This document shows positions 1-26,183 of a stretch of 26,183 nt of DNA, one piece after another. Below the pieces are notes generated by a model. The model was not told the DNA's origin. It made no database searches and saw nothing but the letters and a program-made list of their open reading frames with translations. Source of the DNA: a virus. Numbering within the stretch: position 1 is the first letter of the stretch; the number at the start of each line of letters is the position of its first letter. The position numbers and the translations under genes are program-made. Location: positions 1 to 26,183 of IMG/VR virus record IMGVR_UViG_3300020220_000285. One strand, written 5' to 3'.

Positions 1-344
1 TTTGTATTCATCCTGATGTTCAAAATCAAGAATACAATATCACTTCTTGGTTTGTGAGTCGTTGTATCAAAAAGTTTCGTAAGGAAGCAAAGGTAAAAGT
101 AATACTTTCTTATGCTGATTCTTCTCGTCACAACGGAATTATCTACCGTGCTTGTAATTTTAAGTATTATGGATTGACTGACCCAAAAAAAGACTTTTAT
201 TATGCTGATGGAACTAAACACTCAAGAGGGAGTGTTAAAGGTGTTGAAGGAGAATGGAAAGAAAGAAGTAGAAAACACAGATACTTAATGATATTTGACA
301 AAGATCTTCAAAAAAGATTGACATGGAAAGAACAACCATGTTAA
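1..344 (+). CDS. Mom-like adenine modification protein (5' truncated)
   Basis: The reading frame is open from position 3 with no stop before 344, so the gene begins upstream of the window; the GTG at 54 lies inside the coding part. The visible 113 or so residues contain SYADSSRHNGIIYRACNF followed by YYGL, FYYADG and RGSVKG. This matches the C-terminal half of Mom-type GNAT-fold enzymes, which carry a conserved ADxxxxHxGxIYxAxNF segment. In phage Mu, Mom modifies adenines in phage DNA and protects it from restriction; family members in marine phages are plausibly DNA-modifying, but the target base here is inference. The basic C-terminus (KERSRKHRYLMIF) also fits DNA contact. A terminator follows 48 bases after the stop. 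The alternative is a generic GNAT acetyltransferase. Confidence 0.75.
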   Translation, partial: CIHPDVQNQEYNITSWFVSRCIKKFRKEAKVKVILSYADSSRHNGIIYRACNFKYYGLTDPKKDFYYADGTKHSRGSVKGVEGEWKERSRKHRYLMIFDKDLQKRLTWKEQPC

Positions 345-391
345 AATAAAAAATGGTGATATTGTACCAAACCCCTTCCGTGTGACTTCAG

Positions 392-417
392 AACCTCCGA
401 TTTTTCGGGGGTTTTGT
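392..417 (+). terminator. Rho-independent terminator after the Mom-like gene
   Basis: AACCTCCGA (392-400) pairs with TCGGGGGTT (405-413) across a TTTT loop. This gives nine pairs, one of them G-T, followed by a T-rich stretch. It separates the modification gene from the virion module. Confidence 0.85.
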
Positions 418-423
418 TGTATG

Positions 424-430
424 CTAAATA
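424..430 (+). promoter_or_regulatory. T4-type late promoter box (CTAAATA)
   Basis: CTAAATA lies 33 bases before the ATG of the 1623-residue virion gene and directly after a terminator. T4 late promoters consist of a TATAAATA box at -10 read by gp55-type sigma factors; NATAAATA and CTAAATA variants are used in cyanophages. Placement in front of a structural gene supports the call. Confidence 0.65.
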
Positions 431-462
431 ATCATTAACGGAAATCTATAAAAATTATACAA

Positions 463-3400
463 ATGGGTCTCTCAAGATTAGATAATTTTCTGAAGAATGT
501 TCGTGGCAACTTACTTTATGTTGATCCTAACAGTATTGATGCCACTGATGGTATTGAAAACCAGGGAAATAGTTTAACTCGTCCATTCAAAACAATTCAA
601 AGAGCTTTAATTGAAGCAGCAAGATTTTCCTATCAAAGAGGTTTAGATAATGATAGATTTGCAAAAACAACGATTATTTTATATCCTGGAGACCATCTTT
701 TAGATAACCGTCCTGGATGGATTCCAGATGGTGCGAACAATTTTATCAAAAGAAGTGGAGAGACCACAAGTGATTTCTTATCTTGGGATTCATTAACAAA
801 CTACAATTTAGCAACAGAGAACAACGCACTATACAAACTTAATTCAGTCTACGGTGGTGTAATTCTTCCAAGAGGAACATCCATTGTTGGAATGGACCTT
901 CGTAAAACAAGAATTCGTCCTACTTATGTTCCAAATCCAACAAACGATAATATTGAAAGATCGGCAATTTTCAGAGTTACTGGTGCTTGCTATCTCTGGC
1001 AATTTACCATTTTAGATGCAAATCCAAATGGAAACTGCTACATTGATCATTCACCAAACCTTTATGTTCCAAACTTTTCACATCATAAGTTAACTGCTTT
1101 TGAATATGCTGATGGTGTGAATAACGTTCATATTGATGACGCTTTTATTAATTATTCGACAGATAGAACTGACCTTGACATGTATTATGAAAAGGTTGGT
1201 TTAGCATATGGAGATTCTACTGGAAGACCAATTAGTCCCGATTATCCAAGTTCTGGTGTTGACATTCAAACAGTTGTCGATGAATTTCGCATCGTAGGTT
1301 CTAAGGGAGCCGCTGTTGGTATTTCAAGTATTAAATCCGGAGATGGTGTAAGTGGAACAACTGATATTACAGTCACCTTAACAGAATCACTTCCCGGATT
1401 AAACGTAGACACTTCAATTCAAATTAGTGGAGTAAGTTCGCCAGGTTACGATGGGCAATATACTGTTGCTGAAGTATTGAATTCTACCCAAATTCAGTAC
1501 CAAGTTCAAAACATTCCCGCAGATGTTCTTCCATCAAGTGCTGGAGCAACTTTAAACATTTCAGTAGATACAGTAACATCAGCATCTCCATATATCTTTA
1601 ACATCTCATTGAGATCTGTGTATGGACTTTGTGGTTTGCTAGCAGATGGAGATAAAGCATCTGGATTTAAGTCTATGGTTGTTGCTCAGTTCACCGGAAT
1701 TGGATTGCAAAAAGATGACAACGCTTTTGTAAAATATAATTCAATCGCAGGACAGTATGAAGATTCCACTTCAATAGTAGATTTACATACAAATTCACAG
1801 TCAAGATTTAAACCAGAATATGAAAACTTCCACATTAAAGGAACCAATGATGCATTCTTGCAGTTGGTTTCAATCTTTGCTATTGGTTATGCTAAGCATT
1901 TTGAATGTGAAAGTGGTGGAGACGTTTCTATTACAAACTCAAACTCAAACTTTGGAGCAAAAGCACTTAATGCTGTAGGATTTAAACGAGAAGCATTTCC
2001 AAGAGATGATATTGGATATGTGACACACATTATTACACCAAAAGAAATTGAAAATAATGAAGTAACATTTGAATTTAATTCAATTGACGTTGGAACAACT
2101 GTTGGCGTTGCTTCGACAAATAGACTTTATCTGTATAATGAAACAAACGAAGATTTACCACCAGAAACTGTTCTTGATGGATATCGTGTTGGAGCACGAG
2201 CAAACGACACCATTCACGTTTTAATTTCACAAACTGGTATTGTAACTCAGTATTCGGCAAAAATTATTATGCCCAATACTCAGTACACTGCAGATGAAAC
2301 TGATTATGAAAAAATATTTACCGTTGGAAGAAATGTAGGAATTAATAGTATTGGATTAAGTGGAAGTAATATTATCACTTTAACTGAAAATCATAGTTTC
2401 TTAAGTGGAGAATCAGTTCGAGTTATTAGTGATAATGGACATCTTCCCGATGGAATTGTTGCAAACCAAATTTATTTTGCAATTACTGATGGAACCCTTA
2501 CTTCAAATGAAATCAAATTGGCAGCAACACTGAATGATGTTATTTCAGAAAATGAGATTCAAATTAATACCAAAGGTGGTGTCTTACAAATTGTCAGTAG
2601 AGTATCCGATAAAAACTCAGGAGACATTGGACACCCAGTTCAATTTGATTCAAATGTTGAACAATGGTATGTCAATGTCGCAACAGCAGCTTCAGAAAAT
2701 AGCATTTATCCAACTATAATTGGACTTGGGACAGCAAATCTTGGTGATGCAACTCCAAGAACATATTTGACAAGAACTCCAGATAATCGTATTCTTGATG
2801 ACACAATTTATCGTATTAGATATGTAATTCCAAAAGATGCAATTACTCTTGCAAGACCACCATTAGAGGGTTCCATCATTCAAGAATCTAATAATGTTAT
2901 TGGCGCAGGAACTACAGAAATTCAAAAATATTTTAGTCCGACGCCAACTACAATTTCAAATTCCACCGAATTAAGAAATCCAAGATTTATTGCAGGTGCT
3001 GAATGGGATGGAACATATGCTCAAATTAAGACAGAAGTTCCACATAATCTTTCAGTTGGATCTCAAGTAGAGATTCAAAACATTATCAGTTCATCAAATC
3101 CTGTTGGTGTTGCAAACTCAGCATTCAACGGAACCTTTACTGTTGCGGGAATTAGCAGCACAAAAGTATTTACATATGAATTAGATACAAATCCAGGAAC
3201 TTTCCAAAACAATACTTCAACGAGAAATCAAAATCTTCCATACTTTAAGAGAAAGAAAACATCAGCAACTTATTCAATCTACAAAGTAGAAGAAGTTCAA
3301 CCATATATTCAAAATGTAAAAGATGGTGTATATCATCTTACAATTGTTAATCACGATAATCACCCAACAGTCGCACCATTTAGTGATCTTAAGTTTTCGC

Positions 3401-5334
3401 AACCAGTTAGAAACCTTTATCCACAAACAAACAGAGATCATCCACAATCAGATCCTAAAGCATCTGTTTGTTTTGCACTTCCAACACCAATTGGTCAAGT
3501 TGTTGTTGATGAACCACAAAATAGCATCACTAAAGAAACACTTCTAAAGACATTTGATGATTATACTGTAGGATTTGGAGTCACTGATATTGTTTCTACA
3601 ACAGGAACATCTCATACTATTTTTACCGAAATTGATCACGGATTTGCTGGTATCGCAACAGTAAGTATTGTGTCTGGAGGTTTGAATTATGGATTTGGTC
3701 CTGGTAACGTAAGTCTTTACAACGCAAAATTAGTTGGTTTTGCCGGATCAACTACTGGTGAAAATGCAACTGCACTAATTACAGTAAATGGTTCTGGAAC
3801 AATTACCAACGTTCAAATCATGGATGGTGGTAGTGCATATGGTATTGGAAACACACTGTCAGTTGTTGGAGTTGCGACAACTACTTCATTCTCTGCAGGT
3901 ATCGTAAGAGTTGAATCACTCCAAAATGCTATTAATGACACTTTAACCATCACAGCAATTAGAGACTCTGAAGCAGAAAATTATAACACTCTTTATAAGA
4001 TTGACTCCATAACTGTAGGTAAGTCAAAAGAATTGAATGTAACCTCTTGTGAAAGTATTTCTGGTTATTCAACGACCGGTATTGGAGTGACTACTTTACA
4101 GAGAACAGTTGCAACTGTAAATGGAAAAGCACTTGGCATTTCCACAATGATTTATAATGGTGTTACTGGAATTGCTACAATTACATTTAATACTACTCAC
4201 GGATATGGAGTAGATAACAAATTGAGAATTGGTGGTGCAGATAATTCACGTTTAAATCGTGATTTTATTGTCAAAAAAGTTAATAATCTCACTACACTCA
4301 CAGTTAATCCTGGTGTTACAACTGGTTCAACCTCAACAGGTGGTAACATTACAGTTTATAGGCATGATTTTTCATCTGCTGGTGGAGACTTGAGTGATGA
4401 GAATGAAAATACATCAGGAAGATTAATTCCAATTTATGCAGGAATCACTACTACATTAGGAATGTCTGTGTCCTCATCAACCACAAGCATTACAATTGAT
4501 AATGCAAAAAATATTGGAATTCAACTTGGAGATTATCTGTTAATTGACGATGAAATTATGCGTGTGAGGTCAACAGTTGTTAGTAATAATGTAACAGTTT
4601 TTCGTGGTCTTCTTGGAACTCTTGGTGCTTCTCACCAAATCAATTCTCTTGTAACTAAGATTAAAACATCACCAATTGAATTTAGAAGAAATTCACTTAT
4701 TCGTGCATCTGGTCATACATTCGAATATCTTGGTTTTGGACCTGGCAACTATTCTACTGCTCTTCCAGAAAGGCAGGATAGAATTTTATCTCCCATTGAA
4801 GAATTATTGGGACAAGCAACTAAAGTAAATGGTGGATTATGTAACTTCACTGGTATGACTGATACTGGTAATTTCTACACTGGCACCAAAAAACTGGTTG
4901 GAACTACAAGTAAAGAAGAAGTATTTGATGCTCCAATTTCAACTGTTACTGGTGAAGACATTTCCGTAGGTTCAAACAGTCTTGGATATAATACAATCAA
5001 TCCACTTGAAGCTCTTGTAGATCGTTCAATTACAGTTTCTGGTGGACCTGATGGAAATATTATTTCAGAATTCAACGGTCCAGTTGTATTTAATCAAAAG
5101 ATTACATCCACATCAGGAAAGGGAATTGAAGTTGGTTCCATGTTCATTAAGGGTGAAGAGGTAGTTTCCAGAAAATATACTGTAGGAGTTGGAACACCAT
5201 CAGAATCAGGTAATCCTGGTGATGTTGTTTATAATTCAAACCCAACTTCTGGTGGGTATCTTGGATGGGTTTATGTTGCAGACAATAGATGGGAACCATT
5301 TGGACAAATTGCTAATGTAGGTGTCTTTACTTGA
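463..5334 (+). CDS. Giant virion structural / tail fibre-like protein
   Basis: This 1623-residue protein is of a kind typical of T4-like cyanophage tail modules. Residues about 1-70 include LYVDPNSIDATDG and the phrase NSLTRPFKTIQRALIEAA, which resembles the opening of pectate-lyase-like beta-helix domains (GTxxxPFxTIQxAI). Residues 1060-1135 or so are Gly/Ser/Thr-rich beta repeats (SGGLNYGFGPGN, DGGSAYGIGN). Residues 1405-1500 hold the FRRNSLIRASGHTFEYLGFG segment seen in cyanophage fibre proteins. The C-terminus (GDVVYNSNPTSGGYLGWVYV) looks like a fibre tip or attachment cap. No catalytic residues are evident. The gene follows a CTAAATA late box and has no strong ribosome binding site near its ATG. 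A role in the adsorption apparatus is inferred; it may replace T4 gp10-12 or gp34-like functions, but that equivalence cannot be fixed from sequence alone. Confidence 0.8.
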   Translation: MGLSRLDNFLKNVRGNLLYVDPNSIDATDGIENQGNSLTRPFKTIQRALIEAARFSYQRGLDNDRFAKTTIILYPGDHLLDNRPGWIPDGANNFIKRSGETTSDFLSWDSLTNYNLATENNALYKLNSVYGGVILPRGTSIVGMDLRKTRIRPTYVPNPTNDNIERSAIFRVTGACYLWQFTILDANPNGNCYIDHSPNLYVPNFSHHKLTAFEYADGVNNVHIDDAFINYSTDRTDLDMYYEKVGLAYGDSTGRPISPDYPSSGVDIQTVVDEFRIVGSKGAAVGISSIKSGDGVSGTTDITVTLTESLPGLNVDTSIQISGVSSPGYDGQYTVAEVLNSTQIQYQVQNIPADVLPSSAGATLNISVDTVTSASPYIFNISLRSVYGLCGLLADGDKASGFKSMVVAQFTGIGLQKDDNAFVKYNSIAGQYEDSTSIVDLHTNSQSRFKPEYENFHIKGTNDAFLQLVSIFAIGYAKHFECESGGDVSITNSNSNFGAKALNAVGFKREAFPRDDIGYVTHIITPKEIENNEVTFEFNSIDVGTTVGVASTNRLYLYNETNEDLPPETVLDGYRVGARANDTIHVLISQTGIVTQYSAKIIMPNTQYTADETDYEKIFTVGRNVGINSIGLSGSNIITLTENHSFLSGESVRVISDNGHLPDGIVANQIYFAITDGTLTSNEIKLAATLNDVISENEIQINTKGGVLQIVSRVSDKNSGDIGHPVQFDSNVEQWYVNVATAASENSIYPTIIGLGTANLGDATPRTYLTRTPDNRILDDTIYRIRYVIPKDAITLARPPLEGSIIQESNNVIGAGTTEIQKYFSPTPTTISNSTELRNPRFIAGAEWDGTYAQIKTEVPHNLSVGSQVEIQNIISSSNPVGVANSAFNGTFTVAGISSTKVFTYELDTNPGTFQNNTSTRNQNLPYFKRKKTSATYSIYKVEEVQPYIQNVKDGVYHLTIVNHDNHPTVAPFSDLKFSQPVRNLYPQTNRDHPQSDPKASVCFALPTPIGQVVVDEPQNSITKETLLKTFDDYTVGFGVTDIVSTTGTSHTIFTEIDHGFAGIATVSIVSGGLNYGFGPGNVSLYNAKLVGFAGSTTGENATALITVNGSGTITNVQIMDGGSAYGIGNTLSVVGVATTTSFSAGIVRVESLQNAINDTLTITAIRDSEAENYNTLYKIDSITVGKSKELNVTSCESISGYSTTGIGVTTLQRTVATVNGKALGISTMIYNGVTGIATITFNTTHGYGVDNKLRIGGADNSRLNRDFIVKKVNNLTTLTVNPGVTTGSTSTGGNITVYRHDFSSAGGDLSDENENTSGRLIPIYAGITTTLGMSVSSSTTSITIDNAKNIGIQLGDYLLIDDEIMRVRSTVVSNNVTVFRGLLGTLGASHQINSLVTKIKTSPIEFRRNSLIRASGHTFEYLGFGPGNYSTALPERQDRILSPIEELLGQATKVNGGLCNFTGMTDTGNFYTGTKKLVGTTSKEEVFDAPISTVTGEDISVGSNSLGYNTINPLEALVDRSITVSGGPDGNIISEFNGPVVFNQKITSTSGKGIEVGSMFIKGEEVVSRKYTVGVGTPSESGNPGDVVYNSNPTSGGYLGWVYVADNRWEPFGQIANVGVFT

Positions 5335-5340
5335 TAAATA
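5333..5340 (+). promoter_or_regulatory. Late promoter box (GATAAATA)
   Basis: GATAAATA overlaps the stop of the preceding virion gene and lies 40 bases before the fibre ATG, in the NATAAATA form of T4-like late promoters. A clear ribosome binding site (AAGGAG, 5369-5374) follows six bases before the ATG. Confidence 0.7.
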
Positions 5341-5380
5341 ATAAAAAATAGAGGGGATAGTGAACCTCAAGGAGTAACCA

Positions 5381-7657
5381 ATGGCTATTCAAAAAGATTT
5401 TATCATTAAGAATGGTCTTGAAGTTAAAAGTAATTTAATTGTTGCCGATTCTACAGTTGAAAGGGTTGGAATCGGCACCAGTGTAATGAATAATAAACTC
5501 CAAGTTCTTGGAGGTATTGGAGCAACAAATATTGCAGTTACAGGAATTGGAACAATTCCAACTCTTAGATCAACAAACGCTTATATTGACACAACATATT
5601 CAAACGCAGGTATTATTACATCATTAAGTGGTATTGGAGCAACTTATTCAATTGCTAATTTTGAAATAGTTGGTGTCAATACTCTTAATGCAGTTAGTGG
5701 AATTGTTACTACATTAAGTGGTTCAAATGCATATTATACAAATACATTTGTTACTAATGAATATGTCAGTAACATTTTTGGTGTATCAGGTATTGTAACA
5801 ACATTAAATGGAACTACTGTTAGATATGATACTGCAAACATAGAAAATGGAAACATTGTTTCTGGTGTTGTCACTACAATTACAGGTACTAATCTAAATT
5901 ATAGTGGCATAGGAACTATTACTACAGCAAAAGCAACTACATTATTAGCAAATACAGGAAACATTGTTTCTGGTGTTGTCACTACAATTACAGGTACTAA
6001 TCTAAATTATAGTGGTATTGGTACAATTGCAACTTCTAAAGCAACTACATTATTAGCAACTGATGCATATGTTAACAGTGGTGTTGTCACTACAATTACA
6101 GGTACTAATCTAAATTATAGTGGCATAGGAACTATAGGTACTGCAAACATAGAAAATGGAAACATTGTTTCTGGTGTTGTCACTACAATTACAGGTACTA
6201 ATCTAAATTATAGTGGTATTGGTACAATTGCAACTTCTAAAGCAACTACATTATTAGCAACTGATGCATATGTTAACAGTGGTGTTGTCACTACAATTAC
6301 AGGTACTAATCTAAATTATAGTGGTATTGGTACAATTGCAACTTCTAAAGCAACTACATTATTAGCAAATACCGGAAACATTGTTTCTGGTGTTGTCACT
6401 ACAATTACAGGTACTAATCTAAATTATAGTGGCATAGGAACTATAGGTGGAGTTAAAATTCAAACTGGAATTATAACTTCCTCCAACTCTGGAGTTGTAA
6501 CTTATTATGGTGATGGTAGATATCTGCAAAACATTGTATCTGGCGTAGGAATTTCCACAGAACTTGGATTTGTTGGATTTGGTGCAACTATTCTCAATTT
6601 TGGGGGATCTGGAATTACTACAGTTACGGTTTCAAATGGAATTGGAACTATCTTTTTTGAAGGATTTGTTCCAGAAACTGTTGTGGGTGTTGTTACTGGA
6701 TATGGACTTGATATTGTAGGAGTATCGACTCTCACTGCAAATAGTGATTCTCCTGCACTTGATATCACACAAACTGGAAGAGGACTTGGAATTCTTGTCG
6801 GAAACGAAAGAGCAATTTCTGTAGGTTCTGCAACAACCACAGGAACTCCAAGACAAATATTGCAAGTTAATGGTGGTGGTGGTGCTTATGTTGCTGGAGA
6901 TGTTGCAATAGGTGTAACAAGAACAAATGGAGAAAAAGTAAGAATTGCTGGTGGTGCTATTATTACTGGAGTTACTACAGTTTCCAACGCAGCATCGTCA
7001 AGTGGAACAACAACTGGTGCCTTTGTTGTTACTGGTGGTGTTGGTATTGGAGGCAATATGAATATTGGTGGTGCTGTTGTTTCCAGTAGCACTGTCACTG
7101 CAACTCAGTTCATCAGAAGTGGTGGAACTGCTTCTCAAATTTTAATGGCTGATGGTAGTGTAGATTCATTCCCAGTCTCAGGTGATTGGTGGGGTGATAA
7201 GATACCACAAATTGGAAGTAATGGTGTAATGGAAATTGGAAGATATATTGACTTCCATTCAACTGATGCAACTACTTCAGATTTTACATTTAGATTTGAT
7301 AATAGTTCAGATGGAAATATGAGTTTCAGTGGAAGCTTAAGTGTAAATGGAAACATCACTGCTTCAGGAACAGTCACTGCAACTTCTGATGAAAGACTCA
7401 AAACAAACATTAAAACCATAGATAATGCACTTGAAAAGGTTCTTTCTATTCGTGGTGTAGAGTATGATAGAATTGATCTTGAAGAGCATCAGATTGGTGT
7501 GATAGCACAAGAAATTGAAAAGATTATTCCTGAGGTAGTTTATGGGGATGAAACAAAATCTGTTGCTTATGGCAATCTTGTTGGATTATTGATTGAAGCA
7601 ATTAAGGAGCAACAAGAAAGAATTGAAAAATTAGAACGAATTTTACATAATAAATAA
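5381..7657 (+). CDS. Tail fibre with S74 intramolecular chaperone
   Basis: This 758-residue fibre opens with MAIQKDFIIKNGLEVKSN, a start common in cyanophage fibres, followed by beta-rich GIGT/GVVTT repeats. Residues about 150-355 are a tandem array of nearly identical 36-residue units (see the repeat entry). Residues 640-758 form a peptidase S74 domain. SDERLK starts at Ser669 with Lys674, matching the family's Ser-Lys catalytic pair, and is followed by IGVIAQEIEKIIPEVV and a C-terminal coiled coil (IEAIKEQQERIEKLERIL). In this family the domain drives trimer folding and then cuts itself off, so cleavage is expected between Thr668 and Ser669. Expression is probably late, from GATAAATA with a good ribosome binding site. 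The protein most likely forms a trimeric fibre shaft, with the next three genes as candidate tips. Confidence 0.92.
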   Translation: MAIQKDFIIKNGLEVKSNLIVADSTVERVGIGTSVMNNKLQVLGGIGATNIAVTGIGTIPTLRSTNAYIDTTYSNAGIITSLSGIGATYSIANFEIVGVNTLNAVSGIVTTLSGSNAYYTNTFVTNEYVSNIFGVSGIVTTLNGTTVRYDTANIENGNIVSGVVTTITGTNLNYSGIGTITTAKATTLLANTGNIVSGVVTTITGTNLNYSGIGTIATSKATTLLATDAYVNSGVVTTITGTNLNYSGIGTIGTANIENGNIVSGVVTTITGTNLNYSGIGTIATSKATTLLATDAYVNSGVVTTITGTNLNYSGIGTIATSKATTLLANTGNIVSGVVTTITGTNLNYSGIGTIGGVKIQTGIITSSNSGVVTYYGDGRYLQNIVSGVGISTELGFVGFGATILNFGGSGITTVTVSNGIGTIFFEGFVPETVVGVVTGYGLDIVGVSTLTANSDSPALDITQTGRGLGILVGNERAISVGSATTTGTPRQILQVNGGGGAYVAGDVAIGVTRTNGEKVRIAGGAIITGVTTVSNAASSSGTTTGAFVVTGGVGIGGNMNIGGAVVSSSTVTATQFIRSGGTASQILMADGSVDSFPVSGDWWGDKIPQIGSNGVMEIGRYIDFHSTDATTSDFTFRFDNSSDGNMSFSGSLSVNGNITASGTVTATSDERLKTNIKTIDNALEKVLSIRGVEYDRIDLEEHQIGVIAQEIEKIIPEVVYGDETKSVAYGNLVGLLIEAIKEQQERIEKLERILHNK
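5830..6445 (+). repeat. In-frame 108-bp tandem repeats in the fibre gene
   Basis: A 44-base core starting GGTGTTGTCACTAC is present unchanged six times, beginning at 5864, 5972, 6080, 6173, 6281 and 6389. Spacings are 108, 108, 93, 108 and 108 bases, all multiples of three (36 or 31 codons). A higher-order copy is also visible: the segment coding ANIENGNIVSGVV occurs near 5832 and again near 6141. Base-level identity, not only protein similarity, points to recent unequal recombination or slippage. Confidence 0.93.
7649..7656 (+). promoter_or_regulatory. Late promoter box (AATAAATA)
   Basis: AATAAATA overlaps the end of the fibre gene and lies 21 bases before the ATG of the first His-rich tip-like gene. 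It fits the NATAAATA late consensus. Confidence 0.6.
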
Positions 7658-7677
7658 ATTACAAATGATTATGAAGT

Positions 7678-8352
7678 ATGGCAATTTTAGGTTCAAATTT
7701 CTTATCTGGGTGTGGTAGTATTCCAAATTTCATTGCAACTGGAAGTCGCATGGTTTTTGAGCAGACTAATGCGCCTGGACACAACCCGCCTGCTGCGCCA
7801 ACCAGTTGGACAAAAGAAACTAATGCTGCCTTTAATGATGTAGCACTCAGAGTAGTTACAGGACCAGCAGGTTCTGGTGGTGGATTACCATTCATAAGTG
7901 TTTTTCCAAATAGTCCAAAAGGATTATCTGGTGTTCCTCTTGCTGGACCATCAAATTTACAGGTTGAAGCATCAGGACCCATTCTTGCACTTCAACCTTC
8001 TCCAGCTGCTGTAAGTATGACGGCAACGCCTCTTTCTACTCCGCAAATGATTTCACATACTCATCCATATCAACAAAGAGCTACAGGACAAAATCCTAAT
8101 GCGGCTGGACAGTTATCAACCAGAACGGCTGATGCTACCACTAATCAAACCCCAATTCCCTCATCGAGTAGTTACGGCGGTGGTATCGGACATGCTCATG
8201 GAATTCAAGACCAGGGTCATGCTGGTCACCCAGTTAATCCTGGTAGTCACGGTCATGGTGTTAATCCTGTAAATCATACTCACCAATTTTCAATGACTGC
8301 AAGAGATTTTCGTCTCTTATACATGGACGTTATAATTTGTACTAAGAACTAA
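7678..8352 (+). CDS. His-rich tail fibre tip-like protein, paralogue 1
   Basis: This 224-residue protein is the first of three tandem paralogues. Its N-terminal half shares MAxLGSxxLxGCxxI, the GSRMVFEQT box, SWTKET and ALRVVTGPAGSGG with the next two proteins. Its C-terminal third is Gly/His-rich (HTHP, GHAHG, GSHGHG, NHTHQF) and ends YMDVIICTKN. Repeated HxH motifs line metal ions in the needle-like tips of T4 gp37 and related fibres, so a metal-stabilised trimeric tip or receptor-binding head is inferred. Between the two parts lies a variable Pro/Ala-rich stretch. Paralogue 1 carries a unique Pro-rich insertion (NAPGHNPPAAPTS). No signal peptide or enzyme motif is visible. A late box directly precedes it. 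An accessory head-fibre role cannot be excluded. Confidence 0.72.
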   Translation: MAILGSNFLSGCGSIPNFIATGSRMVFEQTNAPGHNPPAAPTSWTKETNAAFNDVALRVVTGPAGSGGGLPFISVFPNSPKGLSGVPLAGPSNLQVEASGPILALQPSPAAVSMTATPLSTPQMISHTHPYQQRATGQNPNAAGQLSTRTADATTNQTPIPSSSSYGGGIGHAHGIQDQGHAGHPVNPGSHGHGVNPVNHTHQFSMTARDFRLLYMDVIICTKN

Positions 8353-8363
8353 AGTAGAAACCA

Positions 8364-9026
8364 ATGGCAACTCTCACCAATAATAGTTTAGACAATTGCA
8401 CTTCAATACCTGATTTTATTCCTGCAGGAACGAGAATGGTTTTTAGTAGTAGTACTGCTCCATCCAGCTGGACAAAAACTACAGATCATAGTAACAAGGC
8501 ACTTAGATTAGTCACTGGGCCCGTTAGCCCTGGAGGATCAACCGTATTCTCAACTGTTTTTCCTGATCAGTTCGACAAACCAGTTGCTGGCAGTATAAAC
8601 TCAGTTGACTCTGCTGATACATTTCAGGGAGCAACCGTTCCGGTGCAAGCAACAACAGGTTCTTTTGATGCATTTCCAACATGGATTATTCAACCAGTAA
8701 CAATAGATGAACAAGAAACAGCTATTCATAATCATTCTTATAACCGTCGAGCTCCTGGTACTAATACTGCCGGTCAAACCGGACCTACACAATGTATTAA
8801 AGATAATATAGAACCAATTTCATTTGGTGGCTCTGGTGCTGGTGGAAGTCATGCTCATGCATGGCCAACCCCGGCGCAAGCATCGAAACCACATAATCAT
8901 CCATTAAGTGCCCAACCACATTCGCACGGTGTTTCACCGCAAGGACCACATTCTCATGGATTTACAACAACAGCACAAAACTTTAAGATTAAGTATGTTG
9001 ATGTAATTGTTTGTAGTAAAAATTGA
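8364..9026 (+). CDS. His-rich tail fibre tip-like protein, paralogue 2
   Basis: This 220-residue protein starts 11 bases after paralogue 1. It keeps the N-terminal frame (FIPAGTRMVFSSS, SWTKTT, ALRLVTGP, GGSTVFSTVF) and the C-terminal YVDVIVCSKN end. The His-rich region is the fullest of the three (HNHSY, GSHAHAW, KPHNHP, QPHSHGV, GPHSHGF). The central portion, where receptor specificity would be expected, is unlike either neighbour. Co-transcription with paralogue 1 is likely given the spacing. The function is inferred from HxH-bearing fibre tips, not demonstrated. Confidence 0.72.
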   Translation: MATLTNNSLDNCTSIPDFIPAGTRMVFSSSTAPSSWTKTTDHSNKALRLVTGPVSPGGSTVFSTVFPDQFDKPVAGSINSVDSADTFQGATVPVQATTGSFDAFPTWIIQPVTIDEQETAIHNHSYNRRAPGTNTAGQTGPTQCIKDNIEPISFGGSGAGGSHAHAWPTPAQASKPHNHPLSAQPHSHGVSPQGPHSHGFTTTAQNFKIKYVDVIVCSKN

Positions 9027-9057
9027 TTATACATAAAAATAAGAGGTAGTTAAAAAA

Positions 9058-9729
9058 ATGGCAGTTTTAGGATCAACAACTCTTACTGGTTGTGAATACA
9101 TCGAAGATTTTCTTGGAGGATATATTCCAGGAACTACCACCAGACCCATGTGTGTTTTTAATCAAACCACTCCATCCGTCAGTTGGACAAAAGTAACTAA
9201 TTCTGCATACAATGACATTGCACTCAGAGTGGTTACAGGTGGCAGTGGTAATCAGATTTCTGGATCTACAGTATTTTCTTCGGTTTTAACTACAAAAAGT
9301 ATAGGATTATCAATTAATCCCGCATCTGCAGGCGTGGGTTTTCAGCAAGCATCTGGAAATGTATCAGTAGGTCAAGCACATGGGTATTCACCAGGTCAAG
9401 GTTTGAATCTGCAGGGTGAGCTAGCTAATTTGCCCCCTCATGTTCATTCTTTTAATAGAAATCGTGCACAACCTGTTTTAGACGCAAACGTAGCACGAAC
9501 AAATGCAACTTTAACTGGTCCCTTTAACTCTGGTTCCTCTGGTTCAAATGTTCAACATATACACACTGGCAACTGGGGACTTCATGCTCACGGAGTTACT
9601 AACTCAGCTACTCATGGTCATCAAATCACTGGATCACATTCACATACAGTCTCTGGGCCTCTAACTCAAGAAAACTTTGCAGTTCTTTATCGAGACGTAG
9701 TAATTGCAGAAAAGGACAAAAAACCATAA
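9058..9729 (+). CDS. His-rich tail fibre tip-like protein, paralogue 3
   Basis: This 223-residue protein is preceded by an AAGAGG ribosome-binding-site-like sequence. It shares the N-terminal scaffold (MAVLGSTTLTGCEYIEDF, SWTKVT, ALRVVTGG, GSTVFSSV) but has an eight-residue or so insertion before the VFNQTT box. The C-terminal part has HVHSF, HIHTG, HAHG, HGHQ and HSHTV, and ends YRDVVIAEKDKKP, so it lacks the CTKN/CSKN tail of its siblings. It is the last gene of the fibre module; a host-type promoter follows immediately. Confidence 0.72.
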   Translation: MAVLGSTTLTGCEYIEDFLGGYIPGTTTRPMCVFNQTTPSVSWTKVTNSAYNDIALRVVTGGSGNQISGSTVFSSVLTTKSIGLSINPASAGVGFQQASGNVSVGQAHGYSPGQGLNLQGELANLPPHVHSFNRNRAQPVLDANVARTNATLTGPFNSGSSGSNVQHIHTGNWGLHAHGVTNSATHGHQITGSHSHTVSGPLTQENFAVLYRDVVIAEKDKKP

Positions 9730-9730
9730 T

Positions 9731-9759
9731 TTGACATTCGAGTAAAAATACATTATAAT
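9731..9759 (+). promoter_or_regulatory. Consensus sigma-70 promoter
   Basis: TTGACA (9731-9736) and TATAAT (9754-9759) are separated by exactly 17 bases, a full match to the bacterial housekeeping promoter. It sits just after the stop of the fibre-tip gene and 21 bases before the ATG of the double oxygenase. It should be read by unmodified host RNA polymerase, so the downstream block can be expressed early even though it lies among late genes. Confidence 0.88.
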
Positions 9760-9780
9760 CTAATTGATAAAATAGTTGCC

Positions 9781-10983
9781 ATGAATCAGAAACTTCTAAC
9801 CAATAATTATCTTATTATTCCCAATTTCATTAACTCTCACAGAGCACGAGAACTTGGAAATGATTTTAAAGTTTATTCAGAATCAAAGAATAATGGTGGA
9901 GACTCACAAGCACCAAATTCCCAAGTTGATTATAACTACATTTCCTTTTTAGAATTACTTTGTGAGAAAACCCAGCAGGTATCTTCTATTTTGGAAGAAA
10001 CTGTACTTCCAACTTATACATACTCAAGAGTGTATTATAATGGAAGTGTTCTTGAGAGGCATAAGGATCGTGATGCTTGTGAGATTTCACTTACTCTTCA
10101 CTTGAATGGAGACAAATCCTGGCCGATTTCTATTCAAACTCCAAGTGGTGAAGAAAAATCGGTGATTCTGGAATCGGGAGATGCAATGATGTATCTTGGT
10201 ACAATTGCAGAACACTGGAGAAATGCTTATGATGGAGACTATTACACTCAAGTATTTCTTCATTATGTAAGAAGTCGTGGTGATTGTGCCTATGCTTACT
10301 TTGATAAAATTAAAAATAAATCAGATTCTGAAGAACAGCACTCTGAAGTAACAGTCAAAGAAGAAATTAAAGAAGAAACAAAACAAACTAAAAAATCAAT
10401 TGAGTTAATCGTGCCAAATCCCGCAAATACTTTAGAGCAATACATTCATGTGTTTGATGACATTGTTCCTAATGAATTATGTGATGAAATTTTAAGTGAG
10501 TATGAAAATAGTGGTGATTGGTCTGATAGTTTAGTTGGTGGAGGAGTTGTAAGTAGAGATACAAGAAATTGTGATCAGATTTTAATTTCGGGTCATGACA
10601 TTATCTCAAAGAATTATGACAGAAGAAAGAAAATTGATGAAATGATTCACGAATCTGTACGAAAAGCAATTCATAAATACCACGAGTGTCATAAAGAGTT
10701 TGAAATTTCAATTGACACTGGTTATCAAATTTTAAGGTATCAAGAAGGTGGGTTTTATGTTCAACACACCGATTCCTTTAAAGAACAACAAAGATCAGTT
10801 TCTTGCTCTTTACATCTCAATAATGATTATGAAGGTGGTAACTTTGGATTTTTTGACAGACAAATGCAAGTTAGGTCAGGAAAAGGTTCCGCCGTAATGT
10901 TCCCATCCAACTTTATGTTCCCTCATGAAATTATGCCTGTTACAAAAGGAACTCGGTACTCTATTATTACTTGGTTAGTATGA
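9781..10983 (+). CDS. Fused double 2OG-Fe(II) oxygenase
   Basis: This 400-residue protein contains two 2-oxoglutarate/Fe(II) dioxygenase folds joined by a charged linker (about 178-207, rich in Glu and Lys). In the N-terminal domain the candidate iron ligands are His94, Asp96 (ERHKDRD) and His145 (AEHWRN), followed by YTQVFLHYV. In the C-terminal domain they are His329, Asp331 (VQHTDS) and His382 (FPHEI), with Arg392 (KGTRYS) placed to hold 2-oxoglutarate, as in prolyl-4-hydroxylase-like enzymes. Such enzymes hydroxylate protein or nucleic-acid side chains using oxygen. The substrate is unknown; the adjacent Gly/Pro-rich fibre proteins are an attractive but unproven target. The gene is driven by a consensus host-type promoter and overlaps the next oxygenase by four bases. 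Confidence 0.87.
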   Translation: MNQKLLTNNYLIIPNFINSHRARELGNDFKVYSESKNNGGDSQAPNSQVDYNYISFLELLCEKTQQVSSILEETVLPTYTYSRVYYNGSVLERHKDRDACEISLTLHLNGDKSWPISIQTPSGEEKSVILESGDAMMYLGTIAEHWRNAYDGDYYTQVFLHYVRSRGDCAYAYFDKIKNKSDSEEQHSEVTVKEEIKEETKQTKKSIELIVPNPANTLEQYIHVFDDIVPNELCDEILSEYENSGDWSDSLVGGGVVSRDTRNCDQILISGHDIISKNYDRRKKIDEMIHESVRKAIHKYHECHKEFEISIDTGYQILRYQEGGFYVQHTDSFKEQQRSVSCSLHLNNDYEGGNFGFFDRQMQVRSGKGSAVMFPSNFMFPHEIMPVTKGTRYSIITWLV

Positions 10984-11669
10984 CAAACTATTATGTTAGA
11001 AAAGTTCTCGAAAGAGAACAAGTTGATTTAATTCAAAATCTACTCAAACATGCCGAAGAACACAATCTTTGGCATGATGGATTGAATAGTGGTGGAGGAA
11101 CTTCTTCTACCAAATCCAATAAAGAACTTTCAGATCTTCAAATGTCAAAAACAATCAATGATTGTATTATGCAGTCATTAGATACTGACAGAGAATTTCT
11201 GGCATTTACTGCGGCAAAAAGCACAAACGTAAATATTATTTCAAAATCAGAGTCAGGTAATTATTACAATCCTCATTTTGATAATTGGGACAATGGAGAT
11301 TTTAGCACCACAGTGTTTTTGAGTGACCCAAATACCTATGAAGGAGGGGAACTTTGTTTATTGCTTGGAACTGATGAAGAAAAACAATTCAAACCTGAAG
11401 CAGGATGGGCAGTAACCTATCCAACAGGAATCATGCACAGAGTAAATAGAGTTTTATCTGGAACAAGATATGTTTCTGTATTTTGGACAAAAAGTAACAT
11501 TAAAAATATTGTAATGAGAAACATGAACTATCAATTAGAATTGATTATTCAAAACTTAGAAAAAAATTCAGATTCAATTCATCACACTGATTGCAAAGCA
11601 GCTTTAAAAGATCCTCTTTTTATTGCAAGAAATGTACAAAATGAAATTATTAGACATTACGGAGAATAA
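10980..11669 (+). CDS. P4H/PKHD-type 2OG-Fe(II) oxygenase
   Basis: The start is taken at 10980, where ATGA overlaps the upstream stop, rather than at an in-frame ATG nine bases earlier; this gives 229 residues. Iron ligands are His99 and Asp101 (NPHFDN) and His153 (IMHRVN), with Arg163 (SGTRYV) as the expected 2-oxoglutarate anchor. The segments FLSDPNTYEGGEL and FKPEAGWAVTYPTGIMHRV match prolyl-4-hydroxylase alpha-subunit homologues and PiuC-type hydroxylases. The C-terminal 55 residues or so are helical and outside the catalytic fold. Tight coupling to the double oxygenase suggests the two act together; the substrate is unknown. Confidence 0.88.
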   Translation: MTNYYVRKVLEREQVDLIQNLLKHAEEHNLWHDGLNSGGGTSSTKSNKELSDLQMSKTINDCIMQSLDTDREFLAFTAAKSTNVNIISKSESGNYYNPHFDNWDNGDFSTTVFLSDPNTYEGGELCLLLGTDEEKQFKPEAGWAVTYPTGIMHRVNRVLSGTRYVSVFWTKSNIKNIVMRNMNYQLELIIQNLEKNSDSIHHTDCKAALKDPLFIARNVQNEIIRHYGE

Positions 11670-11672
11670 ACA

Positions 11673-12041
11673 ATGAGAATGAAACCTGGAAAGTGGTGCC
11701 CACTGATTAGAAAAGATTGTGTAGGTCTTAAATGTGCTTGGTTCATGGAAGTTCGTGGAATGAATCCAAACACTGGTGAAATGATTGATGAGTGGAACTG
11801 TGCGATTGCGTGGCTGCCTATGATGCAAATTGAGACATCACAACAAGCACGACAGGCAGGAGCAGCAGTTGAATCTTTCAGAAATGAAGTTGTAAGAAAA
11901 AATTCAGAAAATCAGCAACTTTATTTGAATTTTATGCAACAAGTTCAGAATAATACTCTTCCCGCAACTGTAACTCCACTTGATACTCCCATAAATATGT
12001 TAGAATCAGGATCCGATAATACGGAGGAAAGTAACTTATGA
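11673..12041 (+). CDS. Conserved cyanophage-type Cys-motif protein
   Basis: This 122-residue protein has its N-terminal 50 residues carrying Cys9, Cys16, Cys21 and Cys43 around CPLIRKDCVGLKCAWF and EWNCAIAWLP. The arrangement could bind zinc or an iron-sulphur cluster (inference from spacing only). The remainder is polar and helical (QQARQAGAAVESFRNEVV), ending in a low-complexity tail. I recognise the overall pattern as one widespread in T4-like cyanophages but know no function. It overlaps the tail chaperone gene by four bases (ATGA), so the two are probably translated together. Confidence 0.75.
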   Translation: MRMKPGKWCPLIRKDCVGLKCAWFMEVRGMNPNTGEMIDEWNCAIAWLPMMQIETSQQARQAGAAVESFRNEVVRKNSENQQLYLNFMQQVQNNTLPATVTPLDTPINMLESGSDNTEESNL

Positions 12042-12556
12042 ATGAGATGTTAATAATTGTTCCTATAGATGGAATAATATCAATAGATGGTCATCATTTA
12101 TTGAGCATAGATTCTCAATACTTAGATTGGATTCCAGATGATGTTCATGCATTTCATTGGTATGTTGATAGAAATGAAGGTGAAATTCAATTTAAATGTC
12201 ATCCTTTTGAACCTGAATTAAAAAAACCCAATGAAAGAGTAACTGAATTAGGTGTCTTTTCTCGGGCAATAACTGTTTTTGAAGAAGAACTTGAAAGAAG
12301 ATCTTTAGCAGAAGCTGCTGAGATTGCTGCAGCAGAAGCAGCACGAGATTATTGGGCAGAACTAAGATCATTTAGAGGTAATAGACTTTTTATTTGCGAT
12401 TGGACTCAATTACCTGGTGCTCCTATTACAGGCCGACAAAAACAAGCATGGGAAGTTTATAGACAAGAACTTCGTGATCTTCCAGAAAACATCACAGATC
12501 CTAAACCATTAGTATTGGATGAAAATCATCCAAGTTGGCCAGTACCCCCAAGTTAA
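12038..12556 (+). CDS. Tail fibre assembly chaperone-like protein
   Basis: The C-terminal 65 residues or so of this 172-residue protein contain LRSFRGNRLFICDWTQLPG, then WEVYRQELRDLP and a final HPSWPVPPS. This is the pattern of the phage tail assembly chaperone family (LRxxRxxLLxxxDWTQLPDAP...W..YRQALRDLP...WP). An Ala/Glu-rich helix (residues 83-105) connects it to an N-terminal beta-rich domain that would dock to the fibre. Such proteins help large fibres trimerise and are usually encoded beside their fibre; here the fibres lie 2.3 kb upstream, with the oxygenases in between. The ATGA overlap with the Cys-motif gene suggests coupled translation. Confidence 0.85.
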   Translation: MNEMLIIVPIDGIISIDGHHLLSIDSQYLDWIPDDVHAFHWYVDRNEGEIQFKCHPFEPELKKPNERVTELGVFSRAITVFEEELERRSLAEAAEIAAAEAARDYWAELRSFRGNRLFICDWTQLPGAPITGRQKQAWEVYRQELRDLPENITDPKPLVLDENHPSWPVPPS

Positions 12557-12558
12557 TC

Positions 12559-12873
12559 ATGAGTTCAAATACTGAAAGTCTTTTACATCTCCTTCGACAA
12601 TACGAAAACACAACTGAACAACAAGATGTTCCAGTTGAACAACCAGAAACTCCAAAAGTAACTGAGGTTGCTCAATCACAACAACAAATGGAACTTGAGT
12701 ATTGTCCTCAATCAGTTCATTATTTTAGACATAAAAATTATCATTATCGCAGAGAAGTTGATTCTAACGGAATCGTTAATTGGGAACTTATTCATCATAA
12801 TATCAGACACAAGATCGAAGACACTTATCAAATAAACATGTTAGAAAAAAGAGTTTCACATATGGTTAATTGA
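12559..12873 (+). CDS. Hypothetical protein
   Basis: The frame is 104 residues long using the ATG at 12559, two bases after the preceding stop; an earlier in-frame ATG would overlap the chaperone gene. The N-terminal half is Gln/Glu/Pro-rich low complexity. The C-terminal half has several His and Tyr residues (VHYFRHKNYHYRR) and a basic helix. I do not recognise the family. Its place between the chaperone and a third oxygenase gene suggests a virion or assembly accessory. Confidence 0.65.
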   Translation: MSSNTESLLHLLRQYENTTEQQDVPVEQPETPKVTEVAQSQQQMELEYCPQSVHYFRHKNYHYRREVDSNGIVNWELIHHNIRHKIEDTYQINMLEKRVSHMVN

Positions 12874-12904
12874 TATAAAATTTTTGAGTTTCGTAATAAA
12901 ATTA

Positions 12905-13564
12905 ATGACTTTTGAGTATAATTTTTCATCTCATTCTATTGTTTCTCCTGGATATTTGCTCTGCGATGTTCCTCAATGCGTAAAGATAGAACTTCTTGAT
13001 GCAATTGAAAATATTTCTAAAATAGAAGATGATTGTAGAGAAACTTTAGCAGGACACATCAATCAAGAATATTATCTTTCCATGGGAGATAATATTAAAT
13101 ACTTGATCGAAACTATGTCCGAAGAATATGATAAAATTTTTCTAAATGGAATATCTCCTTTTATGGATAATTTTTCTTATTCAAAAAAAGGAACAAATCC
13201 CCTGCAAGTAAAATATAATTTAACTAATTTGTGGGTAAATTATTCTAAAAAGTATGATTTTAATCCCATTCATTCTCATTATGGAATTTATTCTTTTGTG
13301 ATTTGGGTAAAAATACCATACGATTTAAATGAAGAAAAAAAAGTTTATGATAAGGTGAATGGTAATAGTCAAACTTCACTGTTTAACTTCTATTACACTG
13401 ATTTTTTGGGAAAAATACAGTCTATTCATTTGAATGTTGATAAAACTTGGGAGTGGAAAATGGTTTTTTTCCCTTCTCAATTAAATCACTCTGTACATCC
13501 TTTTTATACCAGTGATGATTATAGAATTTCTATTTCTGGTAATGTTGGGGCATCATCCTTTTAA
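12905..13564 (+). CDS. 2OG-Fe(II) oxygenase of the HxH type
   Basis: This is a 219-residue protein from the ATG at 12905; a TTG 21 bases upstream in frame is less likely. The motifs are LWVNYSKKYDFNPIHSHYG (His123, His125), FVIWVKIPY, FFPSQLNHSVHPFY (His195) and RISISGNV (Arg207). These fit the putative 2OG-Fe(II) oxygenase family found in cyanophages (Pfam 2OG-FeII_Oxy_5 type), in which the first ligands lie in an N-x-HxH segment and the C-terminal RISISxN strand binds the co-substrate. The substrate is unknown. A terminator follows 23 bases after the stop, so the gene ends this transcription unit. The first 90 residues or so are a helical extension without recognisable motif. Confidence 0.78.
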   Translation: MTFEYNFSSHSIVSPGYLLCDVPQCVKIELLDAIENISKIEDDCRETLAGHINQEYYLSMGDNIKYLIETMSEEYDKIFLNGISPFMDNFSYSKKGTNPLQVKYNLTNLWVNYSKKYDFNPIHSHYGIYSFVIWVKIPYDLNEEKKVYDKVNGNSQTSLFNFYYTDFLGKIQSIHLNVDKTWEWKMVFFPSQLNHSVHPFYTSDDYRISISGNVGASSF

Positions 13565-13586
13565 CCAGTTTATAAACCGTCCACGG

Positions 13587-13614
13587 ACTCACCAAAATCG
13601 ACTTGGTGGGTTTT
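13587..13614 (+). terminator. Terminator after the HxH oxygenase
   Basis: ACTCACCAA (13587-13595) pairs with TTGGTGGGT (13603-13611) across a seven-base loop, nine pairs including one G-T, followed by TTT. It separates the oxygenase block from the small-gene array. Confidence 0.75.
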
Positions 13615-13644
13615 ATAGTAGATACAGTCAACCAAAAGGATCGC

Positions 13645-13749
13645 ATGAGATTCTCCGCACTGGACAGATTCATTTTTGTCACATCCTTCGTATGGATGAC
13701 TCATTGGGGTGTTAAAGTATCTGAGGTGGCACTGAACGCACTATTCTGA
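13645..13749 (+). CDS. 34-residue membrane-like peptide
   Basis: A short frame has an AAGGA ribosome binding site placed well before its ATG. It encodes an amphipathic, largely hydrophobic peptide (DRFIFVTSFVWMTHWGVKV) that could span or lie on a membrane. Its TGA overlaps the ATG of the metallopeptidase gene (TGATG), so it may act as a leader for coupled translation. The good ribosome binding site and the exact overlap argue against chance. Confidence 0.55.
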   Translation: MRFSALDRFIFVTSFVWMTHWGVKVSEVALNALF

Positions 13750-14186
13750 TGCTTACACTCTACACTGAAGGGTACAATTACTCTAAACGTCGATGCGAAC
13801 GTATTGTAAATTGGTTCATTTCTAAAGAACTTTCACGTTACAAACTTGAGATTGTTGTTAATCATCGAGGAATGATGCGTGATTATGTCTTTGGTTGGGT
13901 ATATGTAACTGATTGTGACTGGAGACCTCGTGAATTTGAGATTGAACTGCACAATCAAATGACTCCAGAGCATTACACTAAGACCCTTCTACACGAACTC
14001 TGGCACGTTAATCAGCATGTTAAGGGTGCTTTAAGGGATAAGAGGGGAAAGAGGTACTGGAGGGGCATAAATCACTCTAATACAGACTATTCTGATCAAC
14101 CTTGGGAACAACAAGCATTCATTATGGAGAACATTCTCTATGAGGAATACTTAAACTACTTGACAAACACCTCACAATCCCTATAA
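13749..14186 (+). CDS. SprT-like zinc metallopeptidase-like protein
   Basis: This 145-residue protein has a HELWH motif (residues 82-86) in LLHELWHVNQHVKG, the HExxH zinc and catalytic signature. Glu120 in DQPWEQQAF lies downstream where a third ligand or structural acid would be expected. Size and layout resemble compact SprT-like or minigluzincin-type phage proteins. The substrate is unknown; a role in removing DNA-bound proteins (as for SPRTN) or in virion maturation would be inference. The start overlaps the stop of a 34-residue peptide gene, and the 3' end contains the next promoter's -35 element. Confidence 0.8.
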   Translation: MLTLYTEGYNYSKRRCERIVNWFISKELSRYKLEIVVNHRGMMRDYVFGWVYVTDCDWRPREFEIELHNQMTPEHYTKTLLHELWHVNQHVKGALRDKRGKRYWRGINHSNTDYSDQPWEQQAFIMENILYEEYLNYLTNTSQSL

Positions 14187-14187
14187 A
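14160..14187 (+). promoter_or_regulatory. Sigma-70 promoter inside a hairpin
   Basis: TTGACA (14160-14165) and TATAAA (14182-14187) are 16 bases apart, overlapping the end of the metallopeptidase gene. The 34 bases at 14169-14202 form a nine-pair hairpin (ACCTCACAA with TTGTGGGGT, one G-T pair) whose 16-base loop contains most of the -10 hexamer. Read as RNA from upstream it may also slow or end transcription. It precedes the run beginning at 14232. Confidence 0.72.
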
Positions 14188-14231
14188 ATACCTTTGTGGG
14201 GTTTGAGATAACATTGTAACTCTAAAAACAA

Positions 14232-14432
14232 ATGAAAACAAAGAAAAAGTTCATTAACGTCAAACCTAAAAGTTTCAAAGCAAAGAATCGTTTTGTGAAT
14301 ATCATGGGATCTTTTCATGCAATGGAAATTGAACAAGAAAAAGACAATATGTTCTTTCTCGTTTCACTGAATCGTCAATACTGTACTTGGGTTCCTAAGA
14401 ATGGAAATGAACATTGGGAAATTGTAAAATGA
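14232..14432 (+). CDS. Small basic conserved protein (family A, copy 1)
   Basis: This 66-residue protein opens with a Lys-rich stretch (KTKKKFINVKPKSFKAKNRF) and then a compact beta-rich part (FFLVSLNRQYCTWVP, HWEIVK). It is a paralogue of the protein at 19967: both have VKPKSxKAKNR, an E-Q-x-x motif, FLxSxNRxY and end HWEI/VxK/L. The function is unknown; the size and basic N-terminus would fit nucleic-acid contact. Its stop overlaps the next gene (ATGA). Confidence 0.75.
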   Translation: MKTKKKFINVKPKSFKAKNRFVNIMGSFHAMEIEQEKDNMFFLVSLNRQYCTWVPKNGNEHWEIVK

Positions 14433-14626
14433 AATCTTTAATCTTACTATCAATTGTTTTGTTTACATCTGGTTCAGTATTTGCAACAGAAAACATTACA
14501 ATCAATGCAAACAAATTCTGTGCTGATGCTGTGAATATTCCTTATGCATCTGATAATTTTTCAGATTTTGAATGGGAACAATTTCAACAGTGTATTCGAA
14601 TGTTAAGTGAATATGAAGTGTATTAA
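14429..14626 (+). CDS. Exported small protein with signal peptide
   Basis: The ATG at 14429 overlaps the upstream stop. The 65-residue product has a classic signal peptide: a Lys at position 3, a hydrophobic core (LILLSIVLFTSG) and a VFA cleavage site after residue 19. The mature part (46 residues) has Cys31 and Cys55, probably a disulphide in the periplasm, and the sequence NFSDFEWEQFQQC. The function is unknown; cell-envelope alteration during infection is an inference. Confidence 0.78.
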   Translation: MKSLILLSIVLFTSGSVFATENITINANKFCADAVNIPYASDNFSDFEWEQFQQCIRMLSEYEVY

Positions 14627-14650
14627 ATACTAATAGAATAGGAGAGAACT

Positions 14651-14791
14651 ATGGTTGTATTTCTTGCTGCAACCATATCATGCAACCAAGCACTGGGACT
14701 TCTTCAACGTATTACAAAAATTGTTGGACTAACAGAAATTCGTAAAACTATTTCCTTTTGTCCTATTACAATTCAAAAAGATGGAAAATGA
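14651..14791 (+). CDS. 46-residue conserved small protein
   Basis: It is preceded by AGGAGAG, a strong ribosome binding site four bases before the ATG. The sequence reads MVVFLAATISCNQALGLLQR, then a helical part and SFCPITIQKDG. I recognise the SCxQAxxLxxR opening as a recurring small cyanophage protein type; the function is unknown. The N-terminus is hydrophobic but too short in basic residues to call a signal peptide. It overlaps the next gene by 11 bases. Confidence 0.65.
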   Translation: MVVFLAATISCNQALGLLQRITKIVGLTEIRKTISFCPITIQKDGK

Positions 14792-14954
14792 GACACAAGA
14801 CGATAAATGGAATCGTGGGTTGACTTTATTTGAAGAAAGTGTTTTAAAACCAGATCACGAACTTCGAAACTGTGCTCACAATCAAAAGTGTTACAACGAA
14901 CTCATGTATATTCGGGAAGATGTCTTAAATTACCTTAAAGCTTTAAGACGATGA
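14781..14954 (+). CDS. 57-residue conserved small protein
   Basis: This is a mostly helical, acidic-to-neutral protein with the segment ELRNCAHNQKCYNELMYIRE and two Cys residues eight apart. No known domain is apparent. Overlaps at both ends (11 bases upstream, ATGA downstream) indicate an operon of tightly coupled small genes. Confidence 0.62.
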   Translation: MENETQDDKWNRGLTLFEESVLKPDHELRNCAHNQKCYNELMYIREDVLNYLKALRR

Positions 14955-15175
14955 ACGAATACTACTACGCTTTATTTTTAGTTTTTTCAATTCTGGCAGT
15001 CATGATTGTCTTGGATGAAAATGTAGCAATTTATGTCACTCTTATCTTTAAGATTATAAAAATTAATTTTGAAAGAATTTGGTGGATGATAAGATTTCAT
15101 CCAAAGAATCCCATTACAAACTTGATGATGAAGTGGAAATATGATAAACTTGCAAAAGATCTTGAAAAGAGGTGA
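14951..15175 (+). CDS. Small membrane protein
   Basis: A 74-residue protein has a hydrophobic N-terminal segment (ALFLVFSILAVMIVL), a second weaker one (VAIYVTLIFKII) and a basic, Trp-rich tail (FERIWWMIRFHPKNPITNL). The likely topology is one or two passes with the basic tail in the cytoplasm. I have seen this tail pattern (RFHPxNPITN) in cyanophage small proteins; the function is unknown. Confidence 0.7.
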   Translation: MNEYYYALFLVFSILAVMIVLDENVAIYVTLIFKIIKINFERIWWMIRFHPKNPITNLMMKWKYDKLAKDLEKR

Positions 15176-15182
15176 GTGATAA

Positions 15183-15302
15183 GGAAAGAAGTGGTGGAAT
15201 AATGGTGTAGAATGTAAACACACATTTAAATGCCCTGGACCTGAGTGGCAAAGAGGCAGAATATACAAAAAACAGGAGGTAACTAGACTTGGGGATGTTT
15301 GA
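15183..15302 (+). pseudogene. Start-less WWNNG/CPGPEW reading frame
   Basis: A 39-codon frame follows an in-frame TAA at 15180-15182 and has no ATG, GTG or TTG at its beginning. Its sequence (KKWWNNGVECKHTFKCPGP, EWQRGR) looks like a real small protein rather than chance, with paired Cys and a WxNG...GPEWxxGR layout similar to short phage or homing-endonuclease-associated modules. It may have lost its start, or use a rare one. It overlaps the start of the next gene. Confidence 0.35.
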
Positions 15303-15687
15303 TTATCTAAGAAGCTCTTACGATTTAGGAGAACAATTTACAAATGTAGTGTGCCAAACCAAAGACATTGAAGATGGTATTGGTGGCACAATGACTGACT
15401 ATTGGGTAGATCCCAGTGGTCAATTGTGGAAACCATCTTATATCGGCACTCATACCTTTGAAGAAATCAAAGAGGATGATGAACGATATAGTAAACATGG
15501 ATTCTTAAACTTTGAATGGATACCAACTGGTGTGCATGGTAAGTATCAACCATATGATATCACAAAGTATATTGAAGTGTATCCTGCCAACTGGAAAGGT
15601 AAATGGGAAGACTGGCCTCTATGTAGAATTCATTTTGTAGATGGTATTCTTCAAGATTTTAAAGTATTTTCCCAAAAATCCTCTTAA
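15289..15687 (+). CDS. Conserved cyanophage-type protein, TTG start
   Basis: This 132-residue protein contains DYLRSSYDLGEQFTNVVCQT, then GGTMTDYWVDPSG and FEWIPTGVHGKY. This pattern recurs in T4-like cyanophages, without assigned function. The start at TTG (15289) is chosen because a perfect AGGAGGT (15274-15280) lies eight bases upstream; the in-frame ATG at 15295 would be 14 bases away, too far. The fold looks beta-rich with several Trp. A late box overlaps its end. Confidence 0.75.
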   Translation: MGMFDYLRSSYDLGEQFTNVVCQTKDIEDGIGGTMTDYWVDPSGQLWKPSYIGTHTFEEIKEDDERYSKHGFLNFEWIPTGVHGKYQPYDITKYIEVYPANWKGKWEDWPLCRIHFVDGILQDFKVFSQKSS

Positions 15688-15693
15688 TAAATA
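15686..15693 (+). promoter_or_regulatory. Late promoter box (AATAAATA)
   Basis: AATAAATA spans the stop of the preceding gene and lies 19 bases before the ATG at 15713, as expected for a T4-type late promoter. Confidence 0.6.
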
Positions 15694-15712
15694 CATTCAA
15701 TCGAATTCTACC

Positions 15713-16033
15713 ATGCTTTCCACACAATATCGTCTTCGTCTTGAGTTTATTTGCAACAGAATTGCAAATCACGAAGAAGTTCAGTTAGAAGATATGATTT
15801 GGGCAGAAAAACTTGCAAAAGCAAATCGTTCTGCTGGAACAATGCTTCGTCAGGCACGAAGAAAGGCAGAAAATCCTGATATGCAAGAAGGTGATTTAGA
15901 TGATTTTTTAAATCAACTTGATATTGGGGATTTTGGTCATGAAAGATTTGGAAGAGGTCATTTTGAAAGTGTTGATGATATTGTAGATTTCTTCAAAGAA
16001 GATAAACCCGAGGATTGGAGGCAAAGAGATTGA
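15713..16033 (+). CDS. Conserved cyanophage-type helical protein
   Basis: The ATG at 15713 is preferred over one 72 bases upstream because it follows a late box and avoids overlap with the previous gene. The 106 residues include LRLEFICNRIANHEEVQLED, then MIWAEKLAKANRSAGTMLRQ, ARRKAENPDM and a final DWRQRD. It is helical, with a basic centre and acidic C-terminal part. It belongs to a pattern common in T4-like cyanophages; the function is unknown. The late box suggests a virion or maturation role. Its stop overlaps the glutaredoxin start (TGATG). Confidence 0.75.
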   Translation: MLSTQYRLRLEFICNRIANHEEVQLEDMIWAEKLAKANRSAGTMLRQARRKAENPDMQEGDLDDFLNQLDIGDFGHERFGRGHFESVDDIVDFFKEDKPEDWRQRD

Positions 16034-16269
16034 TGCAAGCAGTTTTATATACAAAAGATAATTGTCAAGAGTGTGATAGAGCACGAATGCTTTTAAACAC
16101 TCTGAATGTTTATCATTTAGAGTATAAACTTTCAAAAGATTTTAATGAGAAACAATTTTATTCTGAATTTGGTTCTCAAGCGTCTTTTCCGCAGGTTGCA
16201 ATTGATTATAAACATGTTGGAAGTCTCAAAGAAACACTTCAATTTTTTAAGGATAGGAAAATTATATAA
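16033..16269 (+). CDS. Glutaredoxin
   Basis: A 78-residue protein of thioredoxin fold has the active-site CxxC at Cys11-Cys14 (NCQECDRARM), the cis-proline loop SFPQVAID (Pro53) and the glutathione-binding VGSLKET. This is the usual layout of small phage glutaredoxins, which keep ribonucleotide reductase supplied with electrons; that role is inferred because no reductase gene lies in the window. CQEC differs from the usual CPYC and may change redox potential. It is coupled to both neighbours by TGATG and TAATG overlaps. Confidence 0.88.
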   Translation: MQAVLYTKDNCQECDRARMLLNTLNVYHLEYKLSKDFNEKQFYSEFGSQASFPQVAIDYKHVGSLKETLQFFKDRKII

Positions 16270-16634
16270 TGTATAGCAAGCCACTTTTAGGAACGAATAC
16301 TGATAAAGTCAAACTTTCTTGGTTAGAATACATTTGGTTTTCTTGTATTCAACAAGGATGGTATAATTGCTGGTATTCGTTTAAGAACTGGGCAGACTTG
16401 ATGGGAAATAACTATCGAGATTATGCACTTCTCAAAGAAGATGATCCATTAGAGCAGTGTATTCTTTACTTTTGGGATAGTTTGGAAGATGAGATTTATC
16501 CTAAAGAGTTTCTCGAAAGCCTGCTACAAATGTCTGATGATGTAAAAACTGGTAAGGTTGAAACTTATTCGTTGGATGATACTATAAGTCGATTAGAAGA
16601 CCTTGTAAAAAATGTGGAGTTGAATGATGACTGA
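16269..16634 (+). CDS. Hypothetical protein
   Basis: This 121-residue acidic protein is rich in aromatic residues in its N-terminal half (WLEYIWFSCIQQGWYNCWYS), with two Cys there, and helical and acidic afterwards. No motif is recognised. The start overlaps the glutaredoxin stop and the end overlaps the next gene by 11 bases. Confidence 0.72.
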   Translation: MYSKPLLGTNTDKVKLSWLEYIWFSCIQQGWYNCWYSFKNWADLMGNNYRDYALLKEDDPLEQCILYFWDSLEDEIYPKEFLESLLQMSDDVKTGKVETYSLDDTISRLEDLVKNVELNDD

Positions 16635-16836
16635 AAAGAAACTAATTGACAATTGCTTTTATGTTGAGAAATCTCAAAGGGGTGTCTATCATTCCTTTGA
16701 TAAAAAAGAAAAAAGATTGATTACTTCTCTTACTGAAGATGTTTGCATTAATGCAACAAGATTTTATCTTAAAGGTCTTCAAGAAGGATTTGAAGATGTA
16801 AAATCACATCAGGGGACAGTAGATGGAAAACTCTAA
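16624..16836 (+). CDS. Small conserved protein
   Basis: A 70-residue protein has two adjacent candidate starts (16624 and 16627). It contains FYVEKSQRGVYHSFDKKEKR, then LITSLTEDVCINATRFYLKG, a compact alpha/beta pattern that I recognise from other cyanophage small genes. The function is unknown. Confidence 0.68.
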   Translation: MMTEKKLIDNCFYVEKSQRGVYHSFDKKEKRLITSLTEDVCINATRFYLKGLQEGFEDVKSHQGTVDGKL

Positions 16837-16987
16837 TTATCTCTATCACGTTTTAGATCCTACAACACCTTGGAATGCTTTTTTAGAATACTGTGAGATA
16901 TGTTATCAACTCAATGTTCCAGGGCAACCAAACATCAATAGATTTTTAGGTTATCGTCGTTATCTTAAAGAGGTTGGAGTTTTGTAA
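16823..16987 (+). CDS. 54-residue hypothetical protein
   Basis: This frame overlaps the previous gene by 14 bases and the next by one base (TAATG). The sequence is aromatic-rich (NYLYHVLDPTTPWNAFLEYC) with two Cys four residues apart and a basic end (NRFLGYRRYLKEVG). No family is recognised; packing between two coupled genes supports expression. Confidence 0.62.
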   Translation: MENSNYLYHVLDPTTPWNAFLEYCEICYQLNVPGQPNINRFLGYRRYLKEVGVL

Positions 16988-17190
16988 TGAGTGACCCGTA
17001 TTGGTTTCAGAAAAAGTGGGGGAATCAAGAAGTTCCTGTTGATATTTTGCTTAAGAAAATAGAAGAACTTGAAAAACGAATTATTGTTTTGGAAGAAGAA
17101 AACGTTTCAACCACAAATGAACTTTATCGTCTTGAAAACTCTTTGGATGCACGTATAGATATTCTTGCCGAGTATTGTAGGATTTCCTAA
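16987..17190 (+). CDS. Coiled-coil small protein
   Basis: A 67-residue protein starts MSDPYWFQKKWGNQEVPVD and is followed by a heptad-patterned coiled coil (LLKKIEELEKRIIVLEEENV). The pattern is common in T4-like cyanophages. It is probably an oligomer; the function is unknown. Confidence 0.72.
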   Translation: MSDPYWFQKKWGNQEVPVDILLKKIEELEKRIIVLEEENVSTTNELYRLENSLDARIDILAEYCRIS

Positions 17191-17191
17191 G

Positions 17192-17368
17192 ATGTATGAG
17201 GAATTAGATACTTTTGAACGTTCTCTTGCACATTTTGGCACAAGAGTTGATATAATATGTGCAATGGAAATGGGAGGTCGTATTGATGCTGAAACAGCTT
17301 ACAAAAATATTAAAATGGAACTCAAAGAACTCAAACGAGCAAGAAAACAATACCGAAAGGAAGTGTAG
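17192..17368 (+). CDS. 58-residue helical protein
   Basis: The start is taken at the ATG at 17192, just after the previous stop. The sequence is helical with a strongly basic end (IKMELKELKRARKQYRKEV). No family is recognised. It is overlapped out of frame by the zinc-ribbon gene. Confidence 0.6.
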   Translation: MYEELDTFERSLAHFGTRVDIICAMEMGGRIDAETAYKNIKMELKELKRARKQYRKEV

Positions 17369-17489
17369 TAAATGCGGTGAGGTCAAACCACTTGACAAGG
17401 ACCATTTTCAGGTGGTAAAATCGTTCAAGACAGGGTTCTCATATTACTGTAACACTTGCAACAAACCATCTAAGAAAAAACATGACTGA
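17286..17489 (+). CDS. Small zinc-ribbon protein
   Basis: The C-terminal half reads KCSKCGEVKPLDKDHFQ and SYYCNTCNKPSKKK, two CxxC pairs 21 residues apart, as in short zinc-ribbon proteins of phages that bind nucleic acid or polymerase. The start is uncertain: an ATG at 17286 or a GTG at 17259 would both overlap the preceding gene by more than 80 bases in another frame. The zinc-ribbon part itself lies mostly beyond the overlap. The stop overlaps the next gene by eight bases. Confidence 0.65.
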   Translation: MLKQLTKILKWNSKNSNEQENNTERKCSKCGEVKPLDKDHFQVVKSFKTGFSYYCNTCNKPSKKKHD

Positions 17490-18003
17490 CTTTGATTATA
17501 AAAAGTATTCTCTGGAACATTTGGAGAATTGGTTACATGATGCAATGTCTGCTGATGAAGCAACACCACAGGAGATTTATGATGTCATTAAAGAAGTTGT
17601 AAGTGAAAACTACCATTACCATAAACATCATGTGAGTCAAGCATATGAACTGCTTTCATTGTTGAATGCTGTTGACTCAAAAAAAACTTCTTCGGTTTGT
17701 GATAAAGATAATCCGTCAGAAGAATGTAAAAAGTCTTGGAACAATTTCTGCGATGATGAAGTGGAACACTCTGAATATTATTATGATTATGATCGCAACA
17801 AATCAGTAAAAGATTTGATTAGAAAGTGGATTATTCCTGTTGAAATTGATTCAAGTGGTGAATATTTTATTTTACTTCCCGACGACCTTTTAGAAGCAGC
17901 AAATCTTAAAGAGGGGGATCAAGTTGAATGGGTTGATAATGGCGACAGAACATATATTCTCAAAAAGGTAAATTCAAATACAATTTTTTATCATCCCGTA
18001 TAA
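17482..18003 (+). CDS. Conserved cyanophage protein with AbrB-like domain
   Basis: This 173-residue protein seems to have two parts. Residues 1-90 (YSLEHLENWLHDAMSADEAT, HKHHVSQAYELLSLLN, CDKDNPSEECKKSW) match a conserved cyanophage protein pattern of unknown role. Residues 118-163 (IIPVEIDSSGEYFILLPDDL, LKEGDQVEWVDNG) match the AbrB/MazE-type swapped-hairpin fold, which binds DNA as a dimer in regulators and antitoxins. An acidic, Tyr-rich linker joins them. Phage-encoded transcriptional regulation is a fair inference; an antitoxin role is less likely because no toxin gene is visible beside it. Confidence 0.72.
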   Translation: MTDFDYKKYSLEHLENWLHDAMSADEATPQEIYDVIKEVVSENYHYHKHHVSQAYELLSLLNAVDSKKTSSVCDKDNPSEECKKSWNNFCDDEVEHSEYYYDYDRNKSVKDLIRKWIIPVEIDSSGEYFILLPDDLLEAANLKEGDQVEWVDNGDRTYILKKVNSNTIFYHPV

Positions 18004-18005
18004 TA

Positions 18006-18230
18006 ATGGCACTCTCACAATCAGTAGAAGAATCACTTAAAGAAGCAGAAGCATCTCTTCGCAATGCTCTTGCATATGCAGCACGACAGGAAAGACCTTT
18101 TGTTTGTTTATCTATTTCAAAAATGGTTCAAGAAATTGAGCAACTAATAACTTTTGATAGTTTAATGGATAAACTTGAGCAAAGAAAACCTGGTGATAGT
18201 GGTTCTTTTGGAACATTCTTTGGTGAGTAA
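18006..18230 (+). CDS. Conserved small helical protein
   Basis: A 74-residue protein reads SVEESLKEAEASLRNALAYA, then ARQERPFVCLSISKMVQEIE and a Gly/Ser/Phe tail. It is a recurring cyanophage small protein, all-helical, of unknown function. It starts two bases after the previous stop. Confidence 0.72.
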   Translation: MALSQSVEESLKEAEASLRNALAYAARQERPFVCLSISKMVQEIEQLITFDSLMDKLEQRKPGDSGSFGTFFGE

Positions 18231-18287
18231 ATAATTGTAACTCAACTCTTAAAATAATATTAAGAAACGCAACTTTTTGATTAAATA

Positions 18288-18506
18288 ATGTTAGAATATG
18301 CTCACAATCTAAAGAATACTATGACTCTTGCAAAATCTGGATATTGTAAACTTACAAAAGAAGAATGGGAAGAATTAACTGCCCTAAAAGAGGCAATTAA
18401 TTATAACCCAAGCACAGTAACTCCAGATAAAATGGAAAAGTTTACAGAACTCTTTGTACGTTCTCTTGAAGAACGTGGGGGCTATCAAAGTGTTGATGTA
18501 GTATAG
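18288..18506 (+). CDS. Small hypothetical protein
   Basis: A 72-residue, mainly helical protein (CKLTKEEWEELTALKEAINY) follows a 57-base AT-rich gap in which I see no clear promoter. No family is recognised. Confidence 0.65.
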   Translation: MLEYAHNLKNTMTLAKSGYCKLTKEEWEELTALKEAINYNPSTVTPDKMEKFTELFVRSLEERGGYQSVDVV

Positions 18507-18520
18507 GCATTACTCTCTCA

Positions 18521-18652
18521 ATGCGTAGATTTATTATTTTTTCCCTATTGGGAATCATTGCATATAATTATTTCCTGATACAACGAGACGATCAGATGTT
18601 TCGAAAATATTATCAGGACAAAGCACAAACTGAAATGAATTCTTCACAATGA
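18521..18652 (+). CDS. 43-residue single-pass membrane peptide
   Basis: The sequence begins MRRFIIFSLLGIIAYNYFLI, giving two Arg followed by one transmembrane helix. A polar tail (RDDQMFRKYYQDKAQ) follows. The stop overlaps the next gene by four bases (ATGA). It is a probable inner-membrane peptide; the function is unknown. Confidence 0.65.
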   Translation: MRRFIIFSLLGIIAYNYFLIQRDDQMFRKYYQDKAQTEMNSSQ

Positions 18653-18738
18653 CCTACGAAGCAAAAATCACTCTGAAGTTTGACAGCACTTGGGAACAGA
18701 CACGGGGAATTTGTGATGAAGAAATGACCGAGTTATGA
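18649..18738 (+). CDS. 29-residue peptide (family B, copy 1)
   Basis: This tiny frame is joined by ATGA overlaps to genes on both sides. It reads MTYEAKITLKFDSTWEQT and is clearly related to the peptide at 19876 (MTYKATLKVKFDAEWTST): both share MTYxAxxxxKFDxxW. Conservation between two loci supports it as a real gene, or as a shared leader that couples translation of the following gene. Confidence 0.6.
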   Translation: MTYEAKITLKFDSTWEQTRGICDEEMTEL

Positions 18739-19352
18739 AGCAATTTATATGGGAGAAGAAAAAAGAACTATCCGAAGATTTTTGCAAGCACTGTATCGAA
18801 AAGTTTGAATCTGACGAAAATAAAATTGTCGGAATGCTAGGAACTGATAGCATAGTGGATCTATCAATGAAAAGATCATTAGATCTTCTTATGTCTGTTT
18901 TTCCTCAATGGAATGAAGAAGATCGAGTATTTTTTAATTCAATTCATAATTGTTTGTATGAATATACAAATTACCTTGAAAAAGAATTTAATAAAAATGA
19001 CTTATTCAATCCCTTCGTTTATTCTGAAAAGTATAATTCAAATTTTGTGGATTCGGGATATCAAATTCAAAGAACCAAACCTGGAGAATTTTATGATTGG
19101 CACTCTGATACTAACATAATGGTTGTTCCACCTAAAGTTAGATTCCGAGCAATAACATACATATGGTACTTAAATGATGTCCTTGATGAAGGATACACTG
19201 AATTTATAGATGGAACAAAAATTATTCCAGAGGCAGGTAAATTATTATTGTTTCCAGCAACTTGGGAATATGTTCATCGTGGAGTTAGTCCTAAAAAAGA
19301 TACAAAATACATTGCAACAGGATGGTTTTCTTCTGAATTTACTATTACTTAA
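18735..19352 (+). CDS. 2OG-Fe(II) oxygenase
   Basis: A 205-residue prolyl-4-hydroxylase-like protein has iron ligands His123 and Asp125 (FYDWHSDT) and His181 (EYVHRG), with Lys191 (KDTKYIATGWF) in the place of the 2-oxoglutarate-binding basic residue. The segments GYQIQRTKPGEFY, LNDVLDEGYTEF and PEAGKLLLFPATWEYVHRG follow the usual order of the fold. It resembles bacterial and phage oxygenases of unknown substrate. It is the fifth such domain in the window and lies far from the fibre block, in a transcription unit of small peptides with which it overlaps by ATGA. Confidence 0.88.
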   Translation: MKQFIWEKKKELSEDFCKHCIEKFESDENKIVGMLGTDSIVDLSMKRSLDLLMSVFPQWNEEDRVFFNSIHNCLYEYTNYLEKEFNKNDLFNPFVYSEKYNSNFVDSGYQIQRTKPGEFYDWHSDTNIMVVPPKVRFRAITYIWYLNDVLDEGYTEFIDGTKIIPEAGKLLLFPATWEYVHRGVSPKKDTKYIATGWFSSEFTIT

Positions 19353-19361
19353 TTTTTAACA

Positions 19362-19547
19362 ATGAAACCTAATTTTCGTAAAGTTTTAGAAATGACTCTT
19401 GAAGAAGGTGTCCGTTTCGGTTATAATCGTGCTCATAAACACGTAGAAAATCCTCATGAGGATGCTGTAGTTGATTGTGTAGTCGATAGTGTGATAAACT
19501 CTTTGTATGAATGGTTCGATTTTGGGGAAAAAAATGAGTCTAATTAA
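19362..19547 (+). CDS. Small conserved protein (family C, copy 1)
   Basis: A 61-residue helical protein reads EEGVRFGYNRAHKHVENPHE and has an acidic end. It is a paralogue of the protein at 20182: both have MKPxxRxxLExxxEEGVRxGYxRAHKHVENP. The function is unknown; the conserved HKH and acidic residues could bind metal (inference). The end overlaps the next gene by 14 bases. Confidence 0.75.
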   Translation: MKPNFRKVLEMTLEEGVRFGYNRAHKHVENPHEDAVVDCVVDSVINSLYEWFDFGEKNESN

Positions 19548-19809
19548 GTTTAATTATAAAGAAGATTTTGGACATGAATGGTATGTTCAAGTCCTAAATG
19601 TAAAAAACTGGAGTTTGCTTCAAGGATCAGTCAGTTGGAATGACTTTCCTGGATGGCCTTATCTTCAAATTACATTCGGAAGTAATGGTTTGTTCGGTAT
19701 TCTGTTCTGGGCATATAAGTTTGGACTAGATATTGATATTCTCTCCCGCACTTGGAATTTTAAGTACTTGAATGAATTAGATGAAGGATCTCCTAGAGAC
19801 CAGTCTTGA
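19534..19809 (+). CDS. Conserved cyanophage-type protein
   Basis: The ATG at 19534 gives 91 residues; an upstream in-frame ATG at 19507 would overlap family C further. The protein is rich in Trp, Tyr and Phe (WYVQVLNVKNWSLLQGSVSW, GPYLQIT-like WPYLQITFGSNGLF), with a mildly hydrophobic centre. It is a recurring pattern in cyanophages, of unknown function. Confidence 0.7.
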   Translation: MSLIKFNYKEDFGHEWYVQVLNVKNWSLLQGSVSWNDFPGWPYLQITFGSNGLFGILFWAYKFGLDIDILSRTWNFKYLNELDEGSPRDQS

Positions 19810-19839
19810 AACTGGCACACTCACCCCCGAAAAGGGTGA
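19800..19839 (+). other. Tandem hairpins at a gene-block boundary
   Basis: CCAGT/ACTGG (19800-19815, six-base loop) is followed by TCACCC/GGGTGA (19821-19839, seven-base loop). No T run follows, so they are not typical terminators. They end a gene block and precede a TATAAT box, and may act on RNA stability or as protein sites. Confidence 0.5.
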
Positions 19840-19848
19840 AACTACCCC

Positions 19849-19854
19849 TATAAT
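19849..19854 (+). promoter_or_regulatory. Probable -10 box (TATAAT) before family B copy 2
   Basis: A perfect TATAAT lies 21 bases before the ATG at 19876 in the only non-coding gap here. No TTGACA is present at the expected distance; instead a C-rich and hairpin-forming stretch occupies the -35 region, so activity may need an activator. Confidence 0.5.
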
Positions 19855-19875
19855 GAGTATATTCAAAACAGACTC

Positions 19876-19992
19876 ATGACTTACAAAGCAACTCTCAAGG
19901 TTAAGTTTGATGCTGAATGGACTTCCACCCATTACAGCAGTGGTTTCGATGACTATGTACTTCCCGATGCGACGTGTGACTGTAAAACCTAA
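19876..19992 (+). CDS. 38-residue peptide (family B, copy 2)
   Basis: It reads MTYKATLKVKFDAEWTST and is related to the 29-residue peptide at 18649. Its end overlaps the following gene by 26 bases in another frame, and carries two Cys in DATCDCKT. It may be a small protein or a translational leader. Confidence 0.6.
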   Translation: MTYKATLKVKFDAEWTSTHYSSGFDDYVLPDATCDCKT

Positions 19993-20179
19993 ATCTAGCA
20001 AGGCAAAGAATCGTCTTGCTAACACAATGGACGGTAATCCTGTGTGTGTTGTGGAGCAGGACACTGGCGGGGAGTTGTTTCTCGCATCAGTAAATCGCAA
20101 ATACTTCTTTTGGGTATCAGTCCGTGAGGGTGTAAATCGTTTTGGTGATAAATCTGACGCACACTGGGAGGTGTTGTGA
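19967..20179 (+). CDS. Small basic conserved protein (family A, copy 2)
   Basis: The ATG at 19967 is chosen because the product (70 residues, MRRVTVKPKSSKAKNRLANT) then aligns from its start with the 66-residue paralogue at 14232. It has a basic N-terminus and a beta-rich remainder with LFLASVNRKYFFWV and HWEVL. An insertion (about eight residues) near the C-terminus distinguishes it. Codon and base use is visibly richer in G and C than in copy 1: 31 of 60 bases at 20041-20100 are G or C. Confidence 0.72.
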   Translation: MRRVTVKPKSSKAKNRLANTMDGNPVCVVEQDTGGELFLASVNRKYFFWVSVREGVNRFGDKSDAHWEVL

Positions 20180-20181
20180 AA

Positions 20182-20361
20182 ATGAAACCTAAAATCCGTG
20201 TTATCCTTGAGTTAGCGATTGAAGAAGGTGTGCGTCGTGGGTATGCACGAGCACACAAGCATGTTGAAAATCCTGCCGAAGGTGCTATAATAGAGCACAT
20301 TGAAGAGGCAGTGATGTCTCAAATCTACGAATACTTTACTTTTGACGAGGAGGATTTCTAA
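20182..20361 (+). CDS. Small conserved protein (family C, copy 2)
   Basis: The ATG at 20182 aligns the 59-residue product with the paralogue at 19362 (MKPKIR against MKPNFR); a GTG six bases upstream is possible. It contains EEGVRRGYARAHKHVENPAE and an acidic tail (YEYFTFDEEDF). It sits directly behind family A copy 2. Confidence 0.75.
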   Translation: MKPKIRVILELAIEEGVRRGYARAHKHVENPAEGAIIEHIEEAVMSQIYEYFTFDEEDF

Positions 20362-20363
20362 TT

Positions 20364-20603
20364 ATGAGTAGAAAAACCCGAGCACAGCAAGTAATGAATG
20401 AGTATTATAGTAAGTTGAGTCCAGGACCATATTATTATGATAGTCTCGCTGTTGCTGCTTCTCTCCGTGAAGCAGTAGAAGGTCTCAATATTGAACCAGA
20501 CCCTGACCGAGAGTTGAGTATTGAAAAGCATCATTTCATTCGGGGACAAAACTGGGTCAAGGATGCTATACTGCGTCTTGCTGATGAATTGGAGTCACTA
20601 TGA
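20364..20603 (+). CDS. Small conserved helical protein
   Basis: This 79-residue protein starts two bases after the previous stop. It contains MNEYYSKLSPGPYYYDSLAV, then a C-terminal helix (WVKDAILRLADELESL). No known domain is visible. It is coupled to the next gene by an ATGA overlap. Confidence 0.7.
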   Translation: MSRKTRAQQVMNEYYSKLSPGPYYYDSLAVAASLREAVEGLNIEPDPDRELSIEKHHFIRGQNWVKDAILRLADELESL

Positions 20604-20758
20604 AAATTGATATAACGATGGAAGAGTATGGTATAATTATTAATGCTTTACATTATTATAAGAAAGTAGAGAAGAAAGGAAACTTTCAGCAGTATGATGA
20701 TAAAAAAGTCAACGACTTGAGAGATAAACTCGCACATCAAATGGTATGGGAACAATGA
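20600..20758 (+). CDS. 52-residue helical protein
   Basis: ATGA overlaps exist at both ends. The sequence EEYGIIINALHYYKKVEKKG, with a second helix (NDLRDKLAHQM), is typical of conserved small cyanophage proteins. The function is unknown. Confidence 0.66.
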   Translation: MKIDITMEEYGIIINALHYYKKVEKKGNFQQYDDKKVNDLRDKLAHQMVWEQ

Positions 20759-21213
20759 TTGACTGGAACACAAGATTTCAAGCACTACCTGACGCAGAAA
20801 AGGATAAGATTGCTCTGTTGCGAGTGATTGAATGTACGAATGGTATTATTCAGTATAAGTTCCGTGATGAGGATGAAGATGCCTTATCAGTAGAAGAAAC
20901 CAGAGATGCGATGAAGTTCTCTATGGGATGTATGAAACGAATGGAAATCCCTTTGGGTGAAGAAGTGATTACATTTGCTCCTGATACTGCGGAACTCTTC
21001 ACTGAAATGAGACGATTGTATATCTCTGGTGCGAAACAGAATAATCAGGCAGATTATAATGAGTTTCTCAAAGGTTCTAAAGCAAATCTACTTGCGGTAG
21101 GTAAAGAACGCATCTTGAAAGCAAGACGACTTGCATTCAATCATATTGACGAATTACCACCTCATACATTAGAATGGGGACTTGCATATATCTTTAGTTT
21201 TGCTGGGTGGTGA
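20755..21213 (+). CDS. Hypothetical protein
   Basis: The ATG at 20755 overlaps the upstream stop (ATGA) and is preferred to one nine bases earlier. The 152-residue helical, acidic protein contains DEDALSVEETRDAMKFSMGC, then LYISGAKQNNQADYNEFLKG, and ends LEWGLAYIFSFAGW. I recognise no domain. It is one of the larger genes in the array. Confidence 0.72.
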   Translation: MIDWNTRFQALPDAEKDKIALLRVIECTNGIIQYKFRDEDEDALSVEETRDAMKFSMGCMKRMEIPLGEEVITFAPDTAELFTEMRRLYISGAKQNNQADYNEFLKGSKANLLAVGKERILKARRLAFNHIDELPPHTLEWGLAYIFSFAGW

Positions 21214-21216
21214 TTT

Positions 21217-21417
21217 ATGTTATTTGAAAAATCATTACTCAATTTCTTACAAGGAACTATGACAACGATTGATCCCCGTTCAGTTAAAAAAGAAAATATT
21301 GATGAGTATATGATGTTAAAAATTTTGGAACGATTGGATCATATTGAAGAACAAATTGACGATCTTATTTTTTCACTGAAGATTGAATTTAAGGGTAAAG
21401 GTAAGGATGAACGATGA
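21217..21417 (+). CDS. Small helical protein
   Basis: There are two possible starts: 21217 (66 residues) or 21259 (52 residues), the latter preceded by AAGGA. The C-terminal part is a helix-turn-helix-like pair (MMLKILERLDHIEEQIDDLI) ending in a basic tail. No family is recognised. Confidence 0.6.
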   Translation: MLFEKSLLNFLQGTMTTIDPRSVKKENIDEYMMLKILERLDHIEEQIDDLIFSLKIEFKGKGKDER

Positions 21418-21712
21418 TATGCCTTGGGTGATTGGATTGACTGATGAGGAAGTCCAAGAACTTCGTAGTAAGAAACAAGAACTCACACAATACGGAAAGG
21501 AGAAAATCCGAGAACTTATGACTCACGAAGAAATGCTTGAGGAAGCAGCACGAAGAGAGTTAGCAAACAAATCATTTGAAGAACTCACCAAAGAAGAACG
21601 AATCAAACTTGCTCTTGAAGAGGTTGATTGGATTGTGATTGGTGGGCAAGATGGTCAAGAGTTTTATAGTTCTATTCAGTTTCTTCGTAAGGTGTTGAGG
21701 AGTTTGAGATGA
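21407..21712 (+). CDS. Hypothetical charged helical protein
   Basis: The start at 21407 has GGTAAGG just upstream and gives 101 residues; 21419 is an alternative. The middle is strongly charged and helical (THEEMLEEAARRELANKSFE, ELTKEERIKLALEEVD) and the end is basic (FLRKVLRSLR). No known domain is visible. Confidence 0.66.
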   Translation: MNDDMPWVIGLTDEEVQELRSKKQELTQYGKEKIRELMTHEEMLEEAARRELANKSFEELTKEERIKLALEEVDWIVIGGQDGQEFYSSIQFLRKVLRSLR

Positions 21713-21834
21713 ACACTCTGGGTATTATCAAGTTTTTTGTTCCATATGCCGACAGAAACGACAAGGGAGAAGTCATTAGTTTGAACATTCCTTGGGGATT
21801 TTTTATTCTTGTAATCATTGCTTCTTTAATCTAA
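21709..21834 (+). CDS. 41-residue membrane peptide
   Basis: The C-terminal segment PWGFFILVIIASLI is a clear transmembrane helix at the very end, with a polar N-terminus (YADRNDKGEV), so it resembles a tail-anchored peptide. It overlaps the genes on both sides (ATGA upstream, TAATG downstream). Confidence 0.65.
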   Translation: MNTLGIIKFFVPYADRNDKGEVISLNIPWGFFILVIIASLI

Positions 21835-22097
21835 TGAAAATCGCATTTAATGGACATTCTCCCACTGAAAGAGAAACTGAACTGACTCAAGAAGAACTTG
21901 CACTTATCTTTGAGGTGATGAAACAAAAGTTTCTGGATCATATTGAGTTTGGTAGGTTTAATTGCAGTTATCAAACTCACGATCAACTTGCTGTTACAAA
22001 ACTCTGCGACGATCATCAGGTTGATGTAGACTACGAAAAAGACAGAGTTGCTTTCTTTAAAGCAATCGTAGATCAAATGGAGAACCCTTATCAATGA
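21834..22097 (+). CDS. Hypothetical protein
   Basis: The ATG at 21834 overlaps the previous stop; 87 residues. The sequence is helical and acidic with LTQEELALIFEVMKQKFLDH. No family is recognised. It is coupled to the next gene by ATGA. Confidence 0.68.
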   Translation: MKIAFNGHSPTERETELTQEELALIFEVMKQKFLDHIEFGRFNCSYQTHDQLAVTKLCDDHQVDVDYEKDRVAFFKAIVDQMENPYQ

Positions 22098-22378
22098 ACG
22101 AAAGGGACACTGACTACTTCAAAGAGAATAAAATGCTCGTCAACCCAGATGAGTTTCTGCTTGATAACATCAAAGCATATCACTATGAGGTGATGGATGA
22201 AGGTCATCATGTATGGATGGCATTCTATATGGAAGGCAAGACAGGACACTTGAATATCTTCCTGAATGATGGTAAGATTCGAACACGTTATGAGGAATGG
22301 GAAGATACTACTGAAAGTAAGTGGGACGATCCTATTCCTGATGGTGTTGATCCTTGGAACCTGAGAGGTAGAAGTTAG
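22094..22378 (+). CDS. Hypothetical protein
   Basis: This 94-residue acidic protein has a beta-rich centre (HHVWMAFYMEGKTGHLNIFL) and an Asp/Pro/Trp-rich tail (WDDPIPDGVDPWNLRG). No family is recognised. It has an ATGA overlap with the upstream gene. Confidence 0.68.
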   Translation: MNERDTDYFKENKMLVNPDEFLLDNIKAYHYEVMDEGHHVWMAFYMEGKTGHLNIFLNDGKIRTRYEEWEDTTESKWDDPIPDGVDPWNLRGRS

Positions 22379-22389
22379 TAAAAGTAATC

Positions 22390-22554
22390 ATGATTGAAGT
22401 AAAAGAAAACGAAGATGGATCACTTGATATCTCATGGGATGAAAATGATCCGCAAGAAAGTATCTTAAATACTTGGACAGAAGAAGACTTTATCAAGGCT
22501 ATCACTGATCGTTTAGAGGAATTGAAAGTTGGACTTACCGACGTGGATGAATGA
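22390..22554 (+). CDS. 54-residue acidic protein
   Basis: It reads MIEVKENEDGSLDISWDEND, then a helix (EEDFIKAITDRLEELKVG). The very acidic N-terminus and short helix recur in cyanophage small proteins. The function is unknown. Confidence 0.64.
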   Translation: MIEVKENEDGSLDISWDENDPQESILNTWTEEDFIKAITDRLEELKVGLTDVDE

Positions 22555-22565
22555 AGTAGTAACAA

Positions 22566-22736
22566 ATGACTGATAAAATCAAACTTCTTCTTGTTTTAGA
22601 TCAAGTGAATAATATTACAAATCTTCTGGAGGGTAATGAATATGAATCCTATCTTTATAGTCGGTTAATCACGGTCAAATATGAGATTGAAAGGCAGTTG
22701 ACTAACCTCAATCATTCTGCTAACATTTTAAAGTAA
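22566..22736 (+). CDS. 56-residue helical protein
   Basis: It starts 11 bases after the previous stop and forms two predicted helices (KIKLLLVLDQVNNITNLLEG and YSRLITVKYEIERQLTNLNH), possibly a helical hairpin. No family is recognised. Confidence 0.6.
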   Translation: MTDKIKLLLVLDQVNNITNLLEGNEYESYLYSRLITVKYEIERQLTNLNHSANILK

Positions 22737-22749
22737 TCTATAAAGATAA

Positions 22750-22989
22750 ATGAAGCAAAAATACCTTTACATTGTTGACCATTTTGTTGGTTTTCCTCAA
22801 TCAGAATATGGTGGAGTATGGAATGTCATTGCAGAAACTGATAACGAATGTTTTGATTTGATCTCAAAGGCTGACAATGGAGATTATGAAGAGTGTTATG
22901 TAAATCTTCGTAACAATGTGGCAAAGGCACCCCGATTTGCTCTTGCTGATGCTGTAGAATCTGTTGTGGTTGACCGATTTGTAACCTGA
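22750..22989 (+). CDS. Conserved small protein
   Basis: This 79-residue alpha/beta protein reads YLYIVDHFVGFPQSEYGGVW, then NVIAETDNECFDLISKAD. The overall pattern suggests a small ferredoxin-like fold. It overlaps the next gene by one base (TGATG). The function is unknown. Confidence 0.68.
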   Translation: MKQKYLYIVDHFVGFPQSEYGGVWNVIAETDNECFDLISKADNGDYEECYVNLRNNVAKAPRFALADAVESVVVDRFVT

Positions 22990-23270
22990 TGAAGTTCAAG
23001 TTTCCTCACAAAGCACCAGAAAATTATCATTATGAACAAACACAATTCAAACGTAATGTGATTGCTATTTGGATTTGTGATGACCGTAAATATGACTACA
23101 ATAATGGTGAACCAGTTAAGTGTATTTGGGGTTTTTTGAATACAAAAACGAGCAAGTATTATGCTCCTATCAATTCTAAAACTGTTGGTAAAATTGTAGA
23201 ATCAGAAAAGACAACTCCATACACTGCTATGCAAATTAAATTTAATCCTCTTGAGGCATGTTTTCAATGA
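22989..23270 (+). CDS. Hypothetical protein
   Basis: This 93-residue basic, beta-rich protein has AIWICDDRKYDYNNGEPVKC, then IWGFLNTKTSKYYAPINS and several Cys. No domain is recognised. It is coupled at both ends by overlapping start and stop codons. Confidence 0.68.
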   Translation: MKFKFPHKAPENYHYEQTQFKRNVIAIWICDDRKYDYNNGEPVKCIWGFLNTKTSKYYAPINSKTVGKIVESEKTTPYTAMQIKFNPLEACFQ

Positions 23271-23446
23271 ATAATATGAACAAGAATAACATCATCGAAA
23301 TAGAGTCTTTTTGGAACAATCGAATATGTGAACTTCTTACAGAAGATAGACTTGATGACTTTGATGCACTTTATCTCGAATATGTGGTGGATGGCCAATC
23401 CCCTGATGAGTTTCTGTTTCTGGAGTATTTGAATGGTGTTTGTTAA
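23267..23446 (+). CDS. 59-residue acidic protein
   Basis: The start at 23267 uses the ATGA overlap with the upstream gene; an earlier ATG at 23258 lies inside that gene. It contains IESFWNNRICELLTEDRLDD and a DEFLFLEYLNG end. No family is recognised. It overlaps the next gene by 14 bases. Confidence 0.62.
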   Translation: MNNMNKNNIIEIESFWNNRICELLTEDRLDDFDALYLEYVVDGQSPDEFLFLEYLNGVC

Positions 23447-23609
23447 AGGTTTAACTGTAAACTACAACTCAATTACTGGAGTGATTGATTTTATTACTGA
23501 AAAATCTATTTCGATCTTAATTCGTAAAGGAAAACATAGGTCGCAAGATGTTAAAGTTGTAGTTTATGCGTCAGATTTCAGTAAAATTGAGTTGCTTGAT
23601 GAAAAATGA
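23433..23609 (+). CDS. 58-residue beta-rich protein
   Basis: The sequence reads MVFVKGLTVNYNSITGVIDF, then SISILIRKG and KVVVYASDFSKIELL, which suggests a small beta barrel. It is joined to neighbours by overlaps at both ends. This recurring cyanophage small-protein pattern has no known function. Confidence 0.64.
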   Translation: MVFVKGLTVNYNSITGVIDFITEKSISILIRKGKHRSQDVKVVVYASDFSKIELLDEK

Positions 23610-23752
23610 AATATGAGGTTAAATACTTGAGGAAGAAAACTAAAGGTTATTCTCAACAATCTGCAATTTTTTATGATATTCAATCTGCAATTTTTTGGGA
23701 GAGTGTTGTAAAAAGTCAGGGTGCAGAAGAGATTATTATTTGTCCCAAGTGA
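23606..23752 (+). CDS. 48-residue small protein
   Basis: ATGA overlaps the upstream gene. The sequence has an internal near-repeat, QQSAIFYDIQSAIFWES, in which QSAIF appears twice nine residues apart, matched by a repeated 15-base stretch in the DNA (TCTGCAATTTTTT). The function is unknown. Confidence 0.6.
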   Translation: MKYEVKYLRKKTKGYSQQSAIFYDIQSAIFWESVVKSQGAEEIIICPK

Positions 23753-23776
23753 ACTAATACTCAAGGAGGGTAAAAA

Positions 23777-23962
23777 ATGAAAACATCCTCAGATTTTCCA
23801 TATGCTTCCTTTCCAATTCGTTTGGAGTTTAAGGAGGGAAAAACAATGAGAGTTTGTTACTTTCAGGATCAAACTCATCTTAATAAGTATTTGATTAGTC
23901 ACAAAATTAGTAAAAAACAGGCAGGAATAAAATATAACGAGAAAACAACTGGGGGCGAGTAA
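23777..23962 (+). CDS. 61-residue basic small protein
   Basis: A strong AAGGAGGG ribosome binding site precedes the ATG. The product is beta-rich, then basic (MRVCYFQDQTHLNKYLISHK, KISKKQAG). Its last codons (TTGGE and stop) lie inside the G-rich repeat element: a C-to-T difference from the other two copies turns CAA into the TAA stop. Confidence 0.66.
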   Translation: MKTSSDFPYASFPIRLEFKEGKTMRVCYFQDQTHLNKYLISHKISKKQAGIKYNEKTTGGE

Positions 23963-23980
23963 AGTGTTTCTATAGTGTAG
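23945..23980 (+). repeat. G-rich promoter-like repeat, copy 1
   Basis: ACAACTGGGGGCGAG is followed by TAAAGTG, TTTC and TATAGT (-10 candidate, 23971-23976). The first G of GGGGG (23951) is exactly 20 bases before the -10. The next ATG is at 23999. A hairpin around the -10 (GTTTCTAT with GTAGAGAC) is specific to this copy. Confidence 0.7.
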
Positions 23981-23998
23981 AGACAACTGCAAATCTAA

Positions 23999-24142
23999 AT
24001 GTTTGACGAACTCTGGCAAGAAATCCAAGATTCTTCTGGTGAAATCTTCGATATTCCTGAGGATGAACTAGAAGAAATCCATCGAACTTTTGCTATGTCT
24101 GAGGAAGAGTTTTTGATGACTTTTGATGACAACTCAAACTGA
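23999..24142 (+). CDS. 47-residue acidic protein
   Basis: A very acidic, helical frame (FDIPEDELEEIHRTFAMSEE) lies just behind repeat copy 1, from which it would be transcribed. A phage DNA mimic or regulator is conceivable from charge alone, but there is no family evidence. Confidence 0.62.
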   Translation: MFDELWQEIQDSSGEIFDIPEDELEEIHRTFAMSEEEFLMTFDDNSN

Positions 24143-24148
24143 TTTCTA

Positions 24149-24457
24149 ATGGCAACCTGGACTGCTAACATCAAAACTACACCAACAGGATCAATTTATC
24201 CTGTAAAGGTTCATGCGGATGCGTATTCGACCGCAAGAGAAGAGATTGAACGTCTTTATGATCCAATCTTTATGACTAATCTGAGAAAGATTAGTTCTTC
24301 TTTGTCATCTTCCTCCGATAGTTCTGGTGTAGGTGCCAATTCAATTCTTTGGTTGATTGGTATTTTTATTGTTATGGTCTTTTGGCCAGTAACTCTAACA
24401 ATTATTGCAATCTGGGTTATCTACAAAATTGCTCAATTCTTTCAAGACAATGCTTGA
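24149..24457 (+). CDS. Membrane protein
   Basis: A 102-residue protein has a soluble N-terminal part (MATWTANIKTTPTGSIYPVK, AREEIERLYD), a Ser-rich linker, and a long hydrophobic C-terminal stretch (NSILWLIGIFIVMVFWPVTL, TIIAIWVIYKI) that likely crosses the membrane twice. The layout recurs in cyanophages; the function is unknown. It overlaps the next gene by eight bases. Confidence 0.72.
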   Translation: MATWTANIKTTPTGSIYPVKVHADAYSTAREEIERLYDPIFMTNLRKISSSLSSSSDSSGVGANSILWLIGIFIVMVFWPVTLTIIAIWVIYKIAQFFQDNA

Positions 24458-24620
24458 CTCTGATTTACTTTTTCGTTACGAAGAAGGTAATGTAACTGAA
24501 GAAGAGTTTGTGACTCTTTTTCAGCAAATCTATGACACTCAAGCATACAAATGGTTGCAGGGTCATTATGGTCGCACACTGTCTACATTGTGCTCTGCTG
24601 GTATTATTCATCTTTCTTAA
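24450..24620 (+). CDS. 56-residue conserved protein
   Basis: The ATG at 24450 is chosen because an upstream in-frame ATG lies well inside the membrane-protein gene. The sequence contains FRYEEGNVTEEEFVTLFQQI and YKWLQGHYGRTLSTLCSAGI. The WLQGHYGRT phrase is a recurring cyanophage small-protein motif; the function is unknown. Confidence 0.7.
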   Translation: MLDSDLLFRYEEGNVTEEEFVTLFQQIYDTQAYKWLQGHYGRTLSTLCSAGIIHLS

Positions 24621-24622
24621 TT

Positions 24623-24811
24623 ATGACTCCTGATACTTACACTTTCTCTGGTGATATTGTCACCTTTCTTGGTCTGGTTGGTGTTGCATCCACTTTTTTA
24701 ATTGTTGTTACTGCATTTCGCAGATTCTTCAATTCTCCTTACAATCTGCGTGTGACACCTAAACAACCGTCCACTAAATTGCCTACCGACAACGAAACTC
24801 CCGTATCCTAA
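24623..24811 (+). CDS. 62-residue membrane protein
   Basis: The ATG at 24623 follows the previous stop by two bases. There is one transmembrane segment (IVTFLGLVGVASTFLIVVTA), followed by Arg-Arg and a Pro/Thr-rich tail, suggesting the tail is cytoplasmic. The function is unknown. Confidence 0.68.
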   Translation: MTPDTYTFSGDIVTFLGLVGVASTFLIVVTAFRRFFNSPYNLRVTPKQPSTKLPTDNETPVS

Positions 24812-24814
24812 ACA

Positions 24815-25009
24815 ATGACTGACACCGTTAACGTTCTTCCTCACATCAACGAACTCAAAGAAATCTGGCGCAAGCAAGATTTCATTTTCACTAAAGATCA
24901 ACAGCAACAATATGATATTTTGATTGCTGCTCGACATGAACGAGTTAAGTATTTTTATCAAAACAATCTTGTTTATAAACCTTTGACCCGTAAAGAGGTG
25001 GTGATCTAA
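24815..25009 (+). CDS. 64-residue helical protein
   Basis: It starts three bases after the previous stop. The sequence is helical (INELKEIWRKQDFIFTKDQQ, QYDILIAARHERVKYFYQNN). No domain is recognised. A late box overlaps its end. Confidence 0.66.
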   Translation: MTDTVNVLPHINELKEIWRKQDFIFTKDQQQQYDILIAARHERVKYFYQNNLVYKPLTRKEVVI

Positions 25010-25012
25010 ATA
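25006..25012 (+). promoter_or_regulatory. Late promoter box (CTAAATA)
   Basis: CTAAATA spans the stop of the preceding gene and lies 24 bases before the ATG of the basic internal-protein candidate. It is identical to the box before the large virion gene at 463. Confidence 0.7.
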
Positions 25013-25036
25013 ATAAAAAGATTAGTTTGGATTGCA

Positions 25037-25600
25037 ATGAAGACATTTCGGGAGTTTATTTCTGAAGCATATGATAAGGATGTAATGTCATCCTCACAGA
25101 TACGTCGTCAAGGTGAAGGGGGACGTATCGGTGCTGAGCGTAAGAAATCTGCTCCTGAAAAACGTCGAATGAAAGCAGCAGGTGGCGGCAAAATGGTCCC
25201 CGCTAAAGATTACAAACTTCGCAAAGATATTGGAACTCAACGTAAAACAGAAACAAGAGTTCAACAACCAGAAAAAGAAAGAGGTTCAGCAGCTCTTTCG
25301 GCAAAAGAAGCACAACGTAAAGCATACTTAGAAAGAAAACGTAGAGAGGCAGGAGAGAAAACTAAGACAGCATCTGAGCTCTTAAGAAAGAAAGAAGCAC
25401 CTAAGAAACCAGTTGCTGGTTATACTCCACCCAAAGCATCTGGAAAAACGAAAGAAGAAAGAAAGGCTTTATACAAAAGAGGTGAAACTGCACTGAGGGA
25501 TGTTGTATTGAAGAGTACAGGCAAAAAGAGTGAATCGGAGTTAAAAAATCCAATCACACAATCTGAGATCACCAGAAGAAACAAAAAGAAAAGTAAGTAA
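25037..25600 (+). CDS. Basic head internal-protein candidate with capsid-targeting sequence
   Basis: This 187-residue protein starts MKTFREFISEA, very close to the capsid-targeting sequence of T4 internal proteins (MKTYQEFIAEA). In T4 this segment sends the protein into the prohead and is cut by the gp21 protease after I-x-E or L-x-E; here the equivalent cut would follow ISE at residue 10. The rest is extremely rich in Lys and Arg, low in hydrophobics and probably disordered (QIRRQGEGGRIGAERKK, KDIGTQRKTETRVQQPEKER), as expected of a DNA-associated protein packed with and injected beside the genome. It has a CTAAATA late box. The pattern recurs in T4-like cyanophages, usually unannotated. An alternative is a prohead core component. 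Confidence 0.72.
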   Translation: MKTFREFISEAYDKDVMSSSQIRRQGEGGRIGAERKKSAPEKRRMKAAGGGKMVPAKDYKLRKDIGTQRKTETRVQQPEKERGSAALSAKEAQRKAYLERKRREAGEKTKTASELLRKKEAPKKPVAGYTPPKASGKTKEERKALYKRGETALRDVVLKSTGKKSESELKNPITQSEITRRNKKKSK

Positions 25601-25634
25601 ACTGGGGGCGAGCAAAGTGTCTCTATAGTATAGG
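25598..25634 (+). repeat. G-rich promoter-like repeat, copy 2
   Basis: AACTGGGGGCGAGCAAAGTG begins directly after the stop of the basic protein gene and is followed by TCTC and TATAGT (25624-25629), again 20 bases from the first G. The core CTAT-AGT-ATAG forms a short hairpin over the -10. The next ATG is at 25648. Confidence 0.7.
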
Positions 25635-25647
25635 CACTTCCTCCCAA

Positions 25648-25809
25648 ATGACCCGAATTGAGATCCAACGCAAACTCTATGATGCTCGCAATGCTTATCT
25701 GAAAGCAAAGAAAGAGATGGAGTTTCAACAACGTGAAATTGCGTTCCTGAAGCAGTGTGAAAAGGAACTCAATCAACCTTCCCTGTATGAACAACTGTAT
25801 GGTGTTTGA
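25648..25809 (+). CDS. 53-residue helical protein
   Basis: The frame lies immediately behind repeat copy 2. It reads MTRIEIQRKLYDARNAYLKA, then a long helix (KKEMEFQQREIAFLKQCEKE), and is likely a coiled coil. No function is known. Transcription from the repeat would leave a leader of about ten bases with no ribosome binding site visible. Confidence 0.64.
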   Translation: MTRIEIQRKLYDARNAYLKAKKEMEFQQREIAFLKQCEKELNQPSLYEQLYGV

Positions 25810-25811
25810 TT

Positions 25812-26009
25812 ATGAAAACTGTTGAAGTTTCTGTTACAACTCTGGAAACTCTAATTGAGGGTTTGCAGGATGCACTGAATGTGTGCTATAATGTAGATTC
25901 AACTGATAATAATTGCGAACGCAGTTATCCTTTTGCAACTGGATATAGTCGAGGTACGATGGAATGTCTTATTAAAGATCTCGAACGTCTAAAGTCCCAA
26001 GCAAAGTAA
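25812..26009 (+). CDS. 65-residue conserved protein
   Basis: The ATG at 25812 is used rather than an upstream TTG. It contains VSVTTLETLIEGLQDALNVC and RSYPFATGYSRGTMECLIKD. The YPFATGYSR phrase recurs in cyanophage small proteins. The function is unknown. Repeat copy 3 starts right after the stop. Confidence 0.68.
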   Translation: MKTVEVSVTTLETLIEGLQDALNVCYNVDSTDNNCERSYPFATGYSRGTMECLIKDLERLKSQAK

Positions 26010-26010
26010 A

Positions 26011-26046
26011 ACAACTGGGGGCGAGCAAAGTGTCCCCATATTAGAT
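26011..26046 (+). repeat. G-rich promoter-like repeat, copy 3
   Basis: ACAACTGGGGGCGAGCAAAG is followed by TGTCCC and CATATT at the -10 position (26037-26042), 20 bases from the first G. TGGGG and CCCCA (26016-26020 with 26034-26038) pair perfectly here; in copies 1 and 2 the same pairing needs G-U pairs. It lies directly before the helicase gene. Confidence 0.68.
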
Positions 26047-26047
26047 T

Positions 26048-26183
26048 ATGATTCCCATGCAACTTCAACTCCGTCCGCATCAAGAACGTGCTGTTGCTGC
26101 TATGCAAAAGCACAACAAAGGTCAGGTGATTGTGCCTACTGGTGGTGGCAAGACTCTGAAGATGATTTATGATGCTCTGCGTG
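26048..26183 (+). CDS. Superfamily 2 DEAD/DEAH-type helicase (3' truncated)
   Basis: Only the first 45 residues are visible. They contain LQLRPHQERAVAAMQKHNKG (the Q-tip-like motif of SF2 enzymes) and the Walker A motif VIVPTGGGKTLKM, which binds ATP. The start may be 26048 or 26057. The lack of an N-terminal domain before the motifs distinguishes it from T4 UvsW, which has a leading extension, so this is the shorter cyanophage SF2 helicase type, presumably acting in DNA replication, recombination or repair. It would be expressed from repeat copy 3. Confidence 0.9.
   Translation, partial: MIPMQLQLRPHQERAVAAMQKHNKGQVIVPTGGGKTLKMIYDALR

Follow-up and report, generated by a model that had tools for sequence, protein, structure and literature searches.

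Our analysis shows that the G-rich element repeated in the window (the whole 26,183-nucleotide stretch of DNA that was analysed) is the form that an element widespread among cyanomyoviruses takes in one lineage. In this element, a lineage-specific left box, with at least 40 versions, is joined directly to the shared core AAAGTGTCCCTATAGT-RTRAGCA. The element is repeated at fixed spacing, on one strand and at gene starts; its core is shared, its box is lineage-specific and a -35 sequence has been lost. Textbook promoters replace it or stand in tandem with it, and terminators occur upstream. Based on these observations, we think it probable that the element is a -35-less promoter of the host RNA polymerase whose left box is bound by a lineage-specific and probably phage-encoded factor; the start site, the factor and the timing are what we infer.

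The first half of the window contains tail-fibre genes and a ferrochelatase-like gene, after which many small genes follow until a helicase gene begins; the named phages that match the window best are Synechococcus and Prochlorococcus myoviruses. One open reading frame (ORF; 9781-10983) encodes two domains joined together, one ferrochelatase-like and one 2OG-Fe(II) oxygenase-like (PHROGs). Exact matches to CTGGGGGCGAG are found on the + strand at 23949, 25602 and 26015, and the window holds no other mismatch-free site. Copy 1 (23946-23983, +) combines left box AACTGGGGGCGAGT with core AAAGTGTTTC; its hexamer, TATAGT, lies at 23971-23976, the predicted +1 is near 23983 and the ATG of a 47-aa ORF is at 23999. 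Copy 2 (25599-25636, +; left box AACTGGGGGCGAGC, core AAAGTGTCTC, TATAGT at 25624-25629) serves a 53-aa ORF of phrog_19748 (25648-25809, +) whose ATG is at 25648. Copy 3 (26012-26049, +) has the same left box as copy 2, core AAAGTGTCCC and the degenerate hexamer CATATT (26037-26042), and serves the helicase gene (phrog_16; start of the gene at 26048-26182, +), with an ATG at 26048 or 26057. These three near-exact copies are 73-100% identical over 45 nt in alignment, and the earlier note's description of a conserved repeated element at fixed spacing holds. So does its geometry, since GGGGG begins exactly 20 bases 5' of TATAGT, TATAGT and CATATT, and so does its placement between a stop codon and an ATG, with copy 1 overlapping the upstream stop and copies 2 and 3 lying within a few bases after it.

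A weight matrix of the shared core gave copies 1 and 2 scores of 26.4 and 34.5, whereas none of 60 shuffled windows exceeded 11.6. For copy 3 the score was just 5.8, owing to the degenerate hexamer, although both its left box and AAAGTGTCCC are exact. The count of three given earlier was correct for near-exact copies, but a fourth, degenerate one had been overlooked, which the weight matrix from relatives detected with a score of 13.7. This decayed copy lies at approximately 18472-18509 (+) and reads TGGGGGCTATC AAAGTGTTGA TGTAGT ATAGGCA, with its hexamer at 18497-18502 and its core starting at 18487, 34 bases 5' of the ATG of a 43-aa ORF at 18521. The window also encodes a basic protein with the N-terminus MKTFREFISEAYD (25037-25600), as does contig L286 (4816-5421); relatives of this protein were detected in three or four genomes that carry the element and in none of the seven that lack the core. 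Its N-terminus resembles the peptide that targets T4 internal head proteins to the capsid.

The family was described from 459 unique copies, collected by a search that was seeded with TATAGT and allowed two substitutions in the core, and the conservation of TATAGT is therefore partly ascertainment. Numbering from the first A of AAAG as 0, the left box (-15 to -1) comprises 197 distinct 14-mers, with an invariant C at -5 and a G at -9 in 89% of copies. In this search-biased set, positions 0-9 are AAAGTGTCCC, the hexamer TATAGT occupies 10-15, R-T-R follows at 16-18 and AGCA closes the element at 22; the core is near-invariant and its distance to the left box unchanged. Left-box identity is 0.93 within a contig versus 0.50 between contigs, while the flanks are random (~0.3), a pattern that fits a site read by a lineage-specific factor and indicates that the box is recognised and not merely carried along. 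A set of orthologues chosen solely by their downstream protein (phrog_19748 type) is free of the pattern search. Eleven of its 12 members keep the element at a similar distance from the start codon, with seven different left boxes among them and the hexamers TATAGT, TATAAT, AGTAGT, AATAGT and TGTAGT; this confirms the layout. Variable spacing in homologues had been named beforehand as a point against the element, and the fixed spacing that we found speaks in its favour. The G-rich box, by contrast, does not define the class as had been supposed: it is lineage-specific, and relatives carry GTTACTCACCTCT, GGATCC-type and other boxes.

A search for the exact G-box form alone hid this wider family, as it returned three other contigs (L001, L002 and L003). 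L001 matches the end of the window at all three copies, and both L002 and L003 have five exact copies plus a sixth with TGGGGGCTAG. L002 opens with a small gene that in the more distant contig L019 lies between the helicase and DUF6267 genes, which suggests that the window and L002 are probably adjoining parts of one phage type; S-SM2 likewise has a small gene between these two genes. L019 itself carries TTTGGGGCCTTGAAAGTGTnCCAGTAGTATGAGCAC at equivalent places. S-SM2 has the form AAAGGGGGGTCGCCTAAAGCGTCCCTATAGTATGAGCA, and SynMITS9220M01 has TGTTACTCACCTCTAAAGTGTCCCTATAGTATGAGCA, which contains no G-run. A further form in S-B05, ATTACTCACCTCnAAAnGTCCACTATAGTGTAACCAC, was too divergent for the pattern search of eleven named genomes and was recognised by reading the sequence. 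The shared core AAAGYGTCCCTATAGTRTRAG has at least 120 matches in the viral collection. S-SM2, SynMITS9220M01 and contig G005 each hold 9-10 copies, all on one strand and at gene starts, within one ~14 kb cluster where small variable genes are numerous (42.7-57.1 kb, 36.3-50.0 kb and 156-169 kb, respectively). The genes served include those for a helicase, DUF6267 (GC71), DUF7717 (GC68) and many functionally uncharacterised proteins. The genome scan scored no copies in Syn9, P-SSM4, Syn33, S-CAM7, S-BM3 or S-PM2, and a single weak match in S-RSM4. A blastn search of copy 3 against named phages gave a single Acinetobacter match, which we regard as a chance hit.

Several lines of evidence support the promoter reading. 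A best match to TTGACA of at least 4/6 at spacers of 16-18 was present in one of the 459 copies versus 56 in shuffled controls, so a TTGACA-like -35 is depleted below chance; the promoter-like look with a special box in the -35 place, proposed earlier, is borne out. The hexamer matches TATAAT at 5/6 positions in 384 of the 459 copies, a figure biased by the search pattern. Terminator-like hairpins with T-runs were found upstream of 19/459 copies, downstream of two and in 7/443 control stretches, and most of the upstream hairpins end 9-15 bases 5' of the left box. Terminators are enriched upstream, though most copies have none. The twelfth protein-chosen orthologue, in L291, has TTGACA-N17-TATATT where the element would be. 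The DUF6267 gene in other cyanophages is preceded by sigma-70-like promoters, and the one in S-SRM01 reads TATACT-GTAAGCA, the same -10/start pattern as the element. The helicase gene of S-SM2 is preceded by a weak element and then a tandem TTGACA-N17-TATACT. The element resembles the sigma-70 early promoters of cyanophages in its -10/start geometry and its position at orthologous genes, but those promoters have a TTGACA-like -35 and mostly TATAAT.

Two other arrangements were seen at these genes. In S-BM3 (L027), Bellamy (L160) and S-CREM2 (L164), a -10-like hexamer accompanied by a plausible -35 stands exactly six bases before the ATG of the DUF6267 gene, so that its message would be leaderless. 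In SynMITS9220M01, a long hairpin (TAGCACCCTTTACA...TGTAAGGGTGCTA; 42545-42640) lies directly 3' of the element that precedes the helicase gene.

The position of the start codons poses a paradox for the promoter reading. An ATG directly follows TATAGT in 219 of the 459 copies, and in 196 of these it is in frame with the gene and open for at least 45 codons; GTG is nearly absent from this place. Of the copies that have another ATG within 60 bases, 141/174 are in frame (p ~4e-38, kinship ignored). In copies lacking the adjoining ATG, the first ATG is mostly 15-21 bases on, in any frame. However, 89 copies have no second in-frame ATG within 30 bases, among them the DUF6267 gene in 28 sequences, and TATAGT is equally well kept in them. 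A start seven bases past the hexamer cannot express the genes of these single-start copies, and transcription of these genes must start further upstream than predicted; a terminator precedes at least four of the copies without a second start. Avoidance of an out-of-frame ATG or of GTG suggests that read-through messages are translated across the element, which is compatible with a promoter. Either the terminators are leaky, or the true start is 5' of the ATG, or the element also acts in RNA.

The last of these options leads to the strongest rival, which we nevertheless consider unlikely: the element would act in RNA as a polycistronic leader (for translation control or as a processing site), with the start codon being the ATG at its end or one 15-21 bases on. 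The in-frame ATG at the hexamer, the peak of the next in-frame ATG at 15-21 bases and the avoidance of GTG all agree with such a leader. Left boxes also pair with GTGTCCC at 4.97 of 7 positions versus 3.03 for shuffled boxes, and those of G-rich lineages can fold. Although this in-register complementarity exceeds that of shuffles, covariation is absent: at every pair, the paired fraction equals what independence predicts, and no stem forms in boxes such as GTTACTCACCTCT. The stem put forward in the earlier note was therefore rejected as the main explanation. Terminators directly 5' of some copies and sigma-70 promoters as replacements further argue against a leader, and no Rfam family matched at gathering thresholds.

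It is improbable that the copies are mainly recombination points, where short homologies maintained by gene conversion allow small genes to be shuffled. Box and core are alike within a genome while the flanks are unrelated, and the cluster contains many small variable genes, as would be expected of such points. However, this leaves the gene-start placement, the single orientation, the -10-like hexamer, the loss of TTGACA and the cross-lineage core unexplained, and scans of complete genomes gave no equally conserved copies inside genes or in opposite orientation. A role in recombination can coexist with promoter function. We give slightly less credence still to ordinary weak sigma-70 promoters that are alike through recent duplication: TATAGT is near TATAAT, but the random flanks, the depleted -35, the conserved spacer and a pattern kept across many lineages oppose this. 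Use of the element by a single-subunit RNA polymerase of the T7 type is very improbable and was rejected. The core resembles the heart of T7/SP6 promoters (CACTATAG), and a start at the G of TATAG would resolve the ATG paradox through near-leaderless messages, but no polymerase of that family was detected in six element-carrying records while the T7 and P-SSP7 controls were positive.

The middle promoters of T4 combine a MotA box at about -30 with TATAAT and are controlled by AsiA/MotA. The element is similar in having a special box instead of a -35, a fixed distance to a -10-like hexamer and several copies per genome. Unlike T4, the element phages lack both proteins: profile searches for MotA and AsiA (PF09114, PF09010) found neither in six element-carrying records, including two complete genomes of isolates that hold the exact core, and detected both in the T4 control. 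This agrees with the earlier expectation that MotA is absent, and control of the element by MotA/AsiA was rejected. The box also differs in sequence from the TTGCTT-like MotA box, since inspection by eye found a TGCTT core in none of the 60 commonest of the 197 left boxes; it is lineage-specific and confined to one small-gene cluster. A T4-style middle-gene class is not established, because the genes served are not the typical replication genes of T4 middle promoters, and the general middle class proposed earlier does not agree with copies restricted to a single cluster. The element is also unlike the T4 late promoter TATAAATA, as its hexamer is TATAGT followed by RT. Cyanomyoviruses have been described as lacking motA and asiA, with an unclear mechanism of early and middle transcription, and a putative middle promoter motif has been reported in P-SSM4 and Syn9 (review PMC2984593). 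That motif is likewise from cyanomyoviruses and was proposed for middle transcription, but both genomes lack the present core; the comparison is by description rather than by motif sequence.

PeSLs (Arbiol 2010, Comeau 2014) are reportedly cassettes that combine a promoter with a stem-loop in T4-type phages, and shuffling of small genes by recombination is said to have been proposed for them. As far as the citing article (PMC4503421) presents these cassettes of T4-type phages, they are the closest described organisation to the element: both are repeated intergenic regulatory cassettes among small variable genes, and a terminator precedes some copies. On this account, the element differs in having no sigma-70 -35, a long conserved spacer and a terminator in a small share of copies (the 19 upstream cases above). 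A different repeated cassette resembling PeSLs precedes many genes in S-CAM7 (L028, ~2200-9850); a stem-loop such as GGGGGCTAGGCAAGCCCCC comes first, then TACAAT or TATATT, then a short leader, and in some cases AGTGTCCACT is also present near the upstream stop codon.

Taken together, we propose that the -10 region of the promoter would be TATAGT followed by RTRAGC, with a start at or near the A seven bases past the hexamer. The left box, ~23-36 bases 5' of the start, would be bound by a factor in place of a -35 hexamer. This factor is probably phage-encoded and co-evolving with the box, and would recruit RNA polymerase like MotA in T4. The promoters would lie between genes of a cluster that upstream read-through also transcribes, so that the in-frame ATG adjoining the hexamer could still be used on long read-through messages. 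A search for proteins restricted to element carriers gave no candidate, being swamped by spurious ORFs and by the kinship of carriers. More tentatively, and at somewhat less than even chances, T4-like cyanophages may possess a family of activators unrelated to MotA, whose DNA recognition shifts by lineage while the core stays fixed, so that every phage lineage would have a private promoter code for one gene cluster.

The literature that we searched, with most subscription journals outside its scope, contained no account of this element. It apparently represents an undescribed large family of phage switches, most likely promoters, in which one half is common across many phages and the other differs between lineages as a "password". 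The variable box set against a constant core offers a ready-made series of variants with which to look for the factor that recognises the box. Moreover, the isolates S-SM2 and SynMITS9220M01 carry this defined element, whose geometry is fixed and whose gene set is known, which makes the question of how T4-like cyanophages control genes between the early and late phases directly testable.
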